DNA of 64,000 nucleotides, taken from NCBI GenBank assembly GCA_027051905.1, contig JALUGO010000015.1, forward strand, positions 1 to 64,000. The letters are read 5' to 3'. The position numbers and the translations under genes are program-made. Positions 1 to 64,000 of this stretch are shown piece by piece. Every line of letters begins with the position of its first letter. The first letter of the stretch is position 1. The stretch is from Desulfurobacteriaceae bacterium. GTDB lineage: Bacteria; Aquificota; Aquificia; Desulfurobacteriales; Desulfurobacteriaceae. The notes below the pieces were generated by a model that saw nothing but the letters and a program-made list of their open reading frames with translations, was not told the origin of the DNA and did no database searches.

Positions 1-959
1 TCCGCTTCTACTACATGGGAAAGGTGTTTAGAGACAGGGACGGAGACAGGGAGACCTATCAGTTCGGGATGGAGCTCCTTGGCGTTAAGGAAGTTGAAGC
101 TGATGCAGAGGTCATCTCTGTTGTTGCAAACATACTGAAAGAGCTTGGTTTAAAGTCTTTCCAGATAGACATCGGCCACACAGAGTTTTTGGAGGGAGTT
201 GTTGAGGAGCTTGGCATAAAGAATAGAGAGAAACTTCTTAATTTGCTTAAACACAAGGATTTCTCTGGCATTGAGCTCTTTTCAGAAGAGGAAGGGATAA
301 CAGGAGAGAGGAGAGAGAAGCTCTTTTCACTTTTAGAGCTCTACGGGAAAGAGGACGTCTTAGAGAAGGCAGAAAAACTGTTCAAAAATGAAAGATCTGT
401 AAAAGCTCTGGCTGAGCTAAAGAGCGTTTACAGTATTCTGAAGAGCTACGGCTTTGAGGAGAGGGTGATATTTGACCTCTCTGAGAAGAGGGGAATGGAC
501 TACCACACTGGAATAACCTACGAAGTTTTCCACCCCCTCTACGGTTTCTCTTTGGGAATGGGAGGAAGATACGACCAGCTGACAGGGAAGTTTGGCAGGG
601 AGCTCCCTGCAACGGGAATAGCTTTAAGCGTTGATGCGTTAGAGGAACTCCTTGAGAAGAAGGGGCTCCTTAAAACTTCCACCAAGAAGGACTTTTACAT
701 AATAGACCTTGGCACTGAAAAGCACCTTGCTTATGAGGTGGCCAGGGAGCTCCGAAAAAAAGGGTATTCGGTAGCCCGGGACATAGTTGAGAGGGACTAC
801 CAGGATTCAGTAGAAGTTGCATTCAGAAAGGGCTACGAGTTCGTCCTCGTTCTAAACAGGAGCGAAGAACCCAAAAACGTTCTCTTTACATCTCCAGAGG
901 GCTTTTTCAAAATAGAAGGGAACATTGTTGACTCTGTTCTGGATATTTTAAAGAGATAG
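1..959 (+). CDS. hisZ: ATP phosphoribosyltransferase regulatory subunit HisZ (5' end outside window)
   Basis: HisZ is a catalytically dead paralogue of histidyl-tRNA synthetase that partners the short form of HisG in the first step of histidine biosynthesis. The frame is already open at the window edge (residues RFYYMGKVFR), so the start lies upstream. A class II motif 2-like stretch sits at the edge. A motif 3-like GMGGRYDQL follows near residue 192 counted from the first in-window methionine, then ATGIALSVDAL. The pocket reads KRGMDYHTGITYE, closer to HisZ than to true HisRS. About 110 residues follow that look like a remnant anticodon-binding domain. No hisG is next to it. A degenerate HisRS is the main alternative. 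Confidence 0.82.
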   Translation, partial: RFYYMGKVFRDRDGDRETYQFGMELLGVKEVEADAEVISVVANILKELGLKSFQIDIGHTEFLEGVVEELGIKNREKLLNLLKHKDFSGIELFSEEEGITGERREKLFSLLELYGKEDVLEKAEKLFKNERSVKALAELKSVYSILKSYGFEERVIFDLSEKRGMDYHTGITYEVFHPLYGFSLGMGGRYDQLTGKFGRELPATGIALSVDALEELLEKKGLLKTSTKKDFYIIDLGTEKHLAYEVARELRKKGYSVARDIVERDYQDSVEVAFRKGYEFVLVLNRSEEPKNVLFTSPEGFFKIEGNIVDSVLDILKR

Positions 960-982
960 AGGAAACGGATCTGGAGTTTAAA

Positions 983-1816
983 GTGAAACCTTACTACGAG
1001 AAAGAAAATGTAAAGCTGTATCTGGGAAATGCTCTTGAAATACTTGATCAGTTGCCTGCTGAATCGGTGGATCTGATATTTGCCGATCCGCCCTATAACC
1101 TGTCAAACGATGGTTTTACGTGTCATGCCGGTAGAAGAGTTAGTGTTAATAAAGGAGAGTGGGACAGAAGCAGAGGATTTGAAGAGGACTTTGAATTTCA
1201 CTATTCCTGGATTGAGAAGTGTAAACGTATTTTAAAGCCCAACGGAACGATCTGGATCTCAGGAACTTACCACTCAATATACATGTGTGGCTTTGCACTT
1301 CAGAAACAGGGGTGGCACATAATTAACGAGATTGTCTGGTTTAAGCCTAATGCCTCTCCCAACCTAAGCTGTAGAATGTTCACTGCCAGCCACGAAACCC
1401 TTATCTGGGCTAAAAAGAGTAAAGAGGCAAAACATACGTTTAACTATGAACTTTCCAGAAAGGGAAACTGGAGTGGTGATTTCATAAAAAAACCCGGCAA
1501 ACAGATGAGAAGCGTCTGGTCAATTCCCACTCCTAAACCGCAGGAAAAGAGATATGGGAAACACCCTACTCAAAAGCCGGAGGAGCTCCTTAAAAGAATT
1601 ATTCTCCTAACTTCAAATCCTGGAGATGTTGTTCTCGATCCGTTCTGCGGTAGCGGAACTACTGGTGTAGTTGCTGTTCGTTACGGGAGAAAGTTTATTG
1701 GTATTGACTTTACTGAAAAATATCTGAAGGAACTTGCAATACCGAGAATAGAGGATGAACTAAAGGAACTCCCGCTTTTATCGGGAATTAGAGAAACTTC
1801 AGGGGTTAAGACTTGA
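983..1816 (+). CDS. Adenine-N6 DNA methyltransferase, DpnA (M.DpnIIB)-like
   Basis: This is a SAM-dependent DNA methyltransferase of the beta class. The catalytic motif DPPYN is at residues 35-39 and the SAM-binding motif DPFCGSGTTG comes after it at 219-228. The HPTQKP block that usually precedes motif I is present. Size and sequence resemble M.DpnIIB (DpnA), which methylates adenine in GATC and can act on single-stranded DNA. The start is GTG behind a GGAG site. Its stop overlaps the TTG start of the restriction gene by 4 bases, so the two are translationally coupled. The usual second, alpha-class Dam-like enzyme of DpnII systems is not in the window. GATC specificity is inferred from the partner nuclease. 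Confidence 0.88.
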   Translation: MKPYYEKENVKLYLGNALEILDQLPAESVDLIFADPPYNLSNDGFTCHAGRRVSVNKGEWDRSRGFEEDFEFHYSWIEKCKRILKPNGTIWISGTYHSIYMCGFALQKQGWHIINEIVWFKPNASPNLSCRMFTASHETLIWAKKSKEAKHTFNYELSRKGNWSGDFIKKPGKQMRSVWSIPTPKPQEKRYGKHPTQKPEELLKRIILLTSNPGDVVLDPFCGSGTTGVVAVRYGRKFIGIDFTEKYLKELAIPRIEDELKELPLLSGIRETSGVKT

Positions 1817-2727
1817 AAAGAGGAAGTTCTAAATGTCCTTTAAATCTTTCTGACCCGGAGGAAGTTTATAACTTCTTTTTATCAACCATTAAAGAACACA
1901 TAAGAAGCTGGGAGTATTTTGTTGACTGGCAAAAAGTGTTCAAAAATATAGAGGAACTGGAAGCTGCACTGAACTTACTTAACTGTGTTGTAGGAAAAGA
2001 AGACCCGACAAAATCTCTTAGGAAATTAATTTCAGAGTATCCTGTAGTAGTTAAAGCATTGCCGATTCTTCTTGCTGTTAGAGATACTAAATTTTCAGTT
2101 CTGATTGATAAAAATACATTTAAGTATGAGGAATTTGACTTTTCTAAAAAGGAACTTACACGAAAAGATATTCAGAAAATATGTGAAGCTTTTGAAGATT
2201 CTGGTCTTGCAGAGCTTTTCAGAAGAAAAATAAAAAGCGTTCCTGACTACGTTTTGGGAGTTGAGGTTGGTCTTGACTCAAATGCCCGGAAAAACAGAGG
2301 CGGGAAATTAATGGAGAGTATATGTGAATCCTTTATAAAAAGGCTTTCAGGTGAAATGGGATTCTCTTTTCTGAAGCAAGCAAAAGTTTCTGATATAGAG
2401 AGGAATTTCGGAATTATTATTGATTCCGGGGAAGTAGACAGAACAGTTGATTTTGCAATTTTCTATAATCACAGGCTCTTTTTAATAGAAGTTAATTTCT
2501 ACTCAACTTCAGGCTCAAAGTTAAAGGCTACGGCAGGGGAATATAGGGAGATGGCCAAATTCTGGAGGAGCCAGGGAGCAGAGTTTGTTTGGATTACAGA
2601 TGGAAAGGGCTGGCTTGATTCAAAGTCAGCTATTAAGGAGTATATTGATGATGGTTTTTATCTTTTGAACCTTGAGATGCTGAAAAGAGGTTGTCTAACT
2701 GAAATTCTTAACAGGGGAGGCGTTTAA
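1813..2727 (+). CDS. Type II restriction endonuclease, DpnII/MboI family
   Basis: The protein (304 residues from a TTG start) matches the DpnII family, which cleaves unmethylated GATC. The family signature GLDSNARKNRGG..ME lies at 153-168. The likely active site is D213 with E226-V-N followed by FYSTSGSKL, the family version of a PD-(D/E)XK centre. It overlaps the methyltransferase by 4 bases and the purA start by 1 base. Base composition is more AT-rich than hisZ and purA on either side, and the pair separates two housekeeping genes, which fits acquisition by transfer. Specificity is inferred from family membership. Confidence 0.85.
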   Translation: MKRGSSKCPLNLSDPEEVYNFFLSTIKEHIRSWEYFVDWQKVFKNIEELEAALNLLNCVVGKEDPTKSLRKLISEYPVVVKALPILLAVRDTKFSVLIDKNTFKYEEFDFSKKELTRKDIQKICEAFEDSGLAELFRRKIKSVPDYVLGVEVGLDSNARKNRGGKLMESICESFIKRLSGEMGFSFLKQAKVSDIERNFGIIIDSGEVDRTVDFAIFYNHRLFLIEVNFYSTSGSKLKATAGEYREMAKFWRSQGAEFVWITDGKGWLDSKSAIKEYIDDGFYLLNLEMLKRGCLTEILNRGGV

Positions 2728-4016
2728 TGGCCACGCTTGCCATAGTTGGAACCCAGTGGGGAGACGAAGGAAAAGGGAAAATCGTTGACATCCTCTCCGA
2801 AAAAGCTGACTACATAGTTAGGTTTCAGGGGGGAAACAACGCAGGACACACAGTTGTTGTTAACGGAACAAAGTATGTTCTCCACCTGCTTCCCTCAGGA
2901 ATTCTCCACGACGGGAAGAAGTGCGTCCTTGGGAACGGAATGGTGATAGACCTTGAGTCCCTCTGGAACGAGGTTGAGTTCATAAGGAGGGTTGGGAAAA
3001 ATCCCGAAGGAAGGATTTTCGTCAGCGAGAGGGCTCACGTTATCTTCCCCTACCACAAGGAACTTGACGCGGCATCTGAGAAGCTAAAGGGAGACGGCTC
3101 AATAGGAACGACCCTTAAAGGTATAGGCCCGGCATACAGGGATAAGGCTGGAAGGGTTGGAATAAGGATTGCAGACCTTAAAGATGAAGAAACGTTTAAG
3201 GAGAAACTACGCTGGAACCTGAGGGAGAAAGAGCTCACCCTCAAGCACGTTTATAACTACCCTGTCTCTTTCAACTTTGACGAGGTTTACTCCCACACAA
3301 TGAAGGTTTACGAGAAGGTTGCAGATTACGTCTGCGATACCGTTTCCCTTTTAAACAGGGCAATTGATAACGGAGAGAGGGTTCTCTTTGAGGGAGCTCA
3401 GGCAACGCTTTTAGATATAGATGTTGGAACCTATCCTTTTGTTACATCTTCCAACTCTTCCGCCCTTGGAATTCCTGCAGGAACGGGGGTAAGTCCTAAA
3501 AAGATTGAGAAAATTTACGGTATAGCAAAGGCTTACACAACGAGGGTTGGAGGAGGGCCTTTCCCGACAGAGCTTAAAGATAGCGTTGGGGAGCTCCTTC
3601 GGGCCCGGGGCCACGAGTACGGCTCAACAACGGGAAGGCCGAGGCGCTGCGGCTGGTTAGATCTCTTTGCAGTTAAGTTCTCCGTTATGGTGAACAACCT
3701 TGACGGGGTTGTCATCACAAAGCTTGACGTTTTAGATGCCTTTGACGAGATAAAGGTCTGCGTAGGATACGAGCTTGATGGCGAAGTTATAGACAGATTT
3801 CCGTCAACGGCTAAGGAACTTTCCCGGGTTAAACCCATATACGAAACTTTACCTGGATGGAAAACAGAAACTACCCACGTGAAAAGGTGGGAAGACCTGC
3901 CGAAAGAGGCTCAGAACTTCATAAGGTTCGTTGAAGACTACCTCGGGGTTCCCGTTCCAATGGTTTCAACAGGGCCACAGAGGGACGAGACAATTACCTG
4001 CTGTGAGCTCTGGTAG
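2727..4016 (+). CDS. purA: Adenylosuccinate synthetase
   Basis: PurA condenses IMP and aspartate with GTP to adenylosuccinate, the first committed step to AMP. At 429 residues it has the normal family length. The N-terminal P-loop reads GDEGKGKIVD at 12-21, GHTVVV carries the catalytic histidine, and the IMP/GTP loops GTTLKGIGPAY and TTGRPRRCGW are present. The ATG overlaps the stop of the restriction gene by one base, so it may now depend on read-through from the R-M genes. Its 3' end overlaps the convergent midA-like gene by 23 bases. Confidence 0.97.
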   Translation: MATLAIVGTQWGDEGKGKIVDILSEKADYIVRFQGGNNAGHTVVVNGTKYVLHLLPSGILHDGKKCVLGNGMVIDLESLWNEVEFIRRVGKNPEGRIFVSERAHVIFPYHKELDAASEKLKGDGSIGTTLKGIGPAYRDKAGRVGIRIADLKDEETFKEKLRWNLREKELTLKHVYNYPVSFNFDEVYSHTMKVYEKVADYVCDTVSLLNRAIDNGERVLFEGAQATLLDIDVGTYPFVTSSNSSALGIPAGTGVSPKKIEKIYGIAKAYTTRVGGGPFPTELKDSVGELLRARGHEYGSTTGRPRRCGWLDLFAVKFSVMVNNLDGVVITKLDVLDAFDEIKVCVGYELDGEVIDRFPSTAKELSRVKPIYETLPGWKTETTHVKRWEDLPKEAQNFIRFVEDYLGVPVPMVSTGPQRDETITCCELW

Positions 4017-4944
4017 CTTCCAGTACTTTGAACTTTCTTCCCATGTCAACAAGGAGCATTAAGGCCTGGGGAACTTTCCCGGGCTCTATAAATTTCTCTA
4101 TGCCGTTCTCAAGAAGAAAAGAGCTCTGATGGGTAACTCTTTCAACGGTAAAACCTGTTTCCTCAAGGGTAGAACTCAGGTAGTCAAAGTCAACAAGGGC
4201 TGTAAGGTCTGTCTCCCCCGGGTATTTCAGGTAGTCTTCAACGAGTCTGTTCTTCCTGAATGCCTTGAAGCTCTTTTTCCCTGCAATTTCACTGCACTTT
4301 CCTCCGTAATCGAAAGTTAAAAACAGCCCCCTCTTTAGTTTTTTGGAAAGTTCCTTAAGGAATTCTTCCCATCCGATAAAGAGGCAGTATTCCTCGCCTT
4401 CCCCTATCTGGCAGGGGATCTTCCCGCCGAAAGGAATAGTATCCTCATAGAGCTCCCCATCTCTCTCCTTTACCACAACCTCTCGGAGCTCCCCATTTAT
4501 TTTTTTTATCCGCTTAAAAGGAAATGCGTCAAAGAACTCGTTTGAAACGACAACTCCCTCAAAGGGTTCAACCTCTTTCAAACTTTTAACCCAGTTTACC
4601 CCTTTGAGCCACCCGGGTTTTTCTCTCACCTCTAAAACCGTGTAGTTTTCGGGACTGAGCGTTTCAACGATATCTTTTGCCAGAAATCCTTTTCCACCGC
4701 CAAGTTCCAGGATTTTTAAAGGCAGAGAGAGTTCCATAATTCTCTTTTCTAAATAGTTTGCAAGGGTTTTTCCAAAACTTTCAGAGACTTCAGGAGCCGT
4801 TACAAAGTCCTCTCCCAAACCGGTTTTGGTTCTCTTTTTCGTGTAGTAGCCAAACTCTTTGTTGTAGAGGCATATTTCGACAAACCTGTCAAAGGTTATA
4901 AATCCGTTTTCCCTTATCTCTTCAACTATTTTCTCCTTTAGCAT
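3994..4944 (-). CDS. SAM-dependent methyltransferase, MidA/NDUFAF7 family (DUF185)
   Basis: The 316-residue protein belongs to the DUF185 family, whose mitochondrial member NDUFAF7/MidA methylates an arginine of respiratory complex I. The N-terminus holds the family block FDRFVEICLYNKEFGYYTKK, followed by FVTAPEVSESFG. The SAM-binding motif ILELGGGKGFLAKDI is near 78-92, and VVSNEFFDAFPFK follows. A complex I role is known for eukaryotes only; the bacterial substrate is uncertain. It is the last gene of the leftward pgeF-dprA-midA operon, overlapping dprA by 7 bases. Confidence 0.82.
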   Translation of the reverse strand: MLKEKIVEEIRENGFITFDRFVEICLYNKEFGYYTKKRTKTGLGEDFVTAPEVSESFGKTLANYLEKRIMELSLPLKILELGGGKGFLAKDIVETLSPENYTVLEVREKPGWLKGVNWVKSLKEVEPFEGVVVSNEFFDAFPFKRIKKINGELREVVVKERDGELYEDTIPFGGKIPCQIGEGEEYCLFIGWEEFLKELSKKLKRGLFLTFDYGGKCSEIAGKKSFKAFRKNRLVEDYLKYPGETDLTALVDFDYLSSTLEETGFTVERVTHQSSFLLENGIEKFIEPGKVPQALMLLVDMGRKFKVLEATRAHSR

Positions 4945-5948
4945 GCTCTGTAGGTTGCTCCCTCTCGGCTTATCAGTTTTTTAAGTTCAAGTTTTGTGAG
5001 AATTACGGAAATTTCTTTTGGAGTTTTTCCCGTTATTTGTGAAATCTGGTCGGCAGTTAAAGGTTTTTCCAGAAGAAGGTTGTAAATTTCTGCAAGTTCC
5101 TCAGGAATTTCTTCCTTCTCATTGGCTTTTTTAAGCTGGGGAACTACCTCGAAAATCTCGTTGAAATCTGTCAGCGGGGGAGCTCCCTCCCTTATCAGCC
5201 TGTTGGTTCCCCTGCTGAATGGGGAGTCTATACTTCCCGGAACGGCTAAAACCTCCTTTCCCTGCTCCAGGGCGTAGTTAACGGTTATAAATGTTCCGCT
5301 CTTCTCCGAAGCCTCAACGACGACAACGCAGTCTGAAAGGCCGCTTACTATTCTGTTCCTTCTGGGGAAGAACTCCTTTCTGGCCTTTGTCCCAAGCGGA
5401 AACTCGGAGATAATGGCCCCACCTTTCTCAACTATCCTTTCTGCCAAGGGTTTGTTCTCTAGAGGGTAAACCATGTCAACGGCGCTTCCGAGGACGGCTA
5501 CGGTTTTCCCGCCGCCGGAGAGAGCTCCCCTGTGTGCAGCGCTGTCAATCCCCAGCGCAAGACCGCTAATTACGGTTACTCCGTTCTCAGAGAGAAACTT
5601 TCCAAGTCTGAATGCAACGCTCCTTCCGTAAGAGGAGCACCTCCTTGACCCAACAACCGCAACCGCCGGTTTCTCTTTCAGCTCTCCCTTAATGTAAAGG
5701 ACTACAGGAGGTTGCGATATGTTGAGGAGCCTTTTGGGGTAGTCTTCAGACGTAAACGGAACGATTCGGACTCCTAACTTTTCGGCCTTTTTGATTTCCT
5801 CTTCTGCCCTTTTTAACTCTCTGGAGAGCTCTATTCCCTCCTCTTTTATTCCACTTCTGAGAGAGCCGTGTTCATCGATGAGTTTTTTTATTCTGTGGAA
5901 CCCATAACCCTTTTTAAATAAGAGGGCAAGGACGAAAAGGAGCTTCAT
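4938..5948 (-). CDS. dprA: DNA processing protein DprA
   Basis: DprA binds incoming single-stranded DNA during natural transformation and loads RecA. The 336-residue protein has an N-terminal helical region and then the Rossmann core with VVGSRRCSSYGRSVA, SGLALGIDSAAHRGAL, PRRNRIVSGLSDCVVVVEA and SGTFITV. A C-terminal winged-helix segment (about 270-336, KPLTADQISQITGK) completes the standard layout. It overlaps its neighbours by 1 and 7 bases, indicating one transcript. Its presence suggests the organism can take up DNA, although no other competence gene is in the window. Confidence 0.93.
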   Translation of the reverse strand: MKLLFVLALLFKKGYGFHRIKKLIDEHGSLRSGIKEEGIELSRELKRAEEEIKKAEKLGVRIVPFTSEDYPKRLLNISQPPVVLYIKGELKEKPAVAVVGSRRCSSYGRSVAFRLGKFLSENGVTVISGLALGIDSAAHRGALSGGGKTVAVLGSAVDMVYPLENKPLAERIVEKGGAIISEFPLGTKARKEFFPRRNRIVSGLSDCVVVVEASEKSGTFITVNYALEQGKEVLAVPGSIDSPFSRGTNRLIREGAPPLTDFNEIFEVVPQLKKANEKEEIPEELAEIYNLLLEKPLTADQISQITGKTPKEISVILTKLELKKLISREGATYRAC

Positions 5949-6550
5949 CAGATCAACCTTATGGCAGAGAGGGTTCTCTTATAGGTTTTCTCTTTTCTGT
6001 AGGAGAAAAACCTGTCGTTGTTACAGACGGAACACAGGTTTAAGTCTTCAATTTCGGGAACTCCTGCAGCTTTCAGTTGTATTCTGTTTGCTTCTTTTAG
6101 GTCTAAAAGGAATTTTCCTTTATTTATTTCCTTAAAACAACCCTTATACTCCTGTGGAAAGAGCTTATAGACGTCCTCTCCAACTTCGTAACACTTTCCA
6201 CAGATTCCTACCCCTAAAATGGCTTTTTTTATTCTGGAAAATCTGTTTATGTAGGAAACGGCGTTGAATGTTATCCCTTTCAGCGTTCCCCTCCAGCCTG
6301 CATGAACTACACCAACAACCCCCTCTCCTATCAGGAAAACGGGAAGGCAGTCTGCCGTTAGAACTCCTATCCAGAGGTTCTTGGTATCAGTTACAAGACC
6401 GTCTGCCACAGGAGGTTTTTGTGGAATGGAGCCTACAAAGGCTACGTTAGCCTCATGAACCTGGACGGGAGTTACTACCGGAGATCCTTTAATATCTTTT
6501 ATTCCTTTGCCATCCCTGGGTTTTTCGGATATAAATATCTCGTAGTTCAT
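5948..6550 (-). CDS. pgeF: Purine nucleoside phosphorylase/peptidoglycan editing factor PgeF (YfiH/DUF152)
   Basis: Members of this laccase-domain family were first described as polyphenol oxidases. They were later shown to be zinc-dependent purine nucleoside phosphorylases/deaminases and to help edit peptidoglycan. The metal-site signatures are visible: PVQVHEANV, LTADCLPVFL and VVHAGWRGTLKGI. At 200 residues it is shorter than the usual 240-260 because the N-terminal strands are trimmed. No Shine-Dalgarno site precedes the ATG; a TAAAAT box lies 9 bases upstream, so the message may be nearly leaderless. The divergent gene starts only 17 bases away. Confidence 0.88.
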   Translation of the reverse strand: MNYEIFISEKPRDGKGIKDIKGSPVVTPVQVHEANVAFVGSIPQKPPVADGLVTDTKNLWIGVLTADCLPVFLIGEGVVGVVHAGWRGTLKGITFNAVSYINRFSRIKKAILGVGICGKCYEVGEDVYKLFPQEYKGCFKEINKGKFLLDLKEANRIQLKAAGVPEIEDLNLCSVCNNDRFFSYRKEKTYKRTLSAIRLI

Positions 6551-6567
6551 AGTGTTAGAATTTTAGC

Positions 6568-6966
6568 ATGGTTGTTGTGAATCTAAGTGTGGAAAAGAAG
6601 AAAAGGCCAATACCGGTTCTTTATTTTCTAAAGCCTTCTCAACAGTTTCTGCTTTTTGAAGAAAAAGTGAAAGAGGTGCTTTCCACGCTGGAAAACGGCC
6701 GAATAACAAATGCGGCTCTTTCTGAGCTTATGAGAAGGAAAGGCTGGAAAAAGTTAAGGGTTTTAAAGAAAAAGTTTGCGCGTTTTGATGAGTCGTCTTT
6801 GAGGAAGAAGAAAGCTGTTTATAACGCATTTTACAGAATATTCCAGCGGTTTTACTGGGCTATGGAGTCGGGAAGTGAAAGGGAGATTGAACTAAAAGTC
6901 TGGCTCACCTCTTCTTTAGATTATCTCTGTGAATTTGTTGAGGTTTTAGAGGGGAGGGATGACTGA
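6568..6966 (+). CDS. Hypothetical basic helical protein, first gene of an unknown cassette
   Basis: I do not recognise this 132-residue protein. It is rich in lysine and arginine (for example RRKGWKKLRVLKKKF around 51-65) and appears all-helical, with an aromatic segment YNAFYRIFQRFYWAM near 80-94. No signal peptide or membrane segment is seen. The ATG has no Shine-Dalgarno site but lies 7 bases after TAGAAT preceded by TG, so transcription may start at the ATG itself. Its end overlaps the next gene by 8 bases. A nucleic-acid-binding or small adaptor role is only a guess. Confidence 0.7.
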   Translation: MVVVNLSVEKKKRPIPVLYFLKPSQQFLLFEEKVKEVLSTLENGRITNAALSELMRRKGWKKLRVLKKKFARFDESSLRKKKAVYNAFYRIFQRFYWAMESGSEREIELKVWLTSSLDYLCEFVEVLEGRDD

Positions 6967-7306
6967 GGTTTCAAGCAGATGGGTTCTTCAGGAGGTCTTT
7001 GTCGATCCCTCTTTAGAAGAGATTTCCGAGTGTTCGCTTAACCTATCTGTCTCTTCTGAAGTTGTTGAGAAAAAGGGAAATAGGTATAAGGTTGCTGTGG
7101 AGCTTTCCGGCTCTATCGTCGGTGAGTTTCAGGTTGCAAACGTAAGGTTCGTTAATGTCTCTGTTGTTGAGGTAAAGCCTGGAACGAGAAAAGCAACAGT
7201 CTTGAAAAGACTTGAGAGGACAAAGGAGGGGGAGCTCCTCTCGATTCTCCCCATTTACCTCTTAAACGCCGGAATCTTTTTAAAGGAAGTTCGCCGTGAG
7301 CTGTAG
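6959..7306 (+). CDS. Hypothetical protein with SecB-like strand pattern
   Basis: This is an unknown 115-residue protein. Reading by eye, its alternating strands (VLQEVFVDPSL, SLNLSVSSEVVEKKGNRYKVAVELSG, VGEFQVANVRFVNVSVVEV) end with LLSILPIYLLNAGIFL. The order resembles SecB and the SecB-like chaperones that accompany some toxin-antitoxin systems. This is fold-level inference with no diagnostic motif, and could be wrong. It overlaps the gene before it by 8 bases and the gene after it by 11, so the three are co-translated. Confidence 0.65.
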   Translation: MTEVSSRWVLQEVFVDPSLEEISECSLNLSVSSEVVEKKGNRYKVAVELSGSIVGEFQVANVRFVNVSVVEVKPGTRKATVLKRLERTKEGELLSILPIYLLNAGIFLKEVRREL

Positions 7307-7994
7307 CTGCAGGAAGGGAAAGAGGTTCTTTTTACTCCTTAATGCCGAGATTGAGGAGTTTTTGGGAGCTCTCTCAAAAAACCCCAAGGCCTTTTCACTC
7401 CTCCTTGAGGTTGTAAACAGCTTCAGGCCAACAGACCCACCTCAGGTTAAGGCAGAGAGGGTGTTCCTTGCCGTTAAAGATATGGTTGAGCTTGAGCTTA
7501 TTGACTTTGCCTCTGCCGAGAAGGTTCTGAAGACGTTAAGGAAGTTTTTCGTCTCTGGAGACAGGCAGAGGGGAGACCTGTTGGAAGTTCTCGTTTCAAA
7601 GCTTGGCCCCTTTACTTTTAAAGGAAGGTTCAGACGGGTTAACCAGTGTAGAGTTTACAAAAAGAGCAGGAAACTTTCAGATAAGGAGATTGACGTTACC
7701 TTTTCCGGTAAGGAGGTTTTGGAGCTCCACGAGTGCAAGGCAAACATGGTTCGCCAGTGGAGAGACCCGTTAAGGAGAGGAAAACGGGGAAGCAAGTTGA
7801 AGTTTCTGAACTCTCTTCCTTTAGAGTGCAGTAACGGAAAGAAAATAGTTCCCTGCTGCAGCGGTTTAGACGGAGAGTTTGGCTGTCAATACGTTCGTAT
7901 GGTCTTTAAGTTTTACAACTACCGGCGGATTGAGGTTTTGGGGAGGAGGGAGCTCCTTCAGCAGTTCAGAGAGAAACTCTCCCGAAAAGGTTAA
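7296..7994 (+). CDS. Putative PD-(D/E)XK nuclease-like protein, cysteine-rich
   Basis: The 232-residue protein starts at GTG behind AAAGGAAG. Its middle has the layout of a PD-(D/E)XK nuclease: a helix with G-D-L-L-E97 (RGDLLEVLVSKL), then E131-I-D133 on one strand, and E146-C-K148 thirteen residues later. This spacing resembles restriction-like nucleases such as the Card1/DUF1887 type. The N-terminus has CSC, and a later segment LECSNGKKIVPCCSG with another Cys nearby could bind metal. No known family is recognised as a whole. It closes a tightly overlapping three-gene cassette, which suggests joint action with the two unknown proteins before it. Confidence 0.72.
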   Translation: MSCSCRKGKRFFLLLNAEIEEFLGALSKNPKAFSLLLEVVNSFRPTDPPQVKAERVFLAVKDMVELELIDFASAEKVLKTLRKFFVSGDRQRGDLLEVLVSKLGPFTFKGRFRRVNQCRVYKKSRKLSDKEIDVTFSGKEVLELHECKANMVRQWRDPLRRGKRGSKLKFLNSLPLECSNGKKIVPCCSGLDGEFGCQYVRMVFKFYNYRRIEVLGRRELLQQFREKLSRKG

Positions 7995-8026
7995 AATTTC
8001 CCCTCAAACTCTTTAGAGAGACAGCT

Positions 8027-8119
8027 GTGGATACAAAACTCTTAGAACTTATTGCTATATTTATTGTTGGGTTTACAGGCTCAATGGTTTTTCTCTACTT
8101 TGTTCTGAAGAAACTCTAA
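8027..8119 (+). CDS. Small single-pass membrane protein (30 residues)
   Basis: A GTG codon preceded by AGAGAG opens a 30-residue frame ending in TAA: VDTKLLELIAIFIVGFTGSM and then VFLYFVLKKL. It is one hydrophobic helix with an acidic N-terminus and a KKL tail, so an N-out/C-in orientation is likely. It fills the gap between the nuclease-like gene and guaA, and its stop comes just before the guaA ribosome site. Function is unknown. It is supported only by frame, site and membrane character. Confidence 0.5.
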   Translation: MDTKLLELIAIFIVGFTGSMVFLYFVLKKL

Positions 8120-8131
8120 TTGGGAGAGGTT

Positions 8132-9688
8132 ATGGCCGTTAAAGACATTCACGAGAGTAAGATACTCATCTTAGACTTTGGCTCTCAATACACCCAGTTA
8201 ATAGCCAGAAGGCTCAGAGAAAAGCACGTCTACTGTGAGATTCACCCCTACAATACCCCTGTTGAGAAGATTAAAGAGTTTAAGCCAAGGGGAATAATCC
8301 TTTCCGGTGGACCTGCAAGCGTTTACGCTCCAGACTCACCAAAGGTGAGCAGGGAGATTTTTGAGATAGGAGTTCCAGTTCTTGGTATCTGCTACGGGAT
8401 GCAGCTCATAACATACCTCTTTGGCGGAGAGGTCGTAAGGGCTGAAAGGCACGAGTACGGAAGGGCAGAGCTCCACGTTTTAGACCACTCAGACCTCTTC
8501 TACGGCCTGCCAGACAGGTTCACAGTCTGGATGAGCCATGGAGACAGGGTCTTAAAGATACCTGAAGGATTTGAGCCGATAGCAGAGACAGAAAACGCCC
8601 CCTACGCTGCAATTAGGAATAAAGAGAGAAAAATCTTTGGAGTTCAGTTTCACCCCGAAGTTAAACACACACAGTTTGGAGACAGAATCCTTGAGAACTT
8701 TGCCGTTAGAATCTGCGGCTGCGAGCAGACCTGGACAATGCACAACTTCATTGAGTATGAAATAGAGAAAATCAGGAAAACGGTTGGAGATAAGAACGTT
8801 ATCTGCGCCCTCTCAGGCGGCGTTGACTCCTCTGTAGTTGCAGCACTTCTCCACAAGGCCATAGGAAACCAGCTCTACCCGATATTTGTTGATACAGGTC
8901 TTTTAAGGAAAGGAGAGAGGGAGTCTGTTGAGAGGACTTTCAAAGAGAAGTTCCACATGAAAAACTTCAGAGTTGTTGACGCCTCAGACCTTTTCTTGGA
9001 GAGATTGAAGGGAGTTACAGACCCGGAACAGAAGAGAAAGATAATCGGCCACACCTTTATTGAGGTCTTTGAGGAAGAGGCGAAGAAAATACCAAACGCA
9101 GAGTTCTTAGCTCAGGGAACACTCTACCCAGACGTAATAGAGAGCGTTTCCGTTAAGGGCCCCTCAGCAACGATTAAATCCCACCACAACGTTGGAGGTC
9201 TTCCCGAGAGGCTCAACTTTAAGCTGATTGAACCTCTAAGGGAGCTCTTTAAGGACGAGGTAAGGGAGCTCGGTAAGGAGTTAGGACTTCCAGATGAGAT
9301 TATTAAGAGGCAGCCCTTCCCCGGCCCCGGCCTTGCAATCAGGATAATCGGAGAGGTTAAGCCTGAGCACCTGAAGATTTTGAGGGAAGCAGATGCCATT
9401 GTTCTGGAGGAGATAAAGAAAGCGGGTCTCTACGACAAGATATGGCAGTCATTTGCCGTTTTCTTACCCATTCAGACTGTTGGAGTTATGGGAGACGTAA
9501 GGACTTATGACTACGTAATAGCAGTAAGAGCCGTTGAGAGCACAGACGGAATGACTGCAGACTGGGTAAAGCTCCCCTACGACCTCTTAGAGAGAATTTC
9601 AAACAGGATAATCAACGAGGTTGAGGGAGTTAACAGAGTGGTCTACGACATCACCTCAAAACCCCCTGGAACGATTGAGTGGGAGTAG
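8132..9688 (+). CDS. guaA: GMP synthase (glutamine-hydrolysing)
   Basis: GuaA converts XMP to GMP using glutamine and ATP. The class I amidotransferase domain carries the nucleophile in GICYGMQ and the pair HPEVKHT. The ATP pyrophosphatase domain begins with the PP-loop [13 protein letters not shown], and the C-terminal dimerisation domain ends in [10 protein letters not shown] chose ATG at 8132, behind GGGAGAG, over the in-frame TTG at 8120. Its 3' end abuts nadA. Purine synthesis is thus represented by both purA and guaA in this window. Confidence 0.97.
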
Positions 9689-9690
9689 AT

Positions 9691-10593
9691 ATGGACGCTT
9701 TAGATAGGATAAGAGAACTGAAAGAGGGGAAGAACGCCGTAATCCTTGCCCACTACTACGTTGACGGTGCCATTCAGGATGTTGCAGACTTTGTTGGAGA
9801 CTCTTTAGAACTTGCAAGGAAAGCAAAGGAGACGGAAGCAGACATTATCGTCTTCTGCGGCGTCTACTTTATGGCCGAAACGGCTAAAGTATTAAATCCC
9901 AATAGGAAAGTGCTCATTCCCTACTACAAGGCCGGCTGCCTGATGGCAGACATGGCAATAGCTGAGGAGATAAGGGAGTTCAGGGAGAGGAACCCTGAAT
10001 ATGCCGTTGTAACTTACGTAAACAGCTCGGCAGACGTTAAGGCCATTTCAGACATCTGCTGCACCTCTGCAAACGCCGTGAAGATAGTTGAGTCTTTAGA
10101 CGCAGAGAAGATACTTTTCGTTCCAGATAGAAACCTTGGCTCCTATATTGCGGAAAAGGTTAAAGGAAAAGAGATAAAACTCTGGAGCGGTTATTGCCCC
10201 GTTCACCAGAAGCTCACCCCGGAAGATGCAAAGAGGGTTAAAGAAGAAAATCCAGATGCTGTTTTTGTTGTCCACCCCGAGTGTAGAAAAGAGGTAAGGG
10301 AACTGGCAGACTTTATAGGGAGCACTTCACAGATTGTCAGGTTTGTTAAAGAAACAGATGTTAAAAAAGTAATTGTTGGAACAGAAAAGGGAACGATTCA
10401 CCAGCTAAAGAAACTTAGGCCGGACGTTGAGTTTATACCTGCTTACAGCGAGTTTGTCTGCGACCAGATGAAGATGATTACAGTTGAGAGGCTCCTTAAA
10501 GCCCTTGAGAGGGAGCAGTTTGAGGTTCACGTTGACCCTGAGGTTGCTAAAAGAGCCGGAAGAGCCATTGAGAGGATGCTGGAGGTTAGCTAA
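9691..10593 (+). CDS. nadA: Quinolinate synthase NadA
   Basis: NadA condenses iminoaspartate with dihydroxyacetone phosphate to quinolinate for NAD synthesis, using an oxygen-sensitive [4Fe-4S] cluster. The three expected cluster cysteines are seen in VFCGVYFMAE, SGYCPVH and EFVCDQMK. The AHYYV substrate loop lies near the N-terminus, and at 300 residues it has the compact family length. I chose ATG at 9691, 3 bases after GGGAGTAGAT, rather than GTG at 9679 inside guaA. nadD, a later gene of the same pathway, is at 24.5 kb. Confidence 0.95.
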   Translation: MDALDRIRELKEGKNAVILAHYYVDGAIQDVADFVGDSLELARKAKETEADIIVFCGVYFMAETAKVLNPNRKVLIPYYKAGCLMADMAIAEEIREFRERNPEYAVVTYVNSSADVKAISDICCTSANAVKIVESLDAEKILFVPDRNLGSYIAEKVKGKEIKLWSGYCPVHQKLTPEDAKRVKEENPDAVFVVHPECRKEVRELADFIGSTSQIVRFVKETDVKKVIVGTEKGTIHQLKKLRPDVEFIPAYSEFVCDQMKMITVERLLKALEREQFEVHVDPEVAKRAGRAIERMLEVS

Positions 10594-11048
10594 TGGAGAG
10601 GAAGGAGTTTAGAGTTAAGCAGGATATACTCTTTATTGCCGTTCCGCTGATTTTTGACTTTCTGTTTCTGATTGGAGCTCTCTTCCTCTCCTCACCGTGG
10701 AAGTGGATTCTCTCAGCTTTAGCCCTCATCTTTGCCGGAGTTGTCATCTGGCAGTCAAGGCCTTTCCTTAAAAACTTTGAACTTGTCTTAACTCCGAAAG
10801 GTCTTAAAGTCAGGGACTTTAGAGGAAACACAGTTAGAGAGGTTGAGTGGAAAAAGGTTGAGGCGGCAGCAGCCGGTTACAAGAAGACCTGGCTTATCTA
10901 CACCTACAGCTTCTACTTCAGAGTTAAAGGAGACGAGGACGTTCTCTTCGGCCTTGTTACAAGGGAGCAGGGATTAACTGGAAAGTTCCAGCAGTTTATG
11001 AAGGTCTTTGTGAGGAAGAAGATTCCCGTTCAGGTTGTTAAGGCCTGA
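10593..11048 (+). CDS. Two-helix membrane protein with PH-like cytoplasmic domain
   Basis: The 151-residue protein has two closely spaced membrane helices (about 13-33 and 37-55). A soluble beta-rich tail follows (LVLTPKGLKVRDFRGNTVRE, VEWKKVEAAA), typical of bacterial PH-like (YdbS/DUF304-type) domains. No enzymatic motif is visible. The ATG overlaps the nadA stop by one base, so it is the last gene of the guaA-nadA run. Function is unknown. Confidence 0.72.
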   Translation: MERKEFRVKQDILFIAVPLIFDFLFLIGALFLSSPWKWILSALALIFAGVVIWQSRPFLKNFELVLTPKGLKVRDFRGNTVREVEWKKVEAAAAGYKKTWLIYTYSFYFRVKGDEDVLFGLVTREQGLTGKFQQFMKVFVRKKIPVQVVKA

Positions 11049-11073
11049 TTTTCAGGGTATATTTGAGATATAT

Positions 11074-11088
11074 TGATAACGATTCTCA
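11074..11088 (+). promoter_or_regulatory. Fur-box-like 7-1-7 inverted repeat
   Basis: The 15-mer TGATAACGATTCTCA matches the Fur 7-1-7 consensus (TGATAAT, any base, ATTATCA) at 12 of 14 defined positions. It lies 16 bases before the start of an iron-sulfur protein gene. Binding is inferred, and no fur gene is in the window. Confidence 0.35.
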
Positions 11089-11104
11089 GAAAGAGGTAGG
11101 TTAG

Positions 11105-11521
11105 TTGAAAGAGACCTCTACAAGGTTAGTTCTCCACTTTCCTAAAGAAACATGGGATAAGCCAGTTATCTACAAGTTGGTTAAAGATTACGACTTGGTT
11201 GTCAATATTCTAAGGGCAGAGATTCTTCCAAAGATGGAAGGTTCTGCTGTTGTGGAGCTCCGTGGAGACAGAAAAAAAATCGGTGAAGCCGTAAAGTTCC
11301 TGCGTAGCCTCAAGATAAAGCTCAAGCCCTTGGAGCTTGACATATTCAGGGAAGACGAAAAATGCGTCCACTGTGGAGCCTGTATCGCTCCCTGCCCAAC
11401 GAACGCTTTCTACTTAGATCCAAAAACTTACAGGGTTGAGTTCAACAAGGATAAGTGTGTAGGCTGCGGCCACTGCATTCCCGCCTGCCCGTTGAGAATT
11501 ATCTATTCAGCAGAGTTTTAA
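11105..11521 (+). CDS. NIL domain fused to 2[4Fe-4S] ferredoxin
   Basis: The 138-residue protein has an N-terminal NIL domain (about 5-80) and two ferredoxin motifs, CVHCGACIAPCP and CVGCGHCIPACP, in the C-terminal half. Proteins of this layout work with DUF39 proteins in the methanogen and anaerobe route that inserts sulfide into aspartate semialdehyde to make homocysteine. A DUF39 gene lies at the other end of this window, which supports that role. The start is TTG behind AAAGAGGTAGG. A Fur-like site lies directly upstream. A general electron-transfer function is the alternative. Confidence 0.85.
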   Translation: MKETSTRLVLHFPKETWDKPVIYKLVKDYDLVVNILRAEILPKMEGSAVVELRGDRKKIGEAVKFLRSLKIKLKPLELDIFREDEKCVHCGACIAPCPTNAFYLDPKTYRVEFNKDKCVGCGHCIPACPLRIIYSAEF

Positions 11522-11618
11522 TTTCTTCTGATTTTTGGTTTATCCACCTGCCTTTACTCAATTTGATAATTAACTGCTGAAATCATAAGTTGATTTTTGA
11601 ACCTATCTGGAGGCGAAT

Positions 11619-11861
11619 TTGAGAACCTATACAATTCGGCTGGACGACCGGTTTTTTGAACTACTTGAAGAGCTTTCAAGGAAAACGAGAGCTCCCAAAA
11701 GTTCTGTTGTGAAGAGAGCTCTTCTTCTTTATAAAAAAGAGCTTGAGAAAGAGGAAATGCTCAGGAATTTAATTGAATCTGCTAAAGAGCTTGCCAATGA
11801 CCCTGAAAACCTGAAAGATATTGCAGAGTTAGAGGGAACAGTATCCGATGGGCTTGATTAG
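11619..11861 (+). CDS. Ribbon-helix-helix antitoxin
   Basis: This 80-residue protein begins with a ribbon-helix-helix DNA-binding domain (MRTYTIRLDDRFFELLEELS, then APKSSVVKRALLLY). It ends in an acidic tail typical of antitoxins that wrap the toxin. The start is TTG behind CTGGAGG. It overlaps the MazF-like toxin gene by 14 bases, the usual order and coupling for a type II toxin-antitoxin pair. Autoregulation from an upstream operator would be expected but is not demonstrated. Confidence 0.85.
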   Translation: MRTYTIRLDDRFFELLEELSRKTRAPKSSVVKRALLLYKKELEKEEMLRNLIESAKELANDPENLKDIAELEGTVSDGLD

Positions 11862-12198
11862 AGGAGGTATTTACTTAGCAAAACTCAGTCCTGCAAAGGG
11901 AGTAGAACCTGGAAAGACAAGACCTGTAGTTATTGTTCAGAGGCAGGAAATTCTTGATAAGTATCCTACCGTTCTTGTAGCTCCTTTAACCTCAAACTTG
12001 AAGGGTAAGTATCCTATGAGGCTTTTTATTAAAGCGAGGGAAAGACTTGAGAGGGATTCGGCTATTATGGTAGATCAGATGAGAGCCATTGACGTATCAA
12101 GGCTTATCCCGGATAGGATAGCATCTCTTACGGTGGAAGAGATGGGAAAGTTAGAAAAAGCCATTTGCTTTTTTATCGGAGCTGATGACAGAATTTAA
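11848..12198 (+). CDS. MazF/PemK-type endoribonuclease toxin
   Basis: The 116-residue protein has the MazF fold signatures: RGGIYLAKLSPAKGVEPGKTRP near the N-terminus, VLVAPLTSN in the middle and MVDQMRAIDVSRL late. MazF toxins cleave single-stranded mRNA at short sites and are held inactive by the antitoxin encoded just upstream. The key arginine of GKTRP is intact, so activity is plausible. A strong bidirectional terminator follows. Confidence 0.9.
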   Translation: MGLIRGGIYLAKLSPAKGVEPGKTRPVVIVQRQEILDKYPTVLVAPLTSNLKGKYPMRLFIKARERLERDSAIMVDQMRAIDVSRLIPDRIASLTVEEMGKLEKAICFFIGADDRI

Positions 12199-12200
12199 AG

Positions 12201-12220
12201 AGACCGGCAAAAGCCGGTCT
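12201..12220. terminator. Bidirectional terminator between mazF-like gene and lactate permease
   Basis: A perfect 8-base-pair stem AGACCGGC/GCCGGTCT with an AAAA loop lies between two convergent genes. It has only weak T tracts on either side. Confidence 0.6.
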
Positions 12221-12229
12221 GGATTTCAG

Positions 12230-13810
12230 CTATTTGCTTAAGAGAACTATCAGCTGAACCATAATTCCAACGAAGAGGGTTAAGGCAAGAACGGGAAGAA
12301 TCAGGGTTTTGAGGAGCTCCCCCTCTTCTTTCCCCTTAACTCCAACCAAGGCAGCAGCGTTTGTCACCTTAGAGGGAGTTATTGCGCTTGCAATTCCCCC
12401 TGCAACTGCGTGGGCTCCGTAGATGGCCATGAAGGCGGGAGCTCCCACCGTTGAAACAACAGCTCCATACTGAATCTTTGCAAAGAGAACGTTTGATGCA
12501 GTTTCACTTCCCCCTACAAATGCCCCAAGGAGCCCCAGGAACGGAGAAATCAGCGGGTAGAGGCTTCCAAACCAGTCGGCAAAAGTCTTTCCGATTATAA
12601 AGTCCATGTTGAGCTCTTTAAAGTTTGCCATCGGGTGGAGCTTTCCACCTACAAATTCCATTCCAGACCAGGCCATTATGAACGCAACTGCGAAAAAGAG
12701 GGAGTAGGCGATAAACGGTTTCCAGACGCTCTTTATCCAGGTGTTAAAAGCCCTGCTGAGCTGCTGGCCGTTGGGTTTCAGTATCGGCAGAGAGATGATT
12801 ATTGAAACGAGAATCCAGAAGTAAACGTGGGCAAGGATGTTTAAATCTTCATGCTTTCCTGCAATTGTTAAAACTTCCAGGTTTCCCGGAAGCTGAGCTA
12901 AGAACTTCTTTACTGGCGGGTAGTTGGTTATGAGGGAGAATGCAAAGAGGAACAGCCAGGGAGAGGCAGCCTTCAGGAAAGCGGTATCAATTTTGACGCC
13001 TTCCTCACTTCCCCGTTTGTAGATGATGTATGAAACAACCATGGTTAGAAAACCAGAAAAGATACCGATAACTTCCACAGGAACGATTTTTGTAAAGGCT
13101 AAAAGAAGTGCAGTTAGGGAGAGAGTAAGTCCTGCAACGGTTGCTCCCAGCCAGTGTTTCTTTATTGCCTCCCATTTTCCAACAAAGTAGAGCATCATGA
13201 GGGCAAATCCTACAGAGACCACCGGCAGGAAGATGGTTATGTGCTGTGTAAAGCTCCAGATGAAGTGGTCAAGGTCTTTAATCCCCGGAGGGTGAATGCC
13301 AAAAGGACCCCAGGCAACCTTTGCCGGAAGTGTTATGGGAATTGACAGGAGGGCAAAGGATGTTAAGGGATCGTAGCAGAGGACAGATATTGCAACTGCC
13401 GCCAGGGGAGTAAAACCTAAAGCTACAAAAACAGGGGGGAACAACGCTGGAGTAACAACTCCTAAAGACGTAGCAAGTGAGCCGAACCCCAGTCCTATGA
13501 ACAGAGTCTGCTGAACTTTGTCTTTAGTAATTGAGAGGATTGTTTTTACGATTTCGTCTAAGGCGCCTGTCTCTTTCATCAGGAAAATCATGAACATCGT
13601 AAACGCAACGGCAAAAGTAATAGCAAAGGCCTTAACGATTCCGTAAATACTCGCTCCCCAGATAACCGATAGGGGCGTTTTGAAATAAAGCCAGGCAACA
13701 AGGCCTGCAAATATCCAGCCGACAACAGACATAAATACTCCGGAGCGGGAGAAGAGGAGCATTCCAAGTAGGACTATTAGAATGGGAAGAACTGCCATAA
13801 GGAAGTCCAT
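12230..13810 (-). CDS. L-lactate permease family transporter
   Basis: The 526-residue protein has about 13-14 hydrophobic helices and the LctP family blocks: VTPALFPPVFVALGF, LCYDPLTSFALLSIP, GSETASNVLFAKIQ and AGGIASAITPSKVTNAAALVG. Characterised members import lactate or glycolate with protons. In an autotroph the physiological substrate is unclear, and export of an organic acid is possible. It lies downstream of an ACT protein and a phenylacetate-CoA-ligase-like gene on the same strand with only 24 bases between, so all three may be one transcript. Confidence 0.85.
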   Translation of the reverse strand: MDFLMAVLPILIVLLGMLLFSRSGVFMSVVGWIFAGLVAWLYFKTPLSVIWGASIYGIVKAFAITFAVAFTMFMIFLMKETGALDEIVKTILSITKDKVQQTLFIGLGFGSLATSLGVVTPALFPPVFVALGFTPLAAVAISVLCYDPLTSFALLSIPITLPAKVAWGPFGIHPPGIKDLDHFIWSFTQHITIFLPVVSVGFALMMLYFVGKWEAIKKHWLGATVAGLTLSLTALLLAFTKIVPVEVIGIFSGFLTMVVSYIIYKRGSEEGVKIDTAFLKAASPWLFLFAFSLITNYPPVKKFLAQLPGNLEVLTIAGKHEDLNILAHVYFWILVSIIISLPILKPNGQQLSRAFNTWIKSVWKPFIAYSLFFAVAFIMAWSGMEFVGGKLHPMANFKELNMDFIIGKTFADWFGSLYPLISPFLGLLGAFVGGSETASNVLFAKIQYGAVVSTVGAPAFMAIYGAHAVAGGIASAITPSKVTNAAALVGVKGKEEGELLKTLILPVLALTLFVGIMVQLIVLLSK

Positions 13811-13834
13811 CAGACACCCCCTAATAAGGTCTTT

Positions 13835-14278
13835 TTAGGTGTAAAACTCTGTAGCCTCTACAAGTTTGTGACCCTCTTTTGAGAGGAGCTCCAGCGCCCT
13901 GTCAAACTCTGAATCCGGGACTTTGAAAAAGAGAATTGCCCTGTTTGAGGCCCCTGCAAAGGCGTAGGTATACTCAACATCTATTCCGTTCTCTGAAAGC
14001 GTTTTGACTACTCTGTAAAAGCCTCCGGGCTTATCCTCAACCTCAACGGCAAAGACGTCCGTTTCATTTGCTGCAAACCCTTCTGCAGAGAGAACTGCCC
14101 TCGCCTTTTCTGGATTGTTCACAACCAACCTTAGTATTCCAAACTCAGATGAGTCTGCTAAAAAGAGAGCTCTTATGTTTACCTCCGCCTCTGAAAGCGC
14201 CCTTGCAACATCTACAAGCCTTCCTCTCCGGTTCTCTAAGAAAACCGATATCTGCTTAACGGCGAACTTTCCCCTCAT
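13835..14278 (-). CDS. Tandem ACT-domain protein associated with PaaK-type ligase
   Basis: Two ACT repeats (about 7-72 and 78-145) make up the whole 147-residue protein. The signatures are ISVFLENRRGRLVDVARALS and AVEVEDKPGGFYRVVKTLS. ACT domains bind small ligands, often amino acids, and regulate enzymes. Stand-alone tandem ACT proteins are commonly found next to phenylacetate-CoA ligases in anaerobes, as here. It overlaps the ligase stop by one base. Ligand and partner are inferred from context only. Confidence 0.85.
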   Translation of the reverse strand: MRGKFAVKQISVFLENRRGRLVDVARALSEAEVNIRALFLADSSEFGILRLVVNNPEKARAVLSAEGFAANETDVFAVEVEDKPGGFYRVVKTLSENGIDVEYTYAFAGASNRAILFFKVPDSEFDRALELLSKEGHKLVEATEFYT

Positions 14279-15585
14279 TATCTCCCTCCTTCAAGCTGTC
14301 TTCTGTCAACGATTCTTTTTGCCTTGCCCATACTCCTCTCAAGGGTTTTTGGCTCAACTAACTTCACTTTGGCGTTTATGTAGAGGTTGTTGAGGAGCTC
14401 ATCTTCTAATTTCCTTTGAAGCCTCTCTAACGTTCCAACGCCGTTTTTCAGTATGTTCTCGTCAACCTCAACCCACACTTCCAACTTGTCTAGAACTCCC
14501 TTCTTATCAACAACTATCACGTAGTTTGGGGTTACCCCTTCAACCTTTGTGATAACGTGCTCAACCTGAGACGGGAAGACGTTTACGCCGTTGACTATCA
14601 GCATGTCGTCTGCCCTTCCCTTAATGCTCTCTATGTAGAGGATCGTCCTTCCGCAGGGGCAGGGTTCCCTGTGGATTACGGTTATATCTTTTGTTCTGTA
14701 TCTGATCATCGGAAGTGCCTGTTTTGTTAGAGTTGTTAGGACGAGCTCTCCCTCTTCTCCATCCGGCAGGACTTCCCCTGTTTCAGGGTCTATGACCTCT
14801 GGGATGAAGTGGTCTTCAAAGACGTGGAGGTTCCCGTGTTTACAGCTTGCTGCAACGCCGGGGCCGATTATCTCTGAAAGACCGTAGGCCTCCACGTATT
14901 GAATTCCCCACTCCTCTGCAACTGTTTCCTTTAGCGCTTTTGAGGCCGGCTCTGCACCAAAAAAACCTGCCCTGAGTTTAAAGTCTTCCTTCAGGTTGTA
15001 GCCCTCCTCTTTTGCAACTTCTGCAAGGTGAAGGGCAAAGGATGGAGTGCAGCAGAGGACAGTTGCTCCAAAGTCTTTCATGAGCATTAACTGTCTTTTT
15101 GTAAAACCGCCGCTTGCGGGAACGACGGAAGCTCCGATTGCCTCTGCCCCGTAGTGAAAGCCCAGCCCCCCTGTAAAGAGGCCGTAACCGTAGGCGTTGT
15201 GAACGATATCTTTCTCGTTTACGTCTGCCATCAGGTATGTCCTTACCATTACCTTAGTCCAGACGTTCAGGTCGTGTCTGGTGTAGCCTACAACTGTTGG
15301 CTTTCCCGTTGTTCCAGATGAGGAGTGAATTCTCACTACCTGCTCAAGGGGAACTGCAAAAAGGCCGAAGGGGTAGTTGTCCCTTAGATCCTGTTTCGTT
15401 GTAAATGGCAGCCTTTTCAGGTCTTCCAGGCTCCTGATGTCTGAGGGTTTTATTCCTGCTTCGTCAAATTTTCTTCTGTAAAAGGGGACTAAGTGGTAAG
15501 CCCTTTCTACAGTTTCTTTCAATCTTTTCAGCTGGAGGGACTGGAGTTCCTCCCTCGCCATGTAGTCCTTTTCCTTTAAGGACAT
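14278..15585 (-). CDS. Phenylacetate-CoA ligase family protein (copy 1)
   Basis: This 435-residue adenylate-forming enzyme activates an aryl-acetate or related acid with ATP and CoA. It has the family motifs [16 protein letters not shown] (P-loop), [14 protein letters not shown] and [15 protein letters not shown], and a PaaK C-terminal domain. [16 protein letters not shown] is the normal N-terminal block. The start follows GGGAGGTAGGGA. It is followed by an ACT protein and a permease, and a paralogue starts 82 bases away on the other strand. In anaerobes such enzymes recycle aryl acids from amino-acid breakdown; the substrate here is unknown. Confidence 0.9.
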
Positions 15586-15667
15586 TCCCTACCTCCCTTT
15601 CAGTTGAGTATGAAAATATTGTATAAAATTTAGCTATTATTAGAGTTTTCAAAATCTTGGAGGAGGG

Positions 15668-16930
15668 ATGTTCCAGAGGCGGCTTGAGACGTTAGAGAGG
15701 GAGCTCCTCGAGAAAATCCAGCTTGAAAGGCTCAGGAAAACAGTTCAGAGAATAAAAGAAAAAAACAGAAAATACTGGGAAAAGATCGGTAAAGTTGAAC
15801 CTGAAGATATAAAAAGTTTGGATAATTTGAAAAATTTGCCCTTCTTAACAAAGGAAGATCTTAGACAGAACTACCCCTTTGGTCTTGCCTGCGGTGAAAA
15901 GTGCGAGTTTGTCAGGTTTCACATGTCCTCTGGAACTACGGGAACTCCGGTAGTTAACCCCTACACTCCAAACGACGTTGAGCAGTGGGGAGAGGTTATG
16001 GCAAGGTGCCTCTCCGCTGCAGGCCTTAACTATACAGATGTTCTCCAGATTACTCCTTCCTTCGGCCTTTTCAATGGAGGTTTCGGTTTCCACTACGGGG
16101 CGGAGAAGATTGGCTGTTTTGTTGTTCCCATTGGTCCCGGGAGGAGCCTTTTACAGCTGAAGTTCATGAAAGACTTCGGGACTACAGCCCTTGCAGGTAT
16201 AGCTTCCTACCCCATAAGGCTCTTGGAAGTTGCTAAGGAGGAGGGATTTGACTTCTCTGAAACGAATCTGCGGGTAGGGATATTCGGCGCTGAGGTCTGG
16301 AGCGACGAGATGCGCCGCTATATAGAGAGGGAGATGGGGATAGAGACCTTTGACATTATCGGGATGACAGAGACAGGTGGGGTTGGCCTCGGAATAGACT
16401 GCAGTGCCCATTCGGGAATCCACGTGTGGGAAGACCACTACATCGTTGAAATCATTGACCCTGAAACGGGAGAGGTTCTTCCGGATGGAGAGGAGGGAGA
16501 GCTTGTTGTAACAACCCTGACGAGGGAAGGATTGCCACTCATCAGGTACAGGACGAGGGATATAACCAAGGTTGTTTCAAGGGAGAGGTGTGACTGCGGG
16601 AGAACCCACGTGAGGCTTGACAGGATAAAGGGAAGGACAGATGACATGCTGAAAGTTAAGGGAGTCTGCTTCTACCCCAGGCAGGTTGAGGAAGTGATAA
16701 TGAAATACCCTGAGATTCTTCCCAACTATCAGATAATAATCGGTAAGGTTGAGGGGAAAGACACCGTTGAGGTTGTTGTTGAGTCTGAGAGGCAGGATGA
16801 AAGCCTTAAAGAGAGAATAGAAGAAGAGATTTACAGCCTTTTGGGCCTTCACATAAAGGTGACCCTTAAGAGAAAGGGGGAGATACCGAGGAGTGAGGGG
16901 AAGGCCGTAAGGGTTAAAAAGTTCACTTAG
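15668..16930 (+). CDS. Phenylacetate-CoA ligase-like protein (copy 2)
   Basis: A second PaaK-like enzyme (420 residues) sits divergent to the first. It keeps the P-loop HMSSGTTGTPVVNPYTPND, FDIIGMTETGGVGLG, and IRYRTRDITKVVSRERCDCGRT. The N-terminus is more charged and lacks the PFYRRKF block (here NRKYWEKIG). Several active-site loops differ from copy 1 (GRSLLQLKFMKD against [13 protein letters not shown]), pointing to a different acid substrate. The ATG follows TTGGAGGAGGG. A porin gene follows after 16 bases and may be co-transcribed. Confidence 0.88.
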   Translation: MFQRRLETLERELLEKIQLERLRKTVQRIKEKNRKYWEKIGKVEPEDIKSLDNLKNLPFLTKEDLRQNYPFGLACGEKCEFVRFHMSSGTTGTPVVNPYTPNDVEQWGEVMARCLSAAGLNYTDVLQITPSFGLFNGGFGFHYGAEKIGCFVVPIGPGRSLLQLKFMKDFGTTALAGIASYPIRLLEVAKEEGFDFSETNLRVGIFGAEVWSDEMRRYIEREMGIETFDIIGMTETGGVGLGIDCSAHSGIHVWEDHYIVEIIDPETGEVLPDGEEGELVVTTLTREGLPLIRYRTRDITKVVSRERCDCGRTHVRLDRIKGRTDDMLKVKGVCFYPRQVEEVIMKYPEILPNYQIIIGKVEGKDTVEVVVESERQDESLKERIEEEIYSLLGLHIKVTLKRKGEIPRSEGKAVRVKKFT

Positions 16931-16946
16931 AGGAGGAGGTAGGGAA

Positions 16947-18338
16947 ATGAGGAGAGCTCTGCTTTTAACGACTGCCGTTCTTATTTCATCTTCACTCGTT
17001 CCTGCGAAGGCTTCAGACCCTGAAGTTGAACAGCTGAAGCAGATGATTGAACAGATGCGTCAGGAGCTCCGTCAGGTAAAAGAGGAGAACAGGGAGCTCC
17101 GCCGGGAAATTCAGGTTTTGAGGCAGAAGATAGGGGGAGCTCCCGTAAAAGTGGGAAAGGGAACTCCCTCATTTAAGAGCAAAACAGGAAAGGCCGTTGA
17201 CTTCTACGGCTATTTCAAAATTGACGCTGCTTACTCAGACTCAAAAGCCGTTGGAAAAGACTACATACTATTCGCTCTTCCTGAAAAGGGCAACTCAAAC
17301 GACGACGACTTCAACCTTAACTTCAAGCACAGCCGTTTCGGCTTCCTGATAAAGACTAAAGAGGGAGACTACAACATACTTGGAAACTTTGAGTTTGACT
17401 TCTACGGCGACATGTCTGGAATGGACGATCCCAACAAGGCCGGCATCAGGGTGAGGAAAGCCTGGGTTCAGTTTGGGAAAGAGGACTGGAACGTAAGGGC
17501 AGGTCTTGACTGGATGCTCTTAACTCAGCTCTACCCCCACCTATCAAACTTCCCGTCTGGAGCTCTTATGGGTAACATCGGTTACCGTATTCCTCAGCTT
17601 AGATTTACAAAGTTCTTTAAGTTCAACGGCGGGAAGCTTACAACACAGCTGGCCTTCGACAAGGTGTGGGAGAAAAACCCATGGCCAGGGCTTGACAGCT
17701 ACATAGATACCGGCTCAGACGTTGGTCACCCGGACGTTCAGGGAAGGATTGCATACGACTTCAAAGTAAATGATGTAGGCCTGCACTTTGGCCTTTTAGG
17801 GCTTTACGGTAAAGAACAGATTGACCTTGTAAGCGGAACGGACAAAACCCTCGACATCTACGCTTACGGCCTTGAGGCTGCAGTTTCTCCTACAAACTGG
17901 CTCACTCTTTCTGGAAAGCTCTGGGCGGGTAGAAACCTTGGAGGATGGTATACAGGAGGAGTCGGTCAGGGAGCTGTTTTCTTAGACACTTCTGGAACGC
18001 TTAAAACCAAGTATCCTGGAGCATCCAGCACAGTTGATGCCAGAGAGATTGACGCCAAAGGAGGATGGGTGGAGTTGACTTTAAAGCCCAGCCCCAAGTG
18101 GGTGCTCCACACAGGCTACGGAGTTGACAACCCCGACAACGACGACTTCAAGTATAAAGGTAAAGTCGTCACAAAGGCCATGACGAAAAACACGATGTAT
18201 TATGCCAACGGCTTCTATAAGCTCACCCCTTCACTGGGCTTTATGATGGAATACCTGAGGGTTAAAACCGACTACGACTTCCTTAACACAGATGGAACTG
18301 TCAACAGGTTCCAGGGAAGCGTTCTTTACTTTTTCTAA
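16947..18338 (+). CDS. Outer-membrane porin with N-terminal coiled coil
   Basis: The 463-residue protein has a Sec signal peptide ending near AKAS (residues 1-23). A coiled coil follows at about 25-62 (EVEQLKQMIEQMRQELRQ...). The rest is a long beta-barrel with alternating aromatic strands ending in SVLYFF, the C-terminal phenylalanine typical of outer-membrane insertion. The coiled coil then barrel recalls DcaP-like and other trimeric porins. Because it follows the ligase gene closely it may admit the ligase substrate; that is inference. Confidence 0.85.
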   Translation: MRRALLLTTAVLISSSLVPAKASDPEVEQLKQMIEQMRQELRQVKEENRELRREIQVLRQKIGGAPVKVGKGTPSFKSKTGKAVDFYGYFKIDAAYSDSKAVGKDYILFALPEKGNSNDDDFNLNFKHSRFGFLIKTKEGDYNILGNFEFDFYGDMSGMDDPNKAGIRVRKAWVQFGKEDWNVRAGLDWMLLTQLYPHLSNFPSGALMGNIGYRIPQLRFTKFFKFNGGKLTTQLAFDKVWEKNPWPGLDSYIDTGSDVGHPDVQGRIAYDFKVNDVGLHFGLLGLYGKEQIDLVSGTDKTLDIYAYGLEAAVSPTNWLTLSGKLWAGRNLGGWYTGGVGQGAVFLDTSGTLKTKYPGASSTVDAREIDAKGGWVELTLKPSPKWVLHTGYGVDNPDNDDFKYKGKVVTKAMTKNTMYYANGFYKLTPSLGFMMEYLRVKTDYDFLNTDGTVNRFQGSVLYFF

Positions 18339-18344
18339 ATTTCC

Positions 18345-18363
18345 GGGGAGGGTTCTCCCTCCC
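18345..18363. terminator. Bidirectional terminator hairpin between porin and lemA
   Basis: A 7-base-pair stem GGGAGGG/CCCTCCC with a 4-base loop lies between the convergent porin and lemA genes and touches the lemA stop codon. No T run follows on the plus strand. Confidence 0.5.
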
Positions 18364-18920
18364 TACCACTTAACTTCCGGCCTTTTTTCTACTTCCTCTC
18401 CAAACTGGAGGTATTCAAGTTTTGTGAAGCCAAAGAGCTTCCCGATAATTCCTGATGGGAACAGATCAAGGGCTGTGTTGAACTCCTGAACGATGTTGTT
18501 GTAGGTGTATCTTAGCCTTGCTATCTCGTCTTCAACTTCCTGGATGTTCCTGTTTAAGTCTTTTGCAAGATCTGAGGTTTTGAGTTCCGGGTAGTTTTCA
18601 AAGGTTGCCAGGATATTTCCAAGGATTGCCCTGGATTCCGCCTCTGCCTTTTCAATCTCTTTTGGAGAGCTGGTTTTGAAAATGGAGGTGCGGAGCTCCG
18701 TTACCTTCGTCAGCGTTTCCTTCTCAAAGTTTGCATAGCTCTTAACAGACTCAACAAGCTGGCTTATAAGGTCTAACCTCTTTTTGAGGGCAACCTTTAC
18801 CTGGTTCAGAGTGGCCTCAGCTCCGTTCTTTAGGGTCTGAAACCTGTTGTAGACGGAGATGGTGTATAGAACGATTAGAACGAAAATTCCTAAAACGATG
18901 AGTAGAACTACCTTTTCCAA
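18363..18920 (-). CDS. lemA: LemA family protein
   Basis: LemA proteins are small membrane-anchored helical proteins of unclear function, often paired with DUF2207 or TPM proteins. A membrane helix (about 4-23) is followed by the family core [39 protein letters not shown] and [21 protein letters not shown] chose TTG at 18920, behind GGGAGG, giving the usual 185 residues. A longer frame into the upstream gene would add an unlikely soluble leader. It follows the DUF2207 gene by 19 bases. Confidence 0.88.
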
Positions 18921-18939
18921 GGTTTCCTCCCTATTCGGT

Positions 18940-20730
18940 TTACCTTCCGCCGGCTCCTCCACCGCCAAAGCCCCCTCCGGAGCCAAAGCCGGAGCTCCCG
19001 GAAGGGCTTGCCTGAGAGATACTGCTTGAGAGGGTTGAGCTGAAAGATGAGAAACTCCCTCTCACTGCTTTAAGGGTTCTAACCTCCGGAATTTCAACTT
19101 TAGCAAACTTTTTGAGTGCTTCCTCAACTTTTTTTGCAACCCCAAGGGCTGTTCCGTAAACCAGCCACTCCTTCCAGATTACCACATCTTCAGGGGCGTA
19201 TCTCTTTATGAGTGCAAGGTCTGACAGGAACTTCCTGAACGCTTCCCACTGGAGTTTCTCCATGTAGTAGTTCTTCTTCCACCTTCCGAAAATCTGAGCC
19301 GGAGAAGCAGCAGCTATAAGGCTCGCAATGAAAAGAGTCAGCGAGAGGACGAAGACAGAGTAGCCGTTAAAGGTTGAAAAGAACCTGAGGAAGAAGAGGA
19401 GGGAGAAAGAGATGACGATGAACAGGAAGAAGGAGAGCATTCCAAAGGTGTCGGCAATTTTTACTCCTTTTAAGTTTAGATGCCGGTTAACAAGTTCCTC
19501 GTTTTCATACTTTAGCAGAGAGTTCAGCTCAGTCTCTAAACTTTTCAGATAAGCTATGTTCCTTTCATTCTTTGCCCACTCTACCCTGTTTTTAAGGGCT
19601 TTTAAGGAGAAAATGCCGTTAATCGAGTGGCGTTTAAAAAAGTCTGTAACCTTTTTCTCGTAAGGGTCTTCCGGTTCCTTCAGAACCTCAATTAAAAGGT
19701 CGTTCATTTCCGGTTTTATGGTTATAAATCCTCTCCTCATAAGGTCTAAAACCGTTGCGTAGAAGCCGTTTTCGTCTCCATGTGCAGCGTCTCCTGTAAA
19801 GAGGAGGTTCACTTCATAAGGCTTCCTTTTTGGGTTTGGGATGAAGCTGAGGAACTCTGGAACTGTGAATTCCTTTTCTTTTCCGTATTTCAGGTAGATA
19901 AAAACAAGTGACAGAGGCAGGAGGATTAGGAGAGTTTTAAGGAAAAGAGTTAGGGCGTTACTGAGGGTGTGGAGAAGCATTGGAATCCTGTTTGCTCTTT
20001 CTGTTTTCCCTTTAACGTCTGAAACGTGCCGGGGAAAGCCGTAGGTGCTGAATGGCAGGGTGAGGAGCTCCACTTCAACCAGGGAGTTCTGAGGAGCTCT
20101 CCCCCTCACAAAAACTTTTCCGTCTCTTCTCTCTACTGAAAACTCCTTCATGTGGGGGAAAACCTCTAAAATTTGGGTCTTCCCGGGGTCAATCTCTATT
20201 ACAACATTTCTGTATGGAACGTGGAATCTGGCCAGCTTCAGGTTAAGGTGGTAAAACCGTCCGTCTGTGTGGATAGGAAGATAGAGGTTGTATTTGGCTT
20301 TAAGTTTGTAGTCTCCCGGCGGAAAGGTATCCGGGTCGACGATTCCCACTTCGTTGGGCTTGCCGTAAGAGAGGGCTGTTGCTTTTGACCTGTTGCTTGA
20401 AAACTTCCCGTAGAGCCTTCCTCTGTAATCTTTTATGTAGGAGTCTGAAGTTCCCTCTGTTTCAACAACTTCAACGAAGGGTTCAGAGAGTTTCTCTTTA
20501 AACGTCAGGGGCACTTCCCAGTTTCTGAAAAGAACGTGGAACCTTCTATCTTTAACGTGGAACGTATAGCTTTCGGAAAGCTCTATCGGTTTTGAGAGGG
20601 TTATCCGGTAGTAAACGTCTGCCGTGAGGGGTTTAAAAAGAAGTCTTATGTCAAACTCTGAGAGGAAAAGCCCTAAGAGGGAAATGGCTGCAACAACGGC
20701 TATGATGATTCCCGCCTTTCTACTTTCCAT
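18940..20730 (-). CDS. DUF2207 family membrane protein with glycine-rich tail
   Basis: The 596-residue protein starts with a signal/anchor helix (about 7-23). A large extracytoplasmic beta domain runs to about 255, a membrane helix lies at about 265-285, a cytoplasmic domain follows, and two helices occur near 425-480. It ends in a serine/glycine tract ([16 protein letters not shown]), a hallmark of the family. The LemA-DUF2207 pair is widely conserved, and the close spacing suggests they work together at the inner membrane. The molecular role is unknown. Confidence 0.85.
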
Positions 20731-20776
20731 GGTCAGGATTTAATTTATACCGGCAAACTCTTATTCAGGGAGAGGT

Positions 20777-22084
20777 ATGGAACTTATTAACGTTATAGGT
20801 GGAGGACTTGCAGGAGTTGAGGCTGCCTATAGGGCTGCAAAAGGTGGAAAGAAAGTTCGTCTCTTTGAGATGAGGCCGAAGAAAACGACCCCTGCCCACA
20901 AAACCGACAAGCTGGCAGAGCTTGTCTGTTCAAACACCCTTGGGGGTATAGACATTACAACCCCCAGGGGGCTACTGAAAGCCGAGATGGAGAAGTTGGG
21001 TTCTTTAGTTGTTGAGGCTGCTAAGAAGACTTCCGTTCCTGCCGGGGGAGCTCTGGCGGTAGACAGGGAGAAATTTGCAGACTACATAACAGAAAGGATA
21101 GAGAGTAACCCCAATGTAGAGGTTATCAGGGAGGAGGTTACGGAGCTCCCAAAAGAAGGAATAACCGTTGTTGCAACGGGACCTTTAACGTCAGATAAGT
21201 TTTCTCAGTTTCTTAGGGAATATCTTGGAGAGGAGGAGCTCCACTTCTATGACGCAATTTCTCCGATTGTTTACGCCGATACGATTGACTACTCAAAGTG
21301 TTTCTGGGGCTCCCGCTACGGCAGGGGAGGAGACGACTACCTCAACTGTCCCATGACGGAAGAGGAGTATGAGCGGTTCTACAACGCCCTTATGGAGGCT
21401 GAGAAGGTTCCCCTTAAAGATTTTGAAAAAGCCTGCTACTTTGAGGGGTGCATGCCCATAGAGGAGATGGCAGAGAGGGGTAAACAGACTCTCCTTTTTG
21501 GCCCTTTAAAGCCCGTTGGCCTTATTGACCCAAGAACAGGAAAACAGCCCTTTGCCGTAGTTCAGCTGAGAAAGGAGAACAGAGAGGGAACCCTCTTAAA
21601 CCTTGTTGGATTTCAGACAAAGCTCAAATATCCCGAACAGAAAAGGGTTTTCAGGCTCATTCCCGGCCTTGAGAACGCAGAGTTTGCCCGTTATGGAAGT
21701 ATCCACAGGAACACGTTTATAAACTCTCCAAAGCTTCTCCTCAGAACTCTTCAGCTGAAGAAGAACCCGAAAGTCCTCTTTGCCGGCCAGATAACGGGAG
21801 TTGAAGGATACCCTGAGTCTGCAGCCACCGGGATTATTGCAGGGATTAATGCTTCAAGGCTTTTAGAGGGTAAAGAGCCGGTATATCCTCCGGAAACGAC
21901 GATGATTGGAGCTCTCCTCAAATACATCACAACTGCAGACCCTAAAACCTTTCAGCCGATGAACGCAAACTTTGGTCTTCTTCCTCCTCCTGAGAGGAGA
22001 ATAAAGGGTAAACTTAACCGTAGAAAATACCTTGCTGAGAGGGCATTGAAGGATTTAGAGAGATGGTTAAAAGAGCTTTATTAG
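20777..22084 (+). CDS. trmFO: Methylenetetrahydrofolate-tRNA-(uracil-5-)-methyltransferase TrmFO
   Basis: TrmFO makes m5U54 in the T-loop of tRNA using methylenetetrahydrofolate and FADH2. The FAD Rossmann motif [14 protein letters not shown] is at the N-terminus, followed by [15 protein letters not shown] and [27 protein letters not shown] lies in the second FAD region, and the 435-residue length is normal. The start is ATG behind GGGAGAGG. Its paralogue MnmG is at 56.5 kb. The 3' end overlaps the LysM gene by 22 bases. Confidence 0.96.
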
Positions 22085-23274
22085 CTTTGGCTTTTGGAGT
22101 GCTTTCCTCTGCCTCTTTTGCTGCTACATACCAGATAAACGTGGTTAAAGAACAGTCTCCTCTCAAGATGGAGAACCGATTTGTGATTTACAAAGTTAAA
22201 AGGGGAGATACCCTTCTGAAAATAATGGCTAAATATGGAATTCCGCGAAGTTTCCTGTATGAGATTATTCGGATTAACAAAATTAAAAACCCAAATCTTA
22301 TCTATATTGGTCAGAAAATAAAGTTACCTGTTGGGAACCTGACTTTGAAAAAGCGTTTAAAAAAGATTCCTGCTAATATTGCGGAGAAAGAGCTTGATCT
22401 CTTAAGGCGTTTGGGAGGGAAAATTAACAGTTCTGGCTATCTTTTCGTAGGTAATGGGAAAATTTCCTTGAAGAAGAATCCTATTGTTAGTGTTAACGGT
22501 AAAGAGTTTTTGGTTGACTTTACCGATATTTCCAGGGAACTTAAGAGTCAGCTTTCAAGCGTTGGTATTGCTGTAGTTAGCAGTAGTTCTCTGGATAGGC
22601 TTCTTGAGAAGGTAATTTCCGCCAACTTTTCTCCTCTACAGGAAAATGGCACTTTGATAATTGGTGAGAACGACGTTTTAACCTATCACTACGACTACCT
22701 TACTTACAATCGTTTTACAGGTCAGAGAACGGTTATAAATACCTCCCCCGATACTCCTCCTCCTTTAAAGAGACTCCTTAAGGCTTACGATATTTCCGTC
22801 ATTGAACCGGAATTCAAAGTTCCCGATGACCGGGAAGGTTGGGGAGATTTTAAAGTCCTTACCGGAGATGGACTTGAGAAGATTTCCTCCCTCATCTACC
22901 TGCTTACCAGTAAAAAGGGAATTGAAATACCTGAGGGAATGGTTTTTCCGGATTCAAACCTTGCTGTTGTTTACGACTACATAACGCCGGAAAAGAGAAC
23001 AAAGCTGGAAATAGATGGATATAAAGTATTTGTTCTTACAGGGAACTTCCTTAATGACGTTGAAAACATTTTATCTCTGCTTCCTGTTGCCAACAAGTTT
23101 GTAAAGCTCGTTCTTTACGAGCCTCCGGGAACAAAGGGAAAAAGGGCGAAGTTTGAGATAGAGGGCCTTCTTATATCTACTGAGAAGAAGGACTGGTTCC
23201 TTGTGGATTCTGTGGATAGGCCAGAAGAGATACCCTACTTGAGATACAGGGGAGTTAACCTGATTGTTTACTGA
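22063..23274 (+). CDS. Secreted LysM-domain protein
   Basis: The 403-residue protein has a signal peptide (1-20, cut near ASFAA). One LysM peptidoglycan-binding motif follows at about 42-88 ([20 protein letters not shown], then [12 protein letters not shown]). The C-terminal 300 residues are not recognised. They contain mixed alpha/beta segments such as [20 protein letters not shown] and no hydrolase signature I can name. It overlaps trmFO and ends at a terminator shared with pgk. A cell-wall-bound periplasmic role is likely. Confidence 0.8.
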
Positions 23275-23299
23275 GGGAGAGGGGAGAACCCCTACTCCC
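23275..23299. terminator. Bidirectional terminator between LysM gene and pgk
   Basis: GGGAG-A-GGGG pairs with CCCC-T-CTCCC, with one bulged A and an AGAA loop, between convergent genes. It overlaps the pgk stop codon. Confidence 0.5.
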
Positions 23300-24506
23300 T
23301 GTCTGTAAGTGCCATTACGCCGGGGAGCTCCTTCCCTGCAAGGAACTGGAGGAACGCTCCTCCCCCCGTTGAGACGTGGTCTATCTCGTGTTCAAGTCCT
23401 AGCATCTCAATTGCAGCAACGCTGTCTCCACCGCCGACTATTCTCAGTGCATCTTTATGTTCTGCTACTATCTTTCCAATTGCCATTGTTCCATAGCGAA
23501 ACTTCTCAAACTCAAAAACTCCCATGGGACCGTTCCAGAGAATGGTCTTTGCGTCTGAAAGTGCTTCTTTAAAGAGCTCAACCGTTGCAGGGCCAATGTC
23601 TAACCCCATCATGTCTTCTGGAATCTCTTTGTAGGTTGTGAGCTTTGTGTGGGCTGTGGGAGAGAACTCATCTGCGTTGTTACTGTCTACGGGGATGTAG
23701 AACTTAACTCCGTTCTCTTCGGCCTCTTTCATAATTCTCTTTGCGGTGTCTATTAAGTCTTCTTCCACTAAAGACTTTCCTACGTTATAGCCGGCGGCCT
23801 TTAAAAAGGTGTACGCCATTCCGCCGCCTACGAGCATCTTGTCAACGATTTTTAACAGGTTCTCAATTACCTCTAACTTCCCTGAAACCTTAGAACCGCC
23901 GATTATGAGAACCAGCGGCCTTTCCGGGTTTGCCAGGGCTTTTTCCAGATACTTTATCTCCTTTTCAAGGAGGAACCCAGCGACTGCCAGTTTTACAAAC
24001 TGTGCTATTCCGTAGGTTGAGGCGTGTTTCCTGTGGGCTGTTCCGAAAGCATCGTTAACGTAGATGTCTGCAAGGGCTGCAAGTTTTTTTGCAAACTCAG
24101 GGTCGTTCTTGGTTTCCTCCGGGTAGAACCTCACGTTTTCAAGGAGTGCTACCTCTCCCGGCTGGAGCTCCGCCACTCCCTTTTCGGCAACCTCTCCCAC
24201 ACAGTCTGGAATGAACTTAACCTCTTTTTCTAAGAGCCTTGATAGCCTTTCTGCAACGGGTTTCAGTGAGAGTTTTGGATCCCAGCCCTTTGGTCTGTCT
24301 AAATGGGAGCAGAGGACTACTTTAGCCTTGTGATCCATGAGGTAGTTGATTGTTGGGAGAGCTGCCCTGATTCGCTTGTCGTTTGTTATAACGCCGTCTT
24401 CAATGGGAACGTTAAAGTCTACCCTTACAAAAACCCTCTTTCCCTCAAGCTCCTGTGGGGGAACGTCCCTGAGGGTCATTTTCTTAAACATCTTGCTGTA
24501 AGGCAT
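23292..24506 (-). CDS. pgk: Phosphoglycerate kinase
   Basis: Pgk interconverts 1,3-bisphosphoglycerate and 3-phosphoglycerate with ADP/ATP, and in an autotroph probably runs mainly toward sugars. The substrate block VFVRVDFNVPIEDG is near the N-terminus, followed by LCSHLDRPKG, LLENVRFYPEE and IIGGSKVSGK. The hinge and nucleotide sites include WNGPMGVFE and VGGGDSVAAI. The start ATG lies 10 bases after AGGAGG and overlaps the nadD end by 23 bases. Length (404) is normal for bacteria. Confidence 0.97.
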   Translation of the reverse strand: MPYSKMFKKMTLRDVPPQELEGKRVFVRVDFNVPIEDGVITNDKRIRAALPTINYLMDHKAKVVLCSHLDRPKGWDPKLSLKPVAERLSRLLEKEVKFIPDCVGEVAEKGVAELQPGEVALLENVRFYPEETKNDPEFAKKLAALADIYVNDAFGTAHRKHASTYGIAQFVKLAVAGFLLEKEIKYLEKALANPERPLVLIIGGSKVSGKLEVIENLLKIVDKMLVGGGMAYTFLKAAGYNVGKSLVEEDLIDTAKRIMKEAEENGVKFYIPVDSNNADEFSPTAHTKLTTYKEIPEDMMGLDIGPATVELFKEALSDAKTILWNGPMGVFEFEKFRYGTMAIGKIVAEHKDALRIVGGGDSVAAIEMLGLEHEIDHVSTGGGAFLQFLAGKELPGVMALTDRE

Positions 24507-25125
24507 CTTCCCGCCACCTCCTGATAATTTCTTCTACCTTTTCCGGAACCATGTAGGAAATCGGTTTCCCGGATTTTAACCTTTCCCTTATCTCTGTTGA
24601 ACTGATTTCGATGAGTCTTCCTTTGTAAAGGGCTACTCTCCAGCCGTTTAGGGAGGTTTCTCCCCTCCTGAATTCCTTAAAAGGAACTGATACTCCTATT
24701 TTCTCTAAAACTTCCTCTATATCGATCTCCTCTCCTGGCCTTGAAACGATGAGAATTCTGGAGAGCTCCAAAATCTTTTCAGGTTTCTTCCACAGGTGGA
24801 AGCTTTTAAATGAGTCTGCTCCCAGCATGAAAACGGGCTCTTCGTCGTAAACTCTGTGAAACTCCTCTAAGGTCTGGTATGTATAGGAAATTCCTCCCTT
24901 TCTTAGCTCGTAGTCCCAAACCTTAAAGTGGGGTTCCCTCTCTGCGGCGGCCTCCAAGGCCTTTAGCCTTACCTCTGGAGGGATGAGGAGCTCCCCCTTC
25001 AGCGGCTGAACGTAGGCCGGAACGAAGATGACCTCCTCAAAGCCGAAATCTTCTAAAACGTCTCTTGCAATAAGCAGGTGGCCTGTGTGAACTGGGTTAA
25101 AGCTCCCTCCAAAGAGCAGTTTCAA
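24484..25125 (-). CDS. nadD: Nicotinate-nucleotide adenylyltransferase NadD
   Basis: NadD transfers AMP from ATP to nicotinate mononucleotide in NAD synthesis. The nucleotidyltransferase signature GGSFNPVHTGHLLIA lies right at the N-terminus, MLGADSFKSFHLWKKPE is in the middle and ISSTEIRERLKSGKPISYMVP near the C-terminus. I chose TTG at 25125, behind AAGGAGG; this gives 213 residues and puts the motif at the usual place, whereas an earlier start would add a non-homologous leader. It overlaps pgk by 23 bases. Confidence 0.93.
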   Translation of the reverse strand: MKLLFGGSFNPVHTGHLLIARDVLEDFGFEEVIFVPAYVQPLKGELLIPPEVRLKALEAAAEREPHFKVWDYELRKGGISYTYQTLEEFHRVYDEEPVFMLGADSFKSFHLWKKPEKILELSRILIVSRPGEEIDIEEVLEKIGVSVPFKEFRRGETSLNGWRVALYKGRLIEISSTEIRERLKSGKPISYMVPEKVEEIIRRWREDALQQDV

Positions 25126-25298
25126 TGTTTCCTCCTTACATCTGGGCTTTAATGATAATACTGGTTTGAGTTGTAATAATGAATATATTTTCTGAAACAA
25201 TGTGGTATTAACGACTACGAAAAGAAAATTTTAAAATGGAAAAGCAAAAAGTAATAATAAACAAGAGTAATTTAAACAGTTAAATAAATCTTGTTTAC

Positions 25299-26690
25299 TT
25301 AAGGATTTGTAGTTGGAGTTTTATTAACTTTGTAGTCAACAGCAAGATTATCTACAAAAATTTCTTGAGTATCTGTATCGTTTGGTCCTTTTTTGTATAT
25401 TTTGTAAACTTTAAACTCCATTCCTTGCCATCCGGCACCTTTGTCGCTTGCAGGAACAGTATAGCTTATGTTAATATTGTTACAAGGCATTGTTTGATTA
25501 TATAACTCATTCCCATTTTTTCTTACATGAACATCACATGTGCCATAAGTTGCTGATGAACCTGTTACTGTAATTGTTCCAGCTGTATCATTACTTCCAG
25601 GATCTGCAAATTCTCCACCTCCTAAATCATTTACTACCCATTCATTTCCTGTTGTGTTATCGTGGTAAGTGGCTATTAATTCAGTATTTCCTACTTTCCT
25701 AACATCTTTATAAATTGTTGGTGTTGTTTTTGTAGTTTGGTCGACAATAGTATTGTTTGAATCTAAATACTCTTTGATCCAAACTTGTTTTGTCATTGTG
25801 TTTCCTTGAGCTAAATTTAGTGAATTAACATTAACAGGATTATCAAAATCAATTGGGTTGAAGTTTGTTCCATCTAAGGAGTATCGTGGATTAAATCCTA
25901 CATCTCCAGGATTTGTAAAGCCTATACTTACACAATCATAATTAGGGGGTATCTCGTATCTATCAACAGTTCCATCATTGTTTGTGTCAACAGGATTTAC
26001 AGGACAGTAAGGGGTAGGTTTAATAACAATATTTGGTAATGTGTTGCCATGTAATTTGAATGAGCTAAAATAATCTCTTAAATCTAAAACAGTTTCACTT
26101 CCTTGGTCAAATTTGTTGTATAAATCAATTTCCATATCAACAACTTGGCCTTCCATTGCTTTAACATACTTCCAGTCTAAAGTTCCTTGCCCATTCGTTA
26201 AAGGGACTTTTACCATTTTATAGTTGTTGTAATCATTATTTTCTGTATCTACTCCACTAACTTGAACTATCTCTCCTGAATTGTTATTAATCCCGAATAC
26301 AGGATCTTCTACTAAATTTCTTCCGTTATTATTCTTTATAGCTACATAGATTTCATTATCATCCCCATCGTTAACAGTAACAGTTAATTGAACACTTTGA
26401 GTTCCATTATGGGGGACAAAAATTTCTTTATTGTGGAAATTTCCGGATCTTGTAATTACTATCTTCTCAACTAAAACGGTATTGTTGAATTTTAGGCTGG
26501 CCAGCCCATACTCTGAGTATAAAACAGGGTTAACGTCTATAACCCTATATTGAACTTGTTCAACTTGATTGTCATTCTGGTTCTGAGTTTGAATGCTCCT
26601 TTCTGAGAGATTTCCGCAGGAAAAAAGACTACCGGTAAGCATTAAAAGGGGCAGTAGACTCTTTAAAGGTAGTCTGCTATGGGTATTCAT
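25299..26690 (-). CDS. AT-rich surface lipoprotein of unknown function
   Basis: This 463-residue protein has a lipoprotein signal peptide with lipobox LFSC (cysteine 25), so it should be acylated. The rest is rich in Asn, Thr and Asp, with beta-sandwich-like stretches such as DVGFNPRYSLDGTNFNPID and DTNNDGTVDRYE, the latter like a calcium-binding loop. No named family is recognised. The gene is clearly more AT-rich than its neighbours and has different codon use, suggesting transfer or relaxed selection. Adhesion or a structural surface role is possible. Confidence 0.75.
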   Translation of the reverse strand: MNTHSRLPLKSLLPLLMLTGSLFSCGNLSERSIQTQNQNDNQVEQVQYRVIDVNPVLYSEYGLASLKFNNTVLVEKIVITRSGNFHNKEIFVPHNGTQSVQLTVTVNDGDDNEIYVAIKNNNGRNLVEDPVFGINNNSGEIVQVSGVDTENNDYNNYKMVKVPLTNGQGTLDWKYVKAMEGQVVDMEIDLYNKFDQGSETVLDLRDYFSSFKLHGNTLPNIVIKPTPYCPVNPVDTNNDGTVDRYEIPPNYDCVSIGFTNPGDVGFNPRYSLDGTNFNPIDFDNPVNVNSLNLAQGNTMTKQVWIKEYLDSNNTIVDQTTKTTPTIYKDVRKVGNTELIATYHDNTTGNEWVVNDLGGGEFADPGSNDTAGTITVTGSSATYGTCDVHVRKNGNELYNQTMPCNNINISYTVPASDKGAGWQGMEFKVYKIYKKGPNDTDTQEIFVDNLAVDYKVNKTPTTNP

Positions 26691-26769
26691 CGTTTCCCCG
26701 CCCTGCTCTTTAATTTGAAAAAATTATACATCAATTTCAGGCAAAGCAGTCTGGCTAAACTTTAACCGC

Positions 26770-26778
26770 TGCTATAAT
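26770..26778 (+). promoter_or_regulatory. Extended -10 promoter of leuC-like gene
   Basis: TGC followed by TATAAT (26773-26778) is a perfect extended -10, with only a weak -35 (CTGGCT) about 16 bases upstream. It lies 35 bases before the ATG. Confidence 0.5.
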
Positions 26779-26813
26779 TTGAAACCCTAAAACTCCACTT
26801 TGAGGAGAGAGAA

Positions 26814-28088
26814 ATGGGAATGACCATAACCCAGAAGATACTTGCAGACCACGCCGGAAAGAAGGAGGTTTACCCCGGCGAACTTGTTATGTGTAAGGTT
26901 GATATCGCCCTTGCAAACGACGTTACAGCTCCCATTGCCATCAAGCAGGTGAAAGCTGTTGGAGCCAAAAATGTATGGGACAGGGAGAGGATTGCCTTAG
27001 TTCCCGACCACTTCGTTCCCGCCAAAGATATAAAGGCTGCCGAACAGGTTAAGATGATGAGGGACTTTGCAAAAGAGTTCGGCATTAAACACTTCTGGCC
27101 TGAAGGAAGGGTTGGAATTGAGCACGCCCTTTTGCCTGAGCAGGGAGTTGTGGTTCCGGGAGACGTTGTTATCGGAGCAGATTCCCACACCTGCACTTAC
27201 GGAGCTCTCGGCGCTTTCTCAACAGGTGTCGGCTCAACAGACATGGCCTACGCCTGGCTTACAGGAGAGGTCTGGTTTAAGGTTCCCGAGCAGATGAAGT
27301 TCATCTACTACGGTAAGCGCCAGAGGTGGGTAGGTGGAAAGGACATTATTCTCTACGTTATTGGGATGATTGGCGTTGACGGAGCTCTCTACAAGACGAT
27401 GGAGCACACAGGTGAGGCCATAAGGGAGCTCCCCATGGACGACAGGTTTACAATCTGCAACATGGCCATTGAGGCCGGAGCGAAAAACGGAATAATTGAG
27501 CCAGACGAAATAACCCTTGAATACGTTAAGGGAAGAGCTAAAAGACCTTACAAACTCTACAAGTCAGACCCCGACGCCGAATATTCAGAGGTTTACGAGA
27601 TAGACGTCTCTAAAATTGAACCCCAGGTTGCATTCCCTTACCTCCCTTCAAACACAAGACCTGTAACAGAGGCTACACACGTAACCATAGACCAGGTTGT
27701 AATCGGTTCCTGCACAAATGGAAGGCTAAGCGACCTGAGGGTTGCAGCCCAGATTCTCAAAGGTAAAAAGGTAAACCCCAACGTTCGCTGTATCGTTATC
27801 CCTGCAACTCAGGAAATCTACAGGCAGGCACTGAAGGAGGGTCTCATAGACATCTTCCTTGACGCCGAGTGTGTTGTCTCTACTCCAACCTGCGGACCCT
27901 GCCTTGGCGGACACATGGGAATTCTTGCCAAAGGTGAAAGGGCTGTTGCAACCACAAACAGGAACTTCGTTGGCCGTATGGGTCATCCTGAGAGTGAAGT
28001 TTACCTTGCATCTCCTGCTGTTGCTGCTGCTTCTGCAGTTCTTGGAAGGATTGCCCACCCGGACGAAGTTGTCGGCTCTGAGAACTAA
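26814..28088 (+). CDS. leuC: 3-isopropylmalate dehydratase/homoaconitase large subunit
   Basis: The 424-residue protein is a LeuC-type aconitase-family subunit that isomerises 2- to 3-isopropylmalate (leucine pathway) or a related acid. Family blocks are [31 protein letters not shown] and [13 protein letters not shown]; the Cys residues in the last two bind the [4Fe-4S] cluster. The length fits the archaeal-type (HacA/LeuC) branch rather than the longer proteobacterial LeuC. No small subunit (leuD) is adjacent. Homoaconitase or a citramalate-pathway role cannot be excluded from sequence. Confidence 0.88.
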
Positions 28089-28094
28089 TTAACG

Positions 28095-28115
28095 GGGGAG
28101 CTCCCTCCCCCTTTC
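28095..28115 (+). terminator. Terminator after leuC-like gene
   Basis: Stem GGGGGAG/CTCCCCC with a 4-base loop is followed by TTT. The hairpin contains a copy of the GGAGCTCC octamer at 28098-28105. Confidence 0.65.
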
Positions 28116-28137
28116 ACAAAGGTTTGAGGAACTCACA

Positions 28138-28752
28138 ATGGATCTCTTTGAAATCAGAAACTGGTTTGCCCACAACCTCTGCGACTACCTGAGGGAGAAA
28201 GAGGAAAAAGACCTCCTGAAGCTAAAGGCTGTTATCTCTTCGGTTTTTTCTGAGAGTTCTGATATTCCGGAAACCGTTTTAGACGAGGTAGTATCAGAGT
28301 TTCCACTTTTTGAAAAAGATGGAAGTTCCCTGAAGTTTGTTCCCGATGATCCGATTACAGAGGAGTATGTAAGGGAAAAAGCAGAAAAATACAGAGAATT
28401 TCTGAGGGAGCTCCCTATCAATTTTGAGCCTGTTGGAGGGGATTTAGAGAAAAACGTCCAAATGGCGCGCCTTCTCTTTGAAAAGGGGCTCTACTTTGAA
28501 GTCCACGAGATTTTAGAAGAAGTGTGGATGGGAGAGTTCGGGAAGGAGAGGGAATTCCTTCAGGCCTTAATACAGTTAGGCGTTGCCTACTACCACCTCT
28601 CAAACTACAACTTTCGGGGGTTTAAGCTCCTCCTTGAAAATGCCCTGGAGCTCCTTAAGAGTTACTCCGGGGTTATTCATACGGTAAACGTTGATAGACT
28701 GAAAGAAGACATTAAAAGGGCTATGGAAACCGAAGAGGTTATCTCTTTTTAG
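28138..28752 (+). CDS. DUF309-domain protein
   Basis: The 204-residue protein has an unrecognised N-terminal half and a C-terminal DUF309 domain (about 100-185). The family signature is ARLLFEKGLYFEVHEILEEV, followed by W, then FLQALIQLGVAYYHL. DUF309 proteins are helical and of unknown function; the conserved H-E-x-x-E-E-x-W residues suggest a ligand or metal site. It is followed by cutA after 9 bases, so they probably share a transcript. Confidence 0.8.
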   Translation: MDLFEIRNWFAHNLCDYLREKEEKDLLKLKAVISSVFSESSDIPETVLDEVVSEFPLFEKDGSSLKFVPDDPITEEYVREKAEKYREFLRELPINFEPVGGDLEKNVQMARLLFEKGLYFEVHEILEEVWMGEFGKEREFLQALIQLGVAYYHLSNYNFRGFKLLLENALELLKSYSGVIHTVNVDRLKEDIKRAMETEEVISF

Positions 28753-28761
28753 GAGGAAGTT

Positions 28762-29076
28762 GTGGGAGCTCTGGTTGTCTTTACAACGTTTCCAGATAGT
28801 AAGTCTGCAGAGTCTATACTGAAAACCCTTGTTGAGGAAAGGCTTTCTGCCTGTGCTCAAGTTGTCGGAGAGATTAAGAGCTTTTACTGGTGGGAAGGTA
28901 AACTGGAAGAGGGAAAAGAGTTTCTTGCTATTTTAAAAACCACCGAGGAAAAATACCCGGAACTTGAAAGGAGGCTTGTGGAGCTCCACCCATACGAAGT
29001 TCCGGAGGTTGTTGCTGTTCCGTCCTCATTCGTTTACAGGTCTTACCTTAACTGGCTTGAAAAGGAGCTGGATTAG
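28762..29076 (+). CDS. cutA: Divalent-cation tolerance protein CutA
   Basis: The 104-residue protein matches CutA1, a trimeric ferredoxin-like protein linked to metal tolerance but still of debated function. Signatures are VVFTTFPDSKSAESILKTLV, RLSACAQV, SFYWWEGK and LHPYEVPEVVAV. The start is GTG 4 bases after AGGAGGA. CutA is often hyperstable in thermophiles. It lies between DUF309 and a TauE-type exporter. Confidence 0.93.
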   Translation: MGALVVFTTFPDSKSAESILKTLVEERLSACAQVVGEIKSFYWWEGKLEEGKEFLAILKTTEEKYPELERRLVELHPYEVPEVVAVPSSFVYRSYLNWLEKELD

Positions 29077-29078
29077 AG

Positions 29079-29867
29079 TTGGAAGTTTACCTGCTTCTTC
29101 TTCTCTCTGGGCTTGTTGCCGGCTTTCTGGCAGGGTTGTTTGGAATAGGTGGAGGGGTGGTTCTGGTTCCCATCTTTAACTTTTTCTTTTCCTCCTGCAT
29201 GGGTATTCCTGAGGAGATGGCCTTTAAGGTATCTATTGCTACCAGCCTTGCCGTTATAACAGTTTCAACCCTGTTTACCACAGGAGTCCACTTTTTCAGC
29301 GGGAAGTTTGAGCTGAGGGAACTCCCTTACTTTCTTCCCTTCATAGTAACGGGTATTGCTGCAGGTGTTTCCATCTCCCATTTTCTCTCAGGGCACTTTC
29401 TGAAAAAGCTCTTTGGTTTTTTCCTTCTTCTTCTCAGCGTTAAGCAGCTGACAGGTAAGGGGGGAGCTCCTTCAATTTCTGTTAAAGAGAAAATCCTTCT
29501 ACCTGCGGTGCTGTTCTCTTCAGCCCTTTCAAGTGCCCTTTTAGGTATAGGAGGTGGAGTAGTTGTTAACACTCTGCTCTTTTCCCTTTCTGAAATTGAA
29601 ACAAAGAGGGTAGTTGCCCTTGCCTCTGTTGTTTCGTTTATAAATGCTCTTCTGGGAACCTTTTTCTACATGCTGTTTCCTGCTGAAAAAGTTTTAAACT
29701 GGCAGGTGGGTTACATCTACCTTCCAGCGGCACTTCTTGTTTCTGCCGGGGGGATTGCAGGAAGCAGGTTAGGCATTAAGCTGCTTCACAGAATTAACCA
29801 ATATGCCCTTAAAAAGCTGTTTGGCCTTTTACTTCTCGTTATAGGTTTCAGGATGTTAATAAAGTAA
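29079..29867 (+). CDS. TauE/SafE (DUF81) family membrane transporter
   Basis: The 262-residue protein has about eight hydrophobic helices and the two repeated family motifs GLFGIGGGVVLVPIF and ALLGIGGGVVVNTLL. Members export sulfite, sulfoacetate or related organosulfur anions. In a sulfur-metabolising organism sulfite export is plausible, but the substrate is not shown by sequence. TTG at 29079 is chosen, with AAAGGAG upstream at the end of cutA. It converges on the cytochrome gene with 9 bases between. Confidence 0.85.
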   Translation: MEVYLLLLLSGLVAGFLAGLFGIGGGVVLVPIFNFFFSSCMGIPEEMAFKVSIATSLAVITVSTLFTTGVHFFSGKFELRELPYFLPFIVTGIAAGVSISHFLSGHFLKKLFGFFLLLLSVKQLTGKGGAPSISVKEKILLPAVLFSSALSSALLGIGGGVVVNTLLFSLSEIETKRVVALASVVSFINALLGTFFYMLFPAEKVLNWQVGYIYLPAALLVSAGGIAGSRLGIKLLHRINQYALKKLFGLLLLVIGFRMLIK

Positions 29868-29876
29868 AGAGGAGAC

Positions 29877-31109
29877 TTAGAAGTCTCCTCCATGGGTGTG
29901 GCACTCAACGCACTTACCCGGATAGTGCCCGGCTGGATCTATGGGAATTCCAAGTTTGTTAACGGGTGAGTAGTTGAAACTTCCGTCGTGGCAGGCTGCA
30001 CATAGAGAGGGAGCTGTTTGTCTGTTGGTTTCGTTTGATGAGTCGTCGTTTTCCACAGGTAACAGTGAGTAGGATTTGAGGTCAGCAGGGTCAGAAAGGT
30101 CGTAATTTCTGTCTTCAGCTTCTACAATTCCCTCGTAACTTAAATCTTTAAAAAATGCTGTGGTCTGAGGGTCAACTAAAACGTATTTAACTTCTGCTGT
30201 ATTATCCACCTGTTTAACAGGCTTTGTAACCGTTAGGGTTTCTCCTACTCTTTCCACTATCAGTTTTGCGTTCTTGCTGGCGTGGGGGTTGTGACAGTTG
30301 ACACACTCAAGAGCTTGGTGGGCTGTTTCAAAGAGCGTTTCTCCAGAAAGCTCTATAGGTTTAAAGCTCTTTGTGCCGTTGAAGCTGCCTGCTCCGTGCC
30401 AGTCGTTGCCCCAGGCAGTTCCAACTGTTGTGTAGGGATTTGAAACAGAGACTTTCTCTTCGGCTACTCCGTCTCCATCTGTGTCTGCAAGGGGGGCTTT
30501 TGACACCGAACCCCAGCTGTTGGAGTGACAGGTCAGACAGAGCTCCTGAGAGTTTCTCTTGAATGTTCCACCGAGTTCTCCAAAGTCGGTGTCGGGTTCA
30601 ACAATTCCATCCATGTCCGGCTGCCAGTGGCAAACCACACAGTCGAAGTCGTCAATATTCCCATTCCCGTTAAAGTCGTGGAAGTGAGCCCTGCTGGAAG
30701 TTCCACTGTAGAAGTGGAGTTTATCCATACTGTCGTGACATATCAGACATCTTCTCTGAACGGGAGTATTTCCTACCTGATCAACTCCGTTTGTTCCGTG
30801 GCAGGCAGAACAGACGAGGATGGCGTTCTTTTCACCTACCTTTGTAACGGCGGTATCTATGATGTTCTGGTATTGGTTCACTGAAAAGTCGGGGGTTGCC
30901 ATAGAGTGTTTGAATTTCTGGTGGCAACCTGAACAATCACTCTGCCCCCAGCCGTCTTTGTGGTTGACCGGAGTTAAGTAGGGAGCACTTCTAACTGCAA
31001 CGTTAACACCAAAGTCTCTGTAGTGGACGTCAGGATCGGAAAGTCCTCCACCTCCACCGCAGCTTGCAGCTAAAAGTAAAAGACCTGATGAGAGGAGTAG
31101 CCTTCTCAC
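29877..31109 (-). CDS. Octaheme c-type cytochrome lipoprotein
   Basis: Eight CXXCH motifs (CSGCH, CSACH, CLICH, CVVCH, CLTCH, CVNCH, CAACH, CVECH) run through the 410-residue protein, so up to eight covalent hemes are expected. The N-terminus is a lipoprotein signal with lipobox LAASC and a glycine run. I chose GTG at 31109, directly behind GGAGGGAACT, instead of an upstream in-frame ATG that would add a soluble leader. NGNGNIDDFD and DTDGDGVAEE resemble calcium loops. It is likely a periplasmic or outer-membrane electron carrier; no known enzyme family is recognised. Its own promoter lies over the end of menG. Confidence 0.88.
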   Translation of the reverse strand: MRRLLLSSGLLLLAASCGGGGGLSDPDVHYRDFGVNVAVRSAPYLTPVNHKDGWGQSDCSGCHQKFKHSMATPDFSVNQYQNIIDTAVTKVGEKNAILVCSACHGTNGVDQVGNTPVQRRCLICHDSMDKLHFYSGTSSRAHFHDFNGNGNIDDFDCVVCHWQPDMDGIVEPDTDFGELGGTFKRNSQELCLTCHSNSWGSVSKAPLADTDGDGVAEEKVSVSNPYTTVGTAWGNDWHGAGSFNGTKSFKPIELSGETLFETAHQALECVNCHNPHASKNAKLIVERVGETLTVTKPVKQVDNTAEVKYVLVDPQTTAFFKDLSYEGIVEAEDRNYDLSDPADLKSYSLLPVENDDSSNETNRQTAPSLCAACHDGSFNYSPVNKLGIPIDPAGHYPGKCVECHTHGGDF

Positions 31110-31157
31110 AGTTCCCTCCACCGATTGAAAAAAAGAAAATAAAGGATTCAAAATCGT

Positions 31158-31186
31158 ATTATACGATTATCCTTTCAGCGTGTAAA
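31158..31186 (-). promoter_or_regulatory. Sigma70-type promoter of the octaheme cytochrome with overlapping palindrome
   Basis: On the minus strand TTTACA (31186-31181) and TATAAT (31163-31158) are separated by exactly 17 bases. The -10 is embedded in the palindrome AATCGTAT-T-ATACGATT (31152-31168). Predicted transcription begins near 31151. Confidence 0.6.
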
Positions 31187-31832
31187 TTGTAGCCATTCCA
31201 AACATGAGAGGTCTGTAGCTTCCATCTTTAAATCCAACCGTTTCCGCAAGTTTGAGGAGCTCCTCGTAGTGGGGAAAGTTTACGATCGTCTCGTAGAGGT
31301 GCTTTGTAACGTCTGCCTTTGAGCGGAGCTTTCCTAAGGGAAGCATAACCCTCTTTAAGGACTGAAGAAAGAGAAACTTCAGTGCCGGGTTTCTGGGGAT
31401 TGAAACCTCTAAAATCCTTGCCTCACCCCCCTCTTTTAAAACTCGTCTTATCTCAGAGAGCCCACCTTCTGGGTTTTCAAAGTGCCTCAGGCCTAAAGAG
31501 ACTATAACGGTGTCGAAGGTTTTATCGGGGAAGGGGGTATTCAGAGCGTCTCCCCTAACAAAAAGTATTTTTGGATATTTCTCCCTTGCAACCTTTAACA
31601 TGGGAAGTGAGTAGTCAAGGCCGACGACGGTTTTTGCTTTCTTTAAAAGGAGAGCTCCCGCATCCCCCGTTCCACAGGCAAGGTCTAAAACCTTTCCCGG
31701 GCTTTCCAGTCCCTTTACCAGCTCCCTTTGCCACCGTGGAATAATTCCTAAGGAAAGGAAACGGGAAATTGAATCGTATTTGTGGGCTATCCTATCAAAA
31801 ATTTCAACTCCTACCGGTTTTCTTCTCTCCAC
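31167..31832 (-). CDS. menG: Demethylmenaquinone methyltransferase MenG/UbiE
   Basis: This SAM-dependent methyltransferase adds the last methyl in menaquinone synthesis. Motif I VLDLACGTGDAGALL, then VGLDYSLPMLKVAR, the family stretch FDTVIVSLGLRHFENPEGGL and C-terminal MFGMATIYTLKG are all present. The start GTG at 31832 follows GAGGGAAACT and is preferred to TTG at 31844. Location next to a multiheme cytochrome fits a quinone-based respiratory chain. Menaquinone rather than ubiquinone is inferred from the likely anaerobic lifestyle. Confidence 0.9.
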   Translation of the reverse strand: MERRKPVGVEIFDRIAHKYDSISRFLSLGIIPRWQRELVKGLESPGKVLDLACGTGDAGALLLKKAKTVVGLDYSLPMLKVAREKYPKILFVRGDALNTPFPDKTFDTVIVSLGLRHFENPEGGLSEIRRVLKEGGEARILEVSIPRNPALKFLFLQSLKRVMLPLGKLRSKADVTKHLYETIVNFPHYEELLKLAETVGFKDGSYRPLMFGMATIYTLKG

Positions 31833-31896
31833 AGTTTCCCTCAAAATCTTTGATTGAACTATTTTAGAATAGCCAAAACGTTAGCTGGAGAGAGGT

Positions 31897-33867
31897 ATGG
31901 TTATCGTAGGCGTTGACACAGGGGGAACATTTACAGACTTCATCTACCTGAAAGACGGCAAATGGCAGGTCTTAAAAATTCTCTCAACTCCCCACAACCC
32001 GGCAGAGGCCGTTCTTAAAGGTCTTTCAGAAATTGGTGGAGATGAAAGGAGAATAACCCATGGAACAACTGTTGCAACAAACGCAGTTCTTGAAAGGAAG
32101 GGGGCAAAAACGGCCTTTATAACAAATAGAGGCTTTGAAGACCTTTTAGAGATAGGCCGTCAGAATAGGGAGGAGCTCTACTCTTTCAGGGTTAAAAAGG
32201 TGAAACATTTAGTTCCTGAAGAGCTCACCTTTGGCCTCTCCTGCAGGCTCAATTCTGAAGGGAAGCACGTTGAAACTTTGAAAGAGGAAGAGGTTGAGGA
32301 GCTTGTAGAGAAGCTGAAATCACTTGGAGTTGAGTCTGTTGCCGTTTCTTTCCTCTTTTCGTTTTTGGACCCGGAAGATGAGATTAAGGTTAAGGAAGCT
32401 CTTGAGAAAGAAGGCTTTCCCGTTTCCATTTCCTCTGAGATAGTTCCTGAGTTTAGAGAGTTTGAGAGAGCTTCAACGACAGTTGTTAACGCCTATGTTA
32501 TGCCCAAGATGAAGGGTTACATAGAGTATCTGGTTAAAAACCTTCAGAGTGGCGATACCCTCAGGGTTATGCAGTCAAACGGAGGAGTTATCTCTCCGGA
32601 AACTGCCGCTAAGGAGCCTGTTAGAACGGTTCTCTCAGGCCCTGCAGGTGGAGTTGTTGGAGCCTGGAAATTGGGGAAACTGTCGGGCTTTGAGAAGCTC
32701 ATAACCTTTGATATGGGGGGAACATCAACAGACGTTTCACTGATAGACGGAAGGCCTAAACTTTCCGTTGAGTCAAAGATAGCCGACCTGCCGATAAAGG
32801 TTCCCGTAATTGAGATACACACCGTTGGAGCCGGTGGAGGTTCAGTTGCCTGGATTGATAGAGGGGGAGCTCTCCAGGTGGGCCCTGAAAGTGCCGGCGC
32901 AGACCCGGGTCCCATATGCTACGGGAAAGGAGAAAGGATAACTGTTACAGACGCCAACCTCTTCTTAGGCCGTTTAGACCCGGAGCACTTTTTAGGCGGG
33001 AAGATGAAACTTTACCCTGAAAGGCTCAGACCCTACTTTGAGGAGATGGCTAAAAGGCTTGGAATAACACCGATAGAGCTTGCTGAAGGGATTTTAGAGG
33101 TAGCTAACGCAAAAATGGCAAAGGCCTTGAGGGTAATCTCCGTTGAGAGGGGATACGACCCTGAGGAGTTTACCCTTTTCTCCTTTGGCGGTGCCGGTGG
33201 AATGCACGCAGCTTACCTGGCAAAAGAACTCTCCATTCCACGGGTTTTTATCCCTAAAAACCCCGGAATCCTCTCAGCTCTCGGAATGGTTCTCTCAGAC
33301 GTTGTTAAAGACTATTCCAGAACCGTTATGCTGAAAGAGGAGGAAGCAACGGCCGAAACCCTTGAGGAGCACTTCAGAGAGCTTGAAGAGAGGGCGAAGA
33401 GAGAGATGGAGAGAGAGGGTTTTGAGGGAGAGCTCCTTTTAGAGAGGCACTTAGACCTCAGGTATAGAGGCCAGTCTTTTGAGATAACGGTTCCCTACTC
33501 TAAAGAGTTCAGAGAGGTCTTTGAAAAAGCCCACGAGAAACTCTACGGATATAGACACAGCCGGGATGTAGAAGTTGTTAACGTTCGGCTAAGGGCAGTT
33601 GGGATAACGGAAAAACCCTCTTTTGAGCCCTTAAAGGAGTGTGGAGAGGGGTTCCCTGAGGGAGCTCTCTTAAAGTGCAAAAAGGTCTTCTTTGAGGGTG
33701 AATGGGTAGAAACGCCGGTTCTTGACAGAGAAAAGCTCCTTCTTGGCCACCGGTTTTCCGGCCCTGCAGTTGTCGTTGAATACAGCTCAACAACAGTTGT
33801 TCCACCCTTTGCAAAAGTGAGAGTTGACTCTTTTGGAAACCTGCTCTTAGAGGTAGAAAATGGTTAA
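31897..33867 (+). CDS. Hydantoinase/oxoprolinase family subunit A (HyuA-like)
   Basis: The 656-residue protein has the ASKHA ATPase start VGVDTGGTFTDFIYL, GTTVATNAVLERKGA, and the phosphate loops TFDMGGTSTDVSLI and FSFGGAGGMHA. HyuA with HyuB makes ATP-dependent hydantoinases, 5-oxoprolinases or ketone carboxylases. The short A subunit and overlapping B subunit fit the N-methylhydantoinase/oxoprolinase group. The substrate cannot be told from sequence. The start is ATG behind GGAGAGAGG, divergent from menG. It overlaps subunit B by 8 bases. Confidence 0.88.
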   Translation: MVIVGVDTGGTFTDFIYLKDGKWQVLKILSTPHNPAEAVLKGLSEIGGDERRITHGTTVATNAVLERKGAKTAFITNRGFEDLLEIGRQNREELYSFRVKKVKHLVPEELTFGLSCRLNSEGKHVETLKEEEVEELVEKLKSLGVESVAVSFLFSFLDPEDEIKVKEALEKEGFPVSISSEIVPEFREFERASTTVVNAYVMPKMKGYIEYLVKNLQSGDTLRVMQSNGGVISPETAAKEPVRTVLSGPAGGVVGAWKLGKLSGFEKLITFDMGGTSTDVSLIDGRPKLSVESKIADLPIKVPVIEIHTVGAGGGSVAWIDRGGALQVGPESAGADPGPICYGKGERITVTDANLFLGRLDPEHFLGGKMKLYPERLRPYFEEMAKRLGITPIELAEGILEVANAKMAKALRVISVERGYDPEEFTLFSFGGAGGMHAAYLAKELSIPRVFIPKNPGILSALGMVLSDVVKDYSRTVMLKEEEATAETLEEHFRELEERAKREMEREGFEGELLLERHLDLRYRGQSFEITVPYSKEFREVFEKAHEKLYGYRHSRDVEVVNVRLRAVGITEKPSFEPLKECGEGFPEGALLKCKKVFFEGEWVETPVLDREKLLLGHRFSGPAVVVEYSSTTVVPPFAKVRVDSFGNLLLEVENG

Positions 33868-35410
33868 CCCGATAAAGCTTGAGGTGATAAAGAACGCCCT
33901 TATCTCGGTTGCCGAGGAGATGGGAGCAGTTCTCCAGAGGACGGCCTTTTCACCTAACATCAAGGAGAGGAGAGACTTCTCCTGCGCCATCTTTGACCGC
34001 CACGGCCGTATGGTTGCACAGGCAGCTCATATCCCTGTCCACCTTGGCTCAATGCCCATGTCTGTAAGGAGCATTGTTGAGAGTTTAGAGCTGAAAGAAG
34101 GGGATATGGCAGTCATTAACGACCCTTTTAAAGGGGGAACACACCTGCCAGACGTAACCGTTGTTGCTCCCGTTTACTACGGGGGAGAGCTCCTCTTTTA
34201 CGTTGCAAACAGAGCCCACCACGCAGACGTTGGGGGAATAACTCCCGGGTCAATGCCTCTCTCAACTTCAATCTTTCAGGAAGGGCTTGTTATTCCACCT
34301 GTAAAGTGCGTTGAGAACGGAGAGGTTCTAAAAGACTTCCTGAACCTCTTAAAGGCCAACACAAGAACTTCTGAAGAGAGGGAGGGAGACTTTAAAGCTC
34401 AGGTAATGGCAAACAGAGTGGGAATAAAAAGGTTGAGGGAGTTCCTTGAGAAATACGGTTCTGAGTTCCTGGAGGCCTACTCGGAAGCCCTTTTGGACTA
34501 TTCAGAGAGAATGATGAGGAGCGTAATATCAGAAATCCCGGACGGCGTTTACACCTTTGGAGACTTCTTAGACGACGACGGAGCGGGAAGAAGGAACGTA
34601 AGGATAAGGGTTGTTCTTACCGTGAAAGGAGACGAGGCAACAGTTGACTTTTCACCATCAGACCCTCAGGTTCGTGGCTGTTTAAACGCAGTTCGCTCAA
34701 TAGTTGTTTCGTCAACCCTTTACGTCTTCAGGTGTCTGGCAGGAGAGGAGATTCCAACAAACGAGGGAATATTGAGGCCGATAAAGGTTATAACGAAGCC
34801 GGGAACCGTTGTTGATGCAGAATTTCCCGCTGCCGTTTCAGGGGGAAACGTTGAGACCTCTCAAAGGATAACAGACGTTCTCCTTGGAGCTCTTTCAAAG
34901 GCTCTCCCTGAGAGAATCCCTGCAGCCTCTCAGGGGACGATGAACAATCTGACCTTTGGAAATGAAAAGTTTACCTACTACGAAACAATCGGAGGGGGAG
35001 CAGGGGCCGGAAACGGTTTTGATGGAGCCAGAGCCGTCCATACCCACATGACCAATACCCTGAATACTCCCGTTGAAGCCCTTGAGTTCCAGTTTCCCGT
35101 TATGGTTACCCGTTACGGCGTAAGGAGAGGTTCCGGGGGAGATGGTAAGTGGAGAGGAGGAGACGGAATTGTGAGGGAGCTCCTCTTTTTAGAAGAGGTT
35201 GACGTTACGGTAGTTTCGGAAAGAAGAGTCCACAGCCCTTACGGTTTAAACGGCGGGAAACCGGGAAAGAGGGGAAAGAACGTTCTCGTAAAACCAGAGG
35301 GAGAGGAGGTGGAGCTCCCCGCCAAATTCACCCGCCGCTTCCACCCCGGCGAGAAACTGAGAATAGAAACTCCCGGCGGTGGCGGCTGGGGAAGAAAGGT
35401 TTCTTTTTAA
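33860..35410 (+). CDS. Hydantoinase/oxoprolinase family subunit B (HyuB-like)
   Basis: The 516-residue protein is the catalytic partner of HyuA. Family blocks are LQRTAFSPNIKERRDFSCAI, INDPFKGGTHLPDVTVV, NRAHHADVGGITPGSMP, and a glycine-rich C-terminus ending in ETPGGGGWG. The acidic and histidine residues in NDPFKGGTH and HHAD are likely metal ligands. It completes a two-gene operon. 5-oxoproline ring opening or hydantoin hydrolysis is most likely. Confidence 0.88.
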   Translation: MVNPIKLEVIKNALISVAEEMGAVLQRTAFSPNIKERRDFSCAIFDRHGRMVAQAAHIPVHLGSMPMSVRSIVESLELKEGDMAVINDPFKGGTHLPDVTVVAPVYYGGELLFYVANRAHHADVGGITPGSMPLSTSIFQEGLVIPPVKCVENGEVLKDFLNLLKANTRTSEEREGDFKAQVMANRVGIKRLREFLEKYGSEFLEAYSEALLDYSERMMRSVISEIPDGVYTFGDFLDDDGAGRRNVRIRVVLTVKGDEATVDFSPSDPQVRGCLNAVRSIVVSSTLYVFRCLAGEEIPTNEGILRPIKVITKPGTVVDAEFPAAVSGGNVETSQRITDVLLGALSKALPERIPAASQGTMNNLTFGNEKFTYYETIGGGAGAGNGFDGARAVHTHMTNTLNTPVEALEFQFPVMVTRYGVRRGSGGDGKWRGGDGIVRELLFLEEVDVTVVSERRVHSPYGLNGGKPGKRGKNVLVKPEGEEVELPAKFTRRFHPGEKLRIETPGGGGWGRKVSF

Positions 35411-35454
35411 AACCAAATCGGATATATTTCCCCGTTGAAAACTCACCGGCCAGA

Positions 35455-35490
35455 CTCCGGAAGGGGTGCCCTTTTCGGGTTCTTCCGGAG
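35455..35490 (+). ncRNA. Hairpin in rpsB leader, possible ribosomal-protein leader
   Basis: A perfect 9-base-pair stem CTCCGGAAG/CTTCCGGAG encloses a second CCC/GGG hairpin, 41 bases upstream of the rpsB ATG. No T run follows, so it is not an ordinary terminator. By analogy with S2 autoregulation in other bacteria it may bind S2; it matches no leader family I can name. Confidence 0.4.
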
Positions 35491-35531
35491 GATGAAGGCT
35501 CGGGAGGAAAAACCCACTACAGGAGGTAGAA

Positions 35532-36398
35532 ATGTCTGAAGAGATGAAAGAGCAACAGCCTCAGGAAACTCAGGAGGCTCAAGAGGTTCAGCAGGAGCAT
35601 ACTCAGGAAGTTCAGGAGCAGGAGACATTCAAGCCAAGGCCTCCAGGCCAGAGGGTTACGATGAAGGAGCTCCTTGAGGCCGGGGTCCACTTCGGCCACC
35701 AGAAGGAGCGCTGGAACCCCAAAATGAAGAAGTTCATCTTCACAGAGCGTAACGGCATACACATCATTGACCTTCAGCAGACCATTAAGTTCTTTGAGGA
35801 GGCCTATGACTACATTGCAGACCTCGTTGCAAACGGCGGAACCGTTCTCTTCGTCTGCACAAAAAAGCAGGGTCAGGACATTGTTGAAGAAGAGGCAAAA
35901 CGCTGCGGAATGTTCTACGTCAACAAGAGGTGGCTGGGTGGAACCCTCACAAACTTCCAGACCATCAGGAAGTCTGTCTATAAGCTGAAGATGCTCAAGA
36001 AGATGGAAGAGGAAGGGGTTTTAGAGCAGCTTCCCAAGAAAGAGGCTGTGAGGCTCCGCAGAAAGAGGGAGAAGCTTGAGAAGTACATCGGCGGTATTGA
36101 AAACATGAACCGCCTTCCCGATGCCCTTTTCATTGTTGACATCGTTCGTGAGGAAAATGCCGTTAGAGAGGCAAGGAAGGCTGGGATTCCAATCGTTGCC
36201 CTCGTTGACACAAATGCAGACCCAGATTTGGTTGACTACCCCATCCCTGCAAACGATGATGCCATCAGAGCTATAAGGCTCCTTACGTCAAGAATTGCAG
36301 ATGCAGTTCTTGAAGGAAAGATGAGGAGAGACGCCATAAAACTTGCCGAAGGTGAGGAAGCAGCCGGGGAAGAGCTTGACTTCCTGCCTGAAGAGTAA
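35532..36398 (+). CDS. rpsB: 30S ribosomal protein S2, with N-terminal Gln/Glu-rich extension
   Basis: The S2 core begins with [16 protein letters not shown] near residue 42 and continues with the family blocks [38 protein letters not shown] and [23 protein letters not shown] (split in the family by conserved Asp residues). It is preceded by about 40 residues rich in Gln and Glu that standard S2 lacks. The ATG follows a strong AGGAGG, so the extension is probably translated. tsf follows, the usual order. Confidence 0.96.
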
Positions 36399-36416
36399 TT
36401 GAAGGAGGAGGAGAAA

Positions 36417-37013
36417 ATGGCTGAGATAACAACCCAGATGATAAAGGAGCTCCGCGAGAAGACCGGAGCTGGAATCGTTGACTGTAAGAAAGCCCTCCAG
36501 GAAGCCGGCGGAGACATAGAGAAAGCTGTTGAGATACTCAGAAAGAAAGGTGCCGCCAAAGCTGCAAAAAAGGCTGAAAGAGCTACCGCCGAGGGAATCG
36601 TTGTCTCCTACATCCACGCAGGCGGTAAGGTGGGAGCTTTAGTTGAGCTCAACTGTGAAACAGACTTCGTCGCAAGAACTGAAGACTTTAAAGCCCTCGG
36701 CCACGAAATTGCAATGCAGGTTGCTGCAATGGCTCCTGAATACGTAAGCAGGGAAGAGGTTCCTGCTGAAGTGGTTGAGAAGGAAAAGGAAGTTCTTAGA
36801 GAGCAGGCACTTGCCGAGGGTAAGCCCGAGCACATTGTTGAGAAGATTGTTGAGGGAAGGCTTTCTAAATTCTTTTCCGAGAAGTGCCTTTTAGAACAGC
36901 CCTGGATTAAGGACGACAGCAAAACAATTCAGGATCTTCTTACAGAATACATCACAAAGCTCGGCGAGAACATCAAAGTTAAACGCTTCTGCCGTTTTGA
37001 AGTTGGTAAATAA
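36417..37013 (+). CDS. tsf: Elongation factor Ts
   Basis: EF-Ts recycles EF-Tu by exchanging GDP for GTP. The N-terminal helix bundle [20 protein letters not shown] and the core motif [16 protein letters not shown] are intact. At 198 residues it is the short form with a single core half, as in Thermus and other thermophiles, rather than the 280-residue enteric form. I chose ATG at 36417 behind GGAGGAGGAG over TTG at 36399. A strong terminator follows. Confidence 0.96.
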
Positions 37014-37020
37014 CATTCAG

Positions 37021-37041
37021 GGGGGCTCTGCGCCCCCTTTT
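37021..37041 (+). terminator. Rho-independent terminator after tsf
   Basis: Stem GGGGGC/GCCCCC with a 5-base loop is followed by TTTT. A TATAAT (37044-37049) lies immediately after and could start the pyrH transcript, though no -35 is seen. Confidence 0.85.
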
Positions 37042-37077
37042 CGTATAATTTCCCGCATAACGGAATACTGAAGGTAA

Positions 37078-38357
<1,280 letters not shown>

Positions 38358-38370
38358 GGAGGTGAGTAGA

Positions 38371-38547
38371 ATGGCTCACAAAATTGATCCTGAACTCTGT
38401 ATCGGCTGTGGTGCATGTGCGTCTGTTTGTCCAACAAACGCCATCAGCCCAACCGATGATGGAAAGTATGTCATCAATCCAGACGACTGCATTGACTGCG
38501 GTGCCTGTGTTGAGGTTTGTCCAACTGATGCAATTTCTGCCGAGTAA
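38371..38547 (+). CDS. 2[4Fe-4S] ferredoxin
   Basis: This 58-residue clostridial-type ferredoxin has both cluster motifs, [12 protein letters not shown] and [12 protein letters not shown]. It is a low-potential cytoplasmic electron carrier, of the type used by 2-oxoacid synthases in the reductive TCA cycle. The ATG at 38371 follows AAGGAGGTG, better placed than the in-frame ATG at 38362. It is the last gene of the pyrH-frr unit. Confidence 0.95.
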
Positions 38548-38559
38548 TCGGCAACCATT

Positions 38560-38580
38560 GGGGGCTTTTGCCCCCTTTTG
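38560..38580 (+). terminator. Rho-independent terminator after ferredoxin
   Basis: Stem GGGGGC/GCCCCC with a TTTT loop is followed by TTTTG. It is almost identical in sequence to the terminator after tsf. Confidence 0.88.
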
Positions 38581-38612
38581 ATTTCTGGGGAATTTGAGGG
38601 ATAGGTGGTATT

Positions 38613-39938
38613 TTGTTGTTTGAGGATGTTCAATACTATAACGCTTCCAAACTTCTGGCAGAAGTTTCAAACTTAAGTGCCTGTTTTGATGCTTCATTAA
38701 GAGGTCACAATTTCAGAGTTTCTTTAGTTTCTCTATCAATAGCTTCAAAGTTCAGCTTCTCCAGAGACTTCCTGCTGAATCTTCTTATTGCATCACTTTT
38801 TCATGATATAGGTGTCCTTTTTTTCAAAGAGAAAGAACAGGTTTCTCTCCTTAAAGAGGAGAACTACAGGGACAATGCCATTCATTTACATGCTTTTATC
38901 GGTTATAAACTTATGAAATCCTTTCCTTTTTTCAGGAAGGCGGCAGTTATTATTCGAGATCATCACAGAACTTATTCTGAATTTCTTTCTTCTCCTGAAA
39001 GATTTTCTTTTCCAGCCCAGATAGTTTTCCTGGCCGATAGAGTTGATGTGTGGATTAATAATCATCTGGAAAAAGGGTTTTCGCTGTTAAAATCAATTAG
39101 TTCTTTGAAAAATAAACTGGAGAGAGGTAGGGGCACTATTTTCAACCCTAAGTTGTTAGACGTTTTGTTTCAGTTTTACTGGGATAAAGAGGCGTTCTGG
39201 TTCAGTATTTACTCTGAAGAGGATTACGTAAAAGAGGCTGTTCTTTCCTGGCTTGAAAGGCTTGATTTCTCTATGAGTATAGAGGAACTCCTGAGGATTG
39301 TTAATCTGTTTGGCTTTATCATCGACTTTAAAAGTCCATTCACTGCAACTCACTCTTCAGGTGTTGCTCAAACGGCAACCCATCTTGCTTCTTACTTTCA
39401 CTTTTCACAGGAAGAACTCCGGAAAATGAAGGTAGCTGGATTTCTCCACGATATTGGAAAGGTTTTTATACCTGTAGAGATACTTGAGAAGCCTGGCAGG
39501 TTAACAGAAGAAGAGTATTTCCTTATGAAGTCTCACGTTTTTCATACTTACAGAATACTTCAGCGTTTTGTTAAAGACGAGGACATAGTAAAGTGGGCAT
39601 CTTACCATCATGAGAAACTTAATGGAAACGGTTATCCTTTTAAATTAAAGGCAAATCAGATTCCCCTTGGTTCCCGTATTATGGCAGTTGCTGATATGTT
39701 TACAGCCCTTACAGAGGAAAGGCCTTATAAAAGGTCGATGGATAGTTCAGAAGCTCTCAAAATGCTGATTCAGCTTTCACAAACCGGGGAACTTGACCAA
39801 CAGGTTGTTTCTGTTTTGAAGGAAAACCTCAAATCAATTGATAGAAGCAGGTTGGTTGCTCAAAAGAGAGCTTCGGAGCTTTACAGTGAACTTAAAAGAA
39901 CTGTTCTGAGTTTTGAGTCTCCCTGGAATGTTGATTGA
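38613..39938 (+). CDS. Tandem HD / HD-GYP domain phosphodiesterase
   Basis: The 441-residue protein carries an N-terminal HD domain with HDIGV (H64-D65) and a C-terminal HD-GYP domain with HDIGK (H279-D280) and HHEKLNGNGYP (332-342). HD-GYP domains hydrolyse cyclic di-GMP. The second domain keeps the metal ligands; the first lacks a GYP motif and may be regulatory or degenerate. There is no receiver or membrane domain, so input is not obvious. The TTG start follows GGTGG and is only moderately supported. Confidence 0.85.
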   Translation: MLFEDVQYYNASKLLAEVSNLSACFDASLRGHNFRVSLVSLSIASKFSFSRDFLLNLLIASLFHDIGVLFFKEKEQVSLLKEENYRDNAIHLHAFIGYKLMKSFPFFRKAAVIIRDHHRTYSEFLSSPERFSFPAQIVFLADRVDVWINNHLEKGFSLLKSISSLKNKLERGRGTIFNPKLLDVLFQFYWDKEAFWFSIYSEEDYVKEAVLSWLERLDFSMSIEELLRIVNLFGFIIDFKSPFTATHSSGVAQTATHLASYFHFSQEELRKMKVAGFLHDIGKVFIPVEILEKPGRLTEEEYFLMKSHVFHTYRILQRFVKDEDIVKWASYHHEKLNGNGYPFKLKANQIPLGSRIMAVADMFTALTEERPYKRSMDSSEALKMLIQLSQTGELDQQVVSVLKENLKSIDRSRLVAQKRASELYSELKRTVLSFESPWNVD

Positions 39939-39979
39939 TACTCCAGAGATTCAATGATACATGATGAAATAGCCGGTTT

Positions 39980-40678
39980 TCAGCTTGAGATTTCAAAAAG
40001 TATTTTCTCCGCTGCCTCTTTGGGGTTGGGAGCTCCCGTTATCGGCCTCCCTATCACCATGTAGTCCGTTCCAAGTTTTATTGCATCTTTCGGCGTAACA
40101 ACCCTTTTCTGGTCGTTCTTTGCAGCCCAGGTTGGCCTTATTCCCGGCGTAACAGTTATGAAGTCCTCTCCAAGGTTCTCTTTTATGAGCTTTACCTCTC
40201 TTGCAGAGCAGACAACTCCGTCAAGCCCTGCCTTTTTGGAAAGTTCTGCCAGTCTCAAAACCTCATCTTCCACTGAAGACTCTATTCCAATACTTTTTAG
40301 GTCGTTTTCATCCATGCTGGTTAGAACAGTTACGGCTATGAGGAGTGGCCTCTCAATACCGATTTTTTCAGAGTATTCTTTATTAAACTCTGCAATCTGT
40401 TTTAAAAACTCGTATCCACCAAGGGCATGGACGTTGAACATCCAGACTCCGGCCTCTATTCCAACCCTTGCTGCAGACTTTACTGTGTTTGGAATGTCGT
40501 GGTATTTAAGGTCTAAGAAGACCTTTTTTCTTCTCTTTGAAATCTCCTTCACAACCTCTATTCCGCACCTTGAGAAGAGCTCTAAACCAACTTTGTAGTG
40601 GTTTACTGTCTCTCCAAGTGTGTCAACTAAGTTCAAGGCCTTTTCGCAGGTATCGAAGTCAAGGGCTACGATTACCAT
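39980..40678 (-). CDS. pyrF: Orotidine 5'-phosphate decarboxylase
   Basis: PyrF decarboxylates OMP to UMP. The start VIVALDFDTCEKAL, the catalytic block VFLDLKYHDIPNTVKSA (Asp-x-Lys-x-x-Asp), TPGIRP and DYMVIGRPIT are all present. I chose ATG at 40678, 7 bases after GAGGAG, over TTG at 40693. It begins one base after the hom stop, so it is the last gene of the aminotransferase-hom-pyrF operon. Confidence 0.96.
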   Translation of the reverse strand: MVIVALDFDTCEKALNLVDTLGETVNHYKVGLELFSRCGIEVVKEISKRRKKVFLDLKYHDIPNTVKSAARVGIEAGVWMFNVHALGGYEFLKQIAEFNKEYSEKIGIERPLLIAVTVLTSMDENDLKSIGIESSVEDEVLRLAELSKKAGLDGVVCSAREVKLIKENLGEDFITVTPGIRPTWAAKNDQKRVVTPKDAIKLGTDYMVIGRPITGAPNPKEAAEKILFEISS

Positions 40679-40679
40679 C

Positions 40680-41966
40680 TCAGAGCTCCTCAATCATGCA
40701 GATAAAGGTTGGTTTTACTATTACGTCTAACCTGTCTATTTCAGCTATTGCCCTGTCTATCTGTTCTTTTCTGGCCGGGTGGGTTGTCATAACTATCGGA
40801 ACGCCGCCTTCAAAGTCTAAACTTTTCTGGAGGGCACTCTTTATGCTTATTTGTTCTTTTCCAAGTATTTCGGCAATTTTTGCAAGAACTCCCGGTCTGT
40901 CAACAGCTGTGAACCTTAAATAGAAGCTAGAAGTAAACTGATTGGGGGGTTTTAGGGGGAGCTCCTCCCTACCCTCTATCAAACACTCTGGAACATCGTA
41001 GGTGTTTCCCAGAGCAACATCAACTATGTCTGAAACTACTGCGCTTGCCGTTGGCCTTCTACCTGCACCTTTACCATAGTAGAGGGTATCTCCAACAAAG
41101 TCTCCTTCTATGAGGCAGGCATTAAAAACTCCGTTAACGCTGGAGAGGATGTTCTCCTCTGGAATCATTGTTGGGTGAACCCTTACCTCAAGCTCTCCAT
41201 CTGTAACCTTTGCTATTGCAAGGAGTTTAACAGAGTAGCCGAACTCTTCACGGGCTATCTCTATGTCTAAGGGGGTGAGCTCCCTTATTCCCTTAACGAA
41301 AACGTTTTCCGTTTTAACCCATCTGCAGTAGGCAAGGCTTGAAAGGATTGCAATTTTGTGGGCTGCATCAAAACCTTCAACGTCTAACGTTGGGTCTGCC
41401 TCTGCAAATCCAAGCTCCTGAGCCTCCTTCAGGGCTTTTTCAAAGCTCATTCTTTTCTGGCTCATTTCGGTTAAGATAAAGTTCGCCGTTCCGTTTATGA
41501 TTCCATAGATGGCCTCTATTTTGTTTCCTACAAGCCCCTCCCTTAGTGCCTTTATTACGGGAATTCCCCCTCCAACGCTTGCTTCAAACTTCAGTGAAAC
41601 GCCATTCTCCCTTGCCAGCTTGAAGAGCTCCCCTCCATAGTCTGCAAGGAGAGCCTTGTTTGCCGTTACAACGTGTCTTTTCCTCTTTAGAGCTTCCTCT
41701 ATCACTCTCTTTGCTATTCCGGTTCCTCCAATCAGCTCAACAACCACATCACAGGGGACATCAAGGGCTTTAAGGCCGTCGTCAAATATTTTTTCTTCTG
41801 GAAATCCAAGGGCTTTTACTTTTTCAGTATCTCTATCTGCAACAAAGGCTATTTCAACAGGTTTCCCGATTCTCCTCTCTATCAGTTTGCTGTTTTTGAG
41901 AAGGAGCTCCACAACGCCGCCGCCTACCGTTCCGCAGCCGACGATTCCGACTTTAAAACTTTCCAC
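40680..41966 (-). CDS. hom: Homoserine dehydrogenase
   Basis: Hom reduces aspartate semialdehyde to homoserine, the branch to threonine and methionine. The NAD(P) motif GIVGCGTVGGGVVELL, catalytic YGIINGTANFILTEM, ADPTLDVEGFDAAHK and GKGAGRRPTASAVVSDI are intact. A C-terminal ACT domain (about 348-428, VDRPGVLAKIAEIL) indicates feedback control, probably by threonine. The GTG start follows GGAGGAAGTA. thrB, the next enzyme, is at 60.3 kb. Confidence 0.97.
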   Translation of the reverse strand: MESFKVGIVGCGTVGGGVVELLLKNSKLIERRIGKPVEIAFVADRDTEKVKALGFPEEKIFDDGLKALDVPCDVVVELIGGTGIAKRVIEEALKRKRHVVTANKALLADYGGELFKLARENGVSLKFEASVGGGIPVIKALREGLVGNKIEAIYGIINGTANFILTEMSQKRMSFEKALKEAQELGFAEADPTLDVEGFDAAHKIAILSSLAYCRWVKTENVFVKGIRELTPLDIEIAREEFGYSVKLLAIAKVTDGELEVRVHPTMIPEENILSSVNGVFNACLIEGDFVGDTLYYGKGAGRRPTASAVVSDIVDVALGNTYDVPECLIEGREELPLKPPNQFTSSFYLRFTAVDRPGVLAKIAEILGKEQISIKSALQKSLDFEGGVPIVMTTHPARKEQIDRAIAEIDRLDVIVKPTFICMIEEL

Positions 41967-41980
41967 TACTTCCTCCGGCT

Positions 41981-43198
41981 TTAAACGTTGATGTTCCGCA
42001 GGCCATACTTCTCAAAAGCCCTCTTAATTCCCCTTACGGCCTGCTTTATCCTCAGCTCGTTTTCGACTAAAGCAAAGCGAACGTATTGGTCTCCATACTC
42101 TCCAAATCCTATTCCAGGGGAAACAGCAACTTTTCCGTCCAAAAGGAGCATTTTTGAAAACTCCAGAGATCCCATAGACTGAAACTTTTCAGGTATTTTT
42201 GCCCAGACAAACATCGTTGCCTTAGGCTTTTCAACGTGCCAGCCTATCCTGTTAAGTCCTTCAACTAAAGTGTCTCTTCTGCTTTCGTAGATCTTTCTGT
42301 ATTCCTCAACGCAGGACTGGTCGCTTTTCAGGGCGATGATTGCCGCTATTTGAATGGGCTGGAACATTCCGTAGTCCAGGTAGCTTTTCATTCTGTAAAG
42401 GGCGTGGATTATCTCCTTATTTCCGGCGGCAAACCCCACCCGCCAGCCGGCCATTGAGTAGGTTTTTGAGAGGGAGTAGAACTCAACGGCGATCTCTTTT
42501 GCCCCTTTAACCTGAAGAATGCTCGGTGGAACGTAGCCGTCAAACGCTATCTCTGCGTATGCTATGTCCTGAATTACTATCAGGTTGTTGTCTCTGGCAA
42601 AATCGACAACTTTCTCAAAGAAGGGTAAATCTACCGTTGCAGTTGTTGGGTTGTGGGGGAAGTTGAGGATTAAAACTTTTGGTCTTGGCCAGCTCTCTTT
42701 GTATGCTTTAACTATTGATTCAAAAAATGCTTCCGGGTCAAAGCCTTCCTCTGTAAGAATTGGGACGCTTCGAACGTCTCCTCCGGCGATGATTATTGAG
42801 TATGGGTGAATGGGATATGCCGGAGTTGGGACGATTGCAACGTCTCCTGGATTTATAAGCGTAAGTGCTAAATGGGCTAATCCCTCTTTGGAGCCAATTG
42901 TTGTTATCACTTCTGTTTCAGGGTCTAAGTCAACGTTATACTTCCTTTTATACCAGAGAGCCAAAGCTTCCCTCAGCTTAAAGAGCCCCTTTGTCTGGGA
43001 ATACCTGTGGTTTTTAGGGTTCTGTGCCGCTTCACAGAGCTTGTCAACTATGTGCTGTGGAGTGGGGAGATCGGGATTTCCCATTCCAAGGTCAACGATA
43101 TCTTCCCCTGCCCTTCTCAGTTTCATCTTCAGGTCGTTGACAACTGCAAAAACGTAAGGAGGGAGTCTGTCTATCCTTGCAAGCTGAAACCGAGACAT
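41981..43198 (-). CDS. Fold type I PLP aminotransferase (AlaC/LL-DAP-aminotransferase-like)
   Basis: The 405-residue enzyme has the class I aminotransferase motifs [17 protein letters not shown], the PLP lysine in [20 protein letters not shown] and [12 protein letters not shown]. The sequence resembles alanine:2-oxoglutarate aminotransferases of the AlaC group and the related LL-diaminopimelate aminotransferases. Location upstream of hom suggests a role in the aspartate-family pathway, but alanine or aspartate could equally be the substrate. Confidence 0.88.
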
Positions 43199-43255
43199 TT
43201 TCCTTACTCCTGTTATTGAGTAAGGCTAAATTATACAGTCCTTTTGTTAAAATTT

Positions 43256-43462
43256 GGCCGCACGGGTGAACGGGAAGTCCGGTGAAAGTCCGGCGCTGTC
43301 CCCGCAACCGTGAGCAGGGAATAATCTGGCCTTTGCCACTGGAGCAGAGAGGTTAAGAGCCGCTGCTCCGGGAAGGCACTGGCCTTTAAGAACCCTGTAA
43401 GCCGGGAGACCGGCCCGTGCGAGAAACCGTCTGCCCTGCGGGGGTTCAGGGCAGGGAGGTGA
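43256..43462 (+). promoter_or_regulatory. Adenosylcobalamin riboswitch with translational expression platform
   Basis: The conserved cobalamin core is readable: P1 GCACGGG (43260-43266) pairs with CCCGTGC (43414-43420), the GTCCGGTGAAAGTCCGG and CCCCGCAACCGTGAG segments follow, GCCACTG and GGGAAGGCACTGG are in the middle, and the B12 box AAGCCGGGAGACC starts at 43399. A hairpin CTGCCCTG/CAGGGCAG (43431-43454) then abuts the GGGAGG ribosome site of btuF, with no T run, so control of translation is likely. It governs a corrinoid uptake operon. Confidence 0.95.
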
Positions 43463-43463
43463 A

Positions 43464-44219
43464 GTGAAAGGGGTATTTTTTTGCCTTTTAACGGTTTTCC
43501 TCTTTACACTGAACAGTTTTGGGTTTGACAGAGTTGTTTCTCTATCTCCTGCCCTTACCGACATTATCGCTTACGTTGGAGCGGAGAAGAAATTAATCGG
43601 CGTAACAGTTTTTTGTTCGGGAGAAGTTTGCAGAGGAAAGGAGAGAGTGGGTGGAATTGTAAATCCCAACGTTGAAAAGATTTACAACCTCCACCCAGAC
43701 CTGATTGTTGCCACAACGATGACTCCTGAAAAGGATGTTGATATTTTGAAACGTCTGGGCCTGGAGGTTCTGGTCTTCAGACTCGTTTCCCTTGAGGATG
43801 TAGTTAACGTTACCGGGGAACTGGGGGAGCTCCTTTCAGGAAACAGAGCAAAGGGAAAAGAGCTTCTCAAAAGTATGGAAAGAGAAGCGTTTTCGCTTTC
43901 TAACTGTTTAAAGGGTAAAAGAACGGTTATTGTGATTTCTTCGAAACCTTTATACGTTGCCGGAAGCAAAAGTTACCTGGGGGAAGTCTTAGAGCTGGCA
44001 GGGGCAGTGGTTGTTCCGGATACCGATTTCTCGGCTCTTTCCTACGAAGCTCTTATACGGGAAAAGCCAGACTTTGTTCTTTTTATTGGAAGAGGTAGTT
44101 TACAGCCTGCCGGAAACCTTCGCGTTGTAAAGCTTGAACCTGCTGATGACTTCCTTCACCCAAGCCCGCGAATTCTTAAGGGGATTGAGAAACTCCGGAG
44201 GGCACTTTGCAAAAATTAG
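43464..44219 (+). CDS. btuF: Corrinoid ABC transporter, periplasmic binding protein
   Basis: The 251-residue protein has a signal peptide (1-20, LNSFG) and a class III binding-protein fold with DRVVSLSPALTDIIAYVGAE, VGGIVNPNVEKI and LHPDLIVAT. It should deliver vitamin B12 or a related corrinoid to BtuCD. The start is GTG immediately behind GGGAGGTG, next to the riboswitch hairpin. It overlaps btuC by 13 bases. A heme or siderophore ligand is made unlikely by the riboswitch. Confidence 0.9.
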   Translation: MKGVFFCLLTVFLFTLNSFGFDRVVSLSPALTDIIAYVGAEKKLIGVTVFCSGEVCRGKERVGGIVNPNVEKIYNLHPDLIVATTMTPEKDVDILKRLGLEVLVFRLVSLEDVVNVTGELGELLSGNRAKGKELLKSMEREAFSLSNCLKGKRTVIVISSKPLYVAGSKSYLGEVLELAGAVVVPDTDFSALSYEALIREKPDFVLFIGRGSLQPAGNLRVVKLEPADDFLHPSPRILKGIEKLRRALCKN

Positions 44220-45109
44220 CATTTTTTGTTTTTGTTCTTATACCGTCGGCTTTTCTCCTTTTCTGGGGCCTTCCCCCAAAGGATATTGTTTTAAAGCTCA
44301 GACTTCCTGAGTTACTTCTCTCTTTTGGCTTCGGGGGTTCCCTTTCTGTTGCCGGAAGCGTTTTCCAGGGGGCTCTAAGAAACCCCCTTGCAGAACCTTA
44401 CACGCTGGGAACTGCTGCAGGGGCTGCCCTTGGGGCGGCGCTGGCTTCGGTTTCTGGATTTCCCGTTGAGTGGGGAGCTCTTGCCGGGGGGATTTTTTCT
44501 ATTTTTCTTCTGTTTTTTGCCTTCAGGGTTTTTTCCGATCCTCTCTCTGTTCTCCTCTTTGGTGTAGGGTTAACTGCATTTTTTTCTGCATCAATTCTCT
44601 TTCTCTACGCACTTTTTCCTGTTTACACCCTTCAGGAAGCTCTCCTTTTTACACTCGGTTACATTACGCCAGTAGCCCTCTCTCCTTCCTTTTTCCTTTT
44701 CTTCATTTCCCTCTGTTTCCTTGCACTTCTCACCTTTCGTTCAAGAGGTCTTGACCTTATCTCTTTAGGGGATGAAACTGCGTTCTTTTCCGGTGTTGAC
44801 CCAAAGAGGGAAAGGTTTTTTCTTCTGCTTTTCTCCTCCATTCCTGTTTCCCTCTTTGTTGCTTACTGTGGAGTTGTTGGATTTGTGGGGATAGTTGTTC
44901 CTCACGTTGTCAGGTTTATGGGATACAGGAGGGGAAATTTTCTTCTGCCTGTTTCATTCCTTGTGGGTGGGGGAGCTCTCGTTTTCTCTCAGTGGCTTGC
45001 CAGAACGCTTCTCTATCCAACGGTTCTTCCAGCTGGTGTTGTTACGGCTCTTCTTGGAGTTCCTCTCTTCCTCTACATTCTCTGGAGGTATACAGGTGGT
45101 AGAGGTTAG
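44207..45109 (+). CDS. btuC: Corrinoid ABC transporter, permease (FecCD family)
   Basis: The 300-residue protein is a FecCD/BtuC-type permease with eight or more hydrophobic helices and motifs LRLPELLLSFGFGGSLSVAG, FQGALRNPLAEPYTLGTAAG and FVGIVVPHVVRFMGY. It is slightly shorter than the usual 320-340 residues. The start is TTG inside btuF. It overlaps the ATPase gene by 14 bases. Corrinoid specificity is inferred from the riboswitch and neighbours. Confidence 0.9.
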   Translation: MQKLAFFVFVLIPSAFLLFWGLPPKDIVLKLRLPELLLSFGFGGSLSVAGSVFQGALRNPLAEPYTLGTAAGAALGAALASVSGFPVEWGALAGGIFSIFLLFFAFRVFSDPLSVLLFGVGLTAFFSASILFLYALFPVYTLQEALLFTLGYITPVALSPSFFLFFISLCFLALLTFRSRGLDLISLGDETAFFSGVDPKRERFFLLLFSSIPVSLFVAYCGVVGFVGIVVPHVVRFMGYRRGNFLLPVSFLVGGGALVFSQWLARTLLYPTVLPAGVVTALLGVPLFLYILWRYTGGRG

Positions 45110-45797
45110 GGAGCTCTCCTTCGGAATCCTGAAAAAGGTCTCTTTTTCAGTTCCAGATGGGGCTGTTGTTGGGGTTGTAGGGAAAAACGGTGCTGGAAAA
45201 ACAACCCTTTTAAAATCTTTAGGTGGTTTCTACCGGTATTCCGGAACCGTTAATGTAAACGGCAGGGAGGTAAAGGAGCTCCCCCCAGAAAAAAGAGTTA
45301 AAACGATCAACTACCTGCCTCAGGATTTCTACCATCCCTTTCCCTTTACAGTTTATGAGTTTCTCTCTTCAACTACAGGAAGGGGAGAAAAAGAGATAGA
45401 GAAAATTCTAGCCACTTTAAAGGTTCTGAAGCTAAAAAACAGGCTCCTTAACAGCCTCAGTGGAGGGGAAAAGGTAAAAGTTCACCTGGCGAGGCTTTTA
45501 CTCTTAGACCCGGAAGTTTACCTGTTAGACGAACCCGTTGCCTACTTAGACGTTTCAGTTGTTCCCTTTATCGGCCGGCTTGTGAGGGAGCTCTCTAAAG
45601 GGGGAAAAACCGTTTTCATAACCTCCCACGACGTTGGTTTTCTCTACGACCTGTGTGATCTTTTTTTGGGGCTTAGAGAGGGGGAACTCCATCTGTTTGG
45701 GAGTGGGGGGGAGCTCCTTCAGAAAAGCCGTGAGATTTTCGGCGTTGAGCTTAAAGCCTTTGAGTGTGATGGGGAAGTTTTCATAAAAACAGTTTAA
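45096..45797 (+). CDS. btuD: Corrinoid ABC transporter, ATPase
   Basis: The ATPase has Walker A GKNGAGKTTLLKSL, signature LSGGEKVKVHLARLL, Walker B VYLLDEPVAYLD and the switch histidine in TSHD. I chose GTG at 45096, six bases after GGAGGT; the open frame extends further upstream but only as an out-of-frame reading of btuC. At 233 residues it is compact. It powers BtuC and is followed by the outer-membrane receptor after 11 bases. Confidence 0.92.
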   Translation: MVEVRELSFGILKKVSFSVPDGAVVGVVGKNGAGKTTLLKSLGGFYRYSGTVNVNGREVKELPPEKRVKTINYLPQDFYHPFPFTVYEFLSSTTGRGEKEIEKILATLKVLKLKNRLLNSLSGGEKVKVHLARLLLLDPEVYLLDEPVAYLDVSVVPFIGRLVRELSKGGKTVFITSHDVGFLYDLCDLFLGLREGELHLFGSGGELLQKSREIFGVELKAFECDGEVFIKTV

Positions 45798-45808
45798 GGA
45801 GGTGAAAA

Positions 45809-47641
45809 GTGAGGAAATTTTTAGCAGTTGCAACCCTTTTAACTCTTGCTGCTCCAGCCTTTGCCCAGAACGCCGAACCAGAGATTACAGTAACCGCTAC
45901 AAGGGTTTCTGTTCCCATTGAGAACGTAGGAGATGATGTTGACGTTATCACTCAGGAACAGATTAAAGAGATGGGCTTTACCTCAATTACAGACGTCCTT
46001 AAATACCTTGCCGGTGTTCACTTTTACTCAAACGGCGGCTGGGGGCAAACGAGCAACATAGTTGTTCAGGGACTTAGAGGAAAGTATGTTCTCGTTCTCG
46101 TTAACGGAGTGCCGATAAACGACCCCTCAACTCCCGATGGGAATGCAAACTTTGAGTGGATAGACTTAAACAACGTTGAAAAGATTGAAGTTCTCAAAGG
46201 TTCCCAGAGTGCTCTTTACGGTTCTGAAGCCATAGCAGCCGTTATTAACATAATCACTAAAAAGCCTGATAAGAACCAGTTTTCCTTCCATTTTGAGGGT
46301 GGTAAGTATAAAACCTTCAAGGAAAACCTTTACGGGGCTCTGAAGTTAAAAGATGGTTTCCTCTCTCTGTCTGCAGAGAACTTCAAGACCAGCGGTTTCA
46401 GTGTAACAAACGAACACCTGGGGAGTTCCTATAACGGCGATAATGACCCGTTTCACTACACAACCGGCTCTGTTTCCTTTGGATATTCCCCATCGGAAAC
46501 TGTCAAAATTTACGGAGATTTCCTGGCAAAGGGTGGATATGCGGAGTATGATGAAGGAAGAGTGGATTACGACAGGATTTTCACAGATTTAAGAGCTGAA
46601 ATTGCTACTTCCGATAGCCTTTACTGGAAGCTCCTCTTAAGCAACAACAGGGAGAGGAGAGAATACGGTTCTACGTTATACAACGGAATAACAAGATTCG
46701 TTTCTCTTTCACCTACCTACTACTTCAGTGAGAACACCTTTTTAAAAGGCGGAGTTTCCTACAGATACGAAAAGGCACGAACTAACTCTTTCCTGAGTAT
46801 TGACAACAAGAGTCAGTTTATCCGTTCGGTGTTCCTTGAAGGGTTTACAACCTTTCATTCGGTTTCTGTTTCTGTAGCTGGCAGAATAGATAACCACAGC
46901 AAGTTTGGAAGCCACGGAACTTACAAAGTTTCACTCTCTTATAGGTTTGCTCCCACCCGAACGGTGTTAAAAGGCCAGTATGGAACAGGTTTTAAAGCCC
47001 CAACACTTTCTCAGCTCTACGGTTACTACCCTAACTTTAACCTCACTGTGGGAAATCCCGATTTAGATCCTGAAAAGTCTGAGGGCTGGAATTTAACCCT
47101 TCAGCAGAAGATTCCTTTTATAAAAACGTCGTTTTCTGCCACCTACTTTAAAAACAGAGTCTGGAACAGGATTCAGTTTGCAACTGTTGGGACAAAAACA
47201 ACCTACATAAACTCCGGAAGGCTCAGAACGGAAGGTCTTGAGTTGAGAGGAGACTTCACCCCTCTGAAGTTCCTCAGTTTTTACGGCACATATACCCACA
47301 CCAACGTTGCCGGTGAGAATGGTGACGATCTCAGGATACCCGAAGATAGCTACACTCTTGGTTTAAAAATGACTTACGGAAAGTGGAAGTTTAACGGCTG
47401 GGCTCAGCACTACAGCTCAAGAAAGGATATCTACTGGAAGCAGGTAGGTTCCTATTACGTTCCCCAGCAGGTAACTCTTTCTGCTTTCACAACCTACAAC
47501 TGCTACGTTTCTTACGCTCTCAATGAAAACGTTGAGATTTACGCCAAGGGTATAAACCTTACGGATAAAAAATACGAGCTGGTTTACGGCTACAACACTA
47601 TGGGGAGGGCTCTTTTCGTAGGAACGGACTTCAGGTTTTAA
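45809..47641 (+). CDS. btuB: TonB-dependent outer-membrane corrinoid receptor
   Basis: The 610-residue protein has a signal peptide (1-19, APAFA), a TonB-box-like EITVTATR, and a plug domain with GFTSITDVLKYLAGV and VLKGSQSALYGSEAIAAVINIITKK. A 22-strand-type barrel follows, ending in the phenylalanine of FVGTDFRF. The size and the short N-terminus match BtuB. The start is GTG behind AAGGAGGTG. The gene has no GAGCTC sites, unlike most neighbours. It needs TonB energy; a TonB-like gene is at 54.4 kb. Confidence 0.93.
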   Translation: MRKFLAVATLLTLAAPAFAQNAEPEITVTATRVSVPIENVGDDVDVITQEQIKEMGFTSITDVLKYLAGVHFYSNGGWGQTSNIVVQGLRGKYVLVLVNGVPINDPSTPDGNANFEWIDLNNVEKIEVLKGSQSALYGSEAIAAVINIITKKPDKNQFSFHFEGGKYKTFKENLYGALKLKDGFLSLSAENFKTSGFSVTNEHLGSSYNGDNDPFHYTTGSVSFGYSPSETVKIYGDFLAKGGYAEYDEGRVDYDRIFTDLRAEIATSDSLYWKLLLSNNRERREYGSTLYNGITRFVSLSPTYYFSENTFLKGGVSYRYEKARTNSFLSIDNKSQFIRSVFLEGFTTFHSVSVSVAGRIDNHSKFGSHGTYKVSLSYRFAPTRTVLKGQYGTGFKAPTLSQLYGYYPNFNLTVGNPDLDPEKSEGWNLTLQQKIPFIKTSFSATYFKNRVWNRIQFATVGTKTTYINSGRLRTEGLELRGDFTPLKFLSFYGTYTHTNVAGENGDDLRIPEDSYTLGLKMTYGKWKFNGWAQHYSSRKDIYWKQVGSYYVPQQVTLSAFTTYNCYVSYALNENVEIYAKGINLTDKKYELVYGYNTMGRALFVGTDFRF

Positions 47642-47646
47642 CCGTT

Positions 47647-47663
47647 CGGGGCGCTCCGCCCCG
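47647..47663 (+). terminator. Terminator of the btu operon
   Basis: A perfect 7-base-pair stem CGGGGCG/CGCCCCG with a 3-base loop follows the btuB stop. The T tract (ATTTT) comes a few bases later. Confidence 0.75.
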
Positions 47664-47664
47664 C

Positions 47665-47670
47665 TATAAT
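47665..47670 (+). promoter_or_regulatory. -10 element consistent with a leaderless transcript
   Basis: TATAAT directly follows the btu terminator and ends 6 bases before the ATG of the next gene, so initiation would fall at the start codon. No good -35 is seen. Confidence 0.4.
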
Positions 47671-47676
47671 TTTCCT

Positions 47677-48465
47677 ATGGAAAGGAGAGTTTTGGTTGCA
47701 GGAGCTTCTGGCTTTATAGGTTCCCGCGTTGTTAAAGCTCTCTCTGAAAAGGATTTCTCTCCTGTTTTAATTTCCAGAAACCTGCAGAAACTGAAAAAGC
47801 GATTTCCTGACTTTTCAGCATTCTCAACTTCTGAGATTGAAAAGGCCTTTCTGCTTAAGCCCTTTGCCGTTGTGAACAGCGTAGGGATTTTAAAGGAAGA
47901 GGGTTCAACTTACGAAGAAGCTCACGTAAAGTTTACAGAAAAACTCGTTGAGCTCTCTAAAAAACATGGCGTCAAAAAGTTTGTCCAGATTTCAGCCCTT
48001 GGAACGTCGCCGAAAGAGAAGAGCCGCTACTTCAAGACAAAGTGGAAAGCTGAAGAGATTGTTAGAAAAAGCGGAATTCCTTACGCTATTCTGAGGCCAT
48101 CAATCGTTTTAGGGAAGGGTCAGAAACTCTACGACGATTTAAAGAGATTTTCCCGTTTTCTGCCAGTTCTGGGAACTCCCAGAATGAAAGTCCAACCCGT
48201 TAGGATTGAAAAGGTCATTGATGCGGTTTTAAAGGCCGTTGAGTGCCGGATTACGGGAACTGTGGAGCTCTGCGGAGCCGAAGTTGTTACGATGGCAGAG
48301 CTCTTTAGAAGAGTTTTAAGAGAGATAGGAATAAAGAGGCCGGTTGTTGAAGTTCCTAAGTTTCTGCTCTTTCCGCTGGCAATTTTGAAAATTGGAGGCC
48401 TTGACCTGGAACAGTTTAAGATGATTAAAGACAACGTCTGCGGAGGAAAGAATTGGAAAGATTAG
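47677..48465 (+). CDS. Atypical short-chain dehydrogenase/NAD-binding protein (NDUFA9-like)
   Basis: The 262-residue protein has the Rossmann motif VLVAGASGFIGSRVV and then VNSVGILKEEGSTYEEAHV and FVQISALGTSP, where a normal SDR would have the Tyr-x-x-x-Lys pair (here YFKTKWKAEEIV). The pattern fits the atypical SDR group related to complex I subunit NDUFA9 and sugar-nucleotide epimerases. Substrate is unknown. The ATG has no ribosome site; a downstream TTG at 47692 with AAGGAGAG is an alternative start. It overlaps the CitE-like gene by 13 bases. Confidence 0.78.
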   Translation: MERRVLVAGASGFIGSRVVKALSEKDFSPVLISRNLQKLKKRFPDFSAFSTSEIEKAFLLKPFAVVNSVGILKEEGSTYEEAHVKFTEKLVELSKKHGVKKFVQISALGTSPKEKSRYFKTKWKAEEIVRKSGIPYAILRPSIVLGKGQKLYDDLKRFSRFLPVLGTPRMKVQPVRIEKVIDAVLKAVECRITGTVELCGAEVVTMAELFRRVLREIGIKRPVVEVPKFLLFPLAILKIGGLDLEQFKMIKDNVCGGKNWKD

Positions 48466-49433
48466 ATGAGCTGTTTGATACTGCAGATGCCGTTTTAGAG
48501 GGAAGGGAGAGTATCGACAGGCTTTACGAGTTTCCAGAGGGAATGCCTGAAAGGAGACCCGTTGAAAATCCTTTTAAAAGGTCTGCTCTTATAGTTTCTG
48601 GAGACCGTGTAAAACATTTAAGAAAAGTCTTCTCAAGGCCTGCAGATGTAATCATCTTCAACGTAGAAGATGGAGTTTCAGAAGAAAATAAACCCTTTGC
48701 AAGGCTTTTAATAAGAAAACTCCTCTTAAATGCCGATTTTGACGGAAGTAAAGAAGTAGTTATCCGCATTAACCCGATAGATTCGCCATTCTTCTACGAC
48801 GACTTAACAGAGCTCCTTCCCGCACTTCCCCACGCAATTCGCCTCAGTAAAGTCCGCTCTCCCGAAGACGTTGTTACATTAGACAGGATTGTTTCCGCCT
48901 ATGAGCTTTCAAGGGGAGTTGAAAAAAGGTTCATAAAGATTCAGCTCTCTGTAGAAACCCCTCAGTCCGTTGAGCGTCTGCCAGAAATCCTTTCAGCTTC
49001 AGAGAGGATTAACGCCGTTTACCTTGGGGTTTTAGACCTCTTTGCAGAGCTTTCCCTCTCACAGAAGTTTCAGTCTGGAAAGCTAGGAGAGTTTCTAAGA
49101 AGTTCCTTCGTCTTTCACTCCCGCTCCCACGGTGTTTCTCCCATTGCCCCTGCCTATCAAGACTACAAAGACCTTGAAGGATTTGAGAGGGAGGCTAAAA
49201 AGGAGAAAGTGATGGGATTTGCCGGAAAGATGTGCATATCCGTTAAACAGGTTGAAGTTGCAAACAGAGTTTTCTCCCCTTCGGAGGAGGAGATAGAAGA
49301 GGCTAAAGAGATTGTCAGGATTTACGAAAAGGCATTAAAAGAGGGAAGAGGAGGAGTGGCCTGCAACGGAAAGTTCATAGACCAGCCTATCTACAAGAAT
49401 GCCCTTAACATTCTCCGTTTTTCCCGTTCTTAA
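48453..49433 (+). CDS. HpcH/HpaI aldolase/CitE-like protein
   Basis: The 326-residue protein is related to the citrate lyase beta subunit and malyl-/citramalyl-CoA lyases. ADVIIFNVEDGVSEENKPFARLL holds the family acidic patch (NVED rather than DLED), followed by VVIRINPIDS, QLSVETPQSVERLPEIL and FAGKMCISVKQVEVANRVF. The substitution of the usual IHP by CIS in the last block makes the substrate uncertain. The TTG start follows GGAGGAAAG. It may act in carbon fixation or organic-acid metabolism. Confidence 0.8.
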   Translation: MERLDELFDTADAVLEGRESIDRLYEFPEGMPERRPVENPFKRSALIVSGDRVKHLRKVFSRPADVIIFNVEDGVSEENKPFARLLIRKLLLNADFDGSKEVVIRINPIDSPFFYDDLTELLPALPHAIRLSKVRSPEDVVTLDRIVSAYELSRGVEKRFIKIQLSVETPQSVERLPEILSASERINAVYLGVLDLFAELSLSQKFQSGKLGEFLRSSFVFHSRSHGVSPIAPAYQDYKDLEGFEREAKKEKVMGFAGKMCISVKQVEVANRVFSPSEEEIEEAKEIVRIYEKALKEGRGGVACNGKFIDQPIYKNALNILRFSRS

Positions 49434-50319
49434 AGAGCTTATCTAACTTTTCCCACAGAGTTCTTACAACAGGAATGGGGGTTATGTCTTTTCTTCTGAC
49501 AGCGTAGAAGCACCTTTTTATTGAAAGTCCCCTGACTCTAACTACCTTTAATTTCCCGCAGCTAACCTCATCTTCAACGGAATACCTTGAAACAAGACCA
49601 AAACCTGCTCCCCGTTTCACGGCCTCCTTTATTGCCGTGTTACTTCCTAGGTAAGCCACAATGTTAAGGGTTCTTGGGTCAATTCCTTTTCTCTTCAGGG
49701 CCTCTTCAACTGTTCTTCTGGTTCCAGAGTCCTCTTCCCTGAAAATAAGAGGAAGTCTGGCAAGCTCCTCAACGCCAATAGTATCTTCTCTGTGGTAAGG
49801 AGGGGCTATGAGGACTATTTCGTCGTCGTGGATCTTCTTAACTTCAAACTTGGGATCTTTTGTCTCTATTCCTATAAATCCCAGTTCAAATGACGGAAGC
49901 TGCTCTTTAAGAAGAGATAGAACCCTGCTGGAATCTGTTATTTCAAGGATGAAGATGACTTCGGGGAAAATATCTTTAAGCCTTTTTAGGATGTGCGGGA
50001 AAAGGTAATCTCCCGGAATGTTGCTCGCAGCAATCTTTACAGTTCCCCTGTGGGGTTTTCGGTCTAAAGAGAGGAGCTCCGCTAAAACCTCCTCTCTTTT
50101 CTTCAAAATTTCAACTGCGTGGCGGTATAGGATGTGAGCTTCAGCGGTTGGAACAACCCTTCTTCCTACCCTGTCAAACAGTTTCTTCCCTAAGATGTCT
50201 TCAAGGTGCTGAATGTGGGTGCTTACAGTGGGCTGGGAGAGCCCTAACTGCTGTGCAGCCTTTGAGAAACTCTGGTTCTCAAAAACCCTTGCAAAAACCT
50301 CAAGCTGTTTTATGTCCAT
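49405..50319 (-). CDS. LysR family transcriptional regulator
   Basis: The 304-residue regulator has the N-terminal winged helix-turn-helix (residues 1-62, FSKAAQQLGLSQPTVSTHI) and a periplasmic-binding-protein-like effector domain from about 90. It is similar in layout to CysB/CbbR-type regulators. Target and effector are unknown; it converges on the CitE-like gene with 29 bases of overlap, and lies 4 bases downstream of a small membrane-protein gene. Confidence 0.9.
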   Translation of the reverse strand: MDIKQLEVFARVFENQSFSKAAQQLGLSQPTVSTHIQHLEDILGKKLFDRVGRRVVPTAEAHILYRHAVEILKKREEVLAELLSLDRKPHRGTVKIAASNIPGDYLFPHILKRLKDIFPEVIFILEITDSSRVLSLLKEQLPSFELGFIGIETKDPKFEVKKIHDDEIVLIAPPYHREDTIGVEELARLPLIFREEDSGTRRTVEEALKRKGIDPRTLNIVAYLGSNTAIKEAVKRGAGFGLVSRYSVEDEVSCGKLKVVRVRGLSIKRCFYAVRRKDITPIPVVRTLWEKLDKLFKNGKNGEC

Positions 50320-50323
50320 AGTT

Positions 50324-50647
50324 TTACTCTAACCCCAGGAGTTTTAAGATAACGTCAACTGTTACAAAAGATAGAACGCCAGACATAATAATTGAGATCA
50401 TTGAACCGAATCCCCAAACGATCGGAGGGAGTTTCAGGCTTTTCACGTAGCGGGTGTAGTAGAAAAACGTAATTAGTGCAAAGATAACAGCGATTCCCAG
50501 TTTCAAGCCAAGGTAATCTTTAAGGTCGAGAACGTTTGAAAATATTCCCAGAGGAAGAAGGGAGAACATCGTCATCATATAGAGGCCAACTACGGTGGCT
50601 CCAATGCCAAGGCCTTTAGCCAGCCCGTCGTTAAAGCTCCTGGCCAT
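50324..50647 (-). CDS. Three-helix membrane protein of unknown function
   Basis: The 107-residue protein has three predicted membrane helices (about 15-36, 47-66 and 75-100) and no family motif I recognise. The ATG follows a strong GGAGGTG. It is co-directional with and 4 bases upstream of the LysR gene, so the two are probably co-transcribed. Confidence 0.7.
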   Translation of the reverse strand: MARSFNDGLAKGLGIGATVVGLYMMTMFSLLPLGIFSNVLDLKDYLGLKLGIAVIFALITFFYYTRYVKSLKLPPIVWGFGSMISIIMSGVLSFVTVDVILKLLGLE

Positions 50648-50768
50648 TTTTCACCTCCGTGAGTTTGTCTGAACTAATATTTTATCAATTAAGAAGATTC
50701 CTGCTTTAAATTTTTTCTGGAACTATCTGTTTTACTTTAGTTTTGATCTTTTGATTTTGAAATTCCTG

Positions 50769-50797
50769 TTGACTTTATTCCACTTGAGTGTTAAATT
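50769..50797 (+). promoter_or_regulatory. Sigma70-type promoter of the cspA leader
   Basis: TTGACT (50769-50774) and TAAATT (50792-50797) are spaced by exactly 17 bases. Predicted transcription begins near 50804, leaving a leader of about 110 bases. Confidence 0.72.
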
Positions 50798-50803
50798 ATC
50801 CTT

Positions 50804-50885
50804 GCCAGGTAAAGAAGGCAGTAAGACGGAAACTGAGTAAAGCCCCGGAAGGCATGCCGTTTCTGCCTTCTGGGGCTTTTAATTT
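50804..50885 (+). ncRNA. Structured cspA leader with attenuator-like terminator
   Basis: The leader ends in a long hairpin AAAGCCCC-GGAAGGCA paired with TGCCTTC-T-GGGGCTTT (50839-50880), followed by a T-rich tract, like an intrinsic terminator. GAAGGCA occurs a second time at 50814-50820 and could pair with the same TGCCTTC. A local TTGCC/GGCA hairpin (50802-50820) is a further alternative. This suggests a switch or a short stand-alone RNA. Confidence 0.5.
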
Positions 50886-50913
50886 TTAAGAAATTTTTAG
50901 AGAGGTTGGAAAC

Positions 50914-51120
50914 ATGGAAAAGCTCACAGGAACAGTAAAGTGGTTCGACTCTAAAAAAGGTTACGGCTTCATAACAGCCGACAACGGACAGGACGTTTTT
51001 GTCCACTACACAGGTATCAACGGAGAAGGGTTCAGAACCCTTGAAGAGGGTGAAAGGGTTTCCTTCAACGTTACAGAGAGCGACAAAGGCCTTAAAGCTG
51101 TTGACGTAGAAAGGCTTTAA
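50914..51120 (+). CDS. cspA: Cold-shock protein (CspA family)
   Basis: The 68-residue single cold-shock domain has the RNA-binding motifs KGYGFI (RNP1) and VFVHY (RNP2) after the usual start GTVKWFDSK. It binds single-stranded RNA and DNA as a chaperone. The start ATG follows AGAGAGG. Its long structured leader and the following DEAD-box helicase gene suggest temperature- or structure-dependent control. Confidence 0.95.
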
Positions 51121-51147
51121 ACCTGAAATAACTTTAGATTAGAATAG

Positions 51148-51199
51148 TTGCCACGGTTTCCGTCTGAAACGGCGGCGGGGATCGTGGCAATTTTTATTT
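51148..51199 (+). terminator. Terminator/attenuator between cspA and the DEAD-box helicase
   Basis: TTGCCACG (51148-51155) pairs with CGTGGCAA (51183-51190), followed by TTTTTATTT. An inner GTTTC/GAAAC hairpin lies inside. The direct repeat ACCTGAAATAA occurs on both sides (51121-51131 and 51203-51213). Confidence 0.75.
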
Positions 51200-51223
51200 A
51201 AGACCTGAAATAAGGAGAAACGC

Positions 51224-52474
51224 ATGGAGTTTAGCTTCAATCAGCTTGACGAGAGAATTCAGAAATCCCTGGAGGAGATGGGGTTTGAATCCCCCACTCC
51301 CATTCAGAAGGAGGCAATTCCTGTTGCACTGAAGGGAGAGGATATTGTCGGTCAGGCACAAACTGGAACTGGAAAAACTGCGGCCTTTGGAATTCCTATA
51401 GTTGAGGGGATAAGCCCAAGAGAACGGGGAGTAAAGGCCATTATCCTGACTCCCACCAGAGAGCTTGCAATTCAGGTTGCCCACGAGATTTCGTTAATAG
51501 GGAAGAACAAGGGAGTTTCTGCTTACCCGATCTACGGAGGAGTTCCTGTAGAGAGGCAGATGAATATTCTGAAAAAGGGTAAACATCAGGTGATAGTTGG
51601 AACTCCCGGAAGGGTCAAAGACCTGATAAGCAGAGGGATCCTGAGGTTAGATAGGGTTCGCTATGCCGTTTTGGATGAAGCTGACCAGATGCTGGATATG
51701 GGATTCATTGAAGATATAGAGGAGATACTCTCTAAAACGCCAGAGGATAAGCAGACCATGCTCTTTTCGGCAACCATGCCATACGAAATCAGGAAACTGA
51801 TAGACAACTACCTGAAACCCGGTTACAGGTTCGTAAAGGTAAGTAAACAGCTCATTACCCCTAAGGTCAGGCAGAGGGTTTTTTTGGTCAGGAGTGAAGA
51901 CAAGCTGAAGGCCCTTGAAAAGATTTTAAGAGAAAATAGTAAAACGGCAACTATCGTTTTCGTTAAAACCAAAAGGGACGCTGCCGACCTTGAGAGAGAA
52001 CTACAGCGTCGCGGCATAAATGCAATGGCTATCCACGGAGATCTTTCCCAGAGGCAGAGAGAAAACGTTTTAAAGGCATTTAGAGAGGGGAATGTAAAGG
52101 TTCTTGTAGCTACAGACGTTGCAGCCAGAGGTCTTGACATTAAGAACGTGGGACTTGTTGTTAACTATGAGCTTCCGGAAAACCCGGAAAGCTACGTTCA
52201 CAGAATTGGCAGGACTGGAAGGGCTGGAAGAGAAGGGGTTGCAATAAGCCTTGTTGCAGAGCCAGAAAAGAGAAGAATGTATAGGATTAAAGGTCTTAAA
52301 GGGGTAAGACTGGAAAGGTTCAGGGTAAACGACATTAAAGAGCTGAAGGATAGGCTTCTTTCAGAAGACGTAAGTAAAGTTCCTGAAAGAATCAGAAGAT
52401 TTGCGAAAGAGCTCCTTCAGGAAAGACCTGCAGAGGAGATTCTCTCTCTTCTTCTTTTAAGAGTTTTAAAATAA
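51224..52474 (+). CDS. DEAD-box RNA helicase
   Basis: The 416-residue helicase has all core motifs: Q motif FESPTPIQKEA, AQTGTGKT, PTREL, GTPGR, DEAD, SAT, ARGLD and HRIGRTGR. The short C-terminal tail (about 355-416) is of the RhlE/CshA/DeaD type and lacks a recognisable dsRBD. Such helicases unwind structured RNA in the cold and help ribosome assembly or RNA decay. It may be expressed by read-through from cspA past the hairpin, or from its own promoter. Confidence 0.95.
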   Translation: MEFSFNQLDERIQKSLEEMGFESPTPIQKEAIPVALKGEDIVGQAQTGTGKTAAFGIPIVEGISPRERGVKAIILTPTRELAIQVAHEISLIGKNKGVSAYPIYGGVPVERQMNILKKGKHQVIVGTPGRVKDLISRGILRLDRVRYAVLDEADQMLDMGFIEDIEEILSKTPEDKQTMLFSATMPYEIRKLIDNYLKPGYRFVKVSKQLITPKVRQRVFLVRSEDKLKALEKILRENSKTATIVFVKTKRDAADLERELQRRGINAMAIHGDLSQRQRENVLKAFREGNVKVLVATDVAARGLDIKNVGLVVNYELPENPESYVHRIGRTGRAGREGVAISLVAEPEKRRMYRIKGLKGVRLERFRVNDIKELKDRLLSEDVSKVPERIRRFAKELLQERPAEEILSLLLLRVLK

Positions 52475-52475
52475 A

Positions 52476-52493
52476 GCCCGGTAGATACCGGGC
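52476..52493. terminator. Bidirectional terminator after the helicase gene
   Basis: A perfect 8-base-pair stem GCCCGGTA/TACCGGGC with a 2-base loop lies between convergent genes. TTCTCCTTT follows on the plus strand and TTTATTTTAAA on the minus strand. Confidence 0.75.
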
Positions 52494-52500
52494 TTCTCCT

Positions 52501-53454
52501 TTAGTTAAAAAGGTAAGGATCTATGATTTCCAGTCCTGCATATCCATCGGCAACGAATGTTAGTTTACCGTCAGAAGATAGCGCTACGCCATTAGCATCA
52601 CCTGGAGTATCAACGTTTGAAACGATAACAGGATTTTGAGGATCTGAGACGTCAACAATCCGAAGCCCTCCTCCGTCAGCTACAAAAGCGTATTTACCGT
52701 CAGAAGATAGCGCTACGCCAATAGCATCATCTGGAGTATCAACGTTTGAAACAATCTGAGGCTTGAAAACAGAAGATGCCATAACGAATTTGCCACTGTG
52801 AGTCAGACCAACTCCGTCAAAGTATCTTATCTTATAAATTCCCTCAAGTTTTTCTCTATCCTTTACAGGGTTGAAAACAAGAACGTCTTTTACGGTTTCC
52901 TCACCATCTCCATCAATATCCTCAATTACCGGTTCAAGGGCTTTCTCAATCTCCTCTCCAAAGGTTTTCTCGTCAAAGTAATACTTTAAATACTTTGCAA
53001 CCTTTTCGTAAACGATTTCGCTGACAAGGGAAACTCTGAAGTCTTCTCCAGCCTCTTTTATGTCACTCCCTCTGGCAATTGCCCTTATTACACCTCTGTT
53101 TTCCGTGCAGTTGTCGTCCATCACTCCATCGTCGTCTGCATCCCAATCGCAGCCACCTTCTACTCTGTAGAGGTAGAACTTTTCAGGGTTGAGTTCATTG
53201 GCGTGGGTGTTGAAGTTTCCGATTTCGTCAAGGTCATTTCCCGAACTTGTCTTTTCAGTCCACTTGAGTGTAAGAGTTCCGTTCTCCCCTACTTCGTAAA
53301 TCTTCACAGTTGCGTTGGCAAGGTTTCCAAGAACAGCTTTTCCGTAAACTACAGGCTTGCTACCTTCTCCAGAATTGTTACTGCTGTTTACGCCACAACC
53401 GGTAAAAGCCCACAGCCCTGCAAGTAAAAGCGCCACCCCTAACCTGCGCTTCAT
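52501..53454 (-). CDS. Lipoprotein with calcium-loop region and C-terminal LVIVD-type repeats
   Basis: The 317-residue protein begins with a lipoprotein signal (lipobox FTGC, cysteine 20). The middle has calcium-loop-like segments DWDADDDGVMDDN and DIDGDGEE. The C-terminal third has two LVIVD-like beta-propeller repeats (IVSNVDTPDDAIGVALSSDG and IVSNVDTPGDANGVALSSDG). Full LVIVD propellers usually have many repeats, so this copy looks short. ATG at 53454 behind GGAGGG is chosen over GTG at 53457. Surface exposure is likely; function is unknown. Confidence 0.78.
   Translation of the reverse strand: MKRRLGVALLLAGLWAFTGCGVNSSNNSGEGSKPVVYGKAVLGNLANATVKIYEVGENGTLTLKWTEKTSSGNDLDEIGNFNTHANELNPEKFYLYRVEGGCDWDADDDGVMDDNCTENRGVIRAIARGSDIKEAGEDFRVSLVSEIVYEKVAKYLKYYFDEKTFGEEIEKALEPVIEDIDGDGEETVKDVLVFNPVKDREKLEGIYKIRYFDGVGLTHSGKFVMASSVFKPQIVSNVDTPDDAIGVALSSDGKYAFVADGGGLRIVDVSDPQNPVIVSNVDTPGDANGVALSSDGKLTFVADGYAGLEIIDPYLFN
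52564..52755 (-). repeat. Tandem 129-base repeat within the LVIVD-type lipoprotein gene
   Basis: Blocks of about 63 bases beginning TTTACCGTCAGAAGATAGCG on the plus strand at 52564 and 52693 are nearly identical, with a period of 129 bases (43 codons). The identity at DNA level exceeds what protein constraint needs and suggests recent duplication or loss of repeat units. Confidence 0.75.
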
Positions 53455-53477
53455 CACTCCCTCCGGTGGTTTTGTTC

Positions 53478-54239
53478 TTAGAACCTTATACCGACCTCTC
53501 CGTAAATTCCCTTCAGCCTGACGTCTGTTGAGAAGTCGTCCACGTCGTCTATTTTGAGCCTTCCAAAGCGATATCCCACGTTTGCAAATACTTTTCCTAT
53601 TTCTACTCCTCCTTTTATTCTTAAATCGTAGAGGTAGCTTCCGCTGTAGGTGATTCCCTTACCTTCAAGTCCCCAGATAAAATGTGAAATTTTCCCGTTA
53701 AGGGCAGCGTATACGTAGGGAACAGGTATATCGTAGTCTGTTTTAGAGTAGGCTCCCGTTGTGAGGCTCCTTATCTCAACGTGGCCTGTAAGGTATTTCA
53801 CTCCAAGGCCGGCTTCTATGTTAACAATTTCTGTTTTAACCGGCTCGTAGTATAAGGTTGCATCTATCTGATCGGCTTTAAGGTCTGTGCTTACCCTGTC
53901 GCTAACGTTAAACGTTACTCCGCCAAAGGTAACCGTTTTCGAAAGCGTTCCCTCTCCGCTGGTTTTCACCCTCAGGTAATCTACTCTGATGTTGGGAACG
54001 TATTTAATTTCGTTTTTCCAGTTTATGGTGACGTGGAACTTAGTTTTATCTTCTATGTGGAGGTCGTCCTTTACATCTATTTCCGTTCCCTTATACTTGA
54101 CCCAGCCGCTGAACTGTTCCCTTTGAGGCCCTACTGAAACTGAAAACTCCGATGCCTTTGCAGTTGAAAGGCTTGACAGTGCTGTTAATCCAATCATTAG
54201 TGCAGAAATTGCTGTTGACTTTTTCTTTCCTCCTCCCAT
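53478..54239 (-). CDS. Outer-membrane beta-barrel protein
   Basis: The 253-residue protein has a signal peptide (about 1-30, STAKASEF). Alternating strands follow, such as IRVDYLRVKTSG, ATLYYEPVKTEI and VFANVGYRFG, and it ends in GEVGIRF with the C-terminal Phe. It resembles the small 8-10-stranded outer-membrane proteins of the TIGR04219 type. I chose ATG at 54239, behind AAGGAG, rather than an upstream in-frame start without a site. It may share a transcript with the lipoprotein gene 23 bases downstream. Confidence 0.78.
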   Translation of the reverse strand: MGGGKKKSTAISALMIGLTALSSLSTAKASEFSVSVGPQREQFSGWVKYKGTEIDVKDDLHIEDKTKFHVTINWKNEIKYVPNIRVDYLRVKTSGEGTLSKTVTFGGVTFNVSDRVSTDLKADQIDATLYYEPVKTEIVNIEAGLGVKYLTGHVEIRSLTTGAYSKTDYDIPVPYVYAALNGKISHFIWGLEGKGITYSGSYLYDLRIKGGVEIGKVFANVGYRFGRLKIDDVDDFSTDVRLKGIYGEVGIRF

Positions 54240-54293
54240 ACTTGAGTCTCCTTCAAAAGTATTTATAAAATATTCTATCAAAATTTATATAGG

Positions 54294-54321
54294 TTGAAGG
54301 TGTTGTAGAACAGACTAAATT
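54294..54321 (+). promoter_or_regulatory. Promoter of tRNA-Gly
   Basis: TTGAAG (54294-54299) and TAAATT (54316-54321) are separated by 16 bases, placing the start of transcription about 8 bases before the mature tRNA. Confidence 0.6.
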
Positions 54322-54335
54322 ATTAAGCTGAAAGG

Positions 54336-54411
54336 GCGGGCGTAGCTCAGGTGGTAGAGCATCAGCTTCCCAAGCTGAGGGTCGCGGGTTCGAGTCCCGT
54401 CGCCCGCTCCA
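54336..54411 (+). tRNA. tRNA-Gly (anticodon CCC)
   Basis: The 76-base gene folds as a cloverleaf: acceptor stem GCGGGCG/CGCCCGC, D arm GCTC/GAGC, anticodon stem TCAGC/GCTGA around loop TTCCCAA (anticodon CCC), T arm CGGGTTCGAGTCCCG, discriminator T and an encoded CCA. It reads GGG codons. A TonB-like gene begins 12 bases downstream on the same strand with no terminator between. Confidence 0.97.
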
Positions 54412-54423
54412 GAATAAAAATTT

Positions 54424-55167
54424 TTGGTTACTAGGAAGTTGGAAAATTCAAAAACTATTAATTTTTTCTCCTTAATGCTTTCACTTGCCATTCACATTTC
54501 CATCCTTTTGGCTATTTCCATCAACGAGGTTTTTTCAGAGAAAACTTACGAAGTTGTAAACGTCGTTCCTATCTCTTTTGATACAAAAGTTGAGTCTAAT
54601 ATTGTTGGGGTGAAACCGGTAAAAGGGGAGCTGAATGGCGGGGCTTTCCAGAACAAGAGTTCCGTTCCAGGAGGGAAACGCTCAACTGGGGCTCCAGAAG
54701 GTGGGGGAGCTTCTATCAAAAAACTGGAGAACGAAGGGGCTGGAGAGACTGTTGTTTCGATGAAGAAGGGGAGTTCCCCATCAAAGCTCGTAAAGAGCTT
54801 TTCAACGGGAAGGGGTGTCGGGAAAGTTGAGCTTTCTGTGGAACTCCCCAACAGGAAGGGAAAAGAACTTCCCTCAATATCAAGCTCAAAACTTGTTCCT
54901 TACCTTATCAGAGTTAGAGACACGATAATGAAAAACTGGAAAGTTCCATACTTTACCAGCGTTCCAGGGAAGAGACAGACAACAGTTGTTCTGACTTTAA
55001 GAAACGACGGAACCGTTGATGAGCTTACGGTAGAGAAACTCTCCCCCGACATTACCTTCAACCGCTCTGCCATTTCTGCAATATATTCTGTAAAGTCCTT
55101 TGGCCGTTTCCCGAAGGGAGTTAAGGAGAAAAAAGTAAGGTTGAAGGTGAAGTTTGAAGTTAAGTAA
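54424..55167 (+). CDS. TonB/TolA C-terminal domain protein
   Basis: The 247-residue protein has one N-terminal membrane helix (about 13-33). A low-complexity, glycine/serine-rich periplasmic linker (about 60-150) follows. The C-terminal domain resembles TonB (KNWKVPYF, VVLTLRNDGTVDELTVEKLS, VKLKVKF-like end). It probably links inner-membrane energy to TonB-dependent receptors such as the BtuB here; ExbB/ExbD are not in the window. The start is uncertain: TTG at 54424 has no ribosome site and TTG at 54439 is possible. Confidence 0.78.
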   Translation: MVTRKLENSKTINFFSLMLSLAIHISILLAISINEVFSEKTYEVVNVVPISFDTKVESNIVGVKPVKGELNGGAFQNKSSVPGGKRSTGAPEGGGASIKKLENEGAGETVVSMKKGSSPSKLVKSFSTGRGVGKVELSVELPNRKGKELPSISSSKLVPYLIRVRDTIMKNWKVPYFTSVPGKRQTTVVLTLRNDGTVDELTVEKLSPDITFNRSAISAIYSVKSFGRFPKGVKEKKVRLKVKFEVK

Positions 55168-55771
55168 TCCTGAGCTTATATACGCATTAAGCTCTCTGTG
55201 GGTTAAAACCCTGAGGGTTGAGGTAGAGTTTCTCTCTCTTCCTCAGTTCCCCTCCATTGTCGCCTTCTGGCACGGCAGGATGTTCCTCCTCCCCTTTGCC
55301 CTGAAAAACTACGCCGAAAGGGTAGCCATTCTCATAAGCCGTCACAGAGACGGAGAGTTGATAGCCCGAATAGTTGAAAAAATGGGATTTAGGACTGTTA
55401 GAGGCTCGGCAGGAAAGGGAAAAGGGGGAGATAGAGCGTTTAAGGAGATGGTCAAGCTGATAGAGGAAGGCTACACGGTGGCAATAACCCCCGACGGCCC
55501 AAGAGGCCCCAGAGAGGTTGCAAAACCGGGAGTGGCGAAACTTGCCATGAAAACAGGCATTCCAGTTTACCCACTTACCTTTTCAGCCAGCTGGAAGTTT
55601 AACCTCAATTCCTGGGACAGATTCCTCATACCCTGCCCTTTCTCAAAGTGCAGGGTTGTTTTGGGGGAGCCGATACTTCCACAGGACTTCCACAGCGAGG
55701 AGGAGATGAGAAGGGAGGTGGAGTTAAAATTGAAAGAGCTTTCAGAGAGAGCAGATAGGGGGGAAAGATGA
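55154..55771 (+). CDS. DUF374 lysophospholipid-acyltransferase-like protein
   Basis: The 205-residue protein has the DUF374 signatures IVAFWHGRMFLLPF, LISRHRDGELIARI, RTVRGSAGKGKG and AITPDGPRGP, an acyltransferase-like fold with the His/Asp pair HRDGE. Members are thought to act on lipid A or other glycolipids. The start is TTG behind AAGGTG and overlaps the TonB-like gene by 14 bases; the end overlaps the next gene by 4. It is membrane-associated by inference. Confidence 0.85.
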   Translation: MKLSNPELIYALSSLWVKTLRVEVEFLSLPQFPSIVAFWHGRMFLLPFALKNYAERVAILISRHRDGELIARIVEKMGFRTVRGSAGKGKGGDRAFKEMVKLIEEGYTVAITPDGPRGPREVAKPGVAKLAMKTGIPVYPLTFSASWKFNLNSWDRFLIPCPFSKCRVVLGEPILPQDFHSEEEMRREVELKLKELSERADRGER

Positions 55772-56541
55772 CGAGCCTCATAGCGGTTCTTTCAGACTTT
55801 GGTCTTAAAGACCACTACGTTGGAACTATCCACGGAGTGATCCATCAGGTGGCTCCGGAAACTAAAGTTGTTGATATTACGCACTCTGTAAGGCCGTTTG
55901 ACGTTGTAGATGGAGCCCTGAAACTGAAGTGGTCTTACAGATACTTTCCTCCCGGAACCATCTTTCTCTGCCTTGTAGATCCAGACCCTTCGGCGATTCC
56001 CGTTATCGTTACAACGGAAAACTATTTCCTGGTCTGCCCCAACAACGGAATAGGCAGCCTGATGTTTGAAGAGGAACCCCCTGAAGCCCTCCACCGGATA
56101 ACGGCGGAACACTACTTCCTGAACAAAAAGAGGACAGGAAACTTCAGGAGCAGAGATCAGCTGGCGCCGATTGCGGCGGAGCTCTCCCGCCTCCAGATGG
56201 CCTCTCACCTTGGAGATCCGATAGACTTGAAACACCTTAAGCGGTTTAAACTTCCGCAGCCTCAGCCCTCCGCAGACGGAGGATACGAGGCGATAGTTTT
56301 GGACGTTGACAGCTTTGGAAACCTCATACTCAACGCAACTGATGAGTTAGGACTTCCCAGGGTGGCGGAGGTAAACGGCGTTAAAATAACGAAAACCCAG
56401 AAGGACTTTTCAGGGTTGAACAGGGGGGAGCTCTTTGTTTCCATCAATCCCGAAGGGCATCTTCAGGTAGTTGCCTACATGGCAAACGCTGCCAAACTTT
56501 TAAAGGCCGCAAGAGGAACAAAGGTAAAACTCTACTACTGA
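55768..56541 (+). CDS. SAM hydrolase (SAM hydroxide adenosyltransferase, DUF62)
   Basis: The 257-residue protein matches the DUF62 family, which hydrolyses S-adenosylmethionine to adenosine and methionine. Signatures are AVLSDFGLKDHYVGTIHGVI, VDITHSVRPFDV, FLCLVDPDP, PNNGIG and FGNLILNA. It is related to fluorinases, but the residues needed for halide chemistry were not assessed. It overlaps the acyltransferase by 4 bases and is 9 bases from mnmG. Confidence 0.9.
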   Translation: MTSLIAVLSDFGLKDHYVGTIHGVIHQVAPETKVVDITHSVRPFDVVDGALKLKWSYRYFPPGTIFLCLVDPDPSAIPVIVTTENYFLVCPNNGIGSLMFEEEPPEALHRITAEHYFLNKKRTGNFRSRDQLAPIAAELSRLQMASHLGDPIDLKHLKRFKLPQPQPSADGGYEAIVLDVDSFGNLILNATDELGLPRVAEVNGVKITKTQKDFSGLNRGELFVSINPEGHLQVVAYMANAAKLLKAARGTKVKLYY

Positions 56542-56550
56542 TGGAGAGCC

Positions 56551-58458
56551 ATGTGGGACGAAGTCTTTGACGTAATAGTTGTTGGAGCCGGCCACGCAGG
56601 CTGCGAAGCTGCCCTGGCTGCCGCAAGGATGGGCTGTAAAACCGCCCTCTTTACTGTAAACGTTGACAGAATTGCCGAAATGTCGTGTAACCCTGCCATA
56701 GGAGGGGTGGCAAAAGGAACGGTAGTTCGAGAGATAGACGCCCTCGGCGGGGAGATGGCAAAGAACATAGATGAAACCGGAATCCAGTTCAGAATCTTAA
56801 ACAGGAAGAAGGGGCCTGCCGTTAGAGCTCCCCGCGCCCAGGCCGATAAAGAGGCCTACAGAAAGAGAATGAGACAGGTAGTTGAGAACACAGATAACCT
56901 TGAGGTAATTCAGCAGATAGTTGACGACATAGTTGTTGAAAACGGAAAAGTTAAGGGAGTTGTAACCCACCTTGGAGCAAGGTATGGAGCAAAAGCTGTT
57001 GTTGTAACTGCCGGAACATTCCTGAGGGGGAAAATCTTCATAGGATTTCAGGAGTTTGAAGGCGGAAGGATGTGGGAGCCTGCCGCAAACAAGCTCTCCT
57101 CATTCTACGAAAGACACGGCTTCAGAGTGGGAAGGCTTAAAACTGGAACCCCAACAAGGATTGACGGAAGAACCATAGACTTCTCAAAGATGGAAAGGCA
57201 GGACGGAGACGAACCTCCCCCTTTCTTTTCCTACTGGACTGAGCCAAAGGAGATAGAACAGATACCCTGCTGGCTCACATACACAACCCCTGAAACCCAC
57301 AGGATAATAAGGGAGAACCTCCACAGGTCTCCAATGTACGGAGAGTGTAAACTCATAAGCGGGGTTGGCGTTCGCTACTGCCCCTCAATTGAGGACAAGA
57401 TAGTGAAGTTCCCAGAAAGGGAGCGACACCATGTGTTCGTTGAACCGGAAGGAAGGGACACGGTAGAGTTTTACCCCAACGGAACTTCAACAAGCCTTCC
57501 CTACGACGTTCAGGTTGCGATAATAAGGTCAATTCCCGGCCTTGAAAACGCAGAGATAATAAGGCCGGCCTACGCAATAGAGTATGACTTCATAGACCCA
57601 AGGCACCTCTACCCGACACTTGAAACAAAAACCATAAAAGGCCTTTTCAACGCCGGCCAGATAAACGGAACAACCGGGTATGAAGAGGCTGCAGGTCAGG
57701 GAATAGTTGCCGGAATAAATGCAGCCCTCTACGCCCTCGGAAAAGACGAAAAGTTCGTTTTAGGAAGGGACGAAGCCTACATTGGCGTTATGATAGACGA
57801 CCTTGTGAATAAAGGAGTAAGGGAACCTTACAGGCTCTTTACCTCACGGGCAGAATACAGGCTCCTTCTGAGATACGACAACGCCGACTACAGACTGGCC
57901 AGATACGGATACAAATTCGGCCTTTTAACGAGAGAACAGTTCGAGAGAGTTAAGAAAAAGTATGAAACCGTTAACGTCTTCATAGAGAAGCTGAAAGAAG
58001 TAAAGCTGAAACCGGAAGTTGTTAACCCGGTTCTGGAAAAGGAAGGTTCCACACCTTTAAAGGAGAGCAAAAGCACCTACGAGCTCTTGAAAAGGCCTGA
58101 AGTTAAGTTAGAGGACATTCTCCCGCTTATACCTTTAGAGCTGACGGTTGAAGACAGAAAACTCCTTGAGGAGATTTTAGAGGAGGTTGAGATAGAGATT
58201 AAGTATGAGGGATACATAAAGCGGCAGCTTGAAGAGGTTAAAAGGTTCAGAAAGCTTGAGAACATCAAAATTCCTGAAGACTTTGACTACGATATTGTTC
58301 CAATCTCTGTTGAAGAGAGGCAGAAACTGAAGGAGATGAAACCTTTAACCCTAGGGCAGGCTGCAAGGCTTGAGGGGATAAGGCCGGCGTCAATTCCAAT
58401 TCTGGCAGTTTACATTGAGAAGTGGAAGAGGGGAGAGCTCCACAAGGAGAAAGCCTGA
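56551..58458 (+). CDS. mnmG: tRNA uridine-5-carboxymethylaminomethyl modification enzyme MnmG
   Basis: MnmG with MnmE installs the cmnm5 group on wobble U34 of tRNAs. The FAD motif [17 protein letters not shown] starts near residue 12, and [50 protein letters not shown] and [11 protein letters not shown] are typical. The C-terminal MnmE-interacting helical domain is present (to 635). Its stop overlaps the rsmG ATG by one base, the classical gidA-gidB order. Confidence 0.97.
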
Positions 58459-59084
58459 TGGAGAGGTTGAGGGAGCTCTGCCGGCTCAACGAAATTCCGA
58501 TAACAGAAGAGGAGCTTGAAAAGTTTGGGGTTTACAGGGAGCTCCTCAAAAAGTGGGGAAAACGGATAAACCTCACCTCCATCTTAACGGACAGGGAGAT
58601 AGAGGAAAAACACTTCTTCGACTCCCTCTTAGGACTTGTAGCATTTGAGAGGGCAGGATTAGATGTCAACGGAAAACGATTCTGCGACGTCGGTTCTGGA
58701 GCCGGATTTCCCGGCATTCCCCTTGCCGTTCTTTTAAAGGACTCGGAGTTCACACTGGTTGAACCCCGAAAAAAGAGGTGCGTCTTCTTGGAGGAGGTAA
58801 AGAGGCAGCTGAAGCTCAAAAACGTTTCCGTTCAATGCTCAAGGGTAGAAAAGGTTAGCGAGAACTTTGACATCTTAACGATGAGGGCTGTTGAAGATCC
58901 CGAGGGAGCGGTTGAGATAACGGAGCACCTCCTTGAGAGGGGAGCACTTCTGTGCATTTACAGGGGAAAGGAACCCTTCGGCAGAGAAATTCCGGGATAC
59001 AGAATCAGAGAAATCGAAATAGAACCCAAAGGAGTCAGCTTCAAGAGACACTTTCTCTTTATCGAAAAGATTTCGGAGAGTTAA
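58458..59084 (+). CDS. rsmG: 16S rRNA (guanine527-N7)-methyltransferase RsmG
   Basis: RsmG methylates G527 in 16S rRNA using SAM. The family block NLTSILTDREIEEKHFFDSL, motif I FCDVGSGAGFPGIPLAVL and LVEPRKKRCVFLEEV are present, with a length of 208 residues. I chose ATG at 58458, 7 bases after AAGGAGA, over an upstream start inside mnmG. The next gene, rarA, begins 3 bases after its stop. Confidence 0.94.
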   Translation: MERLRELCRLNEIPITEEELEKFGVYRELLKKWGKRINLTSILTDREIEEKHFFDSLLGLVAFERAGLDVNGKRFCDVGSGAGFPGIPLAVLLKDSEFTLVEPRKKRCVFLEEVKRQLKLKNVSVQCSRVEKVSENFDILTMRAVEDPEGAVEITEHLLERGALLCIYRGKEPFGREIPGYRIREIEIEPKGVSFKRHFLFIEKISES

Positions 59085-59086
59085 AG

Positions 59087-60363
59087 TTGGAGCTCTTTGA
59101 GGGGAAAAAACCTCTCCCTGCAAGACTGAAACCGAGGGATTTCTCAGAATTTGCAGGCCAGAAGCACATAATCGACAAAGGAAGACCGTTAAGGAAATTG
59201 ATAGAAAAGGGAGAAATCCACTCGTTGATCTTTGTAGGCCCTCCCGGAACGGGAAAAACAGCACTTGCTCACCTGATAAAGGAAAAACTAGGAGCCGACT
59301 TTTATGAGCTAAACGCCGTAACATCTACCGTTTCAGACGTCAGGAAAGTCTTGGAAAAGGGCAGGGAAAACAGAAAGTTAGGCAGAAAAACCATCCTGTT
59401 TATCGACGAAATCCACCGGTTTAACAAAGCCCAGCAGGATGCCCTCCTGCCTGACACGGAAGAGGGAAACGTCATCCTGATTGGAGCAACAACAGAAAAC
59501 CCCTACTTCAGCCTTACCCCTGCACTGCGTTCGAGGGTAAAGATTTACAGCTTCAAGCCCCTTGAAAGGGAAGACCTGCTGAAACTTTACAGGACAGCAA
59601 CAACACGGAAAGATGGGCTTCCCGGTTTTAAGTTCCGGAAAATGTTCTCAACCTTCTGATAAACGCCTCCGCCGGGGACGGAAGGCGGTTTCTCAACTAC
59701 TTAGAGGAGCTCCACACGATAACCGGCGGAAAAGAGCCGACTTTAGACCTTGCACAGGAGGTTGTTGGAGAGGGCGTTCTCTCAATGAGTGAGGATGAGC
59801 GGTTCGACCTAATCTCAGCCCTCATCAAATCGATGAGGGGAAGCGACCCGGACGCAGCCCTCCACTATGCAGTGAGGCTCTTAGAGGCTGGAGAAGACCC
59901 GAAGTTCATCGCAAGGCGCCTTGTGATATTTGCCTCAGAAGATATAGGAAACGCAAACCCTGAAGCCCTGCTTGTTGCAAACGCAGCTCTCAACGCCGTT
60001 ATTAACGTTGGGATGCCCGAAGCTGCAATAAACCTTGCACACGCAGTTATCTACCTCTCAAGCTCCTTAAAGTCAAACGCCGTTTACAAAGCCCTTAAAG
60101 AGGCGCAAAAGGATGTAAGAGATGGCTTTCAGCCGGAAGTTCCACAGCACCTTAAGGCAGGAAGGAGAAACAGAGGCTATAAATACCCCCACAACTACGA
60201 GAGGAACTATGTAAATCAGGAATACTTGAAGAGAAAAAGGGAATACTACCGGCCAAAAGGGGTGGGTTTTGAAAAAACCCTGAAGAGCTGGCTCAAGTGG
60301 ATGAAGAGAGAAACTGATAAAATTGAGCCCACTAAGGAAGAAGAGGTAGATAATGAAGTTTAA
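59087..60363 (+). pseudogene. rarA: Replication-associated recombination protein A (RarA/MgsA), frameshifted
   Basis: RarA is an AAA+ protein acting at stalled replication forks. From TTG at 59087, behind GGAGAG, the frame encodes Walker A GPPGTGKTALA and Walker [20 protein letters not shown]. It then stops at TGA 59657-59659 after GLPGFKFRKMFSTF. The -1 frame continues the family sequence as VPENVLNLLINASAGDGRRF through FASEDIGNANPEALLVA to 60363. The break is at GGTTTTAAG (59624-59632), where one extra A would restore the frame. A sequencing error at the run, a young mutation or a programmed shift are all possible. The end overlaps thrB by 11 bases. Confidence 0.88.
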
Positions 60364-61246
60364 GGTTTCCGTTCCTGCTTCAACAAGCAACTTAGGCCCC
60401 GGGTTCGACGCTTTAGGTCTTGCTCTAACCCTCTACAACGAATTCTACGTTGAGCCATCTGACAAATACGAAGTTGAGATAGAGGGGGAAGGAGCCGGGG
60501 AGCTCCCGAAAGACGAAAGGAACCTCTTTTTGAGGGCTTACAGGAGCTCCATGGAATACTTAGGATTAAATCAGCCGATAAAAGTAAAACTTGTAAACCG
60601 GATTCCGCTGGGAAGGGGGCTGGGGAGCTCCGCAACGGCAATAGTTGGGGGAATACTGGCGGCAGAGAGAATTTCAGGGAGGGAGCTATCACTTCCGGAA
60701 GTCATAGACATAGCCTTTAAGTTTGAACCACACCCTGACAACGTTCTCCCTGCCTACACCGGAGGCTTTGTAGTTGCGGCAACAAACGGAGACCTTTCAT
60801 ACGTAAAACTTGACTGGCCTGAAGACCTGAAAGTTGTAATAGTTGTGCCGGAGCTCTTCCTCTCAACGGAGGAGTCTCGCTCGGTTCTACCAGACACTTA
60901 CAGCAGGGAAGATGTCATTTTTAACATCCAGAGGGTGGCGTTGCTTTTGGGAGCTCTCCAGAAGAGAGACTATGGGCTCCTCAAAGAGGCCGTAAAAGAC
61001 AGAATCCACCAGCCCTACCGGTGCGACCTGATTCCCTCTTTCTGGGAGATACTCTCTGAGGGCTACAAGGCCGGAGCCTACGCTGTTTACCTTTCTGGAG
61101 CTGGGAGCTGCATTGGAGCTCTCGCCGACAAAAACTTTGACGAAATCGGCAAAGCAATGTGCAACGTCTTTGACGCTTTAGGCATAGAATCCCGCTACCT
61201 TGTTTTAGACGTAGACAAAACTGGTGTTAAAATCTCAGAAGTCTAA
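60353..61246 (+). CDS. thrB: Homoserine kinase
   Basis: ThrB, a GHMP kinase, phosphorylates homoserine on the way to threonine. The start PASTSNLGPGFDALGLALTLYN, the phosphate loop PLGRGLGSSATAIVGG and late LSGAGSCIGAL are typical. The 297-residue length is normal. The ATG lies inside the frameshifted rarA end. It complements hom at 40.7 kb. Confidence 0.96.
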   Translation: MKFKVSVPASTSNLGPGFDALGLALTLYNEFYVEPSDKYEVEIEGEGAGELPKDERNLFLRAYRSSMEYLGLNQPIKVKLVNRIPLGRGLGSSATAIVGGILAAERISGRELSLPEVIDIAFKFEPHPDNVLPAYTGGFVVAATNGDLSYVKLDWPEDLKVVIVVPELFLSTEESRSVLPDTYSREDVIFNIQRVALLLGALQKRDYGLLKEAVKDRIHQPYRCDLIPSFWEILSEGYKAGAYAVYLSGAGSCIGALADKNFDEIGKAMCNVFDALGIESRYLVLDVDKTGVKISEV

Positions 61247-61259
61247 ATAAAGAGGAATA

Positions 61260-61493
61260 GTGCAGGAAAGAATTAAAGAAGAAATAGGGTTCTACAAAGA
61301 TTTGCTGAAAATTTTGTCAGCTTTCTCCTTTGGAATAGGTGGCGGAACCATCAGTCTCCTGTTTAAGCCTAAGAGTGGAATTTCCTTACTTCTGCTAACC
61401 CTTGGCGGGGTATTAGAAGTTGCCTTGTTGGTTATTTCAGGCTGGATTATCTTAAAAATCAGAAAACTCTTAACGGAGTTAATAGATGATTGA
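61260..61493 (+). CDS. Two-helix membrane protein of unknown function
   Basis: The 77-residue protein has a charged N-terminus (MQERIKEEIGFYKDLLK) and two membrane helices (about 18-35 and 41-65). The start is GTG with AGAGGAA upstream, 13 bases after thrB. Its end overlaps a second small membrane-protein gene by 8 bases. No family is recognised. Confidence 0.68.
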   Translation: MQERIKEEIGFYKDLLKILSAFSFGIGGGTISLLFKPKSGISLLLLTLGGVLEVALLVISGWIILKIRKLLTELIDD

Positions 61494-61587
61494 AACCATC
61501 ATAGTTGCCTTAGTAATCGGAGCTGTATTTCTGGCATTCCTATTCTTCTTGTTCTCCATCTTCAAAGTTGTAAAAGAAGAAACTTAA
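61486..61587 (+). CDS. Small single-pass membrane protein (33 residues)
   Basis: ATG at 61486, 8 bases after GGAG, opens a 33-codon frame: MIETIIVALVIGAVFLAFLF and then FLFSIFKVVKEET. It is one hydrophobic helix with a charged C-terminal tail. It overlaps the gene before it by 8 bases, which suggests translational coupling and a real pair. Function is unknown. Confidence 0.55.
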   Translation: MIETIIVALVIGAVFLAFLFFLFSIFKVVKEET

Positions 61588-61672
61588 ACAGTAATAGAGT
61601 TAGTTTACAGCGTATAATTAGAGTTTTCTAATAAAGAACTTTTCTTTTCACTTGTCAATTCAAATATTAAAC

Positions 61673-61750
61673 CCTCTCCCCAGGGCATTACAATGCGAAA
61701 TTCTTGAAACTTTTAACAACAGTGTTACAATCCCTTTGGGGAGAGGTAAC
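61673..61750 (+). repeat. Inverted repeat with competing local hairpin in a gene-free stretch
   Basis: CCTCTCCCCA (61673-61682) is perfectly complementary to TGGGGAGAGG (61737-61746), and GGG/CCC extends the stem past a 2-base bulge. Part of the right arm can instead form a local hairpin closed by GTTAC/GTAAC (61724-61750). GCATT-AC-AATGC (61685-61696) adds a small hairpin. A TATAAT lies upstream at 61613. A structured RNA is possible. The rest of 61588-61776 shows no gene. Confidence 0.4.
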
Positions 61751-61776
61751 TTAGGGTAATAATACCAAAGATAAAG

Positions 61777-61974
61777 TTAAAAATGAAAGGAGGGAGGGTT
61801 CCCTCCCCCATTGGAAAGAACACAGAGCAACACCAAAATTAAGAAAGCCATCAAGAAAGGATAGCAGCCTTGGTTTTGCTGCAAAATTTGTAGCAGTGTT
61901 TGGTAGAGAAGTAACACTGAGTTAAGAGTTTGAAGTAGTTCGCTTTGTGAAATTTGTCGTGTTTCTTGCTCCAT
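61777..61974 (-). CDS. Small hypothetical membrane protein
   Basis: ATG at 61974 follows AGGAGGTGG by 5 bases and opens a 65-residue protein. It has a Gln-rich amphipathic first half (QISQSELLQTLNSVLLLY), one membrane helix (about 38-55, YPFLMAFLILVLLCVLS) and a GGGNPP tail. The last codons themselves form a GGGAGGG/CCCTCCC hairpin followed by T-rich sequence, so the terminator is inside the coding end. No family is recognised. Confidence 0.6.
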   Translation of the reverse strand: MEQETRQISQSELLQTLNSVLLLYQTLLQILQQNQGCYPFLMAFLILVLLCVLSNGGGNPPSFHF

Positions 61975-61998
61975 AATACCACCTCCTAAAATTTGATT

Positions 61999-62010
61999 TT
62001 TGGTACCAAA
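61999..62010. promoter_or_regulatory. Perfect 12-base palindrome upstream of small membrane-protein gene
   Basis: TTTGGTACCAAA lies 25 bases upstream of the start at 61974 and 30 bases after the rsmH stop. It could be an operator; no regulator is identified. Confidence 0.35.
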
Positions 62011-62039
62011 TTTTAATTTAATATGATAAATTGAAAGTT

Positions 62040-62933
62040 TCAACTTCTCTCAATACATCTCAGTTTAGCGCTGCGGGCGGCGGGGTTCTGGGAGATTTCT
62101 TCTTCGGTTGGTTCAACAGGTTTTCTGGTTACGATTTTGAAGCCCTCGGGTTCAAGTTTCTTAAAGAGGTTTTTTACAAGTCTGTCTTCTAACGAGTGAA
62201 ATGTTATTACAACCAACCTGCCATCGCTTTTTAGAAAATGTGCAGCCTTGGGAATGGCAGTTTCTATCTCTTCAAACTCTTTGTTTACATATATCCTTAT
62301 TGCCTGAAAGGTTTTTATTGCAGGGTGTTTCTTCTTTCCAGCCCAGAGTTTTTTGGGAATTACATCTTCAACGATTTTTGCTAGTTCTGTTGTTGTCTCT
62401 ATTGGTTTAACTTTCCGTCTTCTAACGATTTCACGGGCAATTTTCCTTGCAAAACGCTCCTCTCCGTATTTGAAGATTATCTCTGCAAGTTTTCTCTCGG
62501 AAAGTTCATTTACAACATCTCTGGCAGTCAGTTTCTGGGTTCTGTCCATTCTCATGTCTAAGGGCTGCTCCTGCCAGACTGTAAATCCTCTCTCTCCTCT
62601 CAAGTGAAAGTGGGAAACTCCAAGATCAAAGAGAATTCCGTCAACTTCTGATATTCCTTCGGCCTCTAAAACTTTATTTATCTGAGAGAAATTTGCATGG
62701 TAAACGGCAACTCTGTTCCCGTAGGGTTCCAGTCTTTTGAGGGCTCTTTCTATTGCCTCTTCGTCTCTGTCTATGGCTATTACTCTATTTTCGGGATTGG
62801 CATTCAGTATAGCTTCTGTATGTCCTCCTCCTCCAAGGGTTGCGTCTACGAAAATACCTCCTTTTTCGGCATTTAAGTAGTGGATGGCCTCCTTTAGTAA
62901 CACTGGAGGGTGGTATATTTTACCTTTTTTCAT
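62040..62933 (-). CDS. rsmH: 16S rRNA (cytosine1402-N4)-methyltransferase RsmH
   Basis: RsmH (MraW) methylates N4 of C1402 in 16S rRNA. The start YHPPVLLKEAIHYL, motif I DATLGGGGHTEAIL, the family block GILFDLGVSHFHL and RGFTVWQEQPLDMRMD, and ITFHSLEDRLVK are present. Length is 297 residues. It usually opens the cell-division (dcw) cluster, but here the next gene is an unrelated small membrane protein, so that cluster is broken. Confidence 0.96.
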   Translation of the reverse strand: MKKGKIYHPPVLLKEAIHYLNAEKGGIFVDATLGGGGHTEAILNANPENRVIAIDRDEEAIERALKRLEPYGNRVAVYHANFSQINKVLEAEGISEVDGILFDLGVSHFHLRGERGFTVWQEQPLDMRMDRTQKLTARDVVNELSERKLAEIIFKYGEERFARKIAREIVRRRKVKPIETTTELAKIVEDVIPKKLWAGKKKHPAIKTFQAIRIYVNKEFEEIETAIPKAAHFLKSDGRLVVITFHSLEDRLVKNLFKKLEPEGFKIVTRKPVEPTEEEISQNPAARSAKLRCIERS

Positions 62934-63013
62934 GATAGTTCCTCTTACATTTTATTTTAGCCTAATTGTTATAAGAATCCTTGACATAACTCATTTCCTT
63001 GATCAGAAAACAA

Positions 63014-63031
63014 TGTAAATTGAAATTTACA
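63014..63031. promoter_or_regulatory. Palindromic operator candidate upstream of hemerythrin gene
   Basis: TGTAAATT-GA-AATTTACA is a perfect 8+8 inverted repeat 25 bases upstream of the hemerythrin ATG, in the 123-base gap shared with divergent rsmH. Its TGTAA/TTACA ends recall sites of Crp/Fnr-family regulators; this is inference. Confidence 0.45.
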
Positions 63032-63056
63032 ACTCTAATTGAAGTAGAGGTGGAAG

Positions 63057-63482
63057 ATGGTTCTTATTGATGAGAGAGAGCTCCCGAGAGTTCCCTATCA
63101 GGGAATGAATATGGTTCACGAGAGGGAGCTGAAAATACTTAACAGACTTTACGCTGCTCTTGAGGAAGGTCAGGAAGAGTCGGTAATTGATGAGCTCCTT
63201 GACGAGTTCCTCCGGGATGTTGAAGAGCACTTTAGCTATGAAGAGGACTTAATGAGAAAATCCCACTTCTTTGCCTATGAGTGTCACCATGGGGAGCACA
63301 ACAGGGTCAGGGAGGAGTTGAGGGCGGTTAAGGAGCGCTGGCAAAAGAATAGAGATATTAAGGAGCTTAAAGATTACTTTGAAAAAGTTTTCAAACCCTG
63401 GATTTCAGAGCACATTCTTACTATGGATACTGTAACTGCTCAGTGGATTGCCCGTATTATGGGAGGTATTGGAGTTTTATAA
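63057..63482 (+). CDS. Bacteriohemerythrin
   Basis: The 141-residue single-domain protein has the di-iron ligands of hemerythrin: H21, H58, E62, H77, H81, H119 and D124 (HFSYEED, HHGEH, HILTMD). Such proteins bind oxygen or NO and protect or supply oxygen-sensitive enzymes in microaerophiles. The ATG follows AGAGGTGGAAG. A palindrome lies in its promoter region. It overlaps the convergent acpS gene by 26 bases. Confidence 0.9.
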   Translation: MVLIDERELPRVPYQGMNMVHERELKILNRLYAALEEGQEESVIDELLDEFLRDVEEHFSYEEDLMRKSHFFAYECHHGEHNRVREELRAVKERWQKNRDIKELKDYFEKVFKPWISEHILTMDTVTAQWIARIMGGIGVL

Positions 63483-63852
63483 CGTTTACAACGGCTACTG
63501 CAAACTCTCTTTCGTGAGAAATAGAGTAGAGCAGTTTAAACTGTGGGGGGAGTTCTCTAACGCGGAGGTGGAGCTCCCTGCCTCCGCCTTTTATAGAAAC
63601 GTCTTTTATGCCGATTATAAAGCCGGCCTGGTGGAGTGCTTTAACAGTTGCTTCTTTCAGGGCAAAGCGTGCTGCGACACATTCAGGAAGGGTTTTCCGG
63701 GTTTTGTTTAGACAGTATTCGTAACCTTCCGGGAGTATTTTTTTGAGGAACCGCTTTCCAAAACGGGAGATTAGCTTCTCAACCCTTGGCACTGAAACGA
63801 TGTCGATTCCTACGCCAACTGGTAACATACCTGTAGATTTATTTTCTCTCAT
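63457..63852 (-). CDS. acpS: Holo-[acyl-carrier-protein] synthase
   Basis: AcpS transfers phosphopantetheine from CoA to acyl carrier protein. GVGIDIVSVPRVEKLISRFG with the magnesium aspartate, and CVAARFALKEATVKALHQ with the catalytic Glu/Lys block, are intact. Three in-frame starts exist (TTG 63861, ATG 63852, ATG 63828), none with a clear ribosome site. ATG 63852 is given here; ATG 63828 would put the GIDIV motif at the usual position. The gene overlaps the end of the DUF39 gene by 14 bases. Confidence 0.9.
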   Translation of the reverse strand: MRENKSTGMLPVGVGIDIVSVPRVEKLISRFGKRFLKKILPEGYEYCLNKTRKTLPECVAARFALKEATVKALHQAGFIIGIKDVSIKGGGRELHLRVRELPPQFKLLYSISHEREFAVAVVNVIKLQYLP

Positions 63853-64000
63853 TGTATTCAATTTTTACGTCTGGTTCCGGAGCTGGTAGGGTTTCGGCGG
63901 GTTTGCTGATTTCAAACTTTCCGCTCTTTATCCACTCTTTCAGGATTTCGGCGATTTCCCGGGCTTTGTAGTAGGAAGAGACTGGGGAAGTTGGAACTTT
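63839..64000 (-). CDS. C-terminal end of a DUF39 homocysteine-biosynthesis protein (cut by window)
   Basis: On the minus strand the frame is open to the window edge and encodes 53 residues before TAA: VPTSPVSSYYKAREIAEILK, EWIKSGKFEIS, and a proline-rich end. This matches the C-terminal signature of DUF39 proteins, which convert aspartate semialdehyde and sulfide to homocysteine. Its usual partner, a NIL-ferredoxin, is at 11.1 kb. It overlaps the acpS start, so the two may be one transcript. The rest lies outside the window. Confidence 0.78.
   Translation of the reverse strand, partial: KVPTSPVSSYYKAREIAEILKEWIKSGKFEISKPAETLPAPEPDVKIEYNERK

What the first reader, a model, noticed from the sequence alone, without database searches (positions are those of the whole stretch)
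6568..7994. Three-gene unknown cassette ending in a PD-(D/E)XK-like nuclease
Three overlapping unknown genes form one translational unit. The last has E97, D133 and E146-C-K148 in the spacing of restriction-like nucleases plus a cysteine cluster. The first is a strongly basic helical protein. Tight coupling of a putative nuclease with two small partners, close to dprA, is what a defence or DNA-uptake module would look like. The window offers no other candidate for an undescribed system of this size.
Basis: partly seen in the sequence, partly recalled or inferred. Interest (0 to 1): 0.62.

Follow-up and report, generated by a model that had tools for sequence, protein, structure and literature searches.

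The report
SecB-like chaperone and nuclease gene cassette
Three tightly joined genes in a heat-loving bacterium make a helical protein of unknown function, a relative of the protein-folding helper SecB, and a predicted nuclease; viruses of Clostridioides difficile carry a relative of the nuclease directly behind a SecB gene, which points to a chaperone-controlled nuclease that has become a fixed part of one bacterial family.

Summary
Three ORFs overlap by 8 and 11 bp (A 132 aa, B 115 aa, C 232 aa), and E97, D133, E146 and K148 of C are invariant in 21 homologues. AlphaFold of C gives a helical N-domain plus a PD-(D/E)XK core whose best PDB matches are nucleases (Cdn1, Can2, McrC, MspJI). A stays unassigned.

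The cassette is core and vertically inherited in one family (Desulfurobacteriaceae, Aquificota): C in 21 of 22 family genomes, in none of 114 other Aquificota. It is not an accessory island. However, C. difficile phage-plasmids carry a C homologue (hhalign E 1e-11) directly downstream of a SecB gene and a third hypothetical gene, between endolysin and integrase.

Best reading (about 0.4): a SecB-chaperone-controlled nuclease module working like a toxin-antitoxin-chaperone (TAC) system, C as effector, A as likely client or antitoxin, now fixed in this family. It fails known TAC definitions (antitoxin family, toxin fold), so it is not filed as TAC. Main rival: housekeeping DNA-repair nuclease (RuvC is missing here; C abuts ruvB in one genus). 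No activity is shown.

The parts
6568..6966 (+). Gene A, 132 aa, helical by sequence pattern, moderately basic, no known family; the fastest-evolving of the three; suggested client or antitoxin (inferred)
6959..7306 (+). Gene B, 115 aa, SecB-fold chaperone (four strands, long helix, strand); pLDDT 92
   Evidence: no significant sequence match to Pfam SecB
7296..7994 (+). Gene C, 232 aa (GTG start), helical N-domain (residues 1-86) plus PD-(D/E)XK nuclease domain (about 90-215)
7584..7586 (+). Codon of E97 in invariant RG-x-x-L-E, predicted active-site helix
7692..7694 (+). Codon of D133, predicted metal ligand
7731..7739 (+). Codons of E146-C147-K148, the (D/E)-x-K motif
6551..6567 (.). 17-bp spacer between the divergent start codons of pgeF and A, near-palindrome TGNTARAATTYTANCA (the last CA belongs to the ATG of A read in reverse); reads as a symmetric extended -10 promoter serving both genes, probably with leaderless or nearly leaderless mRNAs (inferred)
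   Evidence: same motif in 7 genomes; differs in genus g7, L086

Best explanation
A-B-C is a chaperone-controlled nuclease module. C is a metal-dependent PD-(D/E)XK nuclease, most likely acting on DNA. B is a SecB-like chaperone made in step with C through the conserved 11-bp overlap. A, the fast-evolving small protein, is the likely client or restraining partner that B keeps folded. In the working model, B-held A keeps C inactive or safely folded until B is titrated or A is lost, for example by phage proteins or heat stress; C then cuts nucleic acid. It thus works like a toxin-antitoxin-chaperone system with a PD-(D/E)XK effector. In Desulfurobacteriaceae it has become fixed and core; C. difficile phages carry a diverged cassette where phages carry accessory genes. 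Shown: gene structure, two predicted folds, conservation, distribution, and the SecB-nuclease pairing in two unrelated settings. Inferred: nuclease activity, DNA as substrate, binding among A, B and C, toxicity, trigger.
For: C: invariant E97/D133/E146/K148 in 21 homologues; AF2 pLDDT 83.8 with the expected alpha-beta order; leading PDB matches are PD-(D/E)XK nucleases, Cdn1 9u49 (E 2.8e-3, prob 0.99) and Can2 8q3y (prob 0.92), then N.BspD6I, McrC and MspJI. B: AF2 pLDDT 92; the 18 best PDB matches are SecB and Rv1957, the SecB-like chaperone of the M. tuberculosis TAC, prob 1.00. Cassette: C. difficile phage-plasmids have hypothetical (198 aa) - SecB (Pfam SecB above cut-off; PADLOC PD-T4-9_C = CmdC) - C homologue, between endolysin and integrase or recombinase; C against phage C hhalign E 1e-11 over 168 columns and 54.5 bits against at most 7.3 for 500 shuffles. 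Coupling: B and C overlap in all 16 loci holding both. In genus g7, where C has moved away, A, B and C are all kept. A has dN 0.15-0.27 against 0.02-0.08 for C among near relatives. TAC and CmdTAC precedent: PMC5105189, PMC9519451, PMC11618068.
Against: TA and defence modules are usually patchy; this one is in 21 of 22 family genomes at a conserved place. A matches no antitoxin family and shows no obvious chaperone-addiction tail. A against the phage third gene is at chance (10 of 500 shuffles as good), as is B against phage SecB by sequence (7 of 500 shuffles), so only the B fold, the C sequence and the gene order link the two cassettes. C moves away from A-B in one genus. Foldseek PDB E-values for both models are modest (none below 1e-3). 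No activity data.
Confidence: 0.4

Rival explanations
1. Housekeeping DNA repair or recombination: C is a structure-specific nuclease (for example a junction resolvase or repair endonuclease) of Desulfurobacteriaceae, and B and A are its dedicated folding helpers.
For: Core and vertically inherited. RuvC (PF02075) is absent from all 22 family genomes while the model finds it in f3 relatives and 8 control genomes. C overlaps the start of ruvB in genus g5 (L017, L020) and lies between a sirtuin gene and radC in two g7 genomes (L019, L021), with one gene between C and radC in L016. D133 to E146 is 13 residues, as I recall for archaeal Hjc (from memory).
Against: RuvC is also missing from f2 and f4 families that lack C, so the loss is not specific. 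Hjc-type ORFs occur in some of the same genomes. The ruvB and radC neighbours are genus-specific. The phage homologue sits in the accessory region after the endolysin, not in the recombination module.
Confidence: 0.27
2. Direct anti-phage defence without antitoxin logic: B or A senses a phage protein and C cuts incoming DNA, as CARF-nuclease effectors such as Can2 and Cdn1 do on another signal.
For: Best fold matches are Cdn1 and Can2. A homologous pair is carried by temperate phages between endolysin and integrase. Four-fold-site identity of C is 81-87% among three species against 46-74% in the flanking genes other than B, suggesting exchange of C within the genus.
Against: No CARF domain in A, B or C by Pfam; no PADLOC hit for A, B or C; no variable presence; fixed in the family.
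Confidence: 0.18
3. B is simply the export SecB of this family, and A and C are unrelated passengers.
For: No canonical SecB above the Pfam cut-off in these genomes; B folds like SecB.
Against: B is coupled to C by a conserved overlap; the phage C homologue is also directly downstream of a SecB gene, which passengers would not explain.
Confidence: 0.1

Closest known systems
TAC systems (HigBA-SecB, MqsRA-SecB, HicAB-SecB; M. tuberculosis Rv1955-1957)
   Same: Small three-gene operon with a SecB-like chaperone; B matches the Rv1957 structure 5mtw
   Different: Effector fold is PD-(D/E)XK, not HigB/MqsR/HicA; A is not a HigA/MqsA/HicB antitoxin; order is A - chaperone - nuclease; fixed in a family
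CmdTAC (PD-T4-9)
   Same: Three genes with a SecB-like chaperone; the phage SecB matches PD-T4-9_C
   Different: The CmdTAC toxin is an ADP-ribosyltransferase (PMC11618068); here a nuclease fold; no PADLOC hit for A, B or C themselves
Cdn1 / Can2 (CARF nucleases of type III CRISPR)
   Same: Closest solved folds to C
   Different: No CARF domain found; TM-score only 0.42-0.44; CRISPR link not examined
phrog_27061 / phrog_20189 / phrog_22416 (C. difficile phage genes)
   Same: phrog_22416 is the C family; the phrog_20189 protein has a SecB domain; nuclease directly after SecB as here
   Different: 21-26% identity for C; A and B equivalents not alignable by sequence

Membership tests
PD-(D/E)XK nuclease superfamily | E...D...(D/E)xK catalytic set conserved across homologues | tested here: met
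   E97, D133, E146, K148 invariant in 21 orthologues and the phage homologue
PD-(D/E)XK nuclease superfamily | Alpha-beta core fold with the catalytic residues in the right elements | tested here: met
   AF2 model and Foldseek matches to Cdn1, Can2, McrC, MspJI; E-values modest
PD-(D/E)XK nuclease superfamily | Metal-dependent nuclease activity | not testable with these tools
   needs biochemistry
SecB / SecB-like chaperone | SecB fold | tested here: met
   SecB and Rv1957 lead, prob 1.00, TM-score (query) up to 0.68
SecB / SecB-like chaperone | Pfam SecB sequence profile | tested here: not met
   No PF02556 hit for B or its orthologues; the phage gene does match
SecB / SecB-like chaperone | Tetramer, binding of unfolded client | not testable with these tools
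   needs biochemistry
TAC (toxin-antitoxin-chaperone) | SecB-like chaperone in one operon with a TA pair | tested here: inconclusive
   Chaperone and operon present; that A and C are a TA pair is not shown
TAC (toxin-antitoxin-chaperone) | Antitoxin of HigA, MqsA or HicB family | tested here: not met
   A matches no Pfam family and no informative PDB entry
TAC (toxin-antitoxin-chaperone) | C-terminal chaperone-addiction extension on the antitoxin | tested here: inconclusive
   The A alignment ends soon after its conserved region; no disorder or binding test was run
TAC (toxin-antitoxin-chaperone) | Known TAC toxin type (HigB, MqsR, HicA, ART) | tested here: not met
   C has a PD-(D/E)XK fold
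CmdTAC (PD-T4-9) | ADP-ribosyltransferase CmdT | tested here: not met
Accessory defence system | Variable presence among relatives | tested here: not met
   21 of 22 family genomes, the exception 62% complete; none of 114 other Aquificota
Holliday-junction resolvase (Hjc or RuvC family) | Sequence membership of the Hjc or RuvC family | tested here: not met
   No Pfam hit for C or its orthologues to PF01870 or PF02075
Holliday-junction resolvase (Hjc or RuvC family) | Cleavage of four-way junctions | not testable with these tools
   needs biochemistry

The most novel reading that the evidence does not exclude
A new class of chaperone-gated nuclease module: a SecB-like chaperone and an unrelated small partner control a PD-(D/E)XK nuclease, carried as an accessory cassette by Clostridioides phages and domesticated as a core locus in a whole family of thermophilic Aquificota.
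Probability: 0.3. Interest if true: 0.72.

Novelty: new variant of a known kind. Interest (0 to 1): 0.5.

Why it matters
SecB-like chaperones are known to gate toxins that cut RNA or modify mRNA; the TAC papers read here name no PD-(D/E)XK effector. A chaperone-gated nuclease would widen the range of TAC-like control, and its fixation in a whole family would be a test case for a conflict module turned core gene. It also gives two phage gene families of unknown function (phrog_22416, phrog_20189) a testable role.

Tried and rejected
Mobile element or accessory island: rejected on the distribution. CARF-associated HTH (PF24744) for B: E 0.034, below cut-off, superseded by the SecB fold. Hits of A to designed helical proteins: composition only. 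A possible Sulfolobus match of phrog_22416 was gone at E 1e-4. Homologues of C in IMG/VR by the Aquificota profile: none; with the phage sequence only near-identical C. difficile-type contigs. No match of the C queries in the INPHARED phages and none of the B profile in IMG/VR. RuvC replacement as lead explanation: weakened, because sister families lack RuvC and C alike. Idea that the conserved N-terminal CSCRKGK of C mimics the SecA tail that binds SecB: unproven, absent from the phage C and from the paralogue.

Full report
Observation. The window lies in a 1.36-Mb draft genome whose nearest named relatives are Thermovibrio and Desulfurobacteriaceae MAGs. Three ORFs on the + strand, A (6568-6966), B (6959-7306) and C (7296-7994), overlap by 8 and 11 bp. 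Family searches of the single proteins gave nothing above cut-off in Pfam, NCBIfam or PADLOC; C alone matched two phage families of unknown function, phrog_22416 and phrog_32696, and all 21 orthologues of C did so.

C is a PD-(D/E)XK protein. In 21 orthologues R92, G93, L96, E97, D133, E143, H145, E146, C147, K148 and N150 are invariant. The AlphaFold model (pLDDT 83.8) has a helical domain to residue 86, then helix 90-103 carrying E97, strands 134-137 and 141-148 (D133 just before the first, E146 and K148 in the second), helix 163-177, strand 183-190 and helix 194-206. Foldseek against the PDB returns nucleases of this superfamily at the top, Cdn1 first (E 2.8e-3), then Can2, N.BspD6I, McrC and MspJI; the viral library gives one strong match, a 135-aa protein of C. 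difficile phage phiCD119 (E 3.2e-5). A second, longer relative of about 261 aa (here called C2) is found in most of the same genomes; profile comparison with C gives E 4e-11.

B is SecB-like. Its model (pLDDT 92; four long strands, one long helix, one strand) matches SecB of H. influenzae and E. coli and the TAC chaperone Rv1957 at probability 1.00, the 18 best hits all being of this kind. Sequence profiles do not show it, which is why it looked unknown.

Distribution. C is present in 21 of 22 genomes of the family (the exception is 62% complete) and in none of 114 other Aquificota. B is found in the same 21 genomes, with two further weak matches elsewhere, and A in 20 of them (in the twenty-first the contig ends at B). 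A search with phrog_22416 over 391 relatives, most of them outside the phylum, found only this family. A diverges from pgeF at every locus seen that covers the site. In genus g7, A-B stay beside pgeF (L086) while C lies elsewhere, next to a sirtuin gene and near radC; in g5 C overlaps ruvB. All three genes are retained even where unlinked, which weakly supports a functional link; since this is one clade, co-occurrence alone is not independent evidence.

Selection. Among near relatives all three genes are under purifying selection, but A changes fastest (dN 0.15-0.27, against 0.04-0.11 for B, 0.02-0.08 for C and 0.06-0.07 for pgeF). Among the window, L072 and L073 C shows four-fold-site identity of 81-87%, against 46-74% in the flanking genes other than B (60-85%), and a different nearest-neighbour pattern, suggesting local exchange of C between species.

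Phage counterpart. tblastn with a C orthologue against plasmids found four C. difficile phage-plasmids at E 5e-4. In the two that were opened, the annotation gives endolysin - hypothetical 198 aa - 'protein-export chaperone SecB' - C homologue, then integrase or recombinase and repressors. The C homology is firm: hhalign E 1.1e-11, 54.5 bits against at most 7.3 in 500 shuffles, and all catalytic residues shared. The SecB call there rests on Pfam (30.8 bits, cut-off 26) and on PADLOC PD-T4-9_C, the CmdTAC chaperone. Thus a SecB-fold gene lies immediately upstream of a C-family nuclease in two unrelated settings. The B model was made from the Aquificota sequences alone and agreed with the phage neighbour. 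The first genes (A and the 198-aa phage gene) cannot be shown to be related.

Mechanism. SecB-like chaperones in TAC systems fold and protect an antitoxin; loss of that protection frees the toxin (PMC5105189; PMC9519451; in PMC11618068, phage capsid protein titrates CmdC). By analogy, B would hold A, and A plus B would keep C in check. This is inference: no binding, activity or toxicity has been shown. The housekeeping-repair rival is serious because the cassette is core, RuvC is missing from the family and C abuts ruvB or lies near radC in some genera.

The literature search covers open-access papers only, so a published description of this cassette cannot be excluded.

Noticed in passing
window 6551-6567: The 17-bp spacer between pgeF and A is a near-palindrome (TGNTARAATTYTANCA) kept in seven genomes: it reads as a symmetric, bidirectional extended -10 promoter with almost no leader on either side. 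Genus g7 (L086) differs.
   Followed up: partly
window 8027-8119, + strand: A 30-aa ORF between C and guaA (VDTKLLELIAIFIVGFTGSMVFLYFVLKKL) encodes a likely single-membrane-span microprotein kept in eight relatives; it goes with guaA, not with the cassette.
   Followed up: partly
L087:5018-5806 (G000:C9) and L022-L030: A second PD-(D/E)XK protein (about 261 aa, invariant E...D...ECK) related to C, next to the flagellar gene flgL in L023, L024, L030 and the own genome.
   Followed up: partly
window 11619-12198, + strand: By sequence pattern a small ribbon-helix-helix protein followed by a MazF/PemK-like protein: an ordinary type II toxin-antitoxin pair (no search run).
   Followed up: no
G000-G023, G026, G028-G038, G040: RuvC (PF02075) is not detected in Desulfurobacteriaceae, f2 or the f4 genomes searched, although it is found in f3 and 8 control genomes; these families may use another junction resolvase.
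   Followed up: partly
L016, L019, L021 (genus g7): C lies directly downstream of a sirtuin gene and overlaps it by 4 bp, instead of following A-B.
   Followed up: no
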